Origin: Selenomonadaceae bacterium
Lineage (GTDB): Bacteria > Bacillota > Negativicutes > Selenomonadales > Selenomonadaceae
Direction of reading: 5' to 3'
Length of the DNA: 64,000 nucleotides
Assembly (NCBI GenBank): GCA_024698045.1
Contig: JAILRS010000039.1
Coordinates: forward strand, 62,001 to 126,000
The translations under genes were made by a program, and so were the position numbers. Of this stretch, positions 1 through 64,000 are shown in pieces. Below the pieces are notes generated by a model that ran no database searches, was not told the origin of the DNA, and worked only from the letters and a program-made list of their open reading frames with translations. Numbering within the stretch: position 1 is the stretch's first letter; every line of letters starts with the position of its first letter.

Positions 1-2
1 AA

Positions 3-587
3 TCGACGACACTGCGCACAATTTCAGGACTGTTGAAACCGAAGACGGGCACGATACAATTTCTGGGCAAAGATATCGCAGGAATGCCGGCGCACAAAAT
101 CGTCAGGGAAGGAATATCGCAAGTGCCCGAAGGTCGCCGAATATTCGCGGAAATGACTGTGCAGGAAAATTTAGAGTTGGGCGCATTCATTCGCGATGAT
201 ACCGACGAAATAAAAAAAGACTTTGAAATGGTCTTCCAAAGATTTCCGCGACTCCAAGAAAGACGATTGCAATTGGCAGGAACATTATCGGGCGGCGAAC
301 AACAGATGTTGGCAATGGGTCGCGCGTTAATGAGTCGCCCGAAACTTTTGTTGCTCGATGAACCAAGTATGGGTCTGGCTCCTCTTTTGATTCGCGAAAT
401 TTTTAATATCATAGTCGACATCAATAAGACGGGCACAACAATTTTACTCGTCGAACAAAATGCAAATATGGCGTTGTCGATTGCAAACCGCGCTTATGTT
501 TTGGAGACGGGTAGGATAACAATTTCGGGCGAAGCAAAGAAATTGGCGGCAAGTGAAGATATCCGTAAAGCATATTTGGGCGGCTGA
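3..587 (+). CDS. livF: Branched-chain amino acid ABC transporter ATP-binding protein LivF (5' end outside window)
   Basis: ATPase subunit of a LIV-type high-affinity branched-chain amino acid importer, acting at the cytoplasmic face of the inner membrane. The open frame enters from the window edge: the first codons read STTLRTISGLLKPKTG, which is the end of the Walker A region and the helix after it, so the gene is cut by the window and is not a short TTG-start protein. Further on are the ABC signature LSGGEQQM, the Walker B strand LLLLDEP and the switch histidine region replaced by VEQNANMAL, which is typical of LivF. The C-terminus is complete. The esterase gene follows at once, with its Shine-Dalgarno sequence just after the LivF stop. 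The other liv genes would lie upstream, outside the window. Confidence 0.93.
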   Translation, partial: STTLRTISGLLKPKTGTIQFLGKDIAGMPAHKIVREGISQVPEGRRIFAEMTVQENLELGAFIRDDTDEIKKDFEMVFQRFPRLQERRLQLAGTLSGGEQQMLAMGRALMSRPKLLLLDEPSMGLAPLLIREIFNIIVDINKTGTTILLVEQNANMALSIANRAYVLETGRITISGEAKKLAASEDIRKAYLGG

Positions 588-605
588 TTGTCGAGGAGAT
601 TTGAT

Positions 606-1499
606 ATGATATACGAAAGTAAAATTCTCAACGTGACGATAAGACGCCCGAAAGTTCACTACCTCCCCGATATCGTTTACGCGCAAATTTCCGATTCCAA
701 AAAGACGAATCAACTTTTGCAAGCCGATTTGTTAATACCGGTATCTGCGCAGAAATTGCCCACGGTAATTTTCATAACGGGTGGCGGATTTGTTTCGGCG
801 AACCGCGCAAGATCTCCGCAATTGCGAATGCATTTGGCGGAAAATAATTTTGTCGTGGCAAGTATAAACTATCGTACGGCACCCAATGCAAGATTTCCCG
901 AGCCCGTAGAAGATGTCAAGTCTGCGATTCGTTTCCTTCGGGCAAATGCCGAGCGTTTCGGTGTCGACACGGAAAAAATTTTTGTAATCGGCGACAGTGC
1001 GGGCGGTTACCTTGCGGCGATGGCAGCAGTCACTAGCGGCGCAAATCTTTTCAACAAGGGCGATAATCTCAACATGTCGGATAAAATTTCCGCAGCCGTC
1101 AGTTTGTACGGCGTATCGGATTTGACAAAGATTGCGGAAGATTTTCCCGAAGCCGTTCAGAAATTACACGCGTCCGCCGGTTCCGTCGAATCTCTTTTCG
1201 TAAACGGTGAGACTTCTTTCGGAGGTGATGACGGCGGAATTTCTGCGCATCCCGAAGCATTTGCGCGCGCCAATCCGATTAATTACATCAATAAGAATTC
1301 CGCGCCGATGTTGCTCATGCACGGCACCGCAGATAATATCGTATCTCCTGCGCAGAGTGATTTACTCTTTCAAGCGTTAAAAAATCATGGCGTTGAGGCT
1401 GAAAGATATCTCATTCCCGACGCGAATCACTCCGACGAATATTGGAATCAAACGGAAGTTTTCGATTTAATCACGGAATTTTTCAGACGTTACATTTGA
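606..1499 (+). CDS. Alpha/beta hydrolase, acetyl-esterase-like
   Basis: Predicted cytoplasmic esterase of the alpha/beta hydrolase fold (BD-FAE / Abhydrolase_3 type), about 297 residues. The oxyanion-hole motif is TGGG (residues about 58-61) where HGGG is usual. The nucleophile elbow is GDSAGG (Ser about 131). The acid is probably in HGTADNIV and the base histidine in DANHSDEYW near the C-terminus. No signal peptide is visible. I chose ATG 606 because GGAG lies 7 nt upstream; the frame is open from a TTG at 588 but that has no ribosome site. The gene sits directly behind livF and ahead of a CBS-ACT gene, probably one transcript, but the substrate cannot be inferred. Confidence 0.88.
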   Translation: MIYESKILNVTIRRPKVHYLPDIVYAQISDSKKTNQLLQADLLIPVSAQKLPTVIFITGGGFVSANRARSPQLRMHLAENNFVVASINYRTAPNARFPEPVEDVKSAIRFLRANAERFGVDTEKIFVIGDSAGGYLAAMAAVTSGANLFNKGDNLNMSDKISAAVSLYGVSDLTKIAEDFPEAVQKLHASAGSVESLFVNGETSFGGDDGGISAHPEAFARANPINYINKNSAPMLLMHGTADNIVSPAQSDLLFQALKNHGVEAERYLIPDANHSDEYWNQTEVFDLITEFFRRYI

Positions 1500-1518
1500 T
1501 TGACGGGAGGAATAAAAA

Positions 1519-2169
1519 ATGTTTGTGGCATCGAGAATGACAAAACATCCTGTATCGGTAACGAGTGACACGACAATCCAACAGGCAGATCGTTTGATGA
1601 AGAAAAATAAATTTCACAGAATGATAGTTGTAGACGACGGAAAACTTGTCGGCTACTTCAGCGATCGCGATATAATGCGCGTGGCGCCCAGTCCTGCGAC
1701 TACGTTATCCAAATTTGAAATTCGTTCGTTGCTTGATAAAATTTCCGTGCGCGATATCATGCACAGTAAAGTTATTACGGTCAACGAAGACGCGACGATT
1801 GAAGAAGCCGCGTTGATTATGTACAACAATAAAGTCGGCGGTCTGCCCGTAATTTCCGATGTCGGTACGGTTGTCGGCATTATTACCGCCACGGATATTT
1901 TGAAGACTTTCATTGAAGTTATGGGGCTGCCCGGCGGCAAAACGCGCTTGACTTTGGAAGTTGATAACAAGGTCGGTGTCATGGCTGATATCACTAAAAT
2001 TTTCGCGGACAACGGAATAAATATCGACAGCTTTATCACGTGCCGCCAAAGTGACAGCCGCTATGATTTGGTTATTCGTCTCGACGATAATGCCAAAGGT
2101 TTTGATACCGTCATGAAAATTCTTGAAGAACGCGGTTACAAAATTATTCATACGGTTAAAATCGGTTAA
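1519..2169 (+). CDS. CBS-domain pair plus ACT domain protein (AcuB-like)
   Basis: Small cytoplasmic regulatory protein of 216 residues. Two CBS repeats (about 5-60 and 75-135, with DRDIMR and ITATDIL at the ends of the repeats) form an adenine-nucleotide-binding Bateman module. An ACT-like domain follows (about 140-215, starting LTLEVDNKVGVMADITKIFAD), usually an amino-acid sensor. This order is that of the AcuB family of Firmicutes. There is no catalytic domain, so it presumably acts on a partner. GGGAGG lies 8 nt before the ATG. Its place behind livF and ahead of an amino-acid-type binding protein suggests a link to amino acid metabolism; that link is inference. Confidence 0.88.
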   Translation: MFVASRMTKHPVSVTSDTTIQQADRLMKKNKFHRMIVVDDGKLVGYFSDRDIMRVAPSPATTLSKFEIRSLLDKISVRDIMHSKVITVNEDATIEEAALIMYNNKVGGLPVISDVGTVVGIITATDILKTFIEVMGLPGGKTRLTLEVDNKVGVMADITKIFADNGINIDSFITCRQSDSRYDLVIRLDDNAKGFDTVMKILEERGYKIIHTVKIG

Positions 2170-2194
2170 ACAAAAGTTTTTCGGAGGTTTCAAC

Positions 2195-3055
2195 ATGAAG
2201 AAAAAATTTATTGCGGTCTTGTCAGCTTGCGCATTGATGATAATGACGTTGACGGGCTGCGGCGGTGAAGACGACACGGATAAAACCGATAACGGCAAAG
2301 AAAAACTTACAATCGGTACGCTGACATATCTTAACGCAAGCGAAGAACGTTACAACGAAATTATGGAGAAATTAGAAAAAAGTTATCGTCCCTCCAAAGC
2401 AAATATCAGCGTGAATTACAAATACTTTGACAGCAGCAAAGATTTATTGTTGGCGTTGAACAGCAATCAAGTTGATTATGTCAGTGCCTACGAAAGTGTA
2501 GCCAACTATCTTATTGATACTAACAAAGATTTGGAAATTTTAAAGAGTGAACGCAACTTGAGTGACGATTTTTGTTTTGCGTTCCGCAAGGGCGATACCG
2601 TATTGCAAAGAAGTTTTAACAAGGCAATCAAAGGCATGTTTGATGACGGGAAATTAGGGGAATTATCCAAGAAATATATTTTGGATTTGAAAGACGGTAA
2701 AGAGCCGCCGAAAATCGATATTGAAAAAATTCCCGATGCGGATACGATAAAAGTAGCGGTCACGGGTGATTTGCCGCCCATGGATTATATTAAGGCGGAC
2801 GGACAAGCGGCAGGATTCAACACGGCGATTTTGGCGGAAATATCCAAACGAATAGGCAAGAATATCGAAATCGTTTCGGTTGACAGTGCGGCACGTGCCT
2901 CTATCCTCACATCCGGTGGCGCAGACGTTATCTTTTGGGTGAGTGTGCCCAAAGACAGTACGCTTATCCCGCCGGGCATCGACACACCCGAAGGAGTTAT
3001 TTTATCGGATCCGTACTACAGCGATACTATTATTCACGTAGCAAAGAAGAATTGA
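2195..3055 (+). CDS. Solute-binding lipoprotein with one and a half SBP_bac_3-like domains
   Basis: Exported lipoprotein of about 286 residues. The lipobox ends LTGCGG (Cys about 21) after a lysine-rich signal peptide. ATG 2195 has GGAGG about 7 nt upstream; the longer open frame upstream overlaps the CBS-ACT gene and is unlikely. Residues about 37-180 read as a compact type-2 periplasmic binding domain that ends with the family's typical tail (FRKGDTVLQRSFNKAI). A second amino-terminal lobe then starts (IKVAVTGDLPPMDY ... AGFNTAILAEISKRIG ... SDPYYSDTIIHVAKKN) and the protein stops where the hinge to lobe two would be. No permease or ATPase lies beside it. It may sense or deliver an amino acid. 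Ligand unknown. Confidence 0.8.
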   Translation: MKKKFIAVLSACALMIMTLTGCGGEDDTDKTDNGKEKLTIGTLTYLNASEERYNEIMEKLEKSYRPSKANISVNYKYFDSSKDLLLALNSNQVDYVSAYESVANYLIDTNKDLEILKSERNLSDDFCFAFRKGDTVLQRSFNKAIKGMFDDGKLGELSKKYILDLKDGKEPPKIDIEKIPDADTIKVAVTGDLPPMDYIKADGQAAGFNTAILAEISKRIGKNIEIVSVDSAARASILTSGGADVIFWVSVPKDSTLIPPGIDTPEGVILSDPYYSDTIIHVAKKN

Positions 3056-3109
3056 CGACCTGCGACAATTCGGCAGGAAAAAATTTACACTCTTAAAGGG
3101 ATGATTAAT

Positions 3110-4306
3110 TTGACGGAAGAAAAAATTTTTGAACGCGACAACAGTAATTATCTACCCGTATTCAATCGCTACAAAATCGTATTGGACAGAGGCGAAGGCG
3201 TTTATCTTTACGACATCAACGGCAAAAAGTACATTGATTTTCTCGGCGGTATTGCCGTCAATGTTCTCGGGCATAATTACGCTCCTCTGGTTGATGTTAT
3301 TTCAAAACAGGCGGCGAAATTAATTCACGTCAGCAATTTGTATTACACGCAACCGCAAGCAGATGCCGCCGCAAAATTGGTCAAGCTCAGCGGATTGGAT
3401 AGGGCTTTCTTTGGCAATTCGGGCGCGGAAGCCAATGAAGGAGCACTCAAAATCGCCCGTAAATACGCAAAGAAATTTTCACCCGATAAGACGCAGATTA
3501 TAACGGCATGGGATAGTTTTCACGGGCGTACGCTTGCCACATTGACTGCCACTGGTCAACCGAAATATCACAAAGGTTTCGAGCCGCTCCCCGCGGATTT
3601 CGATTACGTTCACTATAACGACGCCGAAGAACTTGCCGCAAAGATGTCGGATAAAACCTGCGCAGTGATGTTGGAAACGATTCAGGGCGAAGGCGGTGTT
3701 TATCCGCCCAAAGACGATTATCTTAAAAAAGTCCGTGAACTCTGCGACAAACATAATGCGCTGTTGATTTTCGATGAAATTCAATCGGGCATGGGACGCA
3801 GCGGAAAATTTTTCGCCTATGAAAAGTACGGCGTCAAACCGGATATTGTCACATTAGCAAAGGGGTTGGCGGGTGGCGTCCCGATTGGCGCGTTCTGTGT
3901 CACCGAGGAAGTTGCGCAAGCCTTTCACGCAGGAGATCACGGCACAACCTTCGGCGGCAATCCTCTGGCTTGTGCGGCGGCTAATGTCGTGCTTGATACC
4001 ATACCCGATGAAAAATTTTTGGCTCACGTCGAGGAAGTCGGAACGTACTTTAAAAATCGCCTGATTGATTTGCAGAAGAAATATCCGAATCAAATCGGCG
4101 AAATCCGCGGCGAGGGTTTAATCTTGGGCGCACAATTAAGCAAACCGAAGCGCACGGGCGTCGAAATTGTCAACGAATGCATGAAACGCGGCGCGATAAT
4201 CAATTGTACCGTTGGAACTGTCTTACGCTTCCTGCCGCCGTTGATTATCACAAATGAACATGTCGACGAAGTTGTTGACATTTTGGATTCGGTTTTAGGC
4301 GAATAA
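3110..4306 (+). CDS. argD: Acetylornithine aminotransferase ArgD
   Basis: PLP-dependent class III aminotransferase converting N-acetylglutamate semialdehyde to N-acetylornithine in arginine synthesis; about 398 residues, the usual length. Visible family motifs are GNSGAEANEGALK (phosphate and cofactor site), HGRTLATLTATGQ, the aspartate strand LLIFDEIQSGMGR, and the Schiff-base lysine in TLAKGLAGGVPIGA. The start is taken as TTG 3110 because AAAGGGA is about 8 nt upstream; an ATG at 3101 overlaps that site and is too close to it. argF follows 28 nt after the stop, so the two arginine genes are one unit. Confidence 0.95.
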   Translation: MTEEKIFERDNSNYLPVFNRYKIVLDRGEGVYLYDINGKKYIDFLGGIAVNVLGHNYAPLVDVISKQAAKLIHVSNLYYTQPQADAAAKLVKLSGLDRAFFGNSGAEANEGALKIARKYAKKFSPDKTQIITAWDSFHGRTLATLTATGQPKYHKGFEPLPADFDYVHYNDAEELAAKMSDKTCAVMLETIQGEGGVYPPKDDYLKKVRELCDKHNALLIFDEIQSGMGRSGKFFAYEKYGVKPDIVTLAKGLAGGVPIGAFCVTEEVAQAFHAGDHGTTFGGNPLACAAANVVLDTIPDEKFLAHVEEVGTYFKNRLIDLQKKYPNQIGEIRGEGLILGAQLSKPKRTGVEIVNECMKRGAIINCTVGTVLRFLPPLIITNEHVDEVVDILDSVLGE

Positions 4307-4334
4307 ATTTTCAAGATAAACGGGAGTGATGATT

Positions 4335-5264
4335 TTGTTAAACGGTAAAGATTTATTGTCGATTCACGATTTGAGCACGGACGAAGTGCAGGAAATTATC
4401 GAATGCGCGGAAAGATTGAAGGTCATGCAAAAATCGGGCGTGGAGCATAAAATTTTAGCGGGCAAAACGTTGGGCATGATTTTTGAAAAATCTTCGACTC
4501 GTACGCGCGTATCGTTTGAAGTCGGCATTTTCCAATTGGGCGGCACAGGTTTATTCCTGTCGAGCAAAGATTTGCAATTAGGTCGCGGCGAACCGATTAA
4601 GGATACGGCAAGAGTTTTGTCGCGCTATCTCGATGGAATTATGATTCGCACGTTTGAACATTCCAAAGTTGAGGAGCTTGCCAAATACGCCGATATTCCC
4701 GTCATCAACGGCTTGACCGATTTACTGCACCCCTGCCAAGTCTTGACTGATTTGTTGACGATTCGCGAGCATAAGGGCAAAAATTTCCGCGCATTGAAAA
4801 TGGCTTACGTCGGTGACGGTAACAACATGACTAATTCGTATCTCTACGGCGCGGCGAAAGTCGGAATGACTTTGGCTGTCGCTACGCCCGAAAATTACAA
4901 GCCCGATGCAAAAGTTTACGAAAATGCTTTGACGGATGCCGAGGAGACGGGTGCGAAGTTGAGTTGGACTCAAGATCCTTTCGAGGCTGTTCGCGATGCC
5001 GATATCGTCGTAACCGATACTTGGGCAAGTATGGGACAGGAAGCCGAACACGATGCACGCAAGAAAATTTTCGCGCCGTATCAAGTCAACAAAAAACTTT
5101 TGGCGAATGCCGGCAAAAATGCAATCGTTATGCATTGCTTACCGGCTTATCGCGGCGAAGAAATTACCGAGGACGTATTTGAGGACAACGCTCATGTTAT
5201 TTTCGACGAGGCGGAAAATCGTCTACATACACAGAAAGCAATCATGGCTTTGACTATGGCTTAA
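4335..5264 (+). CDS. argF: Ornithine carbamoyltransferase ArgF
   Basis: Cytosolic transferase joining carbamoyl phosphate and ornithine to give citrulline, about 309 residues. Carbamoyl-phosphate motif EKSSTRTRVSFE (STRTR), HPCQVLTD, the ornithine-binding DTWASMGQE loop and the active-site cysteine in MHCLPAYRGEE are all present. TTG 4335 (protein begins MLNGKDLLSIHDL) has GGGAG 8 nt upstream, whereas ATG 4329 is only 2 nt from it; the family normally begins near this point. It is the second gene of an argD-argF unit and is followed by a strong hairpin terminator. Confidence 0.95.
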   Translation: MLNGKDLLSIHDLSTDEVQEIIECAERLKVMQKSGVEHKILAGKTLGMIFEKSSTRTRVSFEVGIFQLGGTGLFLSSKDLQLGRGEPIKDTARVLSRYLDGIMIRTFEHSKVEELAKYADIPVINGLTDLLHPCQVLTDLLTIREHKGKNFRALKMAYVGDGNNMTNSYLYGAAKVGMTLAVATPENYKPDAKVYENALTDAEETGAKLSWTQDPFEAVRDADIVVTDTWASMGQEAEHDARKKIFAPYQVNKKLLANAGKNAIVMHCLPAYRGEEITEDVFEDNAHVIFDEAENRLHTQKAIMALTMA

Positions 5265-5290
5265 TCGTCAACCTTCGCAAAAAAAAATTA

Positions 5291-5322
5291 CCCTGCCGAA
5301 ATTAATCGACGGGGATTTTTTT
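5291..5322. terminator. Bidirectional rho-independent terminator between argF and the FlgT-N-like gene
   Basis: CCCTGCCGA pairs with TCGACGGGG around an AATTAA loop (one mismatch, one G-T pair). A T-run follows on the plus strand and an A-run precedes it, so it can serve both argF and the convergent gene at 5335. Confidence 0.8.
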
Positions 5323-5334
5323 GCGGAAAATTTT

Positions 5335-6426
5335 TTATCTGACGTAAATTGTCAATGTGTTGTAAGCAATCGATTGCAAAGTCAAGTCAAGCGAAGTGCT
5401 TGCATTTAATTCGTTAAACAGCGTTTGAGGAGATCCGCCGTAGTGCATTGTGAAAACAGCGCGCCCGTTTTCGTAACTCGACAGGTTGAGATTTTTGACG
5501 TGACTTATACCGCCGAGAGCACTTTGAACGGCATTTACTTTGGAGAAATCGGGAGCAAGGACGACAACTTCAACACCTTGACGGCTGGTGTACATTCCCG
5601 TTATCTGCTGTACCAAATAATTCCCCATACTTTCGCCGGCCTTCGCCAATGCTTTTTTGGAGGCAATCGCCTGAGAATTATCGTAGGAAGATCCGTACAT
5701 ACCGTCCGCCGCGATTATTTGTCCCGTACGTACGATAAACATTTTTGCTTCCACGCGCGCACGACATGCCTGCATATTTGTCCTCTGATGTCCCGGCAGA
5801 TAATTGCCGACATCACCGACACCCTCACTGAAACCTTCGCCGACAATCATTATATCGGCTCCGAAGGCTTGTGCGGCTTGACGCATCTGCGCGGCATTCA
5901 TACTCATCGGTTTTTGATAATTTAAACCCGTGCCGACTTCAACCACATTTGAAAATCCTGCATTAATCAGGGCTTTGACGATAGCCGTTTCGCCCGCGGG
6001 ATCCGGTACGCGATATTGAATGTGATGTTCGGGCACGTAAACCGCAATTTTCGGATTGCGAAGTTGTACGTTGATAATGCCCAGCCGCGTCAATTCGCCC
6101 ATCAATTTTGAATTGGGAGTATCGTCGACGACAGCATTAATTGTTACGCGCCAACCGTTGGGAGTTTGTTCTCTGTTCGTGACTCTGTATTCGTTAACGA
6201 AACCGCGCGATTGCGTATAAATGTTGTCGCTTATTACCATACTGTTTTCTACCAGCGTTTGCGAATCGACTAGAATGCCGACGGTATTTTCTACGGCATT
6301 GCGCAGCGCATCATTTTCGGCTTCGGCAGGAGTTGCGCCCATGCCCGTCACTGTCACTTCCTTAGCAAACACCGACGAACAGATTAACATTATCGCCGCG
6401 AAAATTATTACCGCTAATTTTCTCAT
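5335..6426 (-). CDS. Secreted FlgT-N-domain protein with TolB-like middle domain
   Basis: Exported protein of 363 residues with a cleavable signal peptide (hydrophobic 3-20, cut near VFA-KE). Residues about 22-105 match the FlgT N-terminal domain pattern (VTVTGMGATPAEAENDAL ... DDT). A middle region (about 115-270) has the TolB/CsgG-like look of a nucleotide-free alpha/beta domain. A C-terminal region of about 85 residues looks like a small alpha/beta unit. FlgT is a flagellar H-ring protein, but no flagellar gene is nearby, so a different envelope role is more likely. It follows the CsgG-like gene with a 4 nt gap, clearly one operon. A paralogue of the same layout lies at 52196-53218. Confidence 0.75.
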   Translation of the reverse strand: MRKLAVIIFAAIMLICSSVFAKEVTVTGMGATPAEAENDALRNAVENTVGILVDSQTLVENSMVISDNIYTQSRGFVNEYRVTNREQTPNGWRVTINAVVDDTPNSKLMGELTRLGIINVQLRNPKIAVYVPEHHIQYRVPDPAGETAIVKALINAGFSNVVEVGTGLNYQKPMSMNAAQMRQAAQAFGADIMIVGEGFSEGVGDVGNYLPGHQRTNMQACRARVEAKMFIVRTGQIIAADGMYGSSYDNSQAIASKKALAKAGESMGNYLVQQITGMYTSRQGVEVVVLAPDFSKVNAVQSALGGISHVKNLNLSSYENGRAVFTMHYGGSPQTLFNELNASTSLDLTLQSIAYNTLTIYVR

Positions 6427-6430
6427 GGTG

Positions 6431-7297
6431 TCACCTCTTCACGACATCGCCCTTACGAATATCTTTGCCCTTATCAATCTTACAAACCGAATAATCGGAA
6501 AAAACTTCGACGACTTTGATTTTGCCAATGTCCTGATGTTTCATTCCTACGATTTTGCCGTTGACAACTATCGGCGAAGATTCGCGTACGACTTCCAATT
6601 TTTCACCGGGACGCAGACCGCTTTCTGAGCCGCGATCTATGTAAATATCTGCGCCGGAAATTTCGGCGATACGGGCGCGGAACGGATTGAGATTGTCAAG
6701 TTGTTTGGTAAAATTTTCCGCTGCCTCCTTGCATGCGCTGTTAAATGCCGACTCTACACTTGAGCCGCTCTTTACTCCCGAAATCATTCCTGCCGTAATA
6801 ATTTCGCCGCTCGTATTGTCCACCAAACGAAATTCAAATTCTACTTTAGACTTGAATTTGTTAACGAAGGGATCCGCCATGCCCGTGATATTTCCCAAAT
6901 TGAATATCTGCCCGATTTGTTTGATAGCGTTCGCCGTTGGATTATTTTCGACGACGACCATTGTGATTTTGCCAATCATGGAATAATCTGCGCCGCTCAA
7001 TTTCCCCAGCTCAACCGCTTTGCTCGGATCCACCGTTATATTCTGAAATCCCTGTTCGCGCAAAATCGTCCCCATCTGCGTACGTTCGACGACGGTGTAC
7101 ATTCCGCTTGAATGGAGTGCTACGGTTAATTGTTCGGTAACTACTGCGGGTATTCTTGGGTCATTTCGTCCCGAGGCATTTTCAAACGGCATGACCGCAA
7201 CAACTTTTTTCGCCGCCTCGCACATATTCATCGAAGAAATTATCAGCACGGCACACATCACGGTTAAAAATTTTTTGAAAAATTTTTCCGTCATCAT
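6431..7297 (-). CDS. CsgG/HfaB-like secreted protein with FlgT-C-like tail
   Basis: Predicted periplasmic or outer-membrane-associated protein of about 288 residues, with an N-terminal signal sequence (hydrophobic 8-25, ending MCEA-AKK). Residues about 28-215 are of the CsgG/LpoB fold: VVAVMPFENASGRNDPRIPA, then YTVVERTQMGTILREQGFQ and GADYSMIGKITM. The last 75 residues (ARIAEISGADIYIDRGSESG ... KGDVVKR) resemble the FlgT C-terminal beta domain. No lipobox cysteine is placed as in true CsgG; the Cys in MNMCEAA is close to the cleavage site and a lipoprotein cannot be excluded. ATG 7297 has AAGGAGG 6 nt upstream. It is the first gene of a two-gene operon. Confidence 0.78.
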   Translation of the reverse strand: MMTEKFFKKFLTVMCAVLIISSMNMCEAAKKVVAVMPFENASGRNDPRIPAVVTEQLTVALHSSGMYTVVERTQMGTILREQGFQNITVDPSKAVELGKLSGADYSMIGKITMVVVENNPTANAIKQIGQIFNLGNITGMADPFVNKFKSKVEFEFRLVDNTSGEIITAGMISGVKSGSSVESAFNSACKEAAENFTKQLDNLNPFRARIAEISGADIYIDRGSESGLRPGEKLEVVRESSPIVVNGKIVGMKHQDIGKIKVVEVFSDYSVCKIDKGKDIRKGDVVKR

Positions 7298-7489
7298 TCT
7301 CTTCCTCCTTGGCACTTTTCTTAAGCTTATCAACGCCACATTAATTTTTGTTGTGACAATTCCGATTTACAAAAAAATTTTTCTGCGCAGAATTGCCGAC
7401 ATCTATATCAAAATAATTTTAGACGATAACTTCGTTTGACGCAAGTTTTTTACCAAATAAAAAAATAATTTTCTCGGTGATTGTCTGCA

Positions 7490-7526
7490 AAATAAAATCC
7501 CCGACTACTTTTAATCGTCGAGGATT
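7490..7526 (-). terminator. Terminator of the TAXI binding protein gene
   Basis: On the minus strand a 10-bp stem AATCCTCGAC / GTCGGGGATT with an 11-nt loop is followed by TTATTTT, 29 nt past the stop codon. The rest of 7298-7489 holds no gene I can support; it includes one CTGCGCAG palindrome at 7383. Confidence 0.8.
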
Positions 7527-7554
7527 ATTTATTGTTCGGATTCGTTGTCAAAGA

Positions 7555-8514
7555 TTATTTGAGAACTTTGGTTGCGCCTTCGTTCATCTTCATGAAATCC
7601 ATGCCGTTGAGTGCATTTTCTTTGGTGATGTTTTTACCTGCGGAGTGAGAAGCGGCAATTTTGTCTACGTTATCAAAAATAGCTTTGGTAAGTTTTTCAC
7701 CGAGTGCCGCGTCGATTTTGTCGTTGGCAACGAGGATAGCTTTGACGCTTACGGTTTTAACTTCTTCGTTGAAATCCTGATAGACACCTGCGGGAATTGT
7801 TGTTGGTGTGTAGAACGGATATTTTTCGGAAAGAATTTTAACTTGTTCGTCGCCTACGGGCAGGATACGAATTTTATTTTGCGAAGCTATATCCTGAACG
7901 GAGGAAGTCGGATAACCTGCGGTGACGAAAGCCGCGTCGACTGTACCATCTTTGATTGCGTAAGAGCCTTCGGAGAAGGAAAGGAATTGCTCTTCGACAT
8001 CATCGTAGGTGATGCCGTAAGCCTCAAGGATTTGACGTGCATTTGCTTCCGCACCCGAACCTGCAGCGCCTACCGCAACGCGTTTACCTTTCAAACCGGA
8101 AATATCTTTGATGCCGGAAGATTCAAGAACGATGAATTGGCAAGTTTCGGGGTAGAGCGACGCGATGCCGAAAATATTCTCGACTTTGCCGCTGTCTTTG
8201 AACATCTCTTGCCCGTTGACGGCGTAATAGGTTATATCATTCTGTACGATAGCTAATTCGACTTGCTTATCTTTAAGCATGTTGATGTTGGCAACGGACG
8301 CGCCTGTGGATTGAGCACTTGCGTTCATGCCGTTTTTGTTAAGAATTTCGGCGATTGCTCCGCCAATAGGATAATAAGTGCCTGCCGTGCCGCCCGTGGC
8401 AATGTTAATAAATTGTTCTTTGTCTGCGCCGCCGCCGCAACCTGTCACTCCTACTGCTAGTGCAAGAGCACAAACTGCGGTAACTACCTTCTTAAAAATC
8501 TTTGGCAGTTTCAT
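7555..8514 (-). CDS. TAXI-family TRAP transporter solute-binding lipoprotein
   Basis: Extracytoplasmic binding protein of the TAXI type, used by TRAP transporters to capture glutamate or other carboxylates; 319 residues. The lipobox is GVTGCGGG (Cys about 25). Diagnostic stretches are INIATGGTAGTYYPIGGAIA, STGASVANINMLKDKQVELA and GLKGKRVAVGAAGSGAEANA. The start is ATG 8514 with AGGAG 11 nt upstream; the open frame extends further but has no signal peptide there. No TRAP membrane subunit (DctQ/M fusion) lies beside it in this window, so the partner must be encoded elsewhere. It has its own promoter and terminator. Confidence 0.92.
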   Translation of the reverse strand: MKLPKIFKKVVTAVCALALAVGVTGCGGGADKEQFINIATGGTAGTYYPIGGAIAEILNKNGMNASAQSTGASVANINMLKDKQVELAIVQNDITYYAVNGQEMFKDSGKVENIFGIASLYPETCQFIVLESSGIKDISGLKGKRVAVGAAGSGAEANARQILEAYGITYDDVEEQFLSFSEGSYAIKDGTVDAAFVTAGYPTSSVQDIASQNKIRILPVGDEQVKILSEKYPFYTPTTIPAGVYQDFNEEVKTVSVKAILVANDKIDAALGEKLTKAIFDNVDKIAASHSAGKNITKENALNGMDFMKMNEGATKVLK

Positions 8515-8562
8515 TTTGATACACTCTCCTCTCGGTTGATTGGGAACATTATTTTTGGTTGC

Positions 8563-8591
8563 ATTATACACAATTTTTATCGGTGCTACAA
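8563..8591 (-). promoter_or_regulatory. Promoter of the TAXI binding protein gene
   Basis: Minus-strand -10 TATAAT (8563-8568) with a weak -35 TTGTAG (8586-8591) at 17 nt spacing, about 50 nt before the start codon. Confidence 0.55.
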
Positions 8592-8710
8592 GCTTAATCG
8601 ACAATATTCTAAAATTTTCTGTCATACTCCTTGAAAGTATTTCCGCAATGAAATAAAATCTTACCGTGCATTAACTTTGTATGAATACAATTTCGCCGAG
8701 GTGATTGATC

Positions 8711-9211
8711 GTGAAAAAATTTTTTCTAAGCATTATAACGATATTCCTGCTTGCGGCGATTTCTTTTACCGGTGTCGCCTCTGCTCAAAAAACTATAGTC
8801 GTCAGAAATGACACACAGAAAAATCTGCAAGCAAATCAAAAAAATTTTCCGCTTGAAGTTTTGCGGCTCGTCAACAAGGAACGCGCAAGAGTCGGATTAA
8901 ATCCGCTGACCTTCGCAACAGATTTGGCCGCAAGCGCGTATGTTCGGGCAACGGAAATAACCACAAAGTTTTCCCACACCAGACCCGACGGATCTAAATG
9001 TTTTACTTCAATGCCGCAACGCGGACACATCCTCGGCGAAAATTTGGCGGGAGGACAGACAACCCCTGCGCAGGTAGTTAAAGCGTGGATGGATTCAAAA
9101 ACACATCGCGATAATATTCTTGGAAAAAAATATACCGAATTGGGTGTCGTCTATTATTATCAACCCAATTCAAAGTATAAACATTATTGGGTACAACATT
9201 TCCGCGGATGA
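8711..9211 (+). CDS. Secreted CAP (SCP/PR1-like) domain protein
   Basis: Exported protein of 166 residues with a signal peptide (hydrophobic 4-20, cut near GVASA-QK) and a single CAP domain at about 45-166. CAP motifs seen are LRLVNKERARVGLNPL, FSHTRPDGS, GENLAGG and HRDNILGKKYTELGVVYY, giving the usual two histidines and acidic residues of the cavity. Bacterial CAP proteins of this kind (YkwD-like) are secreted; the activity is not settled. The GTG at 8711 has GAGGTG 7 nt upstream and begins MKKFF, which fits a signal peptide. The phosphatase gene follows after 41 nt. Confidence 0.88.
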   Translation: MKKFFLSIITIFLLAAISFTGVASAQKTIVVRNDTQKNLQANQKNFPLEVLRLVNKERARVGLNPLTFATDLAASAYVRATEITTKFSHTRPDGSKCFTSMPQRGHILGENLAGGQTTPAQVVKAWMDSKTHRDNILGKKYTELGVVYYYQPNSKYKHYWVQHFRG

Positions 9212-9252
9212 GTTCGGCGCATCGCCGCTAAAATTTTTTTGGAGCAAATCAC

Positions 9253-11466
9253 ATGAACTTTAACATCAAGAAAAAAGTTTTGTTTCTCGTTTTGGGTGCC
9301 GGTTTGGTTACGTTTTGTGTTCTGAGTGTATTCGCAATCTACGAACGTACACTAGTAAGAGAAGACATGAAGATAATGAGCGAGGAATTGGGCAACAAAA
9401 GTGCGGAGTACATCAATGATTTACTGATTAAACAGCTTAAATATACTTTGCAGGAAGTAGCCGAGGCACACGCGCAATTTATTGACAGGCAGATGTCGAT
9501 AACGTGCGAAGACGTGGAAATTTTGGCTAACTTTATGACCGAAATATTTTCGCACCCCGAAAATTATAAACCACAAACGATTAAAGATCCCCGTTACGAT
9601 ACAATCGGAATGGGCGAACCGTATATAGTTTATGCGCCCGATTTGCGTGACAATGTTACACCCGAAGTACAAGAGGAAATAGCTTTGGCGGCGAACGGCA
9701 AAGACCTAATTGAAAGAATTGCCCAAAATTACGAAGGCTATAACGCAACGGTTTTCTTCGCTTCTGAAAACGGTTGGCACGTATGCTCACGTATTCTCCT
9801 TGGCGAAGATGGTAAAAATCATTTCGACACCGATATAAATTTTTCGCACGAACGAATTTACGAATACGATCCGCGTCAACGTCCGTGGTACAAGGATGCA
9901 AAAAGGGAAAATAAGCCCGTCATTTCGGATTTATATCGAACAATAGAAACCGACGGTTATCAGCAAATAGGAGCGTCCGCGCCTTATTATGATGCCAACG
10001 GAAAATTAATCGGTGTGGTCGGCGTGGATACTTCCAATGTCGATTTGTACAACTGGATCAGCGAAGTAAATTCAAACAATGGCGAATATATGAGTTTTGT
10101 TTTGAACAATCGCGGCGAAGTTATTTTCTCCACCGAAAAGGAAGGAATACTTTCCGTACAAAAATCCGATATGTTGACCGTGGCAACGAAGTCCGTTGAT
10201 ATGGATTTACGTAAATCGGCAGAGAATTCCGTGGCGGAAACGGCAACCAAAATGGTAAACGGCGAAACGGGTGTAGAAAAAATTATCGTGGATGACGAAA
10301 TTTTTTACCTTGCCTTCGCGCCCATGCCCGATACCGGTTGGTCGTTCGGCATGGTCATTTCCGAAGAAGAAATATTAAGTAAAACTTCGGAGACACAAAC
10401 TTATTTCTTGGATCAAATTTACAATTTGCAGACCAAAATGGTTTCGGAACATAATCACGCCGATATTCTTTCGTATGTGATTCCGGTAATCTTACTGATA
10501 ATTTTATTCTTCCTGAGCAATAATCTTTCGCGGCGTTTCGTCAAACCGATACACGAATTATCCGATGGTGTTCGCGAAATTGCGCAGGGTAATTTAGACA
10601 AGAAACTTGACATAAAAACGAGCGACGAGATTGAACATTTGGCGATTTGTTTCAACGCCATGACGGATGAATTACAAACTTACATGAAGAACCTAACCAA
10701 AGAGACAGCGGAAAAAGAACGTATTGCCACCGAACTTGATGTCGCCAAAGATATTCAAAACGGTATGTTACCGAAAGATTTTGATGTCGATAAACGCGCG
10801 GATTTATTCGCGACAATGACACCGGCAAAAGAGGTCGGCGGCGACTTTTATGATTTCTATATGCTTGACGAAACACATTTGGCGATAACCGTTGCGGATG
10901 TTTCGGGCAAGGGAATTCCCGCCGCGCTCTTCATGGTTATTTCCAAAACTATTCTGAACAACTTCGCCGCAAGTTTCTACAAACTCAACGGTATCGCGCC
11001 CGTAGTGGCGGCAACCAACGAACAACTTTGTGCCAATAATGACGCCATGATGTTTGTTACGGCTTTTATCGGTGTCTTGAATTTGGAGACGGGTGAATTT
11101 TCTTACGTCAACGCAGGACACAATCCGCCCGTAATTTATCACGCCGAAGAAAATCACTGCGACTTCCTCGACGTCAAAAAAAATCTGGTATTGGGACCTA
11201 TCGACGGTGTGCCCTTCGTCGAGCAGAAAATTACTTTCAAACGCGGCGATTTGATTTTCTTGTACACCGACGGCGTGACGGAAGCTTTAAACGTCAAAGA
11301 TGAGGAGTATTTGCCCGACAGGTTGATAGCCTTCATGAACAAAACGGATTGCCGCGCCGATTTGCATGACCTGCTGAAAAATATCCATGATGATGTTGCG
11401 GATCACGTTGGCGGAGCGGAACAATCCGACGATATCACAATGTTTGCTTTACGTTTTAAGGGTTGA
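9253..11466 (+). CDS. Membrane sensor serine phosphatase (dCache-HAMP-SpoIIE/PP2C)
   Basis: Signalling phosphatase of 737 residues in the inner membrane. Layout: TM helix about 9-28; a large extracytoplasmic sensor about 35-395 of dCache type (contains RPWYKDA and IGVVGVDTS); TM helix about 405-425; HAMP linker about 428-480 (RFVKPIHELSDGVREIAQGN); then a SpoIIE-type PP2C domain about 500-737. The metal-binding motifs GGDFYDFY, DVSGKGIPAALF, GHNPP, YTDGVTEA and QSDDIT are present, so it should be active. Such RsbU-like enzymes dephosphorylate STAS anti-anti-sigma factors; no STAS or anti-sigma gene is next to it. GGAG is 8 nt before the ATG. Confidence 0.92.
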   Translation: MNFNIKKKVLFLVLGAGLVTFCVLSVFAIYERTLVREDMKIMSEELGNKSAEYINDLLIKQLKYTLQEVAEAHAQFIDRQMSITCEDVEILANFMTEIFSHPENYKPQTIKDPRYDTIGMGEPYIVYAPDLRDNVTPEVQEEIALAANGKDLIERIAQNYEGYNATVFFASENGWHVCSRILLGEDGKNHFDTDINFSHERIYEYDPRQRPWYKDAKRENKPVISDLYRTIETDGYQQIGASAPYYDANGKLIGVVGVDTSNVDLYNWISEVNSNNGEYMSFVLNNRGEVIFSTEKEGILSVQKSDMLTVATKSVDMDLRKSAENSVAETATKMVNGETGVEKIIVDDEIFYLAFAPMPDTGWSFGMVISEEEILSKTSETQTYFLDQIYNLQTKMVSEHNHADILSYVIPVILLIILFFLSNNLSRRFVKPIHELSDGVREIAQGNLDKKLDIKTSDEIEHLAICFNAMTDELQTYMKNLTKETAEKERIATELDVAKDIQNGMLPKDFDVDKRADLFATMTPAKEVGGDFYDFYMLDETHLAITVADVSGKGIPAALFMVISKTILNNFAASFYKLNGIAPVVAATNEQLCANNDAMMFVTAFIGVLNLETGEFSYVNAGHNPPVIYHAEENHCDFLDVKKNLVLGPIDGVPFVEQKITFKRGDLIFLYTDGVTEALNVKDEEYLPDRLIAFMNKTDCRADLHDLLKNIHDDVADHVGGAEQSDDITMFALRFKG

Positions 11467-11507
11467 TAATTTTTTTGATACTGATTTAATGAAAGGACTT
11501 TGTAATT

Positions 11508-12092
11508 TTGAATTTCAGCAGAAGGAAATTTTTACAACTCGCTGCCATGGCGACGGCGGGATTTTTTTTGACCGATAACACTGCAAGTGCTCAATACTCT
11601 TCGGAAATATGGGAGCCGCCGATAGAAAAATTATTCCTGCCGTTCGGCGAATTGAAAGACCGAAAGGAAACCGAACGCATAGTAATTCATCACGCAGGTT
11701 TGGATAAAGATTATTCCGCTCACGCTATTCATAAATTTCATCGAGATGTAAGAGGTTGGTCGGGCATCGGTTATCATTACGTCATAAGAAAAGACGGGAC
11801 AATCGAGCAGGGACGACCGTCGCAGGCAGTCGGAGCACATGCCGCCAATCATAACTACAATTCTATCGGCATTTGTGTTACGGGCAATTTTAATGTAAGC
11901 AATCCGAAGACTGCACAAATTGATTCGTTAAAAATGCTGACGGCGTGGCTTTGTCAAAAGTACAATCTAAATCCAATGGGCAACGGCGTCATCGTGGGTC
12001 ATAAAAATCTAAACAAGACGACTTGTCCCGGTTCCAATCTTTATCCCCGAATCGAAGAAGTGAAATGTTATTGCCGAGACTTTATCTACTGA
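11508..12092 (+). CDS. Tat-exported N-acetylmuramoyl-L-alanine amidase (Amidase_2/PGRP)
   Basis: Peptidoglycan amidase-like protein of 194 residues. A twin-arginine signal (SRRKFLQL, Arg 5-6, then a hydrophobic stretch ending TASA) points to folded export by Tat. The Amidase_2 domain covers about 50-190: zinc ligands in IVIHHAG and in GHKNLNKTTCPG (His and Cys), catalytic surroundings GYHYVIRKDGTIEQGR and GAHAANHNYNSIGIC. The start is TTG 11508 with GAAAGG about 11 nt upstream; it places the twin arginines correctly. It lies between the sensor phosphatase and rnhA, all in one direction. Confidence 0.88.
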   Translation: MNFSRRKFLQLAAMATAGFFLTDNTASAQYSSEIWEPPIEKLFLPFGELKDRKETERIVIHHAGLDKDYSAHAIHKFHRDVRGWSGIGYHYVIRKDGTIEQGRPSQAVGAHAANHNYNSIGICVTGNFNVSNPKTAQIDSLKMLTAWLCQKYNLNPMGNGVIVGHKNLNKTTCPGSNLYPRIEEVKCYCRDFIY

Positions 12093-12105
12093 TTGGAGGC
12101 TTAAA

Positions 12106-12717
12106 ATGTTTGAGATTCATACAGACGGCTCATGTTTGGGAAATCCGGGCGTGGGTGGCTGGGCTGCGATTATTGTGGACGAAAAAAAACACCGTGAAGA
12201 AATTTACGGCGGCGAAAAATATACGACTAACAACCGCATGGAATTGACGGCGGCGATAAACGCGTTACAGAAAGTTCCCGTAGGCGCGAAAATCAAACTT
12301 TTCACGGACAGCAGTTACTTAAAGAATGCATTTACAAACGGTTGGATGGCGAAATGGAAAGTGAACGGTTGGAAGACGTCGACGAAAAGTCCTGTAGTCA
12401 ATCGTGATTTGTGGCAGATACTCGATGACTTGATTGCCGCGCGTGTCGTTGATTTTAATTGGGTGAAAGGTCACGCCGGAAATTTTTTCAACGAACGTTG
12501 TGACGAATTGGCAAGAGGATTCGCGACCAAACTTCAGCGTCAAGAATCAAATAAAAAAATTTACGCTGAACCGATTGCGCCCGAACCCGAAAGATTTCAC
12601 GAACCTTTGCCGCCGCCTCCGCCGATAATCGAAGAACCTGCGCCGATTCGCAAGCCACGGAAAAAATCTGATACGAAAAAATCCGACGCGCTACAGTTGA
12701 GTTTATTTGACTTCTGA
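12106..12717 (+). CDS. rnhA: Ribonuclease HI with proline-rich C-terminal extension
   Basis: Cleaves the RNA strand of RNA-DNA hybrids. The catalytic domain fills residues 1-145: first aspartate in IHTDGSCLGNPG, glutamate in NNRMELTAA, aspartate in LFTDSSYL, the last acidic residue in NERCDELARG, and the KGHAG loop. The protein is 203 residues, about 50 longer than E. coli RNase HI; the extra tail is rich in Pro and Lys (EPLPPPPPIIEEPAP, then RKPRKKSDTKKSD) and looks disordered. There is no N-terminal hybrid-binding domain. GGAGG is 7 nt upstream of the ATG. The stop lies 19 nt from the convergent AEC gene, and that gap contains a 12-bp palindrome. Confidence 0.93.
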   Translation: MFEIHTDGSCLGNPGVGGWAAIIVDEKKHREEIYGGEKYTTNNRMELTAAINALQKVPVGAKIKLFTDSSYLKNAFTNGWMAKWKVNGWKTSTKSPVVNRDLWQILDDLIAARVVDFNWVKGHAGNFFNERCDELARGFATKLQRQESNKKIYAEPIAPEPERFHEPLPPPPPIIEEPAPIRKPRKKSDTKKSDALQLSLFDF

Positions 12718-12722
12718 TAAAT

Positions 12723-12734
12723 ATCTGCGCAGAT
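12723..12734. repeat. 12-bp palindrome ATCTGCGCAGAT in the gap between convergent genes
   Basis: Perfect inverted repeat filling most of the 19-bp gap between rnhA and the AEC gene. It contains the recurrent octamer CTGCGCAG, found about 19 times in this window. No T-run follows, so it is not a standard terminator. Confidence 0.6.
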
Positions 12735-12736
12735 GT

Positions 12737-13690
12737 TCAGAATACGCCCAAAGTTTTAAAAAGCAAAATCCAACAGAAAATAGTTACGCAGGATAATGCC
12801 GAAGTAAATACGACACAGTTGCCGGCTAAATCCGCATCGCCGCCCATTTGTTGAGCCATCGCGAACGAGGCAATCGCGCAAGGTGCCGCAAAGATTGAAA
12901 TTAATGTTACGAACTCAATACCCGTGAAGCCGAATATAAATGCCGCGGAAAATAACATCACGGCAGGCACTAAGATTAACCGCCCCAAAACCGCGCCGAT
13001 TAATTGTTTGCGATGTTCGTGAGTACTTCCCATTTTGAACGACGCGCCCAAAATTATTAACGCTACGGGAGTTGTCGCCGCAGCAATTTGCCCGATAGGT
13101 TTCAGTACGGGTTTGGGCACTTCCACTCCCAAGACGAGTAATGTCGCGCCCGCAATCGCCCCCAATATCATCGGGTTTTTCAATATCCCCTTGAGAATCG
13201 GCAACAGCGCAAATTTTCCGCCGCGGAATGTTTCCAAAGCCAATACCGCCAAAATATTGTAAATCGGTACGATAACCGCAATCATCATCGTCGAGACCGC
13301 AATATTTTCGTCGCCGTAAATGTTCGCAACAATCGGCACCCCCATCAATACAAAATTACTTCTGAACAGTGCTTGAACAATGACGCCGCGTCTTCGGTTA
13401 TCGGGCTCTATCTTCGGAATCAAAAACATCATCAACAGAAAAACCAAGAACACTCCGCCGCCGCCGAATAACATTAATTTCGGTTTGAAACTTGTTGCCA
13501 GTTCCGTTGTGTAAATCGAATAGAACATCATGCACGAAAAAAATACGCGGAAAACCATTCGATTCATGTGGTTTAATTCTTCTTCGGTCAGCAACTTTTG
13601 AAACTTGACGAAGGCACCGATTGCGATTAGGCAAAACATCGGCACGACTGCGCTTACTGCTACGATAAAATTACTCAACATGTTATCCAA
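12737..13690 (-). CDS. AEC-family transporter (auxin efflux carrier-like permease)
   Basis: Integral inner-membrane carrier of about 317 residues with some ten predicted hydrophobic segments in the five-plus-five AEC arrangement. Typical parts are FCLIAIGAFVKF, NFVLMGVPIVANIYGDENIA, KNPMILGAIAGATLLVLG and ATTPVALIILGASF. Bacterial members export or exchange malate, malonate and similar acids; the substrate is not evident. The start is taken as TTG 13690 with AAGGAG 9 nt upstream; a TTG at 13699 touches the ribosome site and an ATG at 13681 is 18 nt away. It stands alone, divergent from the DAHP synthase gene and convergent with rnhA. Confidence 0.88.
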   Translation of the reverse strand: MDNMLSNFIVAVSAVVPMFCLIAIGAFVKFQKLLTEEELNHMNRMVFRVFFSCMMFYSIYTTELATSFKPKLMLFGGGGVFLVFLLMMFLIPKIEPDNRRRGVIVQALFRSNFVLMGVPIVANIYGDENIAVSTMMIAVIVPIYNILAVLALETFRGGKFALLPILKGILKNPMILGAIAGATLLVLGVEVPKPVLKPIGQIAAATTPVALIILGASFKMGSTHEHRKQLIGAVLGRLILVPAVMLFSAAFIFGFTGIEFVTLISIFAAPCAIASFAMAQQMGGDADLAGNCVVFTSALSCVTIFCWILLFKTLGVF

Positions 13691-13748
13691 AATCGTCAAC
13701 TCCTTGTCGCGTCATTTTATCATGTTGATAGCCGTACGCAACTCAAAA

Positions 13749-13777
13749 TTGACACGAAAACTTTTTATTAGTACAAT
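13749..13777 (+). promoter_or_regulatory. Sigma-70 type promoter for the DAHP synthase gene
   Basis: TTGACA (13749-13754), 17-nt spacer, TACAAT (13772-13777), 33 nt before the start codon. Confidence 0.85.
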
Positions 13778-13810
13778 GCAACAATTACGAATTAAAGGAG
13801 CAAAACATAT

Positions 13811-14824
13811 ATGATAGTTGTAATGAAACCGGGTTCCTCGCAAGAAAATTTAGACGCAGTAGTAAATAAGATTGAATCTGCCGGATTGCGCACACATCTT
13901 TCCAAAGGCGAAGAAGTTACAATCATCGGCGTTATCGGCGACAAAAAAATCATCGCGAATTTGGAATTGCAAATGATGGACGGCGTAGATAAAACCGTTC
14001 GCATAACCGAGAAATATAAATTGGTCAGCCGCGATTTTCATCCGGCAGATACGATTGTCGACGCAGGCGGAGTAAAAATCGGCGGCAAAGAAATTGTAGT
14101 CATGGCAGGACCTTGCGCGGTTGAAAGTCTCGAACAACTTCGCGAAGCGGCTGCGGCAGTCAAGGCATGCGGTGCGAAATTCCTGCGCGGCGGTGCGTTT
14201 AAGCCGCGTACTTCGCCCTACGATTTCCAAGGTCTGGGCGAAGAAGGTTTGAAAATCCTGCGCAAAGTTGCCGACGAATTCGATTTGCGTGTCGTAACCG
14301 AAATCGTTGACAAAGACGACATTGAACTTTTCTGCAACTACGCCGATATTCTTCAGGTCGGCGCGCGCAACATGCAGAATTTCCAAATGCTTAAAGCTCT
14401 TGGCAAATGCTCCAAACCGATTATGTTAAAACGCGGTTTATCGGCGACAATCAGCGAATGGCTCAACGCTGCCGAATACATCATGAGCGGCGGCAACGAA
14501 CAAGTTATTTTCTGCGAACGCGGCATCAGAACGTATGAAACTTATACGCGCAACACTTTGGATTTGAGTGCGGTCGCGGCGATTAAAGACCTCAGTCATC
14601 TCCCGATTGTCGTGGATCCTTCGCACGGTACTGGTAAATGGAAAATGGTTGCGCCGATGGCTCGCGCAGGAATCGCGGCAGGTGCGGACGGTTTGATTAT
14701 CGAAGTGCATCCGCATCCCGAAAAAGCTTTATCGGACGGAGATCAGTCGCTTACTCCCGAGGCATTCAAAGAGTTAATGAGCAATCTTGACGGCATTGCA
14801 AAAGTTATGGGGCGTACGCTTTAA
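13811..14824 (+). CDS. aroF: 3-deoxy-7-phosphoheptulonate synthase (DAHP synthase, type I-beta)
   Basis: First enzyme of the shikimate pathway, joining PEP and erythrose 4-phosphate; 337 residues. The N-terminal 70 residues (MIVVMKPGSSQEN ... VRITEKYKLVSR) are the ferredoxin-like regulatory domain found in the T. maritima type. The barrel has VVMAGPCAVES, GAFKPRTSPYDFQG, EIVDKDDIELF, LKRGLSATISEW, CERGIRTYE and PSHGTGKW, which supply substrate and metal ligands. AAAGGAG lies 9 nt before the ATG. The regulatory domain makes feedback control by an aromatic amino acid likely. tyrA follows two genes later, so this is probably a tyrosine-related block. Confidence 0.95.
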   Translation: MIVVMKPGSSQENLDAVVNKIESAGLRTHLSKGEEVTIIGVIGDKKIIANLELQMMDGVDKTVRITEKYKLVSRDFHPADTIVDAGGVKIGGKEIVVMAGPCAVESLEQLREAAAAVKACGAKFLRGGAFKPRTSPYDFQGLGEEGLKILRKVADEFDLRVVTEIVDKDDIELFCNYADILQVGARNMQNFQMLKALGKCSKPIMLKRGLSATISEWLNAAEYIMSGGNEQVIFCERGIRTYETYTRNTLDLSAVAAIKDLSHLPIVVDPSHGTGKWKMVAPMARAGIAAGADGLIIEVHPHPEKALSDGDQSLTPEAFKELMSNLDGIAKVMGRTL

Positions 14825-14914
14825 GCCTAAACGTTAACGGAAATAAATTTGACGAAAAGGAAGTGACGAGCGCGACTTTCGCTCAAACATAGAGTTTTAT
14901 GCCGCGCCGGGCAA

Positions 14915-16369
14915 ATGAATCAAGTACCAAATATCAGCCGAAAAAAAGCGTTTAATTTACTGTTCTTAATGGAGCTATGGGAACGGTTCGGATATTACGG
15001 ACTGCAAGCGGTATTAGCATTTTTCTTCGTTACACGTCTAAACATGACGGATTCCGAATCGTTTGCAATCTTCGGCGCGTTTTCGGCAATGACTTACGGC
15101 TATGTTGCTGTCGGCGGTTATATCGGCGATAAAATTTTAGGCACACAACGCACAATTATTCTGGGCGCGATTACCTTGACTATAGGTTATTTCATCATGG
15201 CAATCGCGGGCGACGAAAAATATTTGGTCTTCCTTTCGCTCGGTACGATTGCTTGCGGTAACGGTTTATTTAAAGCTAATCCGTCTTCGTTGCTGTCGAA
15301 AATTTACAAGGATGACGAAAAAAATTTGGATTCCGCTTTTACAATGTACTACATGTCGATAAATATCGGCGCAATGATTTCAATGTTGCTCGTGCCTATG
15401 ATTAGCTCTATGTACAGTCACTCCCTCGGTTTTGCCGTTTGTGTTTTCGGATTGTTGGCGGCACTTTCTACATTTATCGGTTTCCGTTACTTGATTCGCG
15501 GTGTCGATTCCGAAGTAGGATTGCAGCCCGTCAACAAAAAATTATTGCTGCTCGTAATCGGTGGCACTCTTGCGGTAATTTTATTTTCCACATGGCTTTT
15601 AACAAATTTAACCGTCGCGAATATTATTATGACGGTTCTGGGCGTTTTGGTCTACGGAACATTTTTTAAACTGATAATTCAATCACAGGGCGCGGAACGT
15701 AGGAAAATGATAGCCGCGATAATCTTAATTGTTGAGGCTATAGTATTTTTCACGCTCTATCAGCAGATGCCCACTTCGTTAAATTTCTTCGCGATACATA
15801 ACGTTGAGACAAAAATTTTAGGTTTTGATGTCCCCGATCCGCAAATGTTCCAAACATTGAATGCGTTTTGGATTATGGTTGCCAGTCCGATTTTGGCGAT
15901 AATATACAATCGGCTCGGCGAACGCGGCAAAGATTTTTCGATGCCGACAAAATTTACGATGGGCGTGCTGTTGACGTCGTTATCATTCCTATGGTTGGGC
16001 GTGGCGGACGACGTCGCAGACGAATCGGGAATGGTTTCGGCGTGGTGGCTCGTCATATCTTATTTCCTGTCAAGCGTCGGCGAACTTTTGATATCCGGTT
16101 TGGGTTTGTCAATGATATCTAAACTCGTGCCGCAAAAACTCGTCGGATTTTTAATGGGCGCGTGGTTCTTCACGACGGCAATCGCGGCGATATTGGGCGG
16201 TAAAGTTGCATCGTTGACATCATTGCCGGAAGATGTAACAAATCCCTTGATGACATTGCCTATCTATACCGATGTGTTCACGAAAATAGGCATAGCGTCA
16301 ATGATTGTAACTGTGTTGATGGCAATCGGTGCACCGAAATTGCAAAGGCTGATTGATGCCAAAGATTAA
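14915..16369 (+). CDS. POT-family peptide:proton symporter
   Basis: Major-facilitator protein of the proton-dependent oligopeptide transporter family, 484 residues with 12-14 hydrophobic segments. The POT signature region is LMELWERFGYYGLQAVLAFF (the ExxER-type proton motif in the first helix). Further typical parts are GGYIGDKILGTQRTI, GNGLFKANPSSLLSK, and FTMYYMSINIGAMIS (the second PTR2 signature). It takes up di- and tripeptides across the inner membrane. No clear Shine-Dalgarno precedes the ATG at 14915 (GCCGGG at about 6 nt is weak). It sits between the DAHP synthase gene and tyrA in the same direction. Confidence 0.92.
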   Translation: MNQVPNISRKKAFNLLFLMELWERFGYYGLQAVLAFFFVTRLNMTDSESFAIFGAFSAMTYGYVAVGGYIGDKILGTQRTIILGAITLTIGYFIMAIAGDEKYLVFLSLGTIACGNGLFKANPSSLLSKIYKDDEKNLDSAFTMYYMSINIGAMISMLLVPMISSMYSHSLGFAVCVFGLLAALSTFIGFRYLIRGVDSEVGLQPVNKKLLLLVIGGTLAVILFSTWLLTNLTVANIIMTVLGVLVYGTFFKLIIQSQGAERRKMIAAIILIVEAIVFFTLYQQMPTSLNFFAIHNVETKILGFDVPDPQMFQTLNAFWIMVASPILAIIYNRLGERGKDFSMPTKFTMGVLLTSLSFLWLGVADDVADESGMVSAWWLVISYFLSSVGELLISGLGLSMISKLVPQKLVGFLMGAWFFTTAIAAILGGKVASLTSLPEDVTNPLMTLPIYTDVFTKIGIASMIVTVLMAIGAPKLQRLIDAKD

Positions 16370-16385
16370 TTTTTCGGAGAATGTA

Positions 16386-17279
16386 ATGGAACGAATAAAA
16401 CTTGCGATAATCGGCGTCGGGTTGATAGGCGGCTCGCTCGGCTTATGCCTCAAAGAAAAACTCGGCGATAAAATTTTCATAACGGGCTTGTGTCGTTCGC
16501 AGAAGTCAATGACACGCGCGGAAGAATTGGGCGCGGTTGATTTGGCAACTGCCGATATTGAACAGGTAGTGAGTGACGCGGATATAATTTTCTTAAGTCC
16601 GCCCGTGTTGCAGATTGTGCCGATGGTTGAAAAAATTCTGCCGTACATAAAATCGGGCGCGGTACTCACTGACGCAGGAAGTACCAAAAAATTTATTTGG
16701 CAAGAGCTGAATAAAATTTTACCGCGCGACGTGTTTTATATAGCAGGACACCCAATGACGGGGCGTGAAAAATCCGGTGTGGAGGCGGCGGATAAAAATC
16801 TTTTCCGCGGTAAAGCTTATGTCATTGTGAAAGACGACGAACCTTCAGCCGAAAGAAATACCGCAAAAGAAAAGTTGATGGACGTTCTGCGTTTAACCGA
16901 GGCAAATTTTTTGGAAATTGATTTGGCAAAACACGACAGATGTGCATCGATTATCAGTCACGTTCCGCATTTGACGGCGGCGGCTCTGGTCACACTCCTC
17001 AATAACGCCGGGGATGATTTGGATTCGTGTTTGAAACTTGTCGGCGGCGGTTTCAAAGATACAACCAGAATTGCCAGCTCGAACGCCGATATGTGGGCTG
17101 ATATCTGTATGACGAACGGCGAAGCGATAACAAAACATCTGCGCGATTTGCAAAATATTTTAGGCGATGTCATCACGGCGATAGAAAATAAAGACCGTCA
17201 AGCGATTCACGACTACTTTGCGAAATCAAAAGCTTGTCGCGATAAAATTCTTGACACCGTTACTTTCGATCCGAACTGA
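16386..17279 (+). CDS. tyrA: Prephenate dehydrogenase TyrA
   Basis: NAD-dependent oxidative decarboxylation of prephenate to 4-hydroxyphenylpyruvate in tyrosine synthesis; about 297 residues, without a chorismate mutase or ACT domain. The Rossmann loop is IIGVGLIGGSLGL; other motifs are LTDAGSTK, GHPMTGREKSGVEAAD (with the catalytic histidine) and HLTAAALVTLL. ATG 16386 follows CGGAGA by 6 nt; the longer open frame from 16353 overlaps the end of the transporter gene and has no ribosome site. A strong terminator follows. Same strand as the DAHP synthase gene, so likely part of one aromatic transcript. Confidence 0.93.
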   Translation: MERIKLAIIGVGLIGGSLGLCLKEKLGDKIFITGLCRSQKSMTRAEELGAVDLATADIEQVVSDADIIFLSPPVLQIVPMVEKILPYIKSGAVLTDAGSTKKFIWQELNKILPRDVFYIAGHPMTGREKSGVEAADKNLFRGKAYVIVKDDEPSAERNTAKEKLMDVLRLTEANFLEIDLAKHDRCASIISHVPHLTAAALVTLLNNAGDDLDSCLKLVGGGFKDTTRIASSNADMWADICMTNGEAITKHLRDLQNILGDVITAIENKDRQAIHDYFAKSKACRDKILDTVTFDPN

Positions 17280-17284
17280 CGATA

Positions 17285-17321
17285 AAATTTCCTCGACAAC
17301 ATCAGCCGAGGGAATTTTTTT
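17285..17321 (+). terminator. Terminator after tyrA
   Basis: AAATTTCCTCG pairs with CGAGGGAATTT (11 bp, one G-T pair) around an 11-nt loop, running into a T-run. Confidence 0.88.
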
Positions 17322-17348
17322 ATAGCAACAGACAGGAGATGAAATAAA

Positions 17349-18437
17349 TTGAGCGATGAAAATTTTATGCGAGAGGCATTGAGGATAGCGCGCAATGCCG
17401 AAGGACGTACGTCACCAAATCCGTTGGTGGGCGCGGTAATTGTTCGCGACGGGAAAATAATCGCGGAAGGGTGGCACCGTCAAGCAGGAACACCACACGC
17501 CGAAATTCACGCGTTGAACATGGCAGGAGAACTTTCACGTGGCGCAACTCTCTATGTCACGCTCGAACCGTGTTCGCATTTCGGGAGGACACCGCCATGC
17601 GCTTCGGCGATAGTCAACGCAGGAATAAGCAGAGTTGTAGCGGCAATGAGCGACCCTAATCCGAAAGTATCGGGACGCGGTTTTGAAATTCTGCGCAGTG
17701 CCGGAATTGAAGTCAAAGTCGGTGTGCTCGAGGATGAGGCGCGTAAACTCAACGAAGTATTTTTGAAATGGGTAACGAAAAAATTGCCGTTCGTCACGAT
17801 AAAATTTGCGTGTTCGCTCGACGGGAAAATCGCAACGGTCGACGGTGAATCACAATGGATAAGCGGCGAAGAGTCCCGAAAATATTCTCATCATCTGCGC
17901 GATATCAACGACGCAATTTTAATCGGTGTGGGAACTTTACTGGCGGATAATCCTTCGTTGACCACACGACTTGTCACGGGCAAAAATCCCATCCGCGTAA
18001 TTGTCGACAGTAACGCACGCACGCCGCTCGATTCAAAAGTCATAACCGATAAATCTGCGCAGACGATTATCGCGATGACGAATAACGCGCCGATTGATAA
18101 AGTAACCGCGTTGAAAAATTGCGGAGCGGAAATAATTACTGCGGGCGACGGCGAACGAGTTGACTTGAAAATTTTGATGGAAAAACTTGCCGAACGTGAA
18201 ATAACTTCGGTATTGGTTGAGGGCGGCGGAAAAATTCATTTCGCCATGTTGAACGAAAATCTTGTTGATAAAGTTTTAGCGTTCATTGCTCCGAAAATAA
18301 TCGGCGGCGCGAATGCTTTAACTGCCGTGGAAGGTTCGGGCTTCGCAAAACTTTCCGACGCGACGCATTTAAAAAACATGACGACAACTCAACTGGGCGA
18401 AGATATTTTAATCGGCGGCTACATAATGGAGGAATAA
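17349..18437 (+). CDS. ribD: Bifunctional riboflavin deaminase/reductase RibD
   Basis: Carries out the deamination and side-chain reduction steps of riboflavin synthesis; 362 residues. The N-terminal deaminase domain (1-145) has zinc-binding HAEIHAL and PCSHFGRTPPC and begins at the usual SPNPLVGAVIV region. The C-terminal reductase (about 150-360) has FACSLDGKIA, QWISGEESR, GVGTLLADNPSLT and LVEGGGKIHF. The start is TTG 17349 with AGGAG 10 nt upstream. Unusually it lies upstream of the FMN riboswitch and is separated from ribE by an unknown gene, so it is not under that switch; no second riboswitch is seen ahead of it. Confidence 0.95.
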   Translation: MSDENFMREALRIARNAEGRTSPNPLVGAVIVRDGKIIAEGWHRQAGTPHAEIHALNMAGELSRGATLYVTLEPCSHFGRTPPCASAIVNAGISRVVAAMSDPNPKVSGRGFEILRSAGIEVKVGVLEDEARKLNEVFLKWVTKKLPFVTIKFACSLDGKIATVDGESQWISGEESRKYSHHLRDINDAILIGVGTLLADNPSLTTRLVTGKNPIRVIVDSNARTPLDSKVITDKSAQTIIAMTNNAPIDKVTALKNCGAEIITAGDGERVDLKILMEKLAEREITSVLVEGGGKIHFAMLNENLVDKVLAFIAPKIIGGANALTAVEGSGFAKLSDATHLKNMTTTQLGEDILIGGYIMEE

Positions 18438-18439
18438 AT

Positions 18440-19060
18440 TTGGACGTAACGAAAGAACTTCGGCATTTTTATATCGGTGAATCACTGGGCGGACAACAGG
18501 AATGGTATTCGCGCGTAACGGAATTCGGAATGAATGTAGGCGGTTGCGCGGCGATTACCGCCTGCGATTGCTCAATCTACTTTGAAAAATATTTTAATAT
18601 GCGTGACTTGTATCCGTTTGATTTGGAAAATTTGACGCGCGAAGATTATTTAAAGTTCGGTAAAATCATGGAGCCGTATTTATATCCGCGTTGGTCGGGC
18701 GTCGACAGATTGGAAATTTTTTTGGACGGTTACGGCAGATTTTTGCGCGACAGAAATATCACGAATTTAAAAATGACTCCGTATTCGGGCGATAACAATT
18801 TTACCGACGCGTGGCAAACTGTTTGTGCGCAGATTGACGCAGGGTATCCCGTACCTACTTTGACGTTGAATCATCAAAACTCAATGTTCGAGGATTATTT
18901 TTGGCACTGGTACATTATCGACGGCTACGCAATTCACGACGGAAAATTTTTCGTCAAGGCTGTTTCTTATGGCGTAGGGCGTTGGCTGAACTTTGCCGAA
19001 CTTTGGGATACGGGTTATCAGCGTAAGGGCGGCTTGATTCTGTTTGAGATTGACAAGTAA
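18440..19060 (+). CDS. Unknown protein, possibly papain-like/C39-type cysteine peptidase fold
   Basis: Protein of 206 residues with no signal peptide. I do not recognise a named family with certainty. A cysteine in NVGGCAAITACDCSIYF near residue 33 sits at the start of a helix, and HWYIIDGYAI near residue 155 has a histidine before a hydrophobic strand. That spacing and context resemble papain-like C39 peptidase folds, with KFFVKAVSYGVGRW after it. It starts at TTG 18440 with GGAGG 7 nt upstream and only 2 nt after the ribD stop, so it is co-translated with ribD. The FMN riboswitch promoter overlaps its 3' end. A link to flavins is suggested only by position. Confidence 0.6.
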   Translation: MDVTKELRHFYIGESLGGQQEWYSRVTEFGMNVGGCAAITACDCSIYFEKYFNMRDLYPFDLENLTREDYLKFGKIMEPYLYPRWSGVDRLEIFLDGYGRFLRDRNITNLKMTPYSGDNNFTDAWQTVCAQIDAGYPVPTLTLNHQNSMFEDYFWHWYIIDGYAIHDGKFFVKAVSYGVGRWLNFAELWDTGYQRKGGLILFEIDK

Positions 19061-19089
19061 TTGACAGACAAAAGTAATGGTGATATCTT
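19061..19089 (+). promoter_or_regulatory. Promoter for the FMN riboswitch and ribE-ribBA-ribH
   Basis: TTGACA (19061-19066), 17-nt spacer, TATCTT (19084-19089), placed just before the aptamer. It begins immediately after the stop of the preceding gene. Confidence 0.65.
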
Positions 19090-19098
19090 TGACGAGTG

Positions 19099-19207
19099 AA
19101 ACTTGGGGCGGAGTGCAATTCTCCACCGGCGGTAAAAGTCCGCGAGCCTTATTGGCAGATTCGGTGAAATTCCGAGACCGACGGTCACAGTCCGGATGAA
19201 AAAGTTT
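19099..19207 (+). promoter_or_regulatory. FMN riboswitch (RFN element)
   Basis: The conserved aptamer boxes are present in order: GGGGCGGAGTGCAATTCTCC, ACCGGCGGTAAAAGTCCGCG, then TTCGGTGAAATTCCGAGACC, GACGGTCACAGTCCGGATGA. Helix P1 is formed by AAACTT (19099-19104) and AAGTTT (19202-19207). A terminator follows at 19229, which indicates transcriptional control of ribE-ribBA-ribH: FMN binding should favour termination. Confidence 0.96.
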
Positions 19208-19228
19208 GGCGCGTAATTTGATGTATAT

Positions 19229-19265
19229 CCGCCCGAAGTGTCGAAACTTTTGGGCGGTTTTTAAT
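19229..19265 (+). terminator. Riboswitch-controlled terminator before ribE
   Basis: CCGCCCGAAGT pairs with ACTTTTGGGCGG around GTCGAA, followed by TTTTTAATT. The 3' arm contains AAACTT, identical to the 5' strand of P1, so an alternative pairing with the 3' strand of P1 can form the antiterminator. Confidence 0.88.
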
Positions 19266-19283
19266 TGCCAAAGAGGTGATTGA

Positions 19284-19910
19284 ATGTTCACGGGGATAAT
19301 CGAGGAAGTCGGGCGATTGAAAAGTTTGGACGGCGGACGGATTGAAATTATCTGCGCAGAAATTTTGAGCGATATAAAAATCGGCGACAGTATTTCAACG
19401 AACGGAATTTGTTTGACGGTGGTCGATTTCGGCGAAAATTATTTTGCTGCCGATGTCATGCCCGAAACTTTCCGCAAAACTTCGCTCGAGGAATTGCAAC
19501 GCGGCGGCATTGTGAATTTGGAACGCGCGATGAAATTGGGTGACAGATTCGGCGGACATATTGTCAGCGGACACATTGACGGCGTCGGGAAAATTTTAAG
19601 CATACGCCCCGAAGGTAACGCGCTTTTAATCGACGTGGCGGCGGAAAATTTTCTACTGCGGCAAATTGCTCCGAAAGGATCCGTTGCGCTTGACGGAATA
19701 AGTTTAACCGTCGTAGATTCATCCGTTGGAAATTTTTCGGTGTCTATGATTCCCCACACGCGTGAGGTAACCAATTTCAAAGTTAAACGCGCAGGCAGTC
19801 CCGTAAATATCGAAACAGATGTCTTGGCGAAATATGTTGACCGATTGATTAATTTTAAGACCGCACCCGAATTGACGAAAGATTTTTTATCGGCGAACGG
19901 ATTTTTTTAA
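19284..19910 (+). CDS. ribE: Riboflavin synthase, alpha subunit
   Basis: Dismutates two 6,7-dimethyl-8-ribityllumazine molecules to riboflavin. It has 208 residues and the classical two lumazine-binding barrels in tandem: MFTGIIEEVGRL ... GDSISTNGICLTV in the first (1-90) and GHIVSGHIDGVGK ... KGSVALDGISLTVVD in the second (95-190). The ATG lies 7 nt after GAGGTG. It is the first gene behind the FMN riboswitch and is followed by ribBA after a short gap. Same product as E. coli ribC. Confidence 0.96.
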   Translation: MFTGIIEEVGRLKSLDGGRIEIICAEILSDIKIGDSISTNGICLTVVDFGENYFAADVMPETFRKTSLEELQRGGIVNLERAMKLGDRFGGHIVSGHIDGVGKILSIRPEGNALLIDVAAENFLLRQIAPKGSVALDGISLTVVDSSVGNFSVSMIPHTREVTNFKVKRAGSPVNIETDVLAKYVDRLINFKTAPELTKDFLSANGFF

Positions 19911-19919
19911 GGAGTGAAT

Positions 19920-21131
19920 ATGATGAGTGAATTTGCAACGATTGAACAGGCGATTGACGATATAAAGCACGGAAAGATGATAGTCGTGGTTGACGACGAA
20001 GATCGCGAAAACGAAGGCGATTTGATTGTCGCGGCGGAAACCGTAACGCCTGCCGATATAAATTTCATGGCGACGTATGCGAAGGGCTTGATATGCACTC
20101 CGATTGACGGCAAGAGACTTGACGAACTTTCCATCGGGCAAATGGTGCAGAATAACACCGATAATCACGAAACGGCTTTCACTGTGTCGGTTGATGCCTT
20201 TGACACGACTACGGGAATATCTGCCTACGAACGCTGTCACACAATCAAAATGCTCCTCGATAAAGATGCAAAGTCATCTAGTTTCCGCAGACCCGGTCAT
20301 GTCTTCCCTTTGCGTTCGGTAATCGGTGGCGTGTTGCGTCGTGCAGGTCACACCGAGGCCACAACCGATTTGGCACGGCTTGCCGGTTTTTATCCTGCCG
20401 GTTTATGCTGCGAGATAATGGATGACGACGGGCATATGATGCGCATGGAAAATCTGAAAAAATTCGCGGCGGAACATAAATTAAATATCATAACCATTCG
20501 CGATTTGATTGAGTACCGCAAACGCACGGAGAAGTTCATAAATAAAATTGCCGATGTAGATTTTCCAAGCAAATACGGTCATTTTCGGCTCAAGGCATAT
20601 GAAAGTACACTCGACGGAAAATGTCATTTAGCAGTCGTCAAGGGCGAAGTCAACGGTAAACAAAATGTTCTTGTGCGCGTACATTCGGAATGTTTGACGG
20701 GCGACGCGCTTGGTTCTTTGCGTTGCGATTGCGGCGATCAACTTGCTACAGCTCTGCGCAGAATCGAGGAGGAGGGCGAAGGCGTAGTCTTATACATGAG
20801 GCAAGAGGGTCGCGGAATCGGTTTGGCAAACAAAATGCGCGCTTATGCTCTGCAGGATGACGGCAAAGATACAGTCGAAGCAAATGTCTTATTGGGATTC
20901 AAACCGGATTTGCGTGACTACGGAATCGGCGCACAAATTTTATCCGACTTGGGATTGACTACTATCAGATTGTTGACAAATAATCCTGCGAAACGCGCGG
21001 GGCTTGAGGGACACGGCTTGACAATAACCGAACGCGTGCCGATTGTCATCAAGGCAACAAAATTCGACAAAAAATATTTGAACGTAAAGAAAATCAAAAT
21101 GGGTCACGTATTCGAGGAGGAAACGAAATGA
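19920..21131 (+). CDS. ribBA: Bifunctional DHBP synthase / GTP cyclohydrolase II (RibBA)
   Basis: Makes both riboflavin precursors: 3,4-dihydroxy-2-butanone 4-phosphate from ribulose 5-phosphate and the pyrimidine from GTP; about 403 residues. The N-terminal RibB domain has [18 protein letters not shown] and [17 protein letters not shown]. The C-terminal RibA domain (about 205-400) has zinc cysteines in [20 protein letters not shown], then [12 protein letters not shown] and the dinucleotide end [12 protein letters not shown] 19920 or 19923 are both possible behind AAGGAG (5 or 8 nt). The stop overlaps the ribH start by 4 nt. Confidence 0.96.
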
Positions 21132-21589
21132 ATGTTTACGAAGGCAAGTTGACGGGGCGCGGCTTAAAGATTGCGATAGTGGTTGCGCGGTTTAACGAAT
21201 TTATCACGAGTAAACTTTTGAGCGGCGCGATTGATTCGCTTAAGCGGCACGAGGTCGCCGACGAAGATATTTCAGTTGCATGGGTACCCGGTTGTTTTGA
21301 AATTCCGTTGGTCGCCAAAAATTTTGCCGAGTCTAAAAAATTCGATGCGGTAATTTGTTTGGGTGCGGTCATTCGCGGTGCTACCACTCACTACGATTAT
21401 GTTTGCAACGAAGTATCAAAAGGTGTTGCGCAGGTCGGTTTACATAGCGGCATCCCGACAATTTTCGGCGTCGTCACAACCGAAAATATTCAACAGGCAG
21501 TGGAGCGCGCAGGTACTAAGGCAGGTAACAAAGGATCCGACGCGGCTGTATCGGCTATCGAAATGGCAAACCTCTTAAAGCAAATGTGA
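21128..21589 (+). CDS. ribH: 6,7-dimethyl-8-ribityllumazine synthase
   Basis: Condenses the RibBA and RibD products to lumazine, the substrate of RibE; forms icosahedral or pentameric shells in many bacteria. 153 residues, normal length. Motifs: [47 protein letters not shown] (with the catalytic histidine) and [17 protein letters not shown]. Its ATG overlaps the ribBA stop (ATGA), showing translational coupling, and AGGAGG lies inside the end of ribBA. Last gene of the riboflavin transcript. Confidence 0.96.
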
Positions 21590-21608
21590 CATATAATTTT
21601 CGCAATAA

Positions 21609-21643
21609 AAAAGCCCCGACGTTTTTGTCGAGGCTCTTTTTTT
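21609..21643. terminator. Bidirectional terminator between ribH and thrS
   Basis: AGCCCCGAC pairs with GTCGAGGCT (one C-A mismatch) around GTTTTT or a shorter loop, with a T-run after and an A-run before, so it serves both convergent genes. Confidence 0.88.
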
Positions 21644-21661
21644 CGAGAAAATTTTTACGGA

Positions 21662-23446
21662 TTAATATTCTTGCGAACGGGTATTGATTTTGTCCTGAAC
21701 GTAAGAAATAAATTCGTCGATGCTCATGTTGACACTTTCCTTATCGCTGTATTTGCGAATCGGTAAAATGCCCGTCTCCGCCTCTTTGTCGCCAATAACA
21801 ATCGTGTACGGAATTTTTTTGACTTGACTGTCGCGAATCTTCTTGCCGACTTTTTCGTTACGGTCGTCGACTTCCGCGCGGAAATTCAAATCAAAAAATC
21901 TCTTCGCAAGTTCTTGAGCGTAGGGGATATGTGCGTCGGCAATCGGCAAAATTTTAATCTGAACGGGCGTAAACCATACGGGGAACGCTCCGGCATAGTT
22001 CTCAATCAAAATGCCGATAAATCTTTCGATACTTCCGTAAACAACACGGTGTACCATTATCGGGCGATGTTTTTCGCCATCTTCGCCGATATAATTCAAG
22101 TCAAATTTTTCGGGCAGGAGCATATCAAGTTGAATCGTACCGCATTGCCACGTACGCCCGATTGAATCTTTCAGATGGAAATCGATTTTGGGACCGTAAA
22201 AAGCTCCGTCGCCTTCGTTGACGACAAAATCAAGTCCGCGATTTTCCAATGCCTTGCGAAGTCCGTTGGTCGCCAATTCCCAAGTAGCGTCGTCGCCCAT
22301 GGAATTTTCGGGACGCGTCGACAGTTCCGCCTTATACGTCAAGCCGAATGTTTTATAAACCTCATCAAACAAGTCAATCGTCTTTTGAATTTCGGGCTCA
22401 ACTTGTTCGGGCGTCATGAAAATATGTGCGTCATCCTGCGTGAAGTTGCGGACGCGGAATAAACCATGCAACACGCCGCTTTTTTCGTGACGGTGCACCA
22501 ATCCCAATTCCGCCAAACGTAAAGGCAAATCGCGATAGCTGTGAACGTGCGTATTATAAACCAACATACCGCCTGGGCAATTCATCGGCTTGACCGCGTA
22601 ATCTTCTTCGTCTATCTTCGTGAAATACATGTTCTCTTTGTAGTGATCCCAATGTCCCGAAGTTTCCCAAAGTTTGCGGTTCAAAATTATCGGCGTCTTG
22701 ATTTCTTGATAGCCGTAACGACGATGTACCGAACGCCAATAATTTATTAACTCGTTGCGGATAACCATTCCGTTCGGGTGGAAGAACGGGAAGCCGGGAC
22801 CTTCGTCATGCAAGCTGAACAAATCCAATTCTTTGCCGAGTTTACGGTGATCCCTTCGCGCTGCCTCTTCCAGCATATGCAAATAATCCTTGAGCTCCTC
22901 TTTGGTCTCAAATGCCGTACCGTAAATGCGTTGCAACATTTTATTATGTTCGTCGCCGCGCCAATACGCTCCGGCTATCGACATCAATTTGAAGGCTTTA
23001 ACTTTGCCCGTTGATTGAACGTGAGGCCCTGCGCATAAATCGGTAAAATCGCCCTGCGTAAACAAAGAAATTTCCGCGTCTTCGGGCAATGCCTCAATCA
23101 ATTCGACTTTATAAGTTTCGCCCTCTTCGGCAAATTTTTTCAGAGCTTCCGCGCGGCTGACTACCGAGCGTTCAAGCTTTAAATTCTGCTTGATGATATT
23201 TTTCATCTCGCGCTCGATATCCGCCAAATCTTCCTCGGTAATTTTTTTATCGGTGTCGATATCGTAGTAAAAACCGGTCTCAATCGAAGGACCTATAGCA
23301 AGTTTGACCGCCTTGCCGTCGGTGCCGCCGTAGAGATGTTTTATTGCTTGCGCCATGATATGTGAGGCAGTATGTCTCAGGGAGTGCAGAGCCTCCGCGC
23401 CTTCGACTTCCGCTAAACTTCCGTTTTTGGTAATAATTGTTGACAT
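21662..23446 (-). CDS. thrS: Threonyl-tRNA synthetase, form without the TGS domain
   Basis: Charges tRNA-Thr. 594 residues against about 640 for E. coli. The protein begins almost directly with the editing domain (HSLRHTASHIMAQA near residue 20, with the HxxxH pair), so the N-terminal TGS (N1) domain is missing. The catalytic core has class II motifs: motif 2 RLAELGLVHRHEKSGVLHGL, a zinc site including CPGGMLVY, RNFTQDDAHIF, and motif 3 ending VYGSIERFIGILIE. The anticodon domain is at the C-terminus. ATG 23446 follows AAGGAGGA by about 7 nt. No T-box leader is visible in the 180 nt upstream. Confidence 0.95.
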   Translation of the reverse strand: MSTIITKNGSLAEVEGAEALHSLRHTASHIMAQAIKHLYGGTDGKAVKLAIGPSIETGFYYDIDTDKKITEEDLADIEREMKNIIKQNLKLERSVVSRAEALKKFAEEGETYKVELIEALPEDAEISLFTQGDFTDLCAGPHVQSTGKVKAFKLMSIAGAYWRGDEHNKMLQRIYGTAFETKEELKDYLHMLEEAARRDHRKLGKELDLFSLHDEGPGFPFFHPNGMVIRNELINYWRSVHRRYGYQEIKTPIILNRKLWETSGHWDHYKENMYFTKIDEEDYAVKPMNCPGGMLVYNTHVHSYRDLPLRLAELGLVHRHEKSGVLHGLFRVRNFTQDDAHIFMTPEQVEPEIQKTIDLFDEVYKTFGLTYKAELSTRPENSMGDDATWELATNGLRKALENRGLDFVVNEGDGAFYGPKIDFHLKDSIGRTWQCGTIQLDMLLPEKFDLNYIGEDGEKHRPIMVHRVVYGSIERFIGILIENYAGAFPVWFTPVQIKILPIADAHIPYAQELAKRFFDLNFRAEVDDRNEKVGKKIRDSQVKKIPYTIVIGDKEAETGILPIRKYSDKESVNMSIDEFISYVQDKINTRSQEY

Positions 23447-23572
23447 GTTAAAAAATCCTCCTTTATCGCTCTTGATTCGGTCTGCGGAAAAATTTTCCTG
23501 CTTATCGCGCCGATTAACTTAACACAAGCCCGTAATTATAAAACCTTGACTGAAAATTTTCACGCGTAATGA

Positions 23573-23600
23573 TTGACAACATCGCCGTAACCGTTACACT
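23573..23600 (+). promoter_or_regulatory. Promoter for the DUF4127 gene
   Basis: TTGACA (23573-23578), 16-nt spacer, TACACT (23595-23600), 31 nt before the start codon. Confidence 0.6.
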
Positions 23601-23631
23601 TAAAATAAATTTTTAGATTGGAGGTAATGAC

Positions 23632-25206
23632 ATGAAACAAATATTTTTTTTGTTGGTGATGTGTATGACAATTTTATCGGCAGTAAATATCGCCGCCGCG
23701 CAGGGCAAAAAAATTTTGTACGTCCCGATAGACAGCAGACCATGCAATTTATATCAAGTCCTGCAAGTCACAAGTAAATTAGATTATGAAGTTTTGACGC
23801 CACCGATAGAGTTATTGGGTTCGCGTGTGAATCGCGGTGATGTGGAAGGCATATGGAAATGGGTACGCGAAAATGCTCCTCTTGCCGATTACGCCGTACT
23901 CTCCACCGATTCACTTCTTTACGGCAGTTTGGTTGCCTCGCGCGTTCATACTTTGGAGGCCTCAACGATTATGGAACGCGCACGAAGATTCAAAACACTG
24001 CACGAAGATTTTCCCTACCTGACGATTTACGCAATCGGTACAATCATGCGCACACCTCACTACAATTTCAAGGGCGAAGTCCCTTACTACGAGACGCACG
24101 GCGAAAAAATTTTCCAATATACCGCGCTGATTGACAAAGAAGAAATGGGCTTGCTTACTTCCGAAGACAAAAGGAAATACAAGAAACTCGAGGCGGAAAT
24201 TCCTTCCGAATATCTTGATGATTGGTTCAAACGCCGCGCAAGAAATTCCGATGCCAATGAATTATTTATCGAATACACTCGCGCAGGTGTTTTTGATTAT
24301 TTTCTGCTCGGTTGCGATGATAGCGCAAAATTTTCTCAGACGCATAGAGAAAGTCGTCGCCTAACCGAATTGGGCAGCGACATGGGCAAAACCGTTACTC
24401 AAGTTACTTCGGGCGCAGATGAATTGGGAATGTTAATGATTGCACGTGCGATTAATATAGATACGCATAGCAGACCATTTATCTCGGTTGCCTATAACGA
24501 AGGCGAAGGCGGCAAAACTTTTCCGGCGTATTGTAACGAGCCGATAAATATTTCGGTAGACGCGGCTATTATCGCGGCGGGCGGTATGAAAATCCCTGCT
24601 CACGAACGCGCCGATTTGGTTCTTGCCGTAAATACTCGTTACAACGGTAAAACTTTCGAGGCGGCTCATGCCAATCGCAACCACAATAAATTTCGTCGAG
24701 ATCTCAAACCGTTCATGAAAATGGTAAATAATTTTATGGACAAAGGTTATCCCGTTGCAATTGCCGATATTGCTTTCTCAAACGGTGCAGATAATGCGCT
24801 GATGACTCAACTTAAACGCAACGACTTGCAATACAAAATTCGCGCTTACGGCGGTTGGAATACCGCTACAAATTCTTCGGGCTTCTTAATCGGTGCCGGT
24901 ATGCTCACTCCCCTAATGAACGACAAAGATGTTGCGGAACTTTTGACGACGCGATATCTTGACGATTGGATTTATCAATCAAACGTCCGTCAAGAAATGC
25001 AGAGCGCAATTTGGGCGATAGGCGGCAATCCGCAGGAGATAGGCGACAAGATTAATCAGGTCAACGAAATTTTATCCGATAAGATGAAAGATTTTGCCGC
25101 GCAGAATTTGAATGTGCCGAGCCGTTGGCGCATGGAGAATTTCAAAACTTATTTACCGTGGCAGAGACTTTTTGAATGCGATCCCCGTTTTACTTTGAGT
25201 GATTAA
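23632..25206 (+). CDS. Secreted DUF4127 family protein
   Basis: Exported protein of 524 residues with a signal peptide (hydrophobic 4-20, cut near AAA-QG). It matches the DUF4127 family by its opening ILYVPIDSRPCNLYQ, then APLADYAVLSTDSLLYGSLV, TIMRTPHYN, FLLGCDDSAKFSQ and the GADELGMLMIAR region. Conserved Asp, His and Asn residues across these motifs suggest an enzyme, perhaps a hydrolase, but no activity is established to my knowledge. GGAGG is 7 nt before the ATG. The small DUF1294 gene follows 13 nt after the stop. Confidence 0.88.
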   Translation: MKQIFFLLVMCMTILSAVNIAAAQGKKILYVPIDSRPCNLYQVLQVTSKLDYEVLTPPIELLGSRVNRGDVEGIWKWVRENAPLADYAVLSTDSLLYGSLVASRVHTLEASTIMERARRFKTLHEDFPYLTIYAIGTIMRTPHYNFKGEVPYYETHGEKIFQYTALIDKEEMGLLTSEDKRKYKKLEAEIPSEYLDDWFKRRARNSDANELFIEYTRAGVFDYFLLGCDDSAKFSQTHRESRRLTELGSDMGKTVTQVTSGADELGMLMIARAINIDTHSRPFISVAYNEGEGGKTFPAYCNEPINISVDAAIIAAGGMKIPAHERADLVLAVNTRYNGKTFEAAHANRNHNKFRRDLKPFMKMVNNFMDKGYPVAIADIAFSNGADNALMTQLKRNDLQYKIRAYGGWNTATNSSGFLIGAGMLTPLMNDKDVAELLTTRYLDDWIYQSNVRQEMQSAIWAIGGNPQEIGDKINQVNEILSDKMKDFAAQNLNVPSRWRMENFKTYLPWQRLFECDPRFTLSD

Positions 25207-25219
25207 CGGAGGATAATTT

Positions 25220-25534
25220 ATGCCGAATATTTTTTTAATCGCGACGATTTATTTAGCCGTCGTTAACGTCGTGACATTTGGGCTGTACGCTTACGACAAA
25301 CATTGCGCGAAAAATAATCTGTGGCGTGTACGCGAAAGTACTCTGCTGATTTGGACGGCTATCGGCGGTGGTATCGGTGCCCTGTTCGCTATGCAAATCC
25401 TTCGCCACAAAACTCAACATCTGAAATTTAATTTCTTAGTGCCTTTCCTACTCTTCCTGCAGATTTTTCTAATCGCGCTGTTCGTAGTCAATCCCGATAA
25501 CATTGTCGGAAAATTTTTCTCGAGATTTCTTTAA
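25220..25534 (+). CDS. DUF1294 small membrane protein
   Basis: Inner-membrane protein of 104 residues with about three hydrophobic segments. The DUF1294 pattern is clear: NVVTFGLYAYDKHCAKNN, then WRVRESTLLIWTAIGGGIGA, then the basic HKTQHLKF before the last helix. Function unknown. CGGAGG lies about 9 nt before the ATG. It is the second gene after DUF4127 and its stop overlaps the convergent addB stop by 4 nt, leaving no room for a separate terminator. Confidence 0.88.
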   Translation: MPNIFLIATIYLAVVNVVTFGLYAYDKHCAKNNLWRVRESTLLIWTAIGGGIGALFAMQILRHKTQHLKFNFLVPFLLFLQIFLIALFVVNPDNIVGKFFSRFL

Positions 25535-28500
25535 CTTTCCATGCCCAAAACTTTACGCATAGCCTCAATGATTTTCGCGTTACCTACACGGGCAAGTTCA
25601 TAGGGCGGTCTGTTGACATCATTAATCGAGCGATCGAAAGAACAAAGCGCGGAATACAGACAATATTCGCAGACGTCTTCCGAAGAATATTTTGCCGGCT
25701 TCACTTCGATACAGCCGTTGACTATTCTTTCGGCGGTCGTCTGCAATATTTTTTCCGCGTAATCAATCACAACCTTAAAATCTGCGCAGGCAAGCAAATT
25801 GTTTTTGCCTAAGCTGATAAATTTTTCCGTGCCGTCGAGCGCGGTTTTTATTTCGTCGTCCATACGAATCAGCCCGAGCATTTTTAAATCTTTCTCTCCT
25901 TCGGCTATTGCATCTTCGTCGTTGCGTCCGCCCTTTGTCGATAATTTCAACAGGCAGTACAGCATTGCAACTCCTTCGCTGTCTTTCATTTCGGCAAGTC
26001 GATTAGCCACACTCAGGTAAATCACAAGTTGTAAACTCAAACCGCCGTAAATTTTCCTTAAACTCAAAGTAGTTTCGCCCGTCTTGTAATCTATAATCAA
26101 AAATTTTTTCCCGTCGTTACTTAAATCGATTCTGTCAATTTGTCCCGTCAATTCGATATCGACGTCGCCGATTGTGCGCGTACTGCCTTCCTCGTTAAAT
26201 CCTGTCTCGAAAATCTGCGGATGAAATTGACTGACCTTATCCAATTCAATCAGACGGCTCAGAGATTCGACGGCTACTCTTCTGATTCGTTCGCGACGAT
26301 GTTCCAAAGTTTTAGTGCTCAACAAAATTTTATTGTGAAGGCGCGGCGTCAAATCGTTTAAAATTTTATCGACGCGGCTTTGCATATCGGCATTGTCAAT
26401 CGATGACCATTGACGCCCCTCGGCTTTGAGTTGTTTACCGAACTTGCTCATTACGGCGTGTAGGATATTCCCGATATCGGGCGTCTCAATTTTGTATTCG
26501 ATTCGTTCATCCAAATCTAATCCGTATTGCGCGAAAAATTTAAACGGACAAGTGTTAAACTCCTCAAACCTTGTGACGGACGCGCGTATTTTGTTATTTG
26601 GCGCGAAAAGTCTTTTGGCGGTCTCGGGAGATATTTTTTTATCGCCGCCAGTGAAAATTTTTCCGCCCAAACTCTGCAAGATATCAAGTTCGGCGCGTTG
26701 TGTTTCCACGGGGAAAATTTCGCGGATTTTGTTCAGCAGTGCCGATGCCGATATTTTTGCTCCGTTCGCGTCCGCTATCGGATACGACAGATAAAGCCGT
26801 TCCGCCGCACTCGTCAAGCCGCGATAGATTAAAAATTTTTCCGCCAATACATTTTCTTTGCCGCCGTCGGATATTTCTACTTCCGCGTCGTTTAATCTCA
26901 TTCTGTCGGCATCGCTCAACAAAATTTTTTCCTGAACTCTGCGCGGAAAATTATTGCTGTCGAATCCCAATACGAACAAGACTTTTGTATTTTGCAGGGA
27001 GTTCTGATCGAATTGCGCGACTGTCACTTCGTTTACACTCGGCGGTATCAGCGACATTTTCAGCGCGTCAAGTCCCTCGTTGATTATGATTTCAAAGTCG
27101 CGCGACTTTGTTTCCTCATCGCCCAATGCGTGTACTGTTTCCTCGAGCAGATTAACTATATCGTCCCAAATTTTCAGGTGTTCGCGCGCCATCGCAAGAT
27201 TGCCGCGTATTTCTTCCGTTTGAGATCTGTCCAGAAGTTTTTCGTATACTTTCAACTCCTCAAGCATTTTGAAAACGGCGGCAGACATTGCGGTTACATC
27301 ATTTTTTGATTCGCGCATACGTTCGGCGAATTTCATCAGCGGTTCCGATACTGTCCTGCGAATTTCGTTTATATTCTTGAGATACTCCAAATCACTTACT
27401 TCGGGGATTTTTTCCTTTTCCTCCAAAGATTTTTCGCGCAGGTAATGCCAAGACTCTTGCCATGTCGTCGCGCCCTTCAATCCGAATTCCATTACGTAAT
27501 TCTCGAGCAAATCAATTTCGTCCGCCGTCGCCGAAAAAAATCCCGTCCGCAGACAACGGAAAACCGATTCGCGTCGCCAACCCCGTAAAACTTCCAACGC
27601 AGACCGAATCAATTCCGCCAAAGGATGATTTGCCGCAGGACGTTTTATATCTACGAAGAACGGTATTTTGTGAATTTCAAAGAACGGTTTGACCATAGCA
27701 AAATAATTTTCGTCGCGCGCAAGTATTCCGATATCGCGCAGGTTATAGCCGCCGTCATTGACCAAATTTAAAATTTTCAGCGCAATATCTTCGACTTCGG
27801 CGCGGCGATTAACCGCTTCGGTGATATATATTCCTTCGGCTTCGGCGAATTTTTTCGGCGCGTAATCGAATAATCTTTGCTCTAAAATTTTCAGCGAATC
27901 ATTTTTGAATCTGCGCAGAGTATTCAATTTGGTAACTTTAAAGTCAACGCCGATATCAGCCGCCATATTTTTCAGCATATGGAAAGTTTCCGCCGAACGA
28001 TAAAAAGTCCCGACCTTTTCGGTGTTTTCGCGGCTGTTGAAATTCGTATCCATAGTCAAAGTTATGTGGACATTGGCGGCGTATTTGCAAAGCTTGCTCA
28101 AAAATTTTCTCTGTTGAGGATCGAAGAATATGAACCCGTCGATAAAAATTTCCGTTCGTTCAATATTCGTATATTGCTCAAGGAGTTCCGTCGCCATCGT
28201 CAATAAATTTTCTTCATCGGTTAATTTATCCGCCATGATGTCGTGAAAATCTTCGCTCAAAATCGCCAAGTCGTTTAACTTCCTGCGCAAATCGTCATCG
28301 TCGATTTTTGCTGCTACCTCTTTGAGTTTTTCCGCATCTATCTCGTAGGTTTTTAACTCTTTCATTTCACCCGATAAAACTTCCGCGAAGCCGTGTTGTT
28401 TCGCCGCCTTCACAAAAAATTCCAAATCACCGGCTTTATCGTGTCGCAGTAAAATTTTCTTCAACAGGAGCCGCCGACCTATTTCGCTGAGACGCGGAAT

Positions 28501-28773
28501 AAACGAGCCGCCCACTTCGTTTAAAATGTGTTTGGAAAATCTGTTGAAACTTTCCATGTATGTGTTAACGGTGCCGCCCGTCATTTCCGCTAAATCCAAA
28601 TCAATTCGATTCGTCTGCATTGACGCAAGTTCCAATTCCATCCGATTTGTTTGGTACGCAGGCAGCAGGAAAATTATTTCGTGCTCAAGGGGATTTTTCA
28701 AAAGTTTTTTGGCGCGTTGCATGCATTCGTACGTTTTGCCGACACCCGCGCGCCCGATTATCATTTCTATCAT
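25531..28773 (-). CDS. addB: ATP-dependent helicase/nuclease subunit AddB
   Basis: AddB-like component of the AddAB recombinational repair complex, 1080 residues. The N-terminus has a Walker A, GRAGVGKTYECM, as expected for AddB. The C-terminal 350 residues form a RecB-type PD-(D/E)XK nuclease with QIDRIDL and FLIIDYKTGE. It is flanked by iron-sulphur cysteines: one in TCPFKFFAQYG and three in EDVCEYCLYSALC, as in the AddB 4Fe-4S domain. ATG 28773 has GAGGAG 7 nt upstream. In most Firmicutes addA directly follows addB; here the convergent DUF1294 gene occupies that place, so AddA must be elsewhere. Confidence 0.9.
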   Translation of the reverse strand: MIEMIIGRAGVGKTYECMQRAKKLLKNPLEHEIIFLLPAYQTNRMELELASMQTNRIDLDLAEMTGGTVNTYMESFNRFSKHILNEVGGSFIPRLSEIGRRLLLKKILLRHDKAGDLEFFVKAAKQHGFAEVLSGEMKELKTYEIDAEKLKEVAAKIDDDDLRRKLNDLAILSEDFHDIMADKLTDEENLLTMATELLEQYTNIERTEIFIDGFIFFDPQQRKFLSKLCKYAANVHITLTMDTNFNSRENTEKVGTFYRSAETFHMLKNMAADIGVDFKVTKLNTLRRFKNDSLKILEQRLFDYAPKKFAEAEGIYITEAVNRRAEVEDIALKILNLVNDGGYNLRDIGILARDENYFAMVKPFFEIHKIPFFVDIKRPAANHPLAELIRSALEVLRGWRRESVFRCLRTGFFSATADEIDLLENYVMEFGLKGATTWQESWHYLREKSLEEKEKIPEVSDLEYLKNINEIRRTVSEPLMKFAERMRESKNDVTAMSAAVFKMLEELKVYEKLLDRSQTEEIRGNLAMAREHLKIWDDIVNLLEETVHALGDEETKSRDFEIIINEGLDALKMSLIPPSVNEVTVAQFDQNSLQNTKVLFVLGFDSNNFPRRVQEKILLSDADRMRLNDAEVEISDGGKENVLAEKFLIYRGLTSAAERLYLSYPIADANGAKISASALLNKIREIFPVETQRAELDILQSLGGKIFTGGDKKISPETAKRLFAPNNKIRASVTRFEEFNTCPFKFFAQYGLDLDERIEYKIETPDIGNILHAVMSKFGKQLKAEGRQWSSIDNADMQSRVDKILNDLTPRLHNKILLSTKTLEHRRERIRRVAVESLSRLIELDKVSQFHPQIFETGFNEEGSTRTIGDVDIELTGQIDRIDLSNDGKKFLIIDYKTGETTLSLRKIYGGLSLQLVIYLSVANRLAEMKDSEGVAMLYCLLKLSTKGGRNDEDAIAEGEKDLKMLGLIRMDDEIKTALDGTEKFISLGKNNLLACADFKVVIDYAEKILQTTAERIVNGCIEVKPAKYSSEDVCEYCLYSALCSFDRSINDVNRPPYELARVGNAKIIEAMRKVLGMES

Positions 28774-28793
28774 TGAAGTTCTCCTCGTCGTTA

Positions 28794-28833
28794 AGAAAAC
28801 AAACCGCCTCCCGATAATTTTCGTCGGAAGGCG
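28794..28833 (-). terminator. Terminator between the AICAR transformylase gene and addB
   Basis: CGCCTTCCGA pairs with TCGGGAGGCG on the minus strand, followed by GTTTGTTTTC. It separates the AICAR transformylase gene from addB. Confidence 0.65.
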
Positions 28834-28858
28834 ATTTTTCTATGTTAAAATTATCGGC

Positions 28859-30019
28859 TCAATGGTGGAATAATCTGATGTGAGTAAATGCCATTGCGAT
28901 TCCGTACTTGTCGCAAGTTTCTATGACATTGTCATCGCGAATAGATCCGCCCGTCTGCGCAATGAAATCAACGCCCGAAAGATGAGCACGTTCGATATTA
29001 TCGCCGAACGGGAAAAATGCATCGGATGCCAAAGATACGCCGTGCAAATTTTTCAGCCACGCGCGTTTATCTTCGTCCGTCAAGGGATTCGGTTTAACCG
29101 TGAAAAGATTTTGCCATGTATCCGTGAAAGTTTCGCCACCGAGATAAACATCGATAGCATTATCGCGATCTGGTCGCTTGACATTTTCCTTGAACGGCAA
29201 CTCCAAAACTTTCGGGCATTGACGCAGATACCAATAATCTGCCTTATTGCCCGCCAATCTCGTACAGTGAACGCGGCTTTGTTGTCCTGCGCCGATTCCT
29301 ATTGCCTGACCGCCCTTTGCATAGCAGACCGAATTTGATTGCGTATACTTGAGTGTTATCAACGCGGTAAGCAAATCGCGACGTGCCTCAGGGGTAAATG
29401 TTTTGTTGACCGTCGGAATATCTTTCAAACAGTCGTCGGAAATTTTTATGTCATTGCGCAACTGTTCAAATGTCACGCCGAAAACTTGTTTGCGTTCAAT
29501 CGCAGACGGTTGATAATTCGGATTCATCTTCAAAACCAAATAAGTTCCCTTGCGTTTTGCCTTCAAAATTTCCATAGCCTTCGCCGAATACGAAGGAGCG
29601 ATAACGCCGTCACTTACTTCGCGTTTCAAATAGGCGGCAGTGGTCTCGTCGCATTCGTCCGATAAAATCGCAAAGTCACCGTACGAACTCATTCTGTCGG
29701 CTCCGCGTGCACGCACATACGCCGTTGCCTGTTCGGATAATTCAACATCTTCGGCGAAATAAATTTTCTTCAAAACATCGTCAAGCGGTTCGGCACAAGC
29801 CGCACCGGCAGGACTGACATGTTTAAACGAAGCGGCGGCAGGTTTACCGGTGACCTCACGCAATTCGCGCACAAGTTGCCAACCGTTCAGCGCGTCCAAA
29901 AGATTGATGTAACCGGGACGCCCGTTTAACACTTCAAAAGGTAACTCCCCACCTTCAACGAAAACTTTCGCAGGTTTCTGATTAGGATTGCAACCATACT
30001 TCAATTTCAATTCATTCAT
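28859..30019 (-). CDS. Stand-alone AICAR formyltransferase (PurH N-terminal cyclohydrolase domain absent)
   Basis: Phosphoribosylaminoimidazolecarboxamide formyltransferase, the penultimate step of purine synthesis. The 386 residues correspond only to the transformylase half of PurH: LKYGCNPNQKPA at the start, catalytic KHVSPAGAA, YVRARGADRMSSYGDF, and the family's ending SDAFFPFGDNIERAHLSG and TGGSIRDDNVIE. There is no MGS-like IMP cyclohydrolase domain ahead of it, so that activity must be separate. Such split forms occur in Clostridia and Negativicutes. The gene is transcribed alone, divergent from the heptose kinase gene. purF is about 32 kb away in this window. Confidence 0.92.
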   Translation of the reverse strand: MNELKLKYGCNPNQKPAKVFVEGGELPFEVLNGRPGYINLLDALNGWQLVRELREVTGKPAAASFKHVSPAGAACAEPLDDVLKKIYFAEDVELSEQATAYVRARGADRMSSYGDFAILSDECDETTAAYLKREVSDGVIAPSYSAKAMEILKAKRKGTYLVLKMNPNYQPSAIERKQVFGVTFEQLRNDIKISDDCLKDIPTVNKTFTPEARRDLLTALITLKYTQSNSVCYAKGGQAIGIGAGQQSRVHCTRLAGNKADYWYLRQCPKVLELPFKENVKRPDRDNAIDVYLGGETFTDTWQNLFTVKPNPLTDEDKRAWLKNLHGVSLASDAFFPFGDNIERAHLSGVDFIAQTGGSIRDDNVIETCDKYGIAMAFTHIRLFHH

Positions 30020-30075
30020 CTAAAATCACCCCCATGGAAAATTCTTCGTGCCCGTGTTTTACCCTGCCCGATTTA

Positions 30076-30084
30076 TGTTATAAT
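30076..30084 (+). promoter_or_regulatory. Extended -10 promoter for the heptose kinase gene
   Basis: TGTTATAAT is a full extended -10 element, 29 nt before the start codon. No good -35 is visible. Confidence 0.6.
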
Positions 30085-30113
30085 GACGCAAAAATTTTTT
30101 GGGAGTTGACTTA

Positions 30114-31097
30114 ATGAATAAAACTGACTGGCAAAATTTTTTCACGAACAAAGTTAACACATGCGATATATTGGTAATCGGCGATATCATGATGGATAAA
30201 TATTATTACGGCGATGTGCGTAAATTTGCAAGCGATGCGCCCGTACCCGTCGCCAAAATCGTTAAGCGTCGCACTTCGCTCGGTGCCGCCGCCAATATCG
30301 CAAATAACTTGGCTAATTTAGGTTGCAGGACTTCGGTTGCCGGTTTTGTCGGTGACGATCATAATTTTGAAACGTTATCGAAACAATTACAGGATAACGG
30401 CATTAATCAAGATGGTTTGATAAAAACGCAATGGCCAACCACAACCAAAGTCAGAATCATGAGCGGACATGTGCAGATGTTTCGCATGGACTTTGAAGAT
30501 CTTGCGCCGCACAGCGAAGAACAATTTACCGCGCTTGAAAATTTTGTCGAACGTCGTTTAAACGATTCACTTGACGCAATAATTTTGGCGGATTACGAAA
30601 AAGGAGTTTGTACCGAAAGATTTTGCGGTTCGGTTATTCGTATGGCGCATAATCACGGTGTTCCCGTTATCGTCATGCCTTACGGTCAGCAATGGATTAA
30701 ATATTCGCAAGCCGATTACATTGCCCCGAATGTCGCCAAGATTAATCAAATTTTGCTTGAGCCGATAAAGACCGATGACGACGAAGCCGCCGAACGTGCC
30801 GGACGGTATATCATGCGCAAATTCAAGATAAAAAATGTTTTGGCGACGCGTTCGGCCTCGGGAATTACTTTGGTCATGAACGATAATGTTTTCCATCTCC
30901 CGACACGTGTGCAGGAAGTTTTCGACAGTGCCGGCGCAGGCGATACCGTTACCGCGATTTTTACTGCGGCTCTTGCCGGCGGACTCAAACCGATTGACGG
31001 CGCGTATATCGCCAATCTTGCGGCAGGTATTGTCTTGAGAAAATCGGGAACTTACGCCATCACCCTCGACGATGTTTTAACCGAATTGGCATCATAA
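30114..31097 (+). CDS. rfaE1: D-glycero-beta-D-manno-heptose-7-phosphate kinase (RfaE/HldE domain I)
   Basis: PfkB-family sugar kinase of 327 residues acting in ADP-heptose synthesis for lipopolysaccharide core. It covers only the kinase half of HldE. Motifs: ILVIGDIMMDKYYYGDV, SDAPVPVAKI, GAAANIANNLANLG, and the PfkB catalytic signature DSAGAGDTVTAIFTAAL with the base aspartate. No adenylyltransferase (HldE domain II) follows. ATG 30114 has GGGAG 8 nt upstream; an earlier in-frame start at 30099 precedes that site. The gene supports an outer membrane with heptose-containing LPS. Confidence 0.88.
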   Translation: MNKTDWQNFFTNKVNTCDILVIGDIMMDKYYYGDVRKFASDAPVPVAKIVKRRTSLGAAANIANNLANLGCRTSVAGFVGDDHNFETLSKQLQDNGINQDGLIKTQWPTTTKVRIMSGHVQMFRMDFEDLAPHSEEQFTALENFVERRLNDSLDAIILADYEKGVCTERFCGSVIRMAHNHGVPVIVMPYGQQWIKYSQADYIAPNVAKINQILLEPIKTDDDEAAERAGRYIMRKFKIKNVLATRSASGITLVMNDNVFHLPTRVQEVFDSAGAGDTVTAIFTAALAGGLKPIDGAYIANLAAGIVLRKSGTYAITLDDVLTELAS

Positions 31098-31108
31098 AAA
31101 TCTGCGGA

Positions 31109-31147
31109 CAAAAAAATCAAGCCCGACAATTTCAGTCGAGCTTTTTT
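31109..31147. terminator. Bidirectional terminator after the heptose kinase gene
   Basis: AAGCCCGAC pairs with GTCGAGCTT around AATTTCA, T-run after and A-run before; it can also end the convergent tetR gene. Confidence 0.82.
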
Positions 31148-31163
31148 GTTTGCGGCAGTATTA

Positions 31164-31727
31164 TTAGTTTTGCGCAGAGTCATAAGCGGTTTTATTGCCG
31201 ATTCCGTTCCAAAACGTTTCAAAAATAATTTTCTTGAGTTCGTTTTCGTCGACGTTGTTTTTTTCCGCATGCATACATAAAAACCATGTTATATTTCCCA
31301 AAAATACATTTGCAACCGTTTCCGCCGAAAACTTTTTGTCTATCAAATTTTGTTCCTGTCCTACCGAAAAAAATTTTGTCAATTCGGCTTCCTGTTGCCT
31401 GAAAATTTTTTCGTCGACAGATTCGGCAAAAACATCTCGGCAAATGAACAGAATATAATTTCGATTGGCTTGAAAGATTGCGATTACGTCCCTCAAATTT
31501 TTTATAAAGTCTTCGTGGTTTTTGTTAAGTAGTTCGCTTATTTCGCGATAGATTTCTTTGACTCTTTCCAAAATCGTTTCCTTCAAAAAATTTTTCGACG
31601 AATATATTCTGTTTAAACTTGCTCGGCTGATTTTGGCTCTTTTGGCTAATTCAGTCATCGTCATATTCGGATTCATCGCCAATTCAAATGTAAGTTTCCG
31701 TAATAATTTTTCTCTGTCAAAAGACAT
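31164..31727 (-). CDS. TetR/AcrR-family transcriptional regulator
   Basis: DNA-binding regulator of 187 residues. The N-terminal helix-turn-helix reads MTMTELAKRAKISRASLNRIY (residues about 23-43), followed by a helical ligand domain. It lies at the end of an RND efflux operon and is probably its local repressor. ATG 31727 follows AGGAAG by 7 nt. If the frameshift in the RND gene is repaired, the RND stop codon (TAG 31740-31742) overlaps this ribosome site, so the two genes would be coupled. A palindrome overlapping the operon promoter (35928-35937) is a candidate operator. Confidence 0.82.
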   Translation of the reverse strand: MSFDREKLLRKLTFELAMNPNMTMTELAKRAKISRASLNRIYSSKNFLKETILERVKEIYREISELLNKNHEDFIKNLRDVIAIFQANRNYILFICRDVFAESVDEKIFRQQEAELTKFFSVGQEQNLIDKKFSAETVANVFLGNITWFLCMHAEKNNVDENELKKIIFETFWNGIGNKTAYDSAQN

Positions 31728-31739
31728 AAAATCATCTTC

Positions 31740-34700
31740 CTATCTAAAATTTTTCCGCCGACAAAGCAGCGAATACAAACAAGGTATCACAATCAAAGTC
31801 AACAGCGTCGAAGTTATCAAGCCGCCTAAAATCGCGTGTGCCATAGGTGCCACGTGCCTCTGCTCCGGGACCAAACGATAACGCAATCGGTAACATCCCC
31901 AAAATCATTGCCAATGTCGTCATCAAAATTGGTCTGAAACGTACACGCCCGGCCGCTACCAATGCCAAATTACAATCGATTCCTTCAGTCATTTTCTTCT
32001 TCGCAAAATCAATTAATAGGATTGCATTTTTTGTCACCAAGCCCATCAGTAAAAGTATCTCGATTCCCGAAATCATACTCAGCTGACTGTTAAACGCCAA
32101 CAAGCCTAATAACGCGCCCACGAATGCCGGAGGTAAAGCCGCCATTATTGTAAACGGTTCGCTCCAACTTTCAAATTGCGCCGCCAAAATCATGAAAATG
32201 AATGAGATTGCCAAAACTAATGCCGTCAATATATCGCGCATCATTGTTTTCATTTCGTCGGCTTCTCCCGCATTGTCTATATACGTTCCCATAGGCAGTT
32301 CGAGATTTTCCGTCGCCTCTTCAAATTTCGTCTCGAATTCGCCCAAAGACAAGCCGTCCAAATTTGCGGAAATTCTTACTTCCCTTTGTTTATCGTAACG
32401 ATTAATTGCCGAAGGTACCGTATCAAATTTCCATTCGGCGACCGAGGACAGCGGAACAAGTTGAGTTATTCCGTTTGCGTCCGTATTTGCAGTCGGCACT
32501 TCGATTAAATTCAAGTTACTCGGTTTTTCGCGATTGCTGTCCGCCAATCTCAATCTAACATCTACTTGTTCGTCGCTATCGCTGAATTTCCCGACCTTCG
32601 TGCCCTCAAACAATGTGCTTATCGTCGTCCCTATTGCCTCGTTTGAGACATTTAAATCATAGGCGCGACTTTCTTTTATAAGAACGGATAAGCGCGGACT
32701 GCTCGGGCGATAATTTGAAGTTATATCCGTTATTCCCGTCATTCCGTTGAGTAATGCAACAATTTTTTCGGAGGCGTCGCCCAAAGTTTGCAAGTTCGTT
32801 CCCTTGACGGAAATCGCAACAGGTTTACTTCCCATATCCGATAATCCTTCGACGCTGATATAAACGCCGGACAGAGAATTTAATTTCTGTCTTATCTCGG
32901 AAATAATTTCGTTTTGACTGCGCGAACGATTTTTTTTACTTTCCAACGTCACGAAAAAAGATTGATCGTCCGCCGCGCTGTTCGTTGCGTAAACATGTTT
33001 TACACCCGAAATATCCGATAAAATTCGCGTCATTTTCTGCGCAAGTTCTTCTTTAGCATCAAGTGTCATACCTTCGTAAACTTCATACTTTACCGTGAAT
33101 TGTCCTTTATCCGTTGCTATCATCATATCGGTTCCGATAAAGGGCAGGAGCATTAAACTTATGCCAAATAAAATTACCGATAACGCCGCTACTTTTTTTC
33201 TGTGACAGGCAAGAATTTTTTCCAATAATCTGCCGTAACTGTCCGCTATTCCGTCAAACCAATTGCCGAACGCCTTTTGTTTAGCAAAAAAAAATCCTTC
33301 TTTGGGTTCGTCAATTTTCAAAAATTTTGAAGCCAACATCGGCGTCAGCGTAAACGAAATGAACAACGAAATTACGACCGCAAAAACTATGGTCAAGCCG
33401 AACTCTTTAAAAAATTCGCCCGTAATGCCCGACATAAATCCCATAGGCAGAAATACCGCGATAATGCTGAACGAAGTTGCCATTACCGCCAACATAATTT
33501 CTTCGGTACCGTCCGCCGCTGCTTGTTTCGCATTTTTACCGCGTCGTCTGTGCCGAATAATATTTTCGACGACTACAATCGCGTCGTCAATGAGCAAACC
33601 TATTGCCAACGATAAGCCGAGCATTGACATTGTGTTGAGTGTGAACCCTGCCAAATTCATCAAGAAAAACGCGCTTATCAAAGAAGTCGGAATAGTCAAC
33701 GCGCTTATAACGGTACTCCTCACGTCGCCCAAAAACAAAAGCACGACCAATATCGCGAATATACTTCCCAACACCAAATTTAATCCGACATCATCGATTG
33801 ATTCCTGAATCCTTTCGGCGTCATCGCGAATCAAATGTATCGAAACTCCTTCGGGCAGATTTTGCCGAATTTTTTCCAATTCAACTTTTACTGCGCTTGC
33901 AACTTTTACGGCATTGGCGCCCGATTGTTTCCCTATTTCGATTCCGATTGCCTGTTTGCCGTCGTATCGCGCGACCGCTGTCCGATCTTTCACGGTATCT
34001 TTTACTTCGCCGACCTGTCGAAAATAAATCGGATAATTATTGCGTTCGGCTATCATCAAGTCTAAAAAACTTTGCGCGTCCGTTACCGAAACTTTTGTAA
34101 CCACGGATAATTTTTGCCTTTTACTTTCCAAATTACCGCCCGAACTTTCTTTGAGCGAATTTGAAATTTTTTCGGAAATATCCGCGGGTGATAACGCAAA
34201 CGCACGAAGACTTTTACTGTCTAACAAAAGTTGAATTTCTCTTTCTTCGTTGCCGTATATGCTTAACTTCCCGACGCCCGAAATTTGTTGCAGAGCAGAT
34301 TTTATTTCGTCTTCAACCAAAATCGAAAGTTCGCGCTGTGTCAAAAAATCCGAAGTCAAAACAATCGCCGCAACCGGTTCGGCATGCATATCGTAACGCG
34401 CTACAACCGGTTCGCTTATTCCCGTCGGCAATTCGTTTCTTACCGCGCTTAATTTATCTCTTACATCCTGTGTTGCTTCCGCCGCGTTTATTTCCAAATT
34501 GAATTCTATTCCGATTTCCGCCGTACCTTCCTTTGATACCGAAGTTATGTGACGGATTCCCTTTGCCTCGCCCAATGCCTCCTCTATTCTCCTCGTGACT
34601 TGGCTGTCTATTTGTTCGGGACTTGCTCTCTCGTAAGAAATTTGCACGGAAACATAGGGAAAAGACATATTAGGGTACTCGGCGATATTCAAGCGGAATA

Positions 34701-34785
34701 AACTTACGAAACCGACGAGTACCATTGCCAAAGTCATAACGGTTGCCAATACGGGGCGATTTATACTAAGTTCGGGCAAACTCAA
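31740..34785 (-). pseudogene. RND efflux pump inner-membrane protein (AcrB/HAE1 family), frameshifted near the 3' end
   Basis: Proton-driven multidrug or hydrophobe exporter, about 1014 residues if intact. Recognisable parts: LSINRPVLATVMTLAMVLVG (TM1), RRIEEALGEAKGI, GLSLAIGLLIDDAIVVVENI (TM4 with the proton-relay aspartate pair region), FIGTDMMIATDKGQF and SGIEILLLMGLVTKNAILLID (TM10). After ...SFGPGAEAR the frame shifts: the ORF ends in a non-RND tail at 31744, while the other frame continues APMAHAILGGLITS, then LIVIPCLYSLLCRRKNFR to a TAG at 31740. One extra C at 31850/31851 on the plus strand explains it. The last helix (TM12) is lost. TTG start at 34785 overlaps the fusion-protein stop. 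Confidence 0.88.
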
Positions 34786-35903
34786 TTACCGCCACCCCCG
34801 TAAACATTAACGGCATCGCCGTCCTTCAGTTTATCAATGTTATCCGTCACAATTTCGTCACCTTCGCTTATGCCGGAAATTATTTCGATATTTTCGTCCA
34901 AAAGTTCCCCGATTTCCACGCGCTGTCTTTTTACCGTATCACTGTTTTTGTCCAGCACATAAACATAGTTTTGTCCCTTGCGCGAAATTACGGCGGAGCG
35001 CGGCACGGTCAACATAATACTTTTTTTATCTTCATCGATTAAAACTTCGGTGAACATCCCCGGCATTAAAATAAAATCCGGATTGTCGACCGAAATTTTT
35101 ACTTCAAACAATCTGCTTTCCGCACCGGCAACGGGATTTATAACCGCAACTTTTCCCGTAAAATTTTTATCGGGAAAGGCATCTGTTTTTATCTGCGCAT
35201 TCGTGCCGATTTGCACTTCGGATATAAATTGTTGCTCAACCTTTACCGTTACGTAAACAGAATCAATTTCTTCGACCGTCATGAGTTGCGAACCTGCGGA
35301 AACGATTTGCCCGACGTTAACTTTTTTATTTGCGATAACTCCGTTGACGGGACTTGTAACCATTGCATCAAACAACTTTTTTTGTGCGATTTGCATTTTT
35401 GTTTCGGCGTCTTCCGTTTCCGCTATACTTGTCTTCAATTGAACGGCAGCAAGCTCCAATGTTTCTTTCGATATCGCGCCCACATCAAACAGTTTTCGTT
35501 TGCGATTGTAATTTGCTTTGACATTTTCGTTGTTGACTGTTGCCTTTTTGAGATCGCTTTTAGCCAGACGCAAATTATTTTCCAATTCATCGGTATCGAC
35601 TTTGAGAAGATTTTCGCCGCGCCTCACTCGTTTTCCGTTTTCTACATAAATCGCCTTAATTTAATCCGAATATTTACTGCTGATTATCGATGACGTAAAT
35701 CCTTCAACCGTACCGGTCAACCAAAGTTGATTAGAATTTTGCGTCTTCACTGCCGTTATTACCGATACCGACAACAACTGTTTATTTTCGGGTACTTTTT
35801 CGGTTTTGCCGCTCCCGTAGAAAATTATTCCCAAAGCAAATACAATCATTGCCACCAGAATTTTTTTCCGAATTGGCAGATGTATTTTCATAACAGCTTT
35901 CAT
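34782..35903 (-). pseudogene. RND periplasmic membrane fusion protein, interrupted by an in-frame stop
   Basis: Adaptor (HlyD/AcrA-like) linking the RND pump to an outer-membrane channel; 373 codons if read through, the normal family length. The first part has a membrane anchor (KKILVAMIVFALGIIFYGSG) and the start of the barrel domain (WLTGTVEGFTSSIISSKYSD). Then codon 81 is TAA (35661-35663). The same frame continues without a gap: IKAIYVENGKRVRRGENLLK, the biotinyl-lipoyl region, a coiled-coil hairpin, then LFDAMVTSPVNGVIANKKVN and GQIVSAGSQLM. A single base change in one codon would restore it. The start is ATG 35903, near GGGAG. Unless the stop is read through, no full protein can form. 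Confidence 0.88.
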
Positions 35904-35927
35904 TTCTCCCGTGCAAAATTTTCCACA

Positions 35928-35963
35928 TGATATCATCATAAAATTTTTAGTAAAGTATGTCTC
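35928..35963 (-). promoter_or_regulatory. Promoter of the RND operon with overlapping palindrome
   Basis: Minus-strand -35 GAGACA (35958-35963), 17-nt spacer, -10 TATGAT (35935-35940). The perfect 10-bp palindrome ATGATATCAT (35928-35937) overlaps the -10 and could be an operator for the operon's TetR protein; this is inference. Confidence 0.55.
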
Positions 35964-35975
35964 ATTTTGTCGCAC

Positions 35976-36008
35976 GAAAAAAATCGGCAATACTTTCAAT
36001 GCCGATTT
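35976..36008 (-). terminator. Terminator after the ABC-2/UspA fusion gene
   Basis: Minus strand: AATCGGCA pairs with TGCCGATT around a 10-nt loop, running into seven T residues, 48 nt past the stop. Confidence 0.9.
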
Positions 36009-36055
36009 CAATTTTGGTTATGAAAAATTTTTCGCCGAATTATTTAGGCAAGTCA

Positions 36056-37726
36056 TCATTCGTCACGTTCACGCCAACTGTTTTGCACACCGCGAAAATT
36101 ATTGTACTCATCCCAATCATTCGGCATACCCTTAACGAGAATCACGGGCTTAGGCGAATTTTCTTGCACGTATTTTGAAACCGAACCCGAAGAATTTTCA
36201 TCGCCGAATCCTCCGAAACCGTGTGCGCCCATGACTACGATATCATAATTGCCTTTCGTTATCTCATTGACAATTTCTTCGGCAGGTTCTCCGACTTCAG
36301 CAATGATTTTGACATCAATTTCATTCGGTACAACTTGCCTGAGTTTGGATAGAAATTCGTAGGCGGTATTTTTCAATTCGGAAGGGATATAACCGCTCAA
36401 ACTTACCTTCTCGAATGCAGAAATATCATCTTCGATTTTAACGCACATCATCAAAGTAATATTCGCGCCCCAAGCTTCGGCAATGTCAATCGCCTGCAGT
36501 AATGCCTTAAACGCTTGCCCCGATCCGTCCGTAGGAACAAGTATATTATCAATCGTCGCTTTATCTTTGGAAATTTCTTCGGGCGTATCCAATTTCTTGA
36601 TGATATCGTCCTGCATTGTCGTTATCAATTCATTCCGCTGCGAATTAAATTTCAAACCAAAAAGTATCGCCACAATCGCAACGTAAATCATAAACGCGCC
36701 AATCTCGGAAGAAATTTGCGGTAAGGTTGCGCCGCGTTGAATTATATCGCGTGTGAAATGAAATTCCCAAGTCAACGGGAAGATGTGAGAAAAAGTCACG
36801 ACCCACGGCGATAAATGCGACAGCGGACTTGTGACGCCGCCCAAAATAAATCCGCCCGGTATAAACAAAATCATTCGGCTTGACGCAATACCCGGATTTG
36901 ATGCCGTCCAACCGATTAACACACTTAACATTCCCAACATCAGCGCGTAGACAATTTGAATCAGCAAGAAATCGACGACACGACCGCTGAAAACCAAATC
37001 GCCCCATATGCGCAGAATTGCCAAGCCGAAGAAAAACGAAACGACCATACACGCCGAATAGGGTACGATTCGCCCGAGAAAATCCCATGGCGTACCGTTC
37101 AGCAAAATTTTGTCGAGTTGTTTGGTTAAACGCAAGCGCGGTACCATGCCGATTGTTGCGAACGTGAAAAACATCGAGCCGAAGAAAAATAAAAATCCTT
37201 GAGTCTGCGTATTTGATGTAGATCCCGAAGGATTAAATAAATTTCTGTCGTTGAGTGTGAGACCGCCCGATGCCATAGGATTTGCGCGCGCGTTATTTAT
37301 CGCTATAAGTTCGTTCATTGCCTCTTTGATATCGGCAGTCTGCGCAGTATTTGAGTTGTCGTAAAAAATTCCGACGGGTGCGGCATCTCCGTTGTAAAAT
37401 TTTTTCTCCAAATCTTTCGGCAGGTAAATCACGGCATCCGCTTGGTCACGCAAAAAAAGTTCGTCGGGTTTCGTCGCGACATTTATGACGGCTTTAACCT
37501 TCATATATTCCGACGCGTCAATCTGCGTGATAAATTCGCGGCTGTATCTTGAATTATCCAAGTCGATAACAATAACGGGCGCATCTTCGGAAAAATTTCC
37601 GGCAAGTAACACGCTCAAAAATACACTGATAATCATCGCGACCATCAAGCAAACTTTTTCGTAAGGCATGCCCTTACCGCTGAATAAAAATTTTGTTTCG
37701 TCCTTGAGTGAATTTAAAAAGCCCAT
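36056..37726 (-). CDS. ABC-2 type permease fused to a C-terminal universal stress protein (UspA) domain
   Basis: Inner-membrane protein of about 556 residues. Residues 1-385 are an ABC-2 exporter permease (YbhR/YhhJ type): TM1 at about 28-46 (VCLMVAMIISVFLSVLLAG), a large external loop (VIVIDLDNSRYSREFITQID), then five helices between about 180 and 380, including GGFILGGVTSPLSHLSPW. Residues about 405-545 are a Usp domain: NILVPTDGSGQAFKALLQAI, then IVVMGAHGFGGFGDENSSGS and PKPVILVKG, close to the ATP-binding type with one extra residue in the loop. No ABC ATPase gene is adjacent. ATG 37726 lies 8 nt after a GGGGG ribosome site. Operon with the HlyD protein, 13 nt apart. Confidence 0.85.
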   Translation of the reverse strand: MGFLNSLKDETKFLFSGKGMPYEKVCLMVAMIISVFLSVLLAGNFSEDAPVIVIDLDNSRYSREFITQIDASEYMKVKAVINVATKPDELFLRDQADAVIYLPKDLEKKFYNGDAAPVGIFYDNSNTAQTADIKEAMNELIAINNARANPMASGGLTLNDRNLFNPSGSTSNTQTQGFLFFFGSMFFTFATIGMVPRLRLTKQLDKILLNGTPWDFLGRIVPYSACMVVSFFFGLAILRIWGDLVFSGRVVDFLLIQIVYALMLGMLSVLIGWTASNPGIASSRMILFIPGGFILGGVTSPLSHLSPWVVTFSHIFPLTWEFHFTRDIIQRGATLPQISSEIGAFMIYVAIVAILFGLKFNSQRNELITTMQDDIIKKLDTPEEISKDKATIDNILVPTDGSGQAFKALLQAIDIAEAWGANITLMMCVKIEDDISAFEKVSLSGYIPSELKNTAYEFLSKLRQVVPNEIDVKIIAEVGEPAEEIVNEITKGNYDIVVMGAHGFGGFGDENSSGSVSKYVQENSPKPVILVKGMPNDWDEYNNFRGVQNSWRERDE

Positions 37727-37739
37727 GCAATCGCCCCCG

Positions 37740-38837
37740 TTACTTCGGCTCAACGGTAATTGTTTGCCCTGCAAGTACTTCTTCGGGGTTATCGATATAA
37801 ATGCGGACTTGGAATGCCGATAAATCCGACTGACCTTTTTCGCGCGTCTGTCTCAAATCAGCGAAGCCGGGAGCTTGTGTCAGCAGTCTGATTGTTCCGC
37901 TAACCTCTTTGTCATCCGCAACCGTCCGCCCGATTATTTTGTCGCCTTCGTGCAAATTTACTGCCTGTTCTTCCGAAAGATAGATGTCGTAATAAACGCG
38001 ATTTGTTTCGAGCAAAATCACGGGAGTATTTGGCGCAATCATTTCGCCTTGTTTCTGCAGTACGGATAAAATTTTTCCGTCTTCGGGGGCGCGCAATGTC
38101 AAACGTCCCTTTGCTACTTCTGCCTCTTTCAATTGCACTTCCAACATTTTTTTCTGTTCGGCGAGTGCGGCGATATCGTTCTTGATATTTTCTGCGGCAG
38201 CGCGTTCCTGTTGGATTGTCGGCAATGTTAACGAATCTGTGTTGCCCGTATCCGCAATGCCCGATAAAAGTCTGTCAAGTAATTGCTGTTGTGTTTCTAC
38301 ATTAGCCTGCGCCACATTGAGTGTCATTGTTGCGTCGTCAAGTTGTGCTTTGGCTATCGCGCCCGACTTGAATAATTCTTCTTTACGTTTGTAATCGATT
38401 TGCGCGTTTACAAGTGTCGCTTTTGCCGCATTGACCGCGCCGCGCTGACTGTCTATCTGCCTGAAAGATTGTTGTTCATCGTTATTCGCCTTGAAGAGTG
38501 TCGTCGTCATATTGCCCGAAGTTGAATTTATCTGCGCATCGAGTTGAGCAATCTGCGCACGAATTTTTTCGATAGTCAAATTTATATCGGTCGCGTCTAT
38601 TTCCATGACAACTTCACCGGCTTTAACCTGTTGCCCTTCGCGGATTGCCTCGTTAATCAATCTGCCGCCAACCGAATCGAACGACAACTTAATTTGTTCC
38701 GCCGTGATGATTCCGTCCTTCTTTTGCGTCGCCAATACTACTGCGTCATTGCCTCGGTACATTAAAATCACGCCGCTTATCACCAGCAGCGCGATAAATA
38801 AAATTCCCGTGCGTATTGCCTTTTGTCTTGCTACCAT
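37740..38837 (-). CDS. HlyD-family membrane fusion protein (YbhG-like)
   Basis: Periplasmic adaptor of about 365 residues with one N-terminal membrane anchor (GILFIALLVISGVILMY). A split lipoyl domain (LINEAIREGQQVKAGEVVME ... LRAPEDGKILSVLQKQGEMI) flanks a long coiled coil (about 70-225, heptad-rich, with VNAAKATLVNAQIDYKRKEE). A beta-barrel domain follows (IYLSEEQAVNLHEGDKIIG). It is the first gene of a two-gene operon with the ABC-2/UspA permease, so it likely connects that permease to the outer membrane. ATG 38837 has GGAGG 8 nt upstream. No TolC-like gene is seen in the window. Confidence 0.9.
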   Translation of the reverse strand: MVARQKAIRTGILFIALLVISGVILMYRGNDAVVLATQKKDGIITAEQIKLSFDSVGGRLINEAIREGQQVKAGEVVMEIDATDINLTIEKIRAQIAQLDAQINSTSGNMTTTLFKANNDEQQSFRQIDSQRGAVNAAKATLVNAQIDYKRKEELFKSGAIAKAQLDDATMTLNVAQANVETQQQLLDRLLSGIADTGNTDSLTLPTIQQERAAAENIKNDIAALAEQKKMLEVQLKEAEVAKGRLTLRAPEDGKILSVLQKQGEMIAPNTPVILLETNRVYYDIYLSEEQAVNLHEGDKIIGRTVADDKEVSGTIRLLTQAPGFADLRQTREKGQSDLSAFQVRIYIDNPEEVLAGQTITVEPK

Positions 38838-38924
38838 TGCCGATTCCTCCGTTACAGAATTTTTCACGGGCATTTTATCAAATTGACAACGGTTGATGTA
38901 ATAGCTGTTTACAAAAAAATTTTT

Positions 38925-39833
38925 TCAGAAGAAGGCGTCGATACCTGCGTCGAGGAAAATTTTTCGGAAGTCCGTCAAATCTTCGGGGTGCAATCCTTTC
39001 ACGTGAGCGAATTCATAATTGCGCCCGAGCATGGCATATTTACTTTCCCCGAACTGATGAAACGGAAGTAACTGAACTTTTTTTGCGCCGACCTCGTTTA
39101 ACCTGCGCACGAATCCGCGAGCGTCGTCGAGGGAATTGTTATAGTTCGGAATAACGGGCAACCGCGGTAAAACGTCCTTACCGATATCTATTGCGTATTT
39201 CATGTTTTGCAGGATTGGTATATTTGATACGGAAGTTTTTTCCTTATGTTTAGTTTCATCCCAATGTTTTATATCGAATAACAGCAAATCAAGATACTTA
39301 ATAACTTCGCGGAAAATTTCGGGCGCAACAAATCCCGTAGTCTCTATTGCCGTATGAATATTTTCACCCTTGAGAGCCTTGAGCAATTCGATTGCAAATT
39401 CGGGTTGCATCATTGCTTCGCCACCAGATAAAGTCACGCCGCCGCCGCTCTCCTCATAGAACGGTAAATCTTGCATGACCACTTCCATTATTTCCGCGAC
39501 CGTTTTAAATTCGCCTTCGGATTTGAGCGCATGCCCCGGACATTTTTCCGTACAGATACCGGATCCCGAACATTTTTTTGAATCCACGATGATTTTGCCG
39601 TCGATATTTTTTATCGCAAGCGACGGGCAACTTTTAACGCAAGTTTCGCAGTGCAAACATTTTTTTTCGTCCCAAAGTATTTGCAAATGCGGTTCTTGAC
39701 TTTCGGGATTGGAACACCATGTACATTTCAGCGGACACCCTTTGAAAAATACAACCGTCCTTATTCCGTAACCGTCATTTATGCTGAACTTTTGTATGTT
39801 GAAAATCATACCGTAACGGGTTTTATCGTACAT
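38925..39833 (-). CDS. Glycyl-radical enzyme activating protein (radical SAM)
   Basis: Radical-SAM activase of about 302 residues that installs the glycyl radical on its partner enzyme. The SAM cluster motif is CTWCSNP (CxxxCxxC pattern GCPLKCTWC). An inserted ferredoxin-like domain has two four-cysteine sets, CLHCETCVKSCP and CSGSGICTEKCP, as in PflC/PflE-type activases. Later motifs are GGGVTLSGGEAMMQPEF and LLLFDIKHWDETKHKE. It is divergent from the glycyl radical enzyme gene across a 170-bp shared regulatory region. ATG 39833 lies about 8 nt after a GGGGG site. Confidence 0.94.
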   Translation of the reverse strand: MYDKTRYGMIFNIQKFSINDGYGIRTVVFFKGCPLKCTWCSNPESQEPHLQILWDEKKCLHCETCVKSCPSLAIKNIDGKIIVDSKKCSGSGICTEKCPGHALKSEGEFKTVAEIMEVVMQDLPFYEESGGGVTLSGGEAMMQPEFAIELLKALKGENIHTAIETTGFVAPEIFREVIKYLDLLLFDIKHWDETKHKEKTSVSNIPILQNMKYAIDIGKDVLPRLPVIPNYNNSLDDARGFVRRLNEVGAKKVQLLPFHQFGESKYAMLGRNYEFAHVKGLHPEDLTDFRKIFLDAGIDAFF

Positions 39834-39857
39834 AATCATTCCCCCTAATTTTTCACG

Positions 39858-39886
39858 ATAATACTACACGTCCCGATAAATGTAAA
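39858..39886 (-). promoter_or_regulatory. Promoter of the activase gene
   Basis: Minus-strand -35 TTTACA (39881-39886), 17-nt spacer, -10 TATTAT (39858-39863). The -35 overlaps an AAACGAAA box. Confidence 0.78.
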
Positions 39887-39929
39887 CGAAACTTTTGTGG
39901 TTATGTAAAATATTTAGTTTCAAACGAAA
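39884..39929. promoter_or_regulatory. Paired AAACGAAA boxes between the divergent activase and glycyl radical enzyme genes
   Basis: AAACGAAA occurs at 39884-39891, over the -35 of the activase promoter, and at 39922-39929, just ahead of the -35 of the enzyme promoter. The second lies in an inverted repeat TTTC-AAAC-GAAA (39918-39929). DeoR-family proteins often bind such CGAAA-type repeats, and two DeoR genes lie downstream; the assignment is inference. Confidence 0.45.
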
Positions 39930-39937
39930 ATAAAACG

Positions 39938-39966
39938 TTGACAAAACTAATCGGCGGTTATAAAAT
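39938..39966 (+). promoter_or_regulatory. Promoter of the glycyl radical enzyme-aldolase operon
   Basis: TTGACA (39938-39943), 17-nt spacer, TAAAAT (39961-39966), 38 nt before the start codon. Confidence 0.82.
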
Positions 39967-40003
39967 TTCGTCAAGGTAAAAATCGGTCGGAGGAGTGATA
40001 TTC

Positions 40004-42412
40004 ATGGAAAACAAAGAACATTTCGGCACGTTGACGGAACGCATGCAGAAATTTCGGGAAGAAACTTTAGACGAAAAACCATATATAGACGCACAACGGG
40101 CACTTTTGGTAACGGAAGTCTACAAGGCGAATCAAAATCAACCGCCTGTCATGAAACGCGCACTTGCCTTGAAAAATATCCTCGAGAAAATGACAATCTA
40201 CATCGAGGACAAAACACTTATCGTCGGCAATCAGGCAACGAAGAATTGCAATGCGCCGATTTTCCCCGAATACACTATGGGGTTCGTTATCGACGAGCTG
40301 GATAAATTCGAAAAGCGTGACGGCGATGTCTTTCATATCACGGAAGAAACGAAACAACAACTTCGGGATATCGCGCCCTTCTGGAAAAATAATTGTCTGC
40401 ATGACAGAGGCATGGCACTTTTGCCCGATGAAGTTCTTGACGTCTTGCCTACATTGGGCATGGAAGGAAAACTTAACGCCGGTGACGCTCATCTTGCCGT
40501 TAACTACGAAAAAGTCATCAACGAAGGTCTTATAGGTTACGAAAATCGTGTCCGTACCCTCAAAGAAAATTTAGACTTAACCAATCCCGAAAGTATCGAC
40601 AAAAATATTTTCTACAAGGCAGTTTTGATTGTCCTTGATTCCGTTCGCAAATTTGCACTTCGTTATTCAAAACTTGCCGAAGAACTTGCCGCGAAAGAAA
40701 ACGACGGTAAACGCAAAGCCGAACTCGAAGAAATTTCCCGTATCTGCGCAAAAGTCCCTTATCATCCTGCCGAATCTTTCCGCGAAGCTGTGCAAGCCGT
40801 TTGGTTTATTCATGTCATTTTGCAGATTGAAAGTAACGGACACTCTTTGAGCTATGGCAGATTCGATCAATACATGTTCCCGTTCTACGACAGAGATATT
40901 AAGTCCGGAAAAATTTCGCGCGACGACGCTCTCGAATTGCTCACTTGCCTTTGGATTAAAACTTTAACCGTACAAAAAATTCGTTCGCAATCACATACTT
41001 TGAGTTCGGCAGGTTCGCCCATGTATCAAAATGTTACCGTCGGCGGACAAACTACCGATAAGAAAGACGCCGTAAACGATTTGTCTTTCCTCGTCCTTCA
41101 ATCCGTTGCGCAGACGCGTTTGACTCAACCTAACTTCACTGTCCGCTATCATGCCAACATCAATAAAAAATTCATGGAAGAATGTATCGAAGTAATGAAA
41201 TTGGGATTCGGTATGCCCGCACTCAATAACGACGAAATCATTATCCCGTCGTTTATTGCCTGGGGAGTCAAGGAAGAAGATGCCTACAATTACAGCGCAA
41301 TCGGTTGCGTGGAAACCGCTGTGCCCGGCAAATGGGGTTATCGTTGTACCGGTATGAGCTATATTAATTTTCCGCGCGTCCTGCTATGCGCAATGAATAA
41401 CGGCGTAGATATGACAAGCGGCAAACGTTTTACAAAAGGTTACGGCTACTTTAAAGATTGGACGAGCTATGAACAGTTAATGGATGTTTGGGATAAAACC
41501 GTCCGCGAAATGACCAAATACAGCGCGATTGTCGAAAATGCTATCGATAAAGCTTCCGAACGTGATGTCCCCGATATTCTTTGTTCGGCATTGACTGACG
41601 ATTGTATCGGGCGCGGCAAAACCATCAAAGAAGGCGGCGCGGTCTACGATTTCATCAGCGGTTTGCAAGTCGGTATCGCCGACATGGCCGATTCTCTTGC
41701 CGCTATCAAAAAGTTGGTCTTCGAGGAGAAAAAAATAACGCCTGCGCAATTGTGGGACGCAATCACCGATAATTTCACTTCGCCCGAAAATCAACGCATT
41801 CAAGATATGTTGATAAACGACGCACCGAAATACGGCAACGATAATGATTACGTCGATAATCTGATTGTCGAGGCTTATGACTCTTACCTTGATGAAATAA
41901 AAAAATATCCCAATACGCGCTACAAACGAGGGCCGATAGGCGGCATTCGTTACGGTGGTACTTCCTCAATCAGCGCGAATGTCGGACAAGGTATGGGAAC
42001 TATGGCGACTCCCAACGGGCGAAAGGCTCATGAACCGCTTGCGGAAGGTTGTTCCCCTGCGCATAACGCCGATAAAAATGGTCCCACCGCCGTATTTAAA
42101 TCAGTGTCGAAATTACGCACGGAAAAAATTACGGGCGGTGTACTGCTCAATCAAAAGATGACTCCCCAAATTCTTTCCAAGGAAGAAAACAAACAGAAAT
42201 TAATTATGTTAATCAGAGCTTTCTTTAATCGTCTGCACGGCTATCACGTTCAATATAATATTGTTTCGCGCGAAACTTTGATTGATGCTCAACTGCATCC
42301 CGAAAAGCATAAAGATTTAATTGTCCGTGTTGCCGGCTACAGTGCATTTTTCAACGCGCTGTCAAGAGCCACGCAGAATGATATCATCGACAGAACGGAA
42401 CAAAGTTTATAA
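40004..42412 (+). CDS. Glycyl radical enzyme of the PflD/YbiW type
   Basis: Oxygen-sensitive radical enzyme of 802 residues. The glycyl radical site is RVAGYSAFF with Gly about 778. The thiyl site is GCVETAV with Cys about 435 and the base Glu about 437, as in the C-O bond-cleaving branch (glycerol, diol and choline enzymes), not the Cys-Cys pair of true pyruvate formate-lyase. The order activase, enzyme, fructose-6-phosphate-aldolase homologue matches the E. coli ybiY-ybiW-fsaA and pflD regions. As I recall, such enzymes have been reported to open 1,5-anhydrohexitol 6-phosphates to 1-deoxyfructose 6-phosphate; whether this one does is inference. GGAGGAG is 8 nt before the ATG. Confidence 0.9.
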   Translation: MENKEHFGTLTERMQKFREETLDEKPYIDAQRALLVTEVYKANQNQPPVMKRALALKNILEKMTIYIEDKTLIVGNQATKNCNAPIFPEYTMGFVIDELDKFEKRDGDVFHITEETKQQLRDIAPFWKNNCLHDRGMALLPDEVLDVLPTLGMEGKLNAGDAHLAVNYEKVINEGLIGYENRVRTLKENLDLTNPESIDKNIFYKAVLIVLDSVRKFALRYSKLAEELAAKENDGKRKAELEEISRICAKVPYHPAESFREAVQAVWFIHVILQIESNGHSLSYGRFDQYMFPFYDRDIKSGKISRDDALELLTCLWIKTLTVQKIRSQSHTLSSAGSPMYQNVTVGGQTTDKKDAVNDLSFLVLQSVAQTRLTQPNFTVRYHANINKKFMEECIEVMKLGFGMPALNNDEIIIPSFIAWGVKEEDAYNYSAIGCVETAVPGKWGYRCTGMSYINFPRVLLCAMNNGVDMTSGKRFTKGYGYFKDWTSYEQLMDVWDKTVREMTKYSAIVENAIDKASERDVPDILCSALTDDCIGRGKTIKEGGAVYDFISGLQVGIADMADSLAAIKKLVFEEKKITPAQLWDAITDNFTSPENQRIQDMLINDAPKYGNDNDYVDNLIVEAYDSYLDEIKKYPNTRYKRGPIGGIRYGGTSSISANVGQGMGTMATPNGRKAHEPLAEGCSPAHNADKNGPTAVFKSVSKLRTEKITGGVLLNQKMTPQILSKEENKQKLIMLIRAFFNRLHGYHVQYNIVSRETLIDAQLHPEKHKDLIVRVAGYSAFFNALSRATQNDIIDRTEQSL

Positions 42413-42424
42413 GGAGTTGATACA

Positions 42425-43102
42425 ATGAAACTTATAATCGACGACGCGCATATCGAGCAGATAAAAAGAATTTACAAATATTATCCAGTCGACGGCGTGA
42501 CAACCAACCCGACGATTTTGGCGGCAAGCGGTCGCAAACCTTACGACGTTCTCAAAGAAATTCGCGAATTTATCGGTGACGACGCCGAATTGCATGTGCA
42601 AGTCGTGGCGAAAACTGCCGAAGGTATGATAGAGGATGCACATCGTATTCAACGAGAATTAGGCGCAAATACTTACGTTAAAATTCCGTCAATCGAGGAA
42701 GGTTTTCGCGCAATGCAAATTTTGAAAACCGAAGGCGCAAATCTTACCGCGACGGCTATCTATACTCCCATGCAAGCATTCCTTGCCGCAAAAGCCGGTG
42801 CAAGCTACGCCGCGCCCTACATCAATCGAATCGACAATATGGGCTATGACGGCGTCTCTATCGCCCAACATATTCACGATATCTTTAGAAACAACAAGCT
42901 TAACGCAAATGTTTTGGCGGCAAGTTTCAAAAATTCTCAGCAACTGCTCGAGCTTGCCGAATACGGTATCGGTGCCGCAACCGCTTCGCCCGACGTCATC
43001 TTTTCTCTCGTGAAGAACGACGCTATCACTTCGGCGATTAACGTCTTTATCAGCGATTTCGAAAAGCTTGTCGGCGAAGGTAAAACCATGAAGGATTGTT
43101 AA
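42425..43102 (+). CDS. fsa: Fructose-6-phosphate aldolase / transaldolase-like protein
   Basis: Class I aldolase of the FSA/TalC family, 225 residues. It has GVTTNPTILAASG near the start, the Schiff-base lysine in NTYVKIPS (Lys 86; Lys 85 in E. coli FsaA), TAIYTPMQAFLAAKAGA, APYINRIDNMGYDG and the LAASFKNSQQL region. It cleaves ketose 6-phosphates to glyceraldehyde 3-phosphate plus a three-carbon ketone such as dihydroxyacetone or hydroxyacetone. The gene starts 12 nt after the glycyl radical enzyme and is certainly co-transcribed, so it should process that enzyme's product. GGAG is 8 nt upstream of the ATG. A strong terminator follows. Confidence 0.94.
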   Translation: MKLIIDDAHIEQIKRIYKYYPVDGVTTNPTILAASGRKPYDVLKEIREFIGDDAELHVQVVAKTAEGMIEDAHRIQRELGANTYVKIPSIEEGFRAMQILKTEGANLTATAIYTPMQAFLAAKAGASYAAPYINRIDNMGYDGVSIAQHIHDIFRNNKLNANVLAASFKNSQQLLELAEYGIGAATASPDVIFSLVKNDAITSAINVFISDFEKLVGEGKTMKDC

Positions 43103-43144
43103 CTTAACCAACTTCCAATTTTCAATAAATCTGATACTCTTTCG

Positions 43145-43174
43145 GTCGTCGTGAATTACGGCGGCTTTTTTTTT
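43145..43174 (+). terminator. Terminator after fsa
   Basis: GTCGTCGT pairs with ACGGCGGC (8 bp, two G-T pairs) around GAATT, directly followed by nine T residues. Confidence 0.9.
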
Positions 43175-43207
43175 GGTAATCGGCTTCTTTCGTAAAAAAA
43201 ATTCTTA

Positions 43208-43216
43208 TGCTACAAT
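43208..43216 (+). promoter_or_regulatory. Extended -10 promoter for the first DeoR gene
   Basis: TGCTACAAT, 33 nt before the start; the -35 region is weak (TTTCGT). Confidence 0.5.
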
Positions 43217-43248
43217 GCTGGCAAATAACTGCAAAGGGACGATATCAA

Positions 43249-44013
43249 ATGCGTGACAGACAAGCACAAATTTTAGATATACTTGGTCGCAAGAAAAAAA
43301 TAACGGTGCTGGAATTGTCGGAAGTATTAAGCGTGTCCGACGTGACGATAAGAAAAGATTTATCAACATTGGAGGAAAAAGGATTACTGAAACGCGAACA
43401 CGGATTTGCGACACTGCCGGAAAGCGACGACGTAAATACAAGACTGCTGTTCAATTACGAAACGAAAAAACGAATAGCGTGCAAGGCATTGGAAACGATA
43501 CGCGACGGCGAAACGCTCATGATTGAATCGGGATCCTGTTGCGCTCTCCTTGCGGAAGAAATTGTGACGAATAGGCGCGATGTCACGATTATCACAAATT
43601 CGGTTTTCATCACGACTTTCCTAAAGGATAAAATCGGCACGCGGATAATTTTGCTCGGCGGAGAATTTCAACGCGAATCGCAAGTCATGATAGGCCCCCT
43701 TGTCAAAAAGAGCGCGGATAATTTTTATGTTGAGAAATTTTTTATCGGCACGGACGGATTCAACGAAAGGGGAGCAATGTCGGGCGATTTGATGCGTGCT
43801 CAAGCGGTTCGGGATATGGCTGAAAATTCCAAGCGCACGATAATTTTGACCGAGTCTAAAAAATTTTCCAAACTCGGAATCGTGCCGCTGTTGTCGTACA
43901 AAGAGATTAGCGACATTTACACGGACGAAAATATTTCCGATGACACGACGAAAAATTTTGCCGACAGAAATATCAACGTCGTCAAGGCTGATGTTTCGGC
44001 GAAGGAAGAGTAA
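43249..44013 (+). CDS. DeoR/GlpR-family transcriptional regulator (first)
   Basis: Sugar-responsive repressor of 254 residues. The N-terminal DeoR helix-turn-helix is ITVLELSEVLSVSDVTIRKDL (about 18-38), then LEEKGLLKREHGFA. The C-terminal sensor domain (about 75-240) is the ISOCOT fold binding phosphorylated sugars, with MIESGSCCALLAEEI, TIITNSVFI, LLGGEFQRESQ and FFIGTDGFNERG. It stands directly behind the glycyl-radical/aldolase operon and likely responds to a sugar phosphate of that pathway. ATG 43249 has AAAGGGA 9 nt upstream. Its stop overlaps the next start by 1 nt. Confidence 0.92.
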   Translation: MRDRQAQILDILGRKKKITVLELSEVLSVSDVTIRKDLSTLEEKGLLKREHGFATLPESDDVNTRLLFNYETKKRIACKALETIRDGETLMIESGSCCALLAEEIVTNRRDVTIITNSVFITTFLKDKIGTRIILLGGEFQRESQVMIGPLVKKSADNFYVEKFFIGTDGFNERGAMSGDLMRAQAVRDMAENSKRTIILTESKKFSKLGIVPLLSYKEISDIYTDENISDDTTKNFADRNINVVKADVSAKEE

Positions 44014-44330
44014 TGAAGAAAATAAGAATCACGGTTATCAGAAAAGCACGGTACGACGATTTAATCGCGCGATATGAAAATCCGATTGACAATGCTTGCG
44101 ATATGGAAGAGGGAAAAATTTTTATCGCAAACGGTTGGGAACGCCCCGAAGGTTTTTGTCTGAGCGCATGGGAAACTTTATCGCCGTTTGTATTGGCACT
44201 TTCGCACGGTGCGGAAAATTTTTACAGCGGTTGGATGAAAAATCCGAAATCGGCACTGCTCTCCTGCAATGACGGTTTTCGCCCCGTCAGTTTTCTGATT
44301 GAAACTTTGGATGAAGATGCCGACGAATAA
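44013..44330 (+). CDS. TIGR04076 family small protein
   Basis: Small soluble protein of 105 residues recognised by its pattern: ITVIRKARYDDLIARY, then ACDMEEGKIFI and GWERPEGFCLSAWETLSPFV, then CNDGFRPVSFLIE. Conserved cysteines (in NACDM, GFCLSAW and LLSCNDG) could bind a metal, but no function is known to me. Its ATG overlaps the TAA of the preceding DeoR gene, with GGAAG upstream inside that gene, so the two are translated together. A terminator follows. Confidence 0.82.
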   Translation: MKKIRITVIRKARYDDLIARYENPIDNACDMEEGKIFIANGWERPEGFCLSAWETLSPFVLALSHGAENFYSGWMKNPKSALLSCNDGFRPVSFLIETLDEDADE

Positions 44331-44343
44331 AAATTTCGCGACG

Positions 44344-44386
44344 ATAACGGGGATAATTTTTTAATCGTCCTCGTTATTTTATTTTG
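44344..44386 (+). terminator. Terminator after the TIGR04076 gene
   Basis: ATAACGGGGA pairs with TCCTCGTTAT around a 14-nt loop, then TTTATTTT. Confidence 0.72.
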
Positions 44387-44487
44387 CGCTTTGGCAATTC
44401 TTGATAACATTGCGGTTGCCGTTTAAAAATTTATCTGTCATTGCTTTGATAAACTTCACTAAAAATCCGACGGAAATTTATCTAAAC

Positions 44488-44516
44488 TTGCCAACGTAAA
44501 AACTTTCGTCTATAAT
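44488..44516 (+). promoter_or_regulatory. Promoter for the second DeoR gene
   Basis: TTGCCA (44488-44493), 17-nt spacer, TATAAT (44511-44516), 32 nt before the start. CTTTCGT in the spacer and AACGAAAG at 44527 form an inverted pair related to the AAACGAAA boxes, so autoregulation is possible. Confidence 0.82.
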
Positions 44517-44547
44517 GGTAAACACTAACGAAAGGAGGAGATTTAAA

Positions 44548-45318
44548 ATGAAAATTGAGAGAATCAGTCAAATAACCAAACTCCTCAAGGAGAGGACTCG
44601 CATATCGCTTGACGAACTTTGTGAAACGTTCAAAGTGTCGAAGAATACGATAAGACGCGACATAGCCGAATTGGAGAAACAGGGGATAATTCGCAAAGTT
44701 TACGGCGGCATTGTCCTCGACGAAACAAAAATGACGTCGGCGGAATCATTCGCTACACGGGAGATTTTGCACATCGACGCAAAGAAAAAAATCGCCGCCG
44801 CCGCCGCGGATTTCGTAAAAGACGGCGAAGTTATTTACATTGATTCCGGTACGACCGCCATGCATCTTCTGCCGTTTATCGCCGACAAACAATTCTTGAC
44901 GATTGTCACGGCAAGTGTTTACGTCCTCGATTTGGCGACGCGCTACAGTAACTTGAATGTCATAGCGACGGGCGGAAACCTTCAGGCGCATGCCAAAGCC
45001 TTCGTGGGGCCTGCCGTACTCGATTGTATTCGCAATTATAATTTCTCAAAAATTTTCTTGACGTGTATCGGCATTTCTCTTGAGCACGGTGCGACAAACG
45101 CCTCGCCGCTCGAATACGAAATAAAACGCGAACTCATGAAGAAAAAATGTCCGAAATATTTACTCGCCGATAAATCCAAATTTGATATCGCATCTCTTAT
45201 GACCTACAGCGATTTGAAAAATATTGACTGTATCATTACCGACAAAGAGCCCGACGAAAAATATGTCAAGTATTTCGCCGATAATAATGTCAAATTGGTT
45301 TTGCCGTCGAATACTTAA
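44548..45318 (+). CDS. DeoR/GlpR-family transcriptional regulator (second)
   Basis: Second regulator of the family, 256 residues. The helix-turn-helix reads ISLDELCETFKVSKNTIRRDI, then LEKQGIIRKVYGGIV, the classic DeoR signature. The sensor domain has VIYIDSGTTAMHLLPFI, TIVTASVYVL, VIATGGNLQAHAKAFVG and FLTCIGISLEHGATN. It has its own good promoter, with inverted TTTCG/CGAAA sequences around it. ATG 44548 follows AAGGAGGAG. It differs clearly from the first DeoR protein, so the two may answer to different effectors or sets of targets. Confidence 0.92.
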   Translation: MKIERISQITKLLKERTRISLDELCETFKVSKNTIRRDIAELEKQGIIRKVYGGIVLDETKMTSAESFATREILHIDAKKKIAAAAADFVKDGEVIYIDSGTTAMHLLPFIADKQFLTIVTASVYVLDLATRYSNLNVIATGGNLQAHAKAFVGPAVLDCIRNYNFSKIFLTCIGISLEHGATNASPLEYEIKRELMKKKCPKYLLADKSKFDIASLMTYSDLKNIDCIITDKEPDEKYVKYFADNNVKLVLPSNT

Positions 45319-45361
45319 TCAACGCGATAAACTTTTGATAACATTGGAAGTATAAAAATAG

Positions 45362-45398
45362 AAAAGCCGCCCGAATTTATCGAGCGGCTGAAATTTTT
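45362..45398. terminator. Bidirectional terminator between the second DeoR gene and pgi
   Basis: AGCCGCCCGA pairs with TCGAGCGGCT around a short AT loop, T-run after it and A-run before it. Confidence 0.82.
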
Positions 45399-45412
45399 TT
45401 CAGAGGGAAATT

Positions 45413-46867
45413 TTATTTGGAGGCTTTAAGCTCCTGCAGTTTCGGTCCCATGATGCGTTTGTAAGCTTCGACACCGGGCTGATTAAACGCGTCTACATTG
45501 GCAAGTTCGCCTTCGTAAGCGACGGACATAGCCAAAAGATAGAGCAGTTCGCCGAGATGATATTCGTTGAGTTCGGGCAGACTGAAACATGCATTGAAAC
45601 GATGATTTGATTTGAGCGCGTCCGCATTGGATTGGCGAGCAACTTCAAGAGCCTCACTCATCGTCACGCCGGAAATGTCGGCAAGTTTCTTCGCTTCTGG
45701 GAAGGCATTCGGGATAACCAAATCATTCGCCCATTTCTCGACTTTGATGAATTGAACGACTTTATCTAACGCGCCTTCTTGATGTTGTTGCGTCTGCGAA
45801 TGCATATCGGTTGTGCCGACGGCAACGAGCGGCGTACGTCCGTAGCAAACTTCTTTACCGTCTTTATCGAATTGTTTGCCCAAAGATTCGGCAAGCAATT
45901 GAATATACCACTCGGACAAAGATTTCATGTAATCGCCGTAAGGCATCATGACTTCGATATTGCGCCCGTGTTTTTCGGATGCCGCGAATTTAAGAGCCGC
46001 GTTCAACATTGCAGGATTCTGCCAAATATCTTCGTTCTGGCAAGCCTTATCCATATCGCGCGCGCCCTCGAGGAATTTCTCGATATCCATGCCGATAACC
46101 GCAGCCGTAGAAAGACCGACTTCGCAGAAAACAGTAAAACGTCCGCCAACGCCGTCGGGTACCGCGAAAGTTTCCCAACCGTTTTCAACTGCCAATTGTT
46201 TCAGTAAAGTCTTTTTCTCCATATTGGGGTCTGTTACCGCAACGACTTCGACTTCAATGTTGTCGCATTTCTTGAGCGCGTCATACATAACCATAAAATT
46301 ACTCATGGTGTCGAGTGTGCCGCCGCTCTTCGACATGCACATCAACATAACTTTGATTTTGCCGCCCTTATGTTCCGCGATTGCTTTGATGTGGTCGATG
46401 ATGTCGCCCGTTCTGCGTGCGTCGATATTCTGTCCGCTGAAATAAACTTTCGGCATGCCTTTGCGTTTTTCCGCAGACCATGTATTCCAAAATTCACCGC
46501 AGAAAATATCAAACAAAACTTTGTTGCCGAGGAAGGAACCGCCGATGCCGAGCGATACGACTACGTCAACGTTGTTGCGAATGCGTTCGGTAAAATCATG
46601 CAGACGTTTGATTGACGCAGGAGAATTCAAATTAAGTTTGCCATTTTCCTCGGTGATGTAGGGCAGTTTGGAGAAATAAACTTTTTCGGGATTGCCGTCT
46701 TTGGAAAGGTGCGCTTTGATAAAACCGGTTTCGCGCATGACCTTCATTGCTTCGTGAGCCTTTTTTAAATCTTCGGCGTAGCTGTCTAAATCTGCCTGCG
46801 TGACTTTGCCTTCACCGAAAAGATTGTCGTAATCGAAAGTAAATCCGGATTTCAAAACCAATGCCAT
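45413..46867 (-). CDS. pgi: Glucose-6-phosphate isomerase
   Basis: Interconverts glucose 6-phosphate and fructose 6-phosphate; 484 residues. Phosphosugar-binding motifs: VVSLGIGGSFLGNK, MCMSKSGGTLDTMSN, the catalytic region VPDGVGGRFTVFCEVGL, and TDMHSQTQQHQEGALDKVV. The final catalytic lysine is probably in FNQPGVEAYKRIMG. GGGAG is about 10 nt before the ATG. It follows pgm with a 31-nt gap and is in the same direction, so the two form a glucose-phosphate unit linking glycogen or cell-wall precursors to glycolysis. Confidence 0.95.
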   Translation of the reverse strand: MALVLKSGFTFDYDNLFGEGKVTQADLDSYAEDLKKAHEAMKVMRETGFIKAHLSKDGNPEKVYFSKLPYITEENGKLNLNSPASIKRLHDFTERIRNNVDVVVSLGIGGSFLGNKVLFDIFCGEFWNTWSAEKRKGMPKVYFSGQNIDARRTGDIIDHIKAIAEHKGGKIKVMLMCMSKSGGTLDTMSNFMVMYDALKKCDNIEVEVVAVTDPNMEKKTLLKQLAVENGWETFAVPDGVGGRFTVFCEVGLSTAAVIGMDIEKFLEGARDMDKACQNEDIWQNPAMLNAALKFAASEKHGRNIEVMMPYGDYMKSLSEWYIQLLAESLGKQFDKDGKEVCYGRTPLVAVGTTDMHSQTQQHQEGALDKVVQFIKVEKWANDLVIPNAFPEAKKLADISGVTMSEALEVARQSNADALKSNHRFNACFSLPELNEYHLGELLYLLAMSVAYEGELANVDAFNQPGVEAYKRIMGPKLQELKASK

Positions 46868-46898
46868 GGCTAATTCTCCCTTTCAAGAGGTAATTTAA

Positions 46899-48512
46899 TT
46901 ACACAACGGATGCGACGATATCTTGCGCTTCCTTCTGAATTTGTTTGAGATGATCCGCGCTGACAAAGCTTTCTGCGTAGACTTTGCACATATCTTCAGT
47001 GCCGGAAGGACGAGCCGCAAACCAACCTTTGTCGGTAACGACTTTCAAGCCGCCGATAGCTGCGCCGTTGCCGGGAGCCTTAGTGAATTTATCGGTAATT
47101 TTCGCGCCGGCAAGAGTATCCGCCTTGAGATTTTCGGGCGACAATTTACCCAATGCCGCTTTCTGATCGGGAGTTGCCGGGGTGTCGATACGAGCGTAAT
47201 AGCTGACGCCATAAGCATCCGTGAGTTCTTTGTGATGTTCCGACGGATTTTTGCCGGTCTTGGCTGTAATTTCGACGGCAAGCAAATCCATGATGATACC
47301 GTCTTTATCGGTCGTCCAGACAGAACCGTCTTTGCACAGGAACGACGCGCCCGCAGATTCTTCGCCGCCGAAGCCCATGGAACCATCAAATAAACCGTCA
47401 ACAAACCATTTGAAGCCGACAGGAACTTCGCAAAGTTTGCGTCCGATACCTTTGGCGACATGGTCAATCAAAGAACTCGATACAAGCGTTTTGCCGACCA
47501 TTGCGTCTTTGCTCCAACCTTCGCGGTGTGTAAACAGATAGCGAATAGCAACGGCAAGATAATGATTCGGATTCATCAAACCTTGAGGAGTGACAATGCC
47601 GTGACGGTCGTAATCAGTGTCGTTGCCGAAGGCGATATCATATTTGTCTTTGAGAGCAATCAGATTAGCCATGGCGAACGGCGAAGAACAGTCCATACGG
47701 ATTTTGCCGTCGTGATCGGGAGGCATGAACGAGAATGTATAATCGATGTTGGGATTGACAACGTTAATCGGCTTTTTGATACCGTAAACTTCATTGATTA
47801 AATCCCAATAGAAAATGCCCGAGCCGCCCAAAGGATCCGCGCCGATATTCAAACCGGAATTGACAACGGCATCCATATCGATAACTCTGCCCAATGCTTT
47901 GACATAAGGCATCATGTAATCTTGGAAGTGAACGTTATCCAATTTGATTGCGCGTTCAAAGGGAATACGTTTGATTTTGTCTACGCCCTCTTTGATGAGT
48001 TCGTTTGCACGTGCTTGAATTTTCTTGGTAGTTTCCGCGCTTGCGGGACCGCCCGTGGTCGGGTCGTATTTGATACCGCCGTCGGTCGGAGGATTATGCG
48101 ACGGGGTAATGACTATGCCGTCGGCCTTCTTTGCTTCTTTTTTCTCGTAATTGTGTTCGAGAATGATACGGGAAACAACGGGAGTCGGGACGGGTTTAAA
48201 ATCTTCCTGAAGAACCAATTCGACATTATTTGCCGCCAAAACTTCGACGCAAGAACGCAATGCAGGTTCGGAAAGAGCGTGAGTATCGGCACCGATAAAC
48301 AAAGGTCCTTGAATACCTTCGGCGGTACGATATTCGTAAACGGCTTGCGCGATAGCTAAAATGTGCTGTTCGTTGAAAGTGTGGAGTTTGGAACTTCCTC
48401 TGTGACCGGAAGTGCCGAACGCGACGCCCTGAGTTTTATTCTCGGGGTCGGGTGCCAAAGTGTAGTAATCGCTGATTAACGACGGAAGATTAACGACGGT
48501 CTTGCTCTTCAT
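46899..48512 (-). CDS. pgm: Phosphoglucomutase (alpha-D-glucose phosphate-specific)
   Basis: Interconverts glucose 1-phosphate and glucose 6-phosphate; 537 residues, as in E. coli Pgm. Motifs: [11 protein letters not shown] at the start, the phosphoserine in [17 protein letters not shown], metal-binding DTDYDRHG, sugar loop [11 protein letters not shown] and the phosphate loop [13 protein letters not shown]. It is upstream of pgi in the same operon. The start codon follows a GGGGG-type ribosome site by about 9 nt. A second, unrelated mutase gene lies just upstream at 49046. Confidence 0.95.
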
Positions 48513-48578
48513 AAAAAAAATCCCCCTTTGTACAGAAAACTTATTGACACGCTCTGAGGAGCGGATACGGCTGAATTT

Positions 48579-49046
48579 TTACCAACTGTAATTATTTATC
48601 TTCCCGAATATCGGAGAATTGGCATAGGCAGAAATTTCATTTGCCTGACTTACATATATAACCTTAGCGATTTTGCGGACGATTTCGCCCGTCAATCTGT
48701 CGGCAACGGGTACAACCACAAAGTCGTTAATTTGCACGTCGGGATTATTTCCCAAAAGATAGTCGTAGCGTTTTTTGCCGTGTTTCTTGAATATGACTTG
48801 AATAAATTTTTTACCCAAAGTCGGCGGAATTTCCGGGCGCGGCATTTGTTGTCGTGTGGATTGCGGCGATGGCAATATCAATGCGATTTGATTCTTCAAC
48901 CGAAAAATTTCTTCGTCACGTTGCGCCAAAATTTGGTTGAGCGTACGAATTTCTTCGTTACGTTTCAAAATTTCCCGATTGTTTTTGTTAGTCAAGTACA
49001 TAAATACGCCGAGCGCACACATCAAAACGGTAATGACTACTTCCAT
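48579..49046 (-). CDS. Unknown membrane-anchored coiled-coil protein with small beta domain
   Basis: Protein of 155 residues that I cannot assign. It has one N-terminal TM helix (VVITVLMCALGVFMYLT), a coiled coil at about 20-55 (EILKRNEEIRTLNQILAQRD), a proline-rich linker, then a beta-rich domain of about 75 residues. That domain includes KKHGKKRYDYLLGNNPDVQI and NDFVVVPVADRLTGEIVRKI, resembling the small SH3-like barrels seen in PriA N-terminal regions. The ATG overlaps the stop of the phosphohexomutase gene by 1 nt, so it is co-translated with it. Its role may concern the envelope. Confidence 0.7.
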   Translation of the reverse strand: MEVVITVLMCALGVFMYLTNKNNREILKRNEEIRTLNQILAQRDEEIFRLKNQIALILPSPQSTRQQMPRPEIPPTLGKKFIQVIFKKHGKKRYDYLLGNNPDVQINDFVVVPVADRLTGEIVRKIAKVIYVSQANEISAYANSPIFGKINNYSW

Positions 49047-50410
49047 TATTCGCGGATAAGCGCAAGTAATTCGTCGCGTTTTTCGGCGAGCAAAACTTTA
49101 TCGCCGCGCGTCTCCACATTCAATCTGATATATGGTTCCGTTTGCGAACTGCGCAGATTAAATCTCCATGTCGGGAAATCTACGCTCAGCCCGTCAACGT
49201 GATTGACTTCGCCCTTTGACCCGTAAATTTTTTCAATCTTATCCGTAATCTCTTTGACTTTATCAACACCGGATACGCGCGTATTAATTTCGCCAGAAAC
49301 AGGATGCGCGGCAATTCTGTCCGCCATAATTTCCGACAAAGTTTTATCGGTTTCGCTCAACATCTCAAGAATCATCAACCACGGAATCATTCCGCTGTCG
49401 CAGTAATAGAAGTCGCGGAAGTAATGATGCGAAGCCAATTCGCCGCCGTAAATCGCATTTTCCTTGCGCAGTGTATCCTTCATGTAGTTATGACCGGAAC
49501 GACACATGATTGACGAGCCGCCGAATTTTTCCGCAATCTCAATCGTATTCCATGTGGCACGAGGATCGTAAATGACTTTTTCGCCGGGATGTTTCTTCAA
49601 TAATTCTTCGGCAAGCAATCCGACCATGTAATAGCCTTCGATAAATTCGCCGTGTTCATCAAAGAGGAAACAACGATCGAAATCACCGTCAAAGGCAACG
49701 CCGCAAACCGCGCCGCTTTCGACAACTGCCTTGGAAGTTTCTTCGCGTGAATCATGCAGCAGAGGATTCGGGACACCGTTGGGAAAATATCCGTTGGTAT
49801 TGTTATGAACTTTGATGATATCGAACGGCAGAAATTTTTCTATCTCGTTAATGATAGGTCCTGCCGAGCCGTTGCCCGTGTTGATGACAACTTTGAGCGG
49901 CTTAAGCTTTTTGATATCTACGTAAGACAAAAGACGTTTAATATAATCGGGCTGAATATCAATTCTGTAAACAGTGCCCGTAGCTTTGCGGAAAGACCAA
50001 TCGCGATTTTCATCGGATACGGCAGATTTTATTTCGCCCAATCCGCTTTGAGGAGATACGGGACGCGCTCCCTTCTTGACGAATTTCATGCCGTTGTACT
50101 CTTGCGGATTATGTGATGCGGTAATCATGATGCCGCCGTCAAAATCGTTAAAGCCCGTCGCGAAATAAATCATCTCGGTACCGCATTGCCCGATATCGTA
50201 AACATCACAACCTGCCTCGGTAAGTCCGCGACAAAGAGCGTCGTTGAGCGTAGGCCCCGACAGCCGAATATCATGACCCACCGCGACTTTCTTCGCACCG
50301 AAAATTTCGGGGAACACTCTGCCTACTCGATAAGCCAATTCCTGATTTATGCTTTCGGGATAAATTCCGCGAATATCATACGCACCGAATCCGGAGACAT
50401 TTACCGCCAT
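49046..50410 (-). CDS. Phosphomannomutase/phosphoglucomutase (AlgC/ManB type)
   Basis: Alpha-D-phosphohexomutase of about 454 residues making mannose 1-phosphate or glucose 1-phosphate for envelope polysaccharides. Motifs: FGAYDIRGIYPESIN, the phosphoserine in GIMITASHNPQEYNGMKF, metal loop FDGDFDRCFLFDE, sugar loop YGGELASHHYF (the GEMS-like element) and the phosphate loop LRSSQTEPYIRLN. ATG 50410 has AGGAG 10 nt upstream; an ATG at 50428 contains the ribosome site itself. It is followed by the coiled-coil protein gene and lies downstream of the terminator of the 5'-nucleotidase gene. Confidence 0.92.
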   Translation of the reverse strand: MAVNVSGFGAYDIRGIYPESINQELAYRVGRVFPEIFGAKKVAVGHDIRLSGPTLNDALCRGLTEAGCDVYDIGQCGTEMIYFATGFNDFDGGIMITASHNPQEYNGMKFVKKGARPVSPQSGLGEIKSAVSDENRDWSFRKATGTVYRIDIQPDYIKRLLSYVDIKKLKPLKVVINTGNGSAGPIINEIEKFLPFDIIKVHNNTNGYFPNGVPNPLLHDSREETSKAVVESGAVCGVAFDGDFDRCFLFDEHGEFIEGYYMVGLLAEELLKKHPGEKVIYDPRATWNTIEIAEKFGGSSIMCRSGHNYMKDTLRKENAIYGGELASHHYFRDFYYCDSGMIPWLMILEMLSETDKTLSEIMADRIAAHPVSGEINTRVSGVDKVKEITDKIEKIYGSKGEVNHVDGLSVDFPTWRFNLRSSQTEPYIRLNVETRGDKVLLAEKRDELLALIRE

Positions 50411-50581
50411 ACTTTGCACGCTCCTCATAAAAAGTTTTCTTGCCTCACTTACGTAACTGCCTTTTGTATTCTATTCACGTAACTTTTTTCCTGTCAAATT
50501 AGCAGAATTTTTTTTACAAAACTTTTGTGATATCCTGCGCGATTAAAGTTGACTGCTTACCATAAAAAATTTTTATCGGCG

Positions 50582-50633
50582 CAAAAAAATCGGGCAACGT
50601 CTGCACAAAATTTCTCCGTGCGGATTATGCCCG
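50582..50633 (-). terminator. Terminator after the 5'-nucleotidase gene
   Basis: Minus strand: CGGGCA pairs with TGCCCG, with an inner CGCAC/GTGCA-type stem, and is followed by ATTTTTTT. The rest of 50411-50662 contains no gene I can support. Confidence 0.72.
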
Positions 50634-50662
50634 TCAACTTTCGTATGTAATTGTTATTCGGC

Positions 50663-52180
50663 TTATTCTTTCGGGAGGCGTGTGATTCTTCCTACCTTGA
50701 TATTTTTCATGCCTACTTTGTCTAAGTACTCGGCAAAAATTTCGTCGACCGTATTGAATTGCCCAATCATGTGTAAACCTTTGAGCATGTCATAACCGTC
50801 GCCGCCAACGAACTGAAAATCAATTGTGGCTATCGTGTAATATTTTTCTTCATCAAGCGGTTTACCGTTAATCAAAATTTCCGTGACACGTTGTTTAGGC
50901 GGCAAAGTGGAATCATATGTGAAAGTTATGCCGCTGACGTTGAGGAATCCGCCGAAAGACGAGGGATAAAATTCTACCGAATGCTCCAACATTTCGCGAA
51001 TAGTCGAGCCTTGAATTTCGGCAACCTTAACGATATCGCCGAACGGGAAAATCGCAAGGACATCACGCTTGGTAATTTTTCCTTCGGGCAATCCCGTACG
51101 GAGTCCGCCGGCATTCGCTATTGCTATATCGCTCTTTGTCGCCCAACGAAATGCATCTGCGGTCAAGTTACCCAATTCGGATTCGTTGCGGCGCACAAAA
51201 ACAGTTTCCGCTTTTAATTCCCTGTCGCTTTTGCCCACAACCGTACTCAAAATTTTTTCTGCTTCGGCATTGGCTTTATCCAATATTTCCAAAACTTTTT
51301 TATCGGGTTCGGGCGCAATCGCTTTGACTTCTTCGGCGTCTAACAATTCGGCTTTTTTGTAAGTGATTTTGTTATCTTCAACCTCAAGCGTGACACGCCC
51401 CAAATAATGTTCGTAACAACCTGTTTGCGCAATTAAAGTTTCGTTGACAAGTTCGCCGTCAAAAAAAGTCGTGTGGCTGTGTCCGTCGATGATTATGTCA
51501 ATGCCTTCCGTTTCGCGCGCGATTCGTTCGCTTGTGTATTCAGAACTTGCATCGACGCCCATATGCATTAACGCAATCAAGACATCACATTGCGGACGGA
51601 GAATTTTAATCATCTTGTTTGCGGTATCCACGGGATTTAAAAATTTGATTGTCTTGACGCCTTCGGGATTTGTCTTGTAAGCACATTCGGGCGTAGACAG
51701 ACCGAACACACCGATTTTTACGCCGTCAAGCTCAAAAATTTTGTACGGAGTGAATAAAAGTTTGCCGCCCTTTTTGTAAACGACATTGGCATCAAGCAAC
51801 GGGAAATTTAAACCTTTGACAAGTTTTTCAAGTTGTTTACTGCCGTAATTGAAATCGTGATTGCCTGCGGTCATTGCGTCGTATCCTGCTTCGTTGAGAA
51901 TCGGGACAATATTTTCGCCCTTACTCATAGTGATAACGGGCAGACCATGAAAAGTATCGCCTGCATCAAGCCAAAGTGTAGCCGGATTTTTTTCCTTGAT
52001 CGTTTTAACCGCCGCCGCCATCTGCGCAAGCCCGATACTTTTGCCGCCGTCGTCCGTATCTTGAATACGCGCGTGCATATCGTTCGTGTGGAAAATCACA
52101 ACCTGCGTTGCCGAACATACGGCAGAACCGAAAATCAAAGTGCAAACTGTCAACAGTACGCCGAAAAAATTTTTCAACAT
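50663..52180 (-). CDS. Secreted 5'-nucleotidase / 2',3'-cyclic phosphodiesterase (UshA-like)
   Basis: Periplasmic metallophosphatase of 505 residues with a signal peptide (hydrophobic 6-22, cut near CSA-TQ). The N-terminal calcineurin-type domain has FHTNDMHARIQD, LWLDAGDTFHG, TAGNHDFNYG, LMHMGVD and IDGHSHT, the full set of metal ligands. The C-terminal nucleotide-binding domain (about 315-500) has RNESELGNLTADAFRWA, NAGGLRTGL and FVGGDGYDM. It salvages nucleosides and phosphate from external nucleotides. GGAGG is about 8 nt before the ATG. Its start is 15 nt after the stop of the FlgT-like gene. Confidence 0.94.
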   Translation of the reverse strand: MLKNFFGVLLTVCTLIFGSAVCSATQVVIFHTNDMHARIQDTDDGGKSIGLAQMAAAVKTIKEKNPATLWLDAGDTFHGLPVITMSKGENIVPILNEAGYDAMTAGNHDFNYGSKQLEKLVKGLNFPLLDANVVYKKGGKLLFTPYKIFELDGVKIGVFGLSTPECAYKTNPEGVKTIKFLNPVDTANKMIKILRPQCDVLIALMHMGVDASSEYTSERIARETEGIDIIIDGHSHTTFFDGELVNETLIAQTGCYEHYLGRVTLEVEDNKITYKKAELLDAEEVKAIAPEPDKKVLEILDKANAEAEKILSTVVGKSDRELKAETVFVRRNESELGNLTADAFRWATKSDIAIANAGGLRTGLPEGKITKRDVLAIFPFGDIVKVAEIQGSTIREMLEHSVEFYPSSFGGFLNVSGITFTYDSTLPPKQRVTEILINGKPLDEEKYYTIATIDFQFVGGDGYDMLKGLHMIGQFNTVDEIFAEYLDKVGMKNIKVGRITRLPKE

Positions 52181-52195
52181 GATTGCGCCTCCGGA

Positions 52196-53218
52196 TTAGA
52201 TTTTTACGTAATTGGCACCCAGTTCGATAATTCGCAGAGACATCATCTCCAATAATTTTGCAAAATCCGCGGCAGTCCCATCAAAATCGATATCCATTTC
52301 GAGTGATGTCGTCATCTTCCGCGCAAAGGCATCATTGACACCCGATATATTTTTGACTCGTTCGTTAACGGAATTGAGAGTGCCGCCCAATCGTTTAAAA
52401 GTTTCGCCCGTTATCAGTAAAGTCAAATGCCTTTCGACTTTGGCGGCAGATTTGAGCGCGGCATTTGCGATATCGTTTGCAGCGCGGCGACCTGCCAATC
52501 TCAACGAATCATTATCGCTCAAAAATTCCCCGCCGCCGAACGAATTACCTGCAAAAATAATTTCGCCCGTGTTTAACTCAATCATTCGACTTGAAATATT
52601 TACGTCATCGCCGATTTTCTTCACCTGCGCCAATACCAGACAATCCGCATGAAAATCATTCGCCAAAGTTCTGCGCAGATTTGCATCATCAGCCGCGGAA
52701 ATTATTCGCTGCTTGACCGCGCGATTAACTTGATTTATATCAACCGTACGCGTAAAGCCTTGCCGTTTGAGTGCGGAAATAATTTCGTTCTCCACGTCGA
52801 CACAGCGATTACCGTAAGAATCGAAAGCCGCCACCGCTACACGAGGATTATCCGCATTAAAATCAACCAGCGATTTTTTTTGTAAATCGTTCAGTCGCGA
52901 AGAAAGTTTTTTGTCGTCGATATCGGCGCGAATTTCAGTAACAAAAATTCCGTTAATCACGCGTGACGAAATGACTTCCCAACTTGAAATATATCCGCTG
53001 CTGTCGATTGAATTTTCATCGGTTATTACCATGGAATTTTTGACAATCGTTTTGGAATTTACTACCGCGCCCAATTTCTGTTCAACGGCCGCGCGCATCG
53101 CATCACGGATTGCCATTCGTTCGGTATTACCGCGCCCGACTGCCGTGACAATCTCCGCCGAACATGTCCCGAAAGTCATCAGCATTGTTAAAGTTATCGC
53201 CGTCAAAAAATTTTTCAC
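52196..53218 (-). CDS. Secreted FlgT-N-domain protein (paralogue of the protein at 5335-6426)
   Basis: Exported protein of about 340 residues with a signal peptide (MKNFLTAITLTMLM, cut near CSA-EI). Residues about 22-105 match the FlgT N-terminal pattern (IVTAVGRGNTERMAIRDAMR, then SKTIVKNSMVITDENSIDSS). A TolB-like middle (about 115-255) has PRVAVAAFDSYGNR and ADCLVLAQVKKIGDDV. A small C-terminal alpha/beta unit follows. The layout matches the protein at 5335-6426, although overall identity is low. GTG 53218 has AAGGTGG about 8 nt upstream. It lies between rmlA and the 5'-nucleotidase gene in an envelope-related operon. Confidence 0.75.
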   Translation of the reverse strand: MKNFLTAITLTMLMTFGTCSAEIVTAVGRGNTERMAIRDAMRAAVEQKLGAVVNSKTIVKNSMVITDENSIDSSGYISSWEVISSRVINGIFVTEIRADIDDKKLSSRLNDLQKKSLVDFNADNPRVAVAAFDSYGNRCVDVENEIISALKRQGFTRTVDINQVNRAVKQRIISAADDANLRRTLANDFHADCLVLAQVKKIGDDVNISSRMIELNTGEIIFAGNSFGGGEFLSDNDSLRLAGRRAANDIANAALKSAAKVERHLTLLITGETFKRLGGTLNSVNERVKNISGVNDAFARKMTTSLEMDIDFDGTAADFAKLLEMMSLRIIELGANYVKI

Positions 53219-53249
53219 AGGAATCGCCACCTTAACAAGCGCGAAGAAA

Positions 53250-54131
53250 TTATCTGCCGTGTTTCGCCAATCGTTGCAGATATTTGCCGTAATCGTTTTT
53301 GGCGAGCGGTTCGGCTAATCTCAAAAGTTGTTCTTCGTCGATATAGCCCATACGATACGCAATTTCTTCCACGCAGGAAATTTTTAAACCTTGACGCGTT
53401 TGAATGGTATGGACAAAGGATCCGGCTTGCAAAAGCGATTCATGAGTACCGGTATCGAGCCATGCATAACCGCGCCGCATTTTTTCGACACGAAGACTTT
53501 CGCGCTCAAGATAAACTTTGTTGACGTCGGTTATCTCCAATTCGCCGCGCGCTGAAGGTTTGATAGACTTCGCCACATCTACGATTTGATTGTCGTAAAA
53601 GTAGAGACCCGTCACAGCGTAATTTGAACGGGGTTCTTTCGGTTTTTCTTCCAAGCTGACAGCTTTACCCGTTTCGCGATTAAATTCCACAACGCCGTAA
53701 TTTTGGGGATCGTTGACGTAGTAAGCGAAGACCGTCGCGCCCTCATCATGGGAGGCGGCACGTTGAACGAGTTTGGCGAAATCCGAGCCGTAGAAAATAT
53801 TATCACCCAAAACCAACGCGCAACCTTCGCCGTTAATAAATTCCTCGCCGATTAAAAATGCCTGCGCAAGTCCTTCGGGTTTCGGCTGTACCGCGTAAGA
53901 AATTTGCAAGCCAAGTTGTTTACCGTCGCCCAACAGTGCTTTGAACAGCGGATTATCTTGCGGCGTCGTGATTATCAAAATTTCCCGTATGCCTGCCAAC
54001 ATCAAAGTAGACAGCGGATAATAAATCATAGGCTTATCGAAAACCGGCATCAATTGTTTGGATACAACTTCGGTGAGCGGATAAAGGCGCGTACCCGAAC
54101 CGCCTGCCAAAATTATTCCCTTGCGTATCAT
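53250..54131 (-). CDS. rmlA: Glucose-1-phosphate thymidylyltransferase RmlA
   Basis: Makes dTDP-glucose, the first step toward dTDP-rhamnose and other deoxysugars for surface polysaccharide; about 293 residues. Motifs: [16 protein letters not shown] (nucleotide loop), [53 protein letters not shown] and the typical ending [13 protein letters not shown] 54131 has AAGGGGG 8 nt upstream; the longer open frame lacks a ribosome site. No rmlB, C or D gene is in the window. It appears to lead an operon with the FlgT-like and nucleotidase genes. Confidence 0.95.
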
Positions 54132-54203
54132 TGGAAATTCCCCCTTAGGTATTAAAATTTTTGCTGACTGTATTTGCGCCATGCGCGGAAAATTTTTTAT
54201 CGA

Positions 54204-54815
54204 TTAAAGTTGACGGAGCGGAAAAATTGCGTTCATCATCTCAACGGTAAAATTTCCGTCGTCGAAACGAATCACATTGACTGCTACATTTGATTGACTG
54301 AGTGCCCAAAGTTTTCGCAACGGAATCGCCAAAATTGCGCACAGTATCAACCGAATAACCGCGCCGTGTGTCACGACAACAATATTTTGATTGTTCCTGT
54401 CGATTACAATTTCTTCGAGCGCGTTGACTACTCGAGCCTGACATTCGATAAAAGTTTCGCCCTTAGGCGGCTTTACCATATCGGGTCTTATAAAAAATTC
54501 TTGGAAGCCGCTTTTTTCGTCGTTCGCCAAATCTTTTAGTTCTCTACCCTCCCAATCGCCGAAATTCATTTCGCGCAAGTTTTTCATCTGTATGACGGAG
54601 AGATTAAATTTATTGGCTAAAATTTTGGCGGTCACGCAAGCACGATCCAAATCGCTGGAGTAGACAGCATCAATGTTGCTGAAAGGAGCATTCTCCGCCA
54701 ACAACTGCGCTTGACGAATTCCGTTGGGTGACAACAATATATTCGTATTTCCTTGAAGTCTTCCGACTTGGTTCCATTCTGTTTCACCGTGTCGTATCAA
54801 AAATACTTTCGTCAA
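54204..54815 (-). CDS. Histidine phosphatase family protein (CobC/GpmB-like)
   Basis: Phosphatase of about 203 residues of the phosphoglycerate-mutase-like fold. The catalytic histidine is in FLIRHGETEWN; other motifs are YSSDLDRACVTAKIL, LREMNFGDWEGREL (with the acid/base glutamate region) and VVVTHGAVIRLIL with the second histidine. This set is typical of alpha-ribazole phosphatase (CobC) and related sugar phosphatases; no cobalamin gene is adjacent, so the substrate is open. TTG 54815 follows AAGGAGGA by about 7 nt and gives the normal N-terminus MTKVFLIRHGE; the upstream extension is unlikely. Confidence 0.88.
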   Translation of the reverse strand: MTKVFLIRHGETEWNQVGRLQGNTNILLSPNGIRQAQLLAENAPFSNIDAVYSSDLDRACVTAKILANKFNLSVIQMKNLREMNFGDWEGRELKDLANDEKSGFQEFFIRPDMVKPPKGETFIECQARVVNALEEIVIDRNNQNIVVVTHGAVIRLILCAILAIPLRKLWALSQSNVAVNVIRFDDGNFTVEMMNAIFPLRQL

Positions 54816-55051
54816 ATAAATATCCTCCTTTAAGTATGATATAAAAATTAAACGGCACATCTTGTTAGAGTAGTGTGTCGTCTGTGAGTACCGCCGATAT
54901 TTTGAAAAGCCAATAAGTTTAATATTTTAATCGTGAAGTATTCTACTAGAAATAATTATCGGTTGCAAGCGTCGACGTTTGCGCTGTGTCATGTATCTTT
55001 TTCGACGCGTTTATGTTAAGATAATTTTTGAACTTAAACCTAAAAGTGCAG
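54816..55051. other. Divergent intergenic region between the phosphatase gene and the siroheme gene
   Basis: 236 nt with no gene I can support. It is AT-rich and presumably holds promoters for both sides, but I found no convincing -35/-10 pair on either strand. Confidence 0.5.
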
Positions 55052-55684
55052 GTGATAAAAATTTCGTATCCGATAAATTTGGAGCTGACGGGTAAAAGTT
55101 GTGCGGTAATAGGTGGCGGAAAAGTTGCACTCAGGAAAATACGCGGACTTTTGGAGACGGGCGCGCGAGTCAAAGTGATTGCGCCGGAAGTTTGCACGGA
55201 AATCGAATCACTGCGCAGAGAAATTATTTTGTTGAGAGAAAAATTTTCGCCCGAAATGATTGACGACGAAATTTTGATAATCGCGGCGACGGATAACCCC
55301 GAAGTAAATCAACAAGTAACGGCGGCGGCTCACGACAAAAATATTTTGGTTAACAACGTGAACGGCGGCGGCGATTTTGATATCCCGTCGAGAATAAGGC
55401 ACGGCGATTTTCTGTTGACAATTTCCACGGGCGCAAATTCCCCGGCGTTTTCAAAATTCGTGCGGCTCATGCTTGAAAATGAATTGGGCGAAAATTTCGG
55501 AACGGGTTTGGCGTTGATAGCGCGACGGCGGCAGGAAGTAAAAAAAATTTTACCGAATCCGAATGCGCGAAAAAATTTTTGGAGAGATATATTAACGTCC
55601 GAGACTTGGGCAATGTTGAAGTCGGGACGACTTGACGAGCTGGAGGCAAAAATAAATCATGCACTTGAAAGTTATAGGGCTTAA
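55052..55684 (+). CDS. Precorrin-2 dehydrogenase / sirohydrochlorin ferrochelatase (CysG N-terminal, Met8-like)
   Basis: Oxidises precorrin-2 and may insert iron to give siroheme; about 210 residues. The Rossmann motif is CAVIGGGKVALRKIRGLLE, followed by ARVKVIAPEV, IIAATDNPEVNQQV and DFDIPSRIRHGDFLLTISTG, the last containing the conserved region of the family. No methyltransferase domain is attached. The start is uncertain: GTG at 55046 or 55052 fit the expected N-terminus, but neither has a ribosome site, while AGGTGAT sits before ATT 55061. It overlaps hemA by 26 nt, so the genes are coupled. Confidence 0.88.
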   Translation: MIKISYPINLELTGKSCAVIGGGKVALRKIRGLLETGARVKVIAPEVCTEIESLRREIILLREKFSPEMIDDEILIIAATDNPEVNQQVTAAAHDKNILVNNVNGGGDFDIPSRIRHGDFLLTISTGANSPAFSKFVRLMLENELGENFGTGLALIARRRQEVKKILPNPNARKNFWRDILTSETWAMLKSGRLDELEAKINHALESYRA

Positions 55685-56930
55685 TCATACAACGGCACCC
55701 GTTGAAGTCCGCGAAAGATTTTCCGTAGGTAAGGAGGCAATCAGACGCGGTCTTGAAAATTTGGATGAATACGACGGTTTGAGCGAAGCCGTTGTATTGA
55801 CGACGTGTAACCGCAGTGAAATTTACGCGGTCAGCGAATCGGGTTGCGAGAATAGCATTAAACAATTCATGAACGATTTAATCGGTGCGGTCGTTGACGA
55901 TAAATATCTTTACACTTACGACGGTGAAGATTGTGCCCGACATCTTTTCGCGGTGACTTCGGGGCTTGACTCTCTTATTTTGGGCGAAGGACAAATTTTA
56001 TCGCAAGTGAAAGAGGCATACGCGACGGCGAAAGCGGCGGCGGCAACAGATACGATATTGAATACGCTGTTTAATCGAGCAATCGCGACGGGTAAAAGAG
56101 TACGCACGGAAACAAAAATTGCGTACAATTCGGTATCGGTCTCATCTGCGGCGGTAGATTTGGCAGCAAGAGAATTGGGCGGACTTGACGGTAAAAGCGC
56201 GTTAATCTTCGGCGCGGGTAAAATGGCACAGCTCACGGCGCAACATCTTTTATCGCACGGCGTGAAAAAAATTTTTGTAGCAAATCATCACATTGAAAGA
56301 GCAATGGAGATGGCTGAAAAAATCGGCGGCGAGGCTGTACCGTGGGAAGAGGCTTTCACGAGCGCGGCGGATGTCGATATAATCATCACATCAACGGGCG
56401 CACCTCATTACGTCGTGAAACCGTGGCAAACTCAGCAATTAATATCGCGCAGAGGCGGCCGCGGAATTTTTTTCGTCGATATAGCAGTTCCGCGCGATGT
56501 AGACCCCGAAGTAGTCAAGATAAAGGGCGTCACGCTCTACAACATCGACGATTTGGAATCGGTAGTGGAAAAAAATTTACAGGCGCGACAACGTGAGGCG
56601 GTATTGGCACAGAAAATAATTTCGGAAGATGTGGCGGCAGTCATGGAACGATTTAAATATTTGAAGTTCCGTCCGCTGATGGCAAATCTTTCGGAACGCG
56701 CGGAAGGAATAAGACGGCGTGAAATTCGGCGCGTGGCAAGCAAATTATCCGATTTGAATGACGACGAACGAAAAATTATCGACCGAATGACACATAGAAT
56801 CGTCTGCAAACTTCTGCGCCTACCGATGATGAAATTAAACGCGTCCGCAGGTACCGACGATGAAAATTTTTACGAACAGGCGATGCGCGCACTTTTTTCC
56901 GACGAGGTGACTTCAATTGCGCAAAATTAA
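55659..56930 (+). CDS. hemA: Glutamyl-tRNA reductase HemA
   Basis: First committed step of the C5 tetrapyrrole pathway, reducing glutamyl-tRNA to glutamate 1-semialdehyde; 423 residues. N-terminal catalytic domain: GLNHTTAPVEVRERF, LTTCNRSEIYAV with the active cysteine, LFAVTSGLDSLILGEGQILS. NADPH domain: SALIFGAGKMAQL and IIITSTGAPHYVV. C-terminal dimerisation helices end HRIVCKLLRLPMMKL. GGAGG inside the end of the preceding gene is 12 nt before the ATG. The stop overlaps the start of hemC. hemL and hemB are not in the window. Confidence 0.95.
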   Translation: MHLKVIGLNHTTAPVEVRERFSVGKEAIRRGLENLDEYDGLSEAVVLTTCNRSEIYAVSESGCENSIKQFMNDLIGAVVDDKYLYTYDGEDCARHLFAVTSGLDSLILGEGQILSQVKEAYATAKAAAATDTILNTLFNRAIATGKRVRTETKIAYNSVSVSSAAVDLAARELGGLDGKSALIFGAGKMAQLTAQHLLSHGVKKIFVANHHIERAMEMAEKIGGEAVPWEEAFTSAADVDIIITSTGAPHYVVKPWQTQQLISRRGGRGIFFVDIAVPRDVDPEVVKIKGVTLYNIDDLESVVEKNLQARQREAVLAQKIISEDVAAVMERFKYLKFRPLMANLSERAEGIRRREIRRVASKLSDLNDDERKIIDRMTHRIVCKLLRLPMMKLNASAGTDDENFYEQAMRALFSDEVTSIAQN

Positions 56931-57828
56931 AATCGGGACACGAGCAAGCAAATTGGCATTGTGGCAGGCGAATTTTGTCGCCGAACAGTTACGGAAATTT
57001 TTCCCCGAACAGGAAATCGAATTGATTAAAATTCATACGACGGGCGATAAAATTTTAGACACACCCCTTGCGAAAATCGGCGGCAAAGGTTTATTCACGA
57101 AGGAACTTGAATTGCAAATGGCAAGCGGCGAAATAGATTTGGCGGTTCACAGTTTGAAGGACGTGCCGACCGAATTGCCTCAGGGATTCAAAATCGCGGC
57201 GATAACCAAACGCGAACAACCTTTTGATGCATTCGTAAGCAATAAATTTTCTTCGTTCGCCCAATTGCCGCAGGGCGCGACAGTCGGGACATCAAGTCTT
57301 CGTCGTGCGGCGCAATTGCTGAAATTTCGTCCGGATTTGTCGATAAAAAATCTGCGCGGCAATGTGGAAACACGACTCAAGAAATTAGATGCGGAAGAAT
57401 ACGACGCGATAATTTTGGCAGCGGCAGGATTGGAGCGGCTGAATTATTCCGAACGAATCAGAGAAATAATGACGGACTTGATACCTGCCGCAGGTCAGGG
57501 AGCATTGGCAATAGAGATACGCGATGACGACGAAAAAATTTTTTCATTGGTGCATAAGCTCAACGATGTTGAAACAGATACAGCGGTAAAAATCGAGCGC
57601 GAATTTCTTGCGATGGTCGGCGGCAGTTGTCAAATTCCCGTCGGTGTTTTCTGTCGTGCCGAAAATAATCAAATGACAGTCACGGGAATAATCGCGGCGA
57701 TTGACGGCAAAAATTTCGTCAGCGATACCGTGGCGGCTCCCTTCGATAACGCTGACGGCTTGGGAAAAAATTTGGCGACGCGTCTTTTAAATTCGGGCGG
57801 CAGAAAAATTTTGGATGCAATAAAATAA
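56917..57828 (+). CDS. hemC: Hydroxymethylbilane synthase (porphobilinogen deaminase)
   Basis: Polymerises four porphobilinogens to hydroxymethylbilane; 303 residues. Motifs: IKIGTRASKLALWQA, HTTGDKILDTPLAKIGGKG, LFTKELELQM, AVHSLKDVPTELP (catalytic Asp), VGTSSLRRAAQL, LRGNVETRLKKL, and the dipyrromethane cofactor cysteine in MVGGSCQIPVGV. The TTG at 56917 lies about 7 nt after GAGGTGA, within the end of hemA, so translation is coupled. No hemD or other haem gene follows in this window; the transcript seems to end before pckA. Confidence 0.95.
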   Translation: MRKIKIGTRASKLALWQANFVAEQLRKFFPEQEIELIKIHTTGDKILDTPLAKIGGKGLFTKELELQMASGEIDLAVHSLKDVPTELPQGFKIAAITKREQPFDAFVSNKFSSFAQLPQGATVGTSSLRRAAQLLKFRPDLSIKNLRGNVETRLKKLDAEEYDAIILAAAGLERLNYSERIREIMTDLIPAAGQGALAIEIRDDDEKIFSLVHKLNDVETDTAVKIEREFLAMVGGSCQIPVGVFCRAENNQMTVTGIIAAIDGKNFVSDTVAAPFDNADGLGKNLATRLLNSGGRKILDAIK

Positions 57829-57874
57829 ATCCGCCGTGTCGAAATTTAAATCGCCGTTTGACTTTAGACCGTAA

Positions 57875-57903
57875 TTGACAATCAAAATCTTATGGTTTAT
57901 TAT
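57875..57903 (+). promoter_or_regulatory. Promoter for pckA
   Basis: TTGACA (57875-57880), 17-nt spacer, TATTAT (57898-57903), 41 nt before the start codon. Confidence 0.88.
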
Positions 57904-57943
57904 CCTTTATCGGTTAGTAAAAAATTTATGGAGGTCGAAATAT

Positions 57944-59560
57944 ATGGCAATGATGGATTTAAGCAAATACGGCATCACCGGCGCAACCGAAGTCCTTTAT
58001 AACCCGACTTACGAAGTTCTTTTCAACGAAGAGATTAAACCCGGTTTGGAAGGCTACGACGTAGGACAGGAAACCGAACTCGGCGCGATTAATGTCATGA
58101 CGGGCGTTTACACAGGTCGTTCGCCCAAAGACAAATTTATCGTATACGATGACACAACAAAGGAAGGCGCACCCGGAGAAATTTGGTGGACGACTCCCGA
58201 ATATCCCAACGACAATAAAAAATGCTCCGTCGAGACATGGAAAGAGCTCAAGAAACTTGCAATCGCGGAACTTTCTAACAAACGTCTCTTTGTCGTTGAC
58301 GGATTCTGCGGCACTCATAAAGATACGCGCATGAAAATCCGTTTCATCATGGAAGTCGCTTGGCAAGCTCACTTTGTAACCAATATGTTTATCCGTCCGA
58401 AGAATCAAGAAGAATTTGATCAGGAGCCCGATTTTGTTGTCTTCAATGCCTCCAAAGCAAAAGTCACCAATTGGAAAGAACTCGGCTTGAATTCCGAAAC
58501 TGCTACCGTCTTCAACATCACCGACAAAGAACAAGTCATTCTTAATACTTGGTACGGCGGCGAAATGAAAAAAGGCCTCTTCAGCATGATGAATTACTTC
58601 TTGCCGCTCAAAGGAATTGCCGCAATGCATTGTTCGGCAAATACCGATAAGAACGGCGAAAACACCGCTATTTTCTTTGGTCTGAGCGGCACGGGTAAAA
58701 CTACTCTTTCGACAGATCCGAAACGTTTACTTATCGGCGATGACGAACACGGTTGGGACGATAAAGGCGTCTTCAATTTCGAAGGCGGTTGCTACGCTAA
58801 AGTCATCAACCTCGACCCCGAAGCAGAACCCGATATTTACGGCGCAATTCATCGCGATGCTCTTCTCGAAAATGTTACCGTTGACAAGGACGGCAAAATC
58901 GATTTCGCCGATAAATCCGTCACCGAAAACACTCGCGTAAGCTATCCGATTTATCACATCAAAAATATTGTTCGCCCCGACAGTCACGGCCCCGCCGCGC
59001 AATCCGTTATCTTCCTCAGCGCGGATGCTTTCGGCGTTTTGCCGCCCGTCTCCATCCTCACCAGCGAACAAACCAAATATTATTTCCTGAGCGGTTTCAC
59101 TGCCAAACTTGCCGGAACCGAACGCGGAATCACCGAACCCACTCCTACTTTCAGTGCGTGCTTTGGTCAAGCCTTCCTCGAACTTCATCCGACCAAATAC
59201 GCCGAAGAACTTGTCAAACGCATGGAAAAGAGCGGCGCAAAAGCTTACTTGGTAAATACGGGTTGGAACGGCACCGGCAAACGCATTTCGATTAAAGATA
59301 CTCGCGGCATCATCGATGCAATTCTCGGCGGCGCAATTAAAACTGCTCCCACCAAGAAAATCGATATCTTTAACTTTGAAGTCCCGACCGAGCTCGAAGG
59401 CGTTGCGACAAATATTTTGGATCCTCGCGACACCTACGCAGATCCGAGCGAATGGAATCGCCGCGCCGAAGATTTGGCGGCACGCTTTATCAAGAACTTC
59501 AAGAAATACGAATACAACGAAGCAGGCAAGGCACTTGTTGCGGCAGGTCCCAAACTTTAA
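57944..59560 (+). CDS. pckA: Phosphoenolpyruvate carboxykinase (ATP)
   Basis: Interconverts oxaloacetate and PEP with ATP/ADP; in anaerobes often run toward oxaloacetate for succinate or propionate formation. About 538 residues. Motifs: [13 protein letters not shown], the kinase-1a loop [11 protein letters not shown], the metal motif [29 protein letters not shown] and the adenine region with [13 protein letters not shown] 57944 follows GGAGG by 9 nt; the open frame extends upstream through the promoter and is not used. Own promoter and terminator, so it is a single-gene unit. Confidence 0.96.
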
Positions 59561-59613
59561 TTAACGGATAAAATTTCTACCGCGTTGAAAATTTTTGACG
59601 CAGTGAATTGAAA

Positions 59614-59650
59614 TAATGACCTCGTTCCATTAGGCGAACGGGGTCATTTT
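59614..59650 (+). terminator. Terminator after pckA
   Basis: AATGACCTCGTTC pairs with GAACGGGGTCATT around an 8-nt loop, followed by TTT. Confidence 0.85.
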
Positions 59651-59664
59651 GGTAAACGGGATAT

Positions 59665-59678
59665 TGTAGTTAACTACA
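59665..59678. promoter_or_regulatory. 14-bp palindrome upstream of larC
   Basis: TGTAGTTAACTACA, a perfect inverted repeat 40 nt before the larC start. It is a candidate operator; no T-run follows, so it is not a terminator. Confidence 0.45.
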
Positions 59679-59717
59679 GGAGCGAAAATTTTTGCTGACG
59701 GAATCAGGAGGGATTTT

Positions 59718-60956
59718 ATGAAGGCTTTATATTTGGATTGCGCGTCGGGAATAAGCGGCAATATGTTTTTGGGTGCGTGTTTGCAATTGGGCGTACCCGA
59801 AAAATTTCTGCGCAGTGAATTGGAAAAATTAAGGTTGCCGCGCGAATACGAAATGGAAATTTCCGACGTGAGCAAAAACGGAATCGGCGCGACTTACGTT
59901 GATGTGAAATTGCCGAAGGACATTAATGATGACTTTGGGCATACCAACATCAGGCACATTCACAGACACGAGCACATAAGAAATCACACCCACAGAACTT
60001 TCGGCGATATTAAAAAAATAATTGAGGCGTCGGATTTGAGCGCGTCGATTAAAAATCATGCCCTGGCGATTTTTTCCGTGATAGCCAAGGCGGAAGGTAA
60101 AGTGCATCAACGTCCTGCCGACGAAGTTACTTTTCACGAAGTGGGCGCGATTGATTCCATCGTCGATATTGTCGGTTGCGCAATTTGTTTGGATTATTTG
60201 GAAGTCGGGAAAATTTTTGTGTCGCGAATCAATACGGGTAGCGGCTTTGTCAAATGTGCTCATGGATTAATGCCGATACCTGCACCCGCAACCGCCGAAT
60301 TACTGCAGACTTTCAAAACGTATCACTTTGGCGCGGAAAAGGAATTGACGACACCGACGGGCGCGGCGATTGTAAATGCATTGGCTGAATACCGTAGCGA
60401 TTTGCCCGAAGAGTTTTCGTCGGAAAAAATCGGCTACGGTGCAGGCTCTTGGGATTTGGATATCCCGAACGTTTTGCGAATTTATTTAGGCGAATACGGC
60501 GGCACGGGCGAAAAAAATCTGGTCAAATTGGAAGCGAACATAGATGATATGAATCCGCAAATATATGGTTGGCTCTACGACAGACTTTTCGCAGCCGGAG
60601 CACTTGATGTTTGGACTATGCCGATTTACATGAAGAAGAATCGTCCTGCGCACATGTTAACTGTTTTGGTTGATGCCGAACACCGCGATATTTGTACGAA
60701 GATAATTTTCGAGGAGACAACGACAATCGGGTTGCGTGTGATAGAAGTTGCGCGGCGCATGGAGGCAGTGCGGAAAATGGCGAAGGTTGAAACGCGCTTC
60801 GGCGAAGTACAATGCAAAGTCAGTGCCTACGACGGTAAAATCGTTTCAATTACGCCCGAGTACGAAGATTGTCGTCGACTTGCCGAAAAATTTTCCGTAC
60901 CGTTAAAAGTCGTGTGGCAGGAGGCTTTGACTAAACAAGAGGCGCGTCTCGGCTAA
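59718..60956 (+). CDS. larC: Nickel pincer cofactor biosynthesis protein LarC
   Basis: Nickel-inserting cyclometallase that completes the nickel-pincer nucleotide used by lactate racemase-type enzymes; 412 residues. Motifs: ALYLDCASGISGNMFLGACL at the start, a histidine-rich loop at about 75-95 (HTNIRHIHRHEHIRNHTHRT), DEVTFHEVGAIDSIVDIVG, PIPAPATAELL, LTTPTGAAI and LEANIDDMNPQIYGWL. Some lactobacilli need a programmed frameshift for LarC; here the frame is continuous. No larA, larB or larE is in the window. CAGGAGGG is about 7 nt before the ATG. A CTGCGCAG palindrome follows the stop directly. Confidence 0.93.
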   Translation: MKALYLDCASGISGNMFLGACLQLGVPEKFLRSELEKLRLPREYEMEISDVSKNGIGATYVDVKLPKDINDDFGHTNIRHIHRHEHIRNHTHRTFGDIKKIIEASDLSASIKNHALAIFSVIAKAEGKVHQRPADEVTFHEVGAIDSIVDIVGCAICLDYLEVGKIFVSRINTGSGFVKCAHGLMPIPAPATAELLQTFKTYHFGAEKELTTPTGAAIVNALAEYRSDLPEEFSSEKIGYGAGSWDLDIPNVLRIYLGEYGGTGEKNLVKLEANIDDMNPQIYGWLYDRLFAAGALDVWTMPIYMKKNRPAHMLTVLVDAEHRDICTKIIFEETTTIGLRVIEVARRMEAVRKMAKVETRFGEVQCKVSAYDGKIVSITPEYEDCRRLAEKFSVPLKVVWQEALTKQEARLG

Positions 60957-60987
60957 AATTATCTGCGCAGAAATTTGGTGAATTGAT

Positions 60988-61782
60988 TTGAAAAATATAA
61001 TCTACTGTTACACGGCGACAGGCAATTCGCTTTACGCGGCGCGATTTTTACGGGAACGATTGCCCGATACCGAAATCCGTTACATTCCCGAAGAATTGAT
61101 GAACGGCAGATTTGAAATTAGTGCGGAGCGAATCGGCTTTATATTTCCGTTACACTATTTATCGTTACCGATGCAGGTCGAAGAATTTTTAGCACGATTA
61201 AATTTCACGGGTACGCCGTATCTTTTCGCGGTGGTTACCTGCGGCGTACCGTATTGGGGCAGACCGTTTATTGACATGAACGAAATACTTTCGCGTAAGG
61301 GACAACGTTTGCAAGGCGAATGGTTTCTTCGTTTAGTTTCGAATTATTTGCCGTACAGAGATACGGCGGCGCAATGGCGGATAAAAATTCGTGCGTGGTT
61401 CGCCGAACGTAAACTGAAAGACATTGCCGAAAGTGTGGCGCAAAATGAAAGTCATTCAACGTGGCAATTATTGAAAGATATGTGTCGACGGTATCACAAC
61501 GAATGGCGCGAACGGCGGAAGACCATAGACGAAAAATTTTCCTGCGATATAAACAAATGTACTTCGTGCGGACTTTGCGAACGTGTTTGCCCGAAGAAAA
61601 ATATTTTGCGTCCCGAAGGTCATCCGGTTTGGCAACATGATTGCGTCGAATGTTTGGCATGTCTTCACATCTGCCCGACACAGGCGATTGATTACGGAGG
61701 TGTGACGCGGGGCAGACGGCGATATCGTCACAGTGACATTAAGATTGCCGATTTAATTCGGGCGTGGCGAAAATCAAAGTAA
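60988..61782 (+). CDS. EFR1-type flavodoxin-ferredoxin fusion protein
   Basis: Predicted electron carrier of 264 residues. The N-terminal flavodoxin-like domain (1-160) has the FMN loop YTATGNSLYAARFLRERL and FPLHYLSLPMQVEEFL, then AVVTCGVPYWG. The C-terminal part (about 185-240) holds two 4Fe-4S motifs, CTSCGLCERVCP and CVECLACLHICP. This arrangement defines the EFR1 ferredoxin family. It probably transfers electrons to an unidentified anaerobic enzyme. Start TTG 60988 with GGTGA about 5 nt before it. It follows larC by 31 nt and may be co-transcribed. A terminator lies beyond its stop. Confidence 0.9.
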   Translation: MKNIIYCYTATGNSLYAARFLRERLPDTEIRYIPEELMNGRFEISAERIGFIFPLHYLSLPMQVEEFLARLNFTGTPYLFAVVTCGVPYWGRPFIDMNEILSRKGQRLQGEWFLRLVSNYLPYRDTAAQWRIKIRAWFAERKLKDIAESVAQNESHSTWQLLKDMCRRYHNEWRERRKTIDEKFSCDINKCTSCGLCERVCPKKNILRPEGHPVWQHDCVECLACLHICPTQAIDYGGVTRGRRRYRHSDIKIADLIRAWRKSK

Positions 61783-61821
61783 CGATATGAAAATTTCTGC
61801 GCAGGTTCTGAAAAATTTTCA

Positions 61822-61854
61822 GGCTCCGATTTTTAAAATAATCGGAGTTTTTTT
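61822..61854 (+). terminator. Terminator after the EFR1-type gene
   Basis: CTCCGATT pairs with AATCGGAG around an 8-nt loop, then seven T residues. Confidence 0.9.
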
Positions 61855-61888
61855 GTCGGCAAATGCTTTATTCGGCGGCTACGTTGCT

Positions 61889-61917
61889 TTTGACAAAGGC
61901 ATAGCAGTTAAATATAA
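61889..61917 (+). promoter_or_regulatory. Consensus promoter for purF
   Basis: TTGACA (61889-61894), 17-nt spacer, TATAAT (61912-61917): an exact sigma-70 consensus. No purine riboswitch is visible in the short leader. Confidence 0.93.
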
Positions 61918-61974
61918 TTGCGTTGCAAAAATCTTTATAAACAATTGCAATAACTTTGCAAAGGGGTGGCGTCA

Positions 61975-63399
61975 ATGGATTTACTGCAACCTACAGGCGA
62001 ATCGTGCGGTGTTTTCGGCATGTACGATTTAAACGGCGGCAATGTAGCCCAAACTATTTACTACGGTCTGTATGCTTTGCAACACCGCGGTCAAGAGAGC
62101 GCAGGCATTGCTGTTACCGATACTTTAAACGGTGTCGACAAGGTTTACTGTCATAAGGATCTCGGACGCGTCAACGAAGTTTTTCACGAAAAAGAAATTT
62201 TAGATTTGAAAGGCAATTTGGGCGTCGGGCATGTACGTTATTCTACTGCAGGTGCATCCACACGCGAAAATTCTCAGCCGCTTGTATTGGCTTACATTAA
62301 AGGTACGTTGATGCTTGCTCACAACGGCAATTTGGTCAACGCGCCCAGATTAAGAAGGGAATTGGCGAACGGCGGTGCAATTTTCCAGACGACTACCGAT
62401 ACGGAAACGATTGCATATCATATTGCTCGTGAGCGTGTTAAATCGCGTTCGGTACAAGAGGCAACTGTCCGCGCCCTGCGTAAAGTTCAAGGTTCATATT
62501 CTTTGGTAGTGGCAAGTCCGCGCAAATTAATCGGCGCGCGCGATCCGTGGGGATTCCGTCCGCTGGTTATCGGTAAATTGGATAATGCTTACATCATTAC
62601 TTCCGAAACATCTGCGCTTGAAACGATTGGAGCGGAATTTATTCGCGACGTAGAGCCGGGCGAAGTGGTAACGATTTTCCACAATGGTAGAATCGAATCG
62701 AATATGGATTTGGCTTTGCCGAAAGAAAAGACAGCGCGTTGTATTTTTGAGTACATTTATTTTTGCAGACCCGACACGAGTTTTGACGGCATGAGTGTCA
62801 CGCAAGCGCGGATAATCGCCGGAAAACTTTTGGCGCGGATTCATCCCGTAGAGGCCGATTTGGTTGTCGGCGTACCCGAATCGGGAAATATGGCGGCGGT
62901 CGGTTATTCAATGGAGTCGGGAATTCCCTACGGCATTGCCTTCACAAAAAATACTTATGTCGGACGCACGTTCATTAAGCCGCAACAGTCAAGCCGAATT
63001 AAGAGTGTCAAAGTCAAGCTGAATGTTTTGCGCGATGTCGTCAAGGGCAAAAGGATTATCATGATAGACGATTCGATAGTCCGCGGAACAACGAGCAATC
63101 AGATTGTGAATATGTTGAGGGACGCGGGCGCGGCTGAAGTTCATGTGCGGATATCAAGTCCGCCGTTCTGTCACCCGTGTTATTTCGGTATTGATATTCC
63201 AAACGAAGAACAGTTAATCGCGCATAATCGTTCGGTCGAGGAAATTTGTAAACTTATCGGTGCGGATTCGTTGGGATATTTGCCGATAGAGTGTTTGAGT
63301 GAGATGGCAGGCGGTCGCCCGATTTGTACGGCATGTTTCAGCGGCGATTATCCTATTCCTCCGCCAAATGAAGATATTCGCGGCGATTACGTCAAGTGA
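61975..63399 (+). CDS. purF: Amidophosphoribosyltransferase PurF
   Basis: First enzyme of purine synthesis, making phosphoribosylamine from PRPP and glutamine; about 474 residues. A propeptide of about 10 residues precedes the nucleophile cysteine in ESCGVFGMYD, as in the B. subtilis type. Glutaminase motifs: LQHRGQESAG, GHVRYSTAG, LAHNGNLVN. Transferase domain: VPESGNMAAVGY and the PRPP loop IMIDDSIVRGTTSNQI. Cysteines in KTARCIFEY, PPFCHPCYFG and CTACFSGDYP fit the 4Fe-4S form. ATG 61975 follows AAAGGGGTGG by 5 nt. It has an exact-consensus promoter. No other pur genes follow directly. Confidence 0.96.
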   Translation: MDLLQPTGESCGVFGMYDLNGGNVAQTIYYGLYALQHRGQESAGIAVTDTLNGVDKVYCHKDLGRVNEVFHEKEILDLKGNLGVGHVRYSTAGASTRENSQPLVLAYIKGTLMLAHNGNLVNAPRLRRELANGGAIFQTTTDTETIAYHIARERVKSRSVQEATVRALRKVQGSYSLVVASPRKLIGARDPWGFRPLVIGKLDNAYIITSETSALETIGAEFIRDVEPGEVVTIFHNGRIESNMDLALPKEKTARCIFEYIYFCRPDTSFDGMSVTQARIIAGKLLARIHPVEADLVVGVPESGNMAAVGYSMESGIPYGIAFTKNTYVGRTFIKPQQSSRIKSVKVKLNVLRDVVKGKRIIMIDDSIVRGTTSNQIVNMLRDAGAAEVHVRISSPPFCHPCYFGIDIPNEEQLIAHNRSVEEICKLIGADSLGYLPIECLSEMAGGRPICTACFSGDYPIPPPNEDIRGDYVK

Positions 63400-63626
63400 G
63401 CAGGCGGCACTTTCAGTTGTTACCGAAAGTGTACAAAGTCAACTCAAGTTACAAGCGCGGTCATTAATTACGGTTGTTGAAACCTTTTTCGCGACCATTG
63501 GATGCAACGTCACGTTGCTGGCCTCAACCTTAATCAACACCCCAAGTCAACGTTACTCCAACCGCGGCGATTAGGTTGTCGAAACATTTTTTACATTCGT
63601 TAATAAATTTTAAGGAGAGATAGATT
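63400..63626. other. Gene-free region with hairpins and a short imperfect direct repeat
   Basis: 227 nt between purF and the nitroreductase gene. It holds a hairpin CACTTTC/GAAAGTG (63408-63431), the inverted repeat GCAACGT-C-ACGTTGC (about 63504-63518), and two related stretches, GGTTGTTGAAACCTTTTT near 63473 and GGTTGTCGAAACATTTTT near 63567. No clean rho-independent terminator and no convincing coding frame is seen. Confidence 0.5.
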
Positions 63627-64000
63627 ATGGATTTTTTAGAATTGGTGAAAGCGCGTTATTCGTGCCGGAAATTGACGGACGCGGCAATCGAGCCGGAAAA
63701 AATCGAGCGAATAATTCAATCGGCGATAGCGGCACCCACGGCGAAAAATCTTCAGCGTTACAAAATCTGGCAGATACAATCGCCCGAGGCATTTGACAAA
63801 CTCAAACAAACCACTAATTTTACATTCGGCTCGGCATTGGCATTCGTAATAGGTGCGCAGAAAGACGGAGCATTTGACAGACCTTTCGATAATAAAAATT
63901 TCGCGGAAATAGATGCGGCAATCGTAGCGACACATATGATGTTGGCGATACAGGCGGAAGGACTCGGCACAACTTGGGTCGGATATTTCGACGCGCCTAA
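63627..64000 (+). CDS. Nitroreductase family protein (3' end outside window)
   Basis: Partial FMN-dependent nitroreductase-like protein; 124 codons are in the window and the frame is open to the edge. The N-terminus reads MDFLELVKARYSCRKLTDAA, the usual opening with Arg-Tyr-Ser-Cys-Arg that contacts FMN phosphate. It continues IAAPTAKNLQRYKIW, with the substrate-side Asn-x-Gln, and IDAAIVATHMMLAIQAEGLG and TTWVGYF. AAGGAGA is about 9 nt before the ATG. Such enzymes reduce nitro groups, quinones or enones with NAD(P)H; the substrate is not evident. Confidence 0.9.
   Translation, partial: MDFLELVKARYSCRKLTDAAIEPEKIERIIQSAIAAPTAKNLQRYKIWQIQSPEAFDKLKQTTNFTFGSALAFVIGAQKDGAFDRPFDNKNFAEIDAAIVATHMMLAIQAEGLGTTWVGYFDAP

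Follow-up and report, generated by a model that had tools for sequence, protein, structure and literature searches.

A Usp domain fused to an ABC-2 permease in Quinella: a probable tethered regulator of a HlyD-type exporter encoded without an ABC ATPase

Introduction

What does a universal stress protein (Usp) domain do at the end of an ABC-2 permease whose operon holds no ABC ATPase? The question is raised by a single gene in the 64,000-nucleotide stretch of Selenomonadaceae DNA analysed here (the window); of the named genomes in the collection, that of Quinella sp. 1Q7 is the closest. Our preferred answer, with a probability of roughly 0.6, is that the locus encodes an ATPase-less HlyD/ABC-2 exporter carrying a tethered, dedicated nucleotide-binding Usp regulator. 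A permease whose predicted nucleotide-binding domain was at first encoded by the adjacent gene and later became part of the same chain would offer a handle on how such exporters are controlled.

The fused gene and its operon

The operon and the parts of the fused gene are as follows.

37740..38873, minus strand: HlyD/EmrA-like membrane-fusion adaptor, first gene of the operon (Pfam/NCBIfam; adjoins the permease in nearly all relatives)
36056..37726, minus strand: fused gene, ABC-2 permease with C-terminal Usp domain (ORF, Pfam, 30 fused homologous loci in the genus)
36587..37726, minus strand: permease part, residues 1-380 (Pfam PF12698, AlphaFold model)
36554..36586, minus strand: variable linker between permease and Usp, residues 381-391 (low identity to relatives)
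36131..36553, minus strand: Usp domain, residues 392-532 (PF00582, fold match to TeaD 3hgm)
36521..36541, minus strand: Usp N-terminal motif LVPTDGS, including D400 (conservation across Usp rows)
36182..36229, minus strand: nucleotide-binding loop GAHGFGGFGDENSSGS, canonical length plus one residue (conservation across Usp rows)
35976..36009, minus strand: terminator-like hairpin with a T tail, just 3' of the fused gene (RNA folding; weak evidence)

The open reading frame of the fused gene starts at an ATG at 37726 and encodes 556 amino acids. Two domains are found in it, both above the curated Pfam cut-offs, namely PF12698 (ABC2_membrane_3) at residues 27-356 (E 1.5e-30), matched over nearly the whole domain (model positions 8-345 of 347), and PF00582 (Usp) at residues 392-532 (E 7.4e-23). 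The adaptor gene hlyD ends 13 bp upstream of the start codon of the fused gene and is its only operon partner, and this spacing suggests that the two are co-transcribed. The hairpin that follows the fused gene has a stem of 10 bp and a z-score of -1.3 by RNA folding; a consensus terminator scan passed it over because its loop exceeds the limit of the scan. A scan of the window for the Walker A and signature patterns found no ABC ATPase, and the one nearest to the fusion in the genome (C31:61934-62368) is about 35 kb away, right where the window begins. No tolC gene lies beside the operon. The original prediction, which had described a true ABC-2/Usp fusion with a HlyD adaptor as sole partner and no ABC ATPase nearby, was therefore accurate on all three points.

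The AlphaFold model of the fused protein (mean pLDDT 79, pTM 0.61) begins with a cytoplasmic helix (residues 3-16) and a first membrane helix (22-43), followed by an extracytoplasmic domain at about 49-165 and further membrane helices, the last of which is one long helix (336-378). This helix order is as expected for the membrane domain of a type V ABC exporter. Among PDB structures, the best match to the permease side was ABCH (8z0j), with a low TM-score of 0.34, and a PDB sequence search with the permease gave no significant match. In the model, the permease has the short N-terminal helix at one end and the Usp domain at the other; the usual topology of the permease family would place both in the cytoplasm.

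Mean identity to relatives is 77% in the permease and 65% in the Usp domain, compared with 17% in the linker region (residues 376-391). The dN/dS ratio in close pairs is about 0.01-0.28 for the permease half and the Usp half alike, and purifying selection acts on both halves of the fusion.

Spread of the fusion in Quinella

The fusion is a feature of rumen Quinella bacteria. Among the first 60 genomes of the genus to be searched, about 27, counting that of the window, have it in full length, and the loci gathered from the genus include 30 distinct fused ones in addition to the window. An assembly join between two genes, the alternative that the original prediction had itself raised, is ruled out because the same full-length fusion recurs across the genus in about 30 species-level genomes. 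Likewise, an apparent frameshift in the Usp half of two genomes (G004 and G044) turned out to be a scaffold gap filled with N. On the permease tree, which is a quick tree, the fused group appears as one change; all but one of the 31 fused rows group together with 98% support and the branch uniting all 31 has 38% support, so that the sequences are consistent with a single origin of the fusion, with weak support for the uniting branch.

The outer neighbours of hlyD and the fused gene vary by species, and the pair itself is mostly kept together. There are exceptions among the Quinella relatives, several of which have hlyD convergent to the fused gene or 0.4-7 kb away from it; for example, in four loci of one subclade (L057, L059, L063 and L064), hlyD lies downstream and convergent at a distance of about 520-540 bp. 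Decayed remnants of the hlyD-fusion pair with internal deletions are seen at three further loci of the genus (L039, L040 and L043, in genomes G031, G050 and G047, respectively).

Origin from an unfused operon

In other Selenomonadaceae and in other families of the Negativicutes, the permease and the Usp have a gene each, and the operon runs marR, hlyD, permease, usp. This unfused operon was found at 50 distinct loci (49 classified by script and L141 by eye) from about seven families of the class, with Selenomonas and Mitsuokella among the carriers, and the same four genes are annotated on the Selenomonas ruminantium plasmid pSRC1. Overall, the 99 distinct permease loci comprise 30 fused loci, 50 with usp as the next gene, four with tolC as the next gene, 14 with neither and one at a contig edge. 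The gap between permease and usp in unfused loci is mostly -14 to +20 bp. In the window, as in nearly all relatives, hlyD and the permease form a conserved pair, in which the adaptor is encoded with its inner-membrane pump. MarR lies upstream in 44 of the 49 unfused loci first classified and in none of the fused loci, and a search for a relocated MarR elsewhere in the window's genome, run without a positive control in that genome, gave no match.

The sister of the fused group on the permease tree (L093) has a separate usp gene 43 bp downstream of its permease, and the fusion is therefore the derived form. Its descent from a widespread marR-hlyD-permease-usp operon is a point that the original prediction had missed.

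The Usp domain

Across 79 Usp rows, D400 is identical in 99%, as are G500, G503 and G514, and S515 is conserved in 89%. The nucleotide-binding loop of the window reads GAHG-10X-GS against the canonical G-2X-G-9X-G(S/T), and is thus one residue longer; the extra residue is absent from 97% of the rows, and most fused and unfused relatives have the canonical 9X spacing. D400 and all of the motif glycines are kept, and the almost complete ATP-binding loop of the original prediction needs amending as regards the spacing. From these residues, the domain is predicted to bind nucleotide. The top fold match of the Usp half is TeaD (3hgm).

Several observations tie this Usp to its permease. Permease and Usp distances in unfused pairs are correlated (r 0.90; 0 of 2000 permutations), to which shared species history also contributes. 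Furthermore, 69 of the 79 Usps from operons or fusions share a signature, F-E-Q-V-S-x-x-G-Y-x-P, which is missing from all of the roughly 25 other Usps of the twelve genomes checked; judged by this motif, the Usp subfamily is restricted to the permease operon. A Pfam search of the window's genome, which is 99% complete, returned no second Usp domain, and no operon-type Usp was found elsewhere in the genomes checked that have no operon Usp.

A proposed tethered regulator of export

We propose that the two genes of the window encode a HlyD-type exporter, composed of the adaptor and a homodimer-forming ABC-2 permease, which would work with an outer-membrane channel of the TolC type and with no ABC ATPase encoded alongside. 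The Usp domain, placed on the cytoplasmic C-terminal helix of the permease, would bind nucleotide and serve as a dedicated regulator, switching or tuning export according to the ATP/energy or stress state of the cell. It would represent a covalently tethered version of the separate Usp encoded beside the permease in most Negativicutes loci examined. We infer the homodimer, the binding of ATP by the Usp domain, the direction of regulation and the use of TolC.

The Usp is most likely a built-in regulator because permease and usp are neighbouring genes of one operon in the relatives. The operons that have an intact exporter and no Usp, in genomes with no operon-type Usp elsewhere, fit an accessory regulator. 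The 14 loci of this kind also show that the regulator is dispensable, which counts against the proposal, as do the longer nucleotide loop of the window and the displaced or convergent hlyD of some Quinella relatives. That the Usp domain gates the permease by nucleotide level was one of two roles that the original prediction had offered, and a regulatory role of this sort does appear to fit best.

The missing ABC ATPase

The absence of an ATPase neighbour extends well beyond the window. No ABC ATPase is a regular member of the operon among about 100 distinct relatives, so that the regular ATPase neighbour by which the original prediction would have been refuted is not seen, and an ATPase gene lies within about 1 kb downstream in only three loci, each time a different one: PstB-like (L032), MlaF-like (L035) and DrrA-type (L073). 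The PstB-like, MlaF-like and GlnQ/MetN-like ATPases near some loci belong to other, unrelated systems, as judged from the genes around them or from sequence.

The second role offered by the original prediction was that the Usp domain recruits an ATPase encoded elsewhere. In a broader form, an ABC ATPase encoded elsewhere would power the permease in trans, with the Usp as a secondary regulator or docking adaptor. The permease belongs to the ABC-2 family and has retained an amphipathic helix at its N-terminus as well as short helices on the cytoplasmic side. Helices of this kind dock ATPases in type V exporters, which makes an ATPase in trans possible. There is also a candidate, since the window's genome has one orphan ABC-2-type (DrrA-type) ATPase (C10:22829-23530, L251), the orthologue of which lies 120 bp downstream of the fusion in one genome (G001). 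For the Helicobacter pylori genes HP1486 and HP1487, an ATPase in trans is likewise presumed by the authors (PMC9570263).

However, proximity in G001 had made this orphan look like the obvious partner, and that standing is weakened by its relatives. The orthologue in other Negativicutes has an ABC-2 permease of its own, 246 amino acids long, as the very next gene, and a counterpart of this permease is still present in the window's genome (C20:34982-35725, L222), now beside a different ATPase; the orthology of these two permeases was judged from N-terminal sequences and length. The ATPase and this ancestral permease are thus adjacent in other Negativicutes and separated in Quinella. Moreover, the DrrA-type ATPase is an orphan gene in 60 of 66 genomes of the genus, is carried by members that lack the fusion as well, and stands beside the fusion in only one of the 30 fused loci; nor is any ATPase regular in any of the operons. 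It is not the sole candidate partner either, because its own ancestral permease sits elsewhere in the genome. Elimination gives no unique pairing, since the C10 ATPase has a permease of its own and a Wzm-like ABC-2 permease (C29:46987-47601, L256) is also without an adjacent ATPase gene. The look through the full genome for a co-occurring ATPase therefore yielded a candidate and no unique partner, the idea of recruitment is weakened, and powering in trans, which would be compatible with a regulatory Usp, appears rather unlikely.

A further explanation is that no ATPase is involved at all and export is driven by protons or ions, or facilitated, with the Usp as a sensor only. HlyD/ABC-2 permeases without an adjacent ATPase gene do occur in several phyla. 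Beyond the class, the permease profile was run on plasmid records and a thin sample of the phylum. HlyD with a single ABC-2 permease and no ATPase is found outside the class at L297 and L298, and Prevotella has a TolC-HlyD-permease-permease layout without an ATPase. Similarly, other members of the same genus have TetR-HlyD-permease-permease operons without an ATPase (L211 and L213), and a canonical operon with an ATPase adjoins layouts of this type in the genus (L212). On the other hand, more distant relatives with HlyD, in Salinivibrio and Phenylobacterium, encode an ATPase in the operon, and no ABC-2 permease of the PF12698 family is known to run on an ion gradient. Such export is also compatible with a Usp regulator, and it appears rather unlikely, to about the same degree as powering in trans.

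The fusion could also be a neutral accident, in which the Usp is a co-expressed stress protein that does not act directly on the permease. Loss of one stop codon would suffice to join neighbouring genes across a gap of 0-20 bp, and the linker is unconserved. Against this, the fusion is kept in 30 species-level lineages under purifying selection, the permease and Usp diverge together, the Usp signature is restricted to the operon, and the fused Usp is the only one detected in the window's genome, all of which makes an accident improbable.

Finally, a pair of Usp domains on a homodimeric permease might have replaced the ABC ATPase as a motor, with ATP binding and release driving export. The nucleotide-site residues found in the sequence and the position of the Usp where the final membrane helix ends in the model (two copies in a homodimer) might allow this. 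It is very improbable, however, because sister operons keep the ATPase-less exporter without a Usp (14 loci lack Usp and TolC alike, and in four more a tolC gene stands where usp would be), homologues outside the class are likewise ATPase-less exporters without one, and the genomes of this kind that were checked have no operon-type Usp elsewhere that could stand in.

Relation to known systems

The reading of the fused Usp as a regulator has its nearest precedent in TeaD, a Usp of Halomonas elongata that is reported, in work cited in PMC5549992, to regulate the ectoine transporter TeaABC. As in that system, a Usp is linked to a transporter, and the layout is similar in that usp lies directly downstream of the permease or is fused to it; however, TeaABC is a TRAP importer and TeaD a separate protein, whereas the partner here is a HlyD/ABC-2 exporter and the Usp is fused. 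By analogy, the best reading is that the Usp domain would regulate its exporter as TeaD does TeaABC. Similarly, the ATP-binding Usp Rv2623 of Mycobacterium tuberculosis binds and acts on a putative ABC exporter, Rv1747 (PMC5549992), but it does so in trans through an FHA domain and phosphothreonine, and Rv1747 has a nucleotide-binding domain of its own.

Other known systems resemble the exporter rather than its Usp. The tripartite efflux system HP1486-HP1489 of H. pylori has a HlyD-type adaptor and ABC-2 permeases, and its locus holds no ATPase; comparing sequences gave the authors no clear candidate, and they name the orphan HP0853 as one under test (PMC9570263). This system differs in having two permeases, an outer-membrane protein and no Usp at the locus. 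YbhGFSR-type exporters also combine PF12698 permeases with a HlyD adaptor, but have an ABC ATPase in their operon, unlike the fused gene and its hlyD; L212 is an example with an ATPase from the same genus. Covalent fusions of Usp to transporters are known from amino-acid permeases and Na+/H+ exchangers in archaea and bacteria (PMC12159084), families unrelated to ABC-2/HlyD exporters.

ATPase-less HlyD/ABC-2 systems and Usp-transporter fusions are already known; the two together, as a permease-Usp operon or fusion, appeared in none of the open-licence papers searched, in line with the original prediction, which knew of no description of the pairing, and the Quinella genome paper does not mention the fusion (PMC9585023). 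The unfused operon is present in Selenomonas and Mitsuokella, which can be cultured and in which the Usp could be removed separately from the pump.

Other features of the window

No defence families were detected by PADLOC. Close to the fused gene, an RND adaptor gene (34782-36011, minus strand) has an in-frame stop near 35661, with the remainder of the adaptor continuing in the same frame beyond it, and the reading frame of the RND pump shifts near the C-terminus (31744-31900, minus strand), the expected end being found in another frame. The adaptor stop and the pump frameshift suggest either decay of this RND pair or sequence errors.
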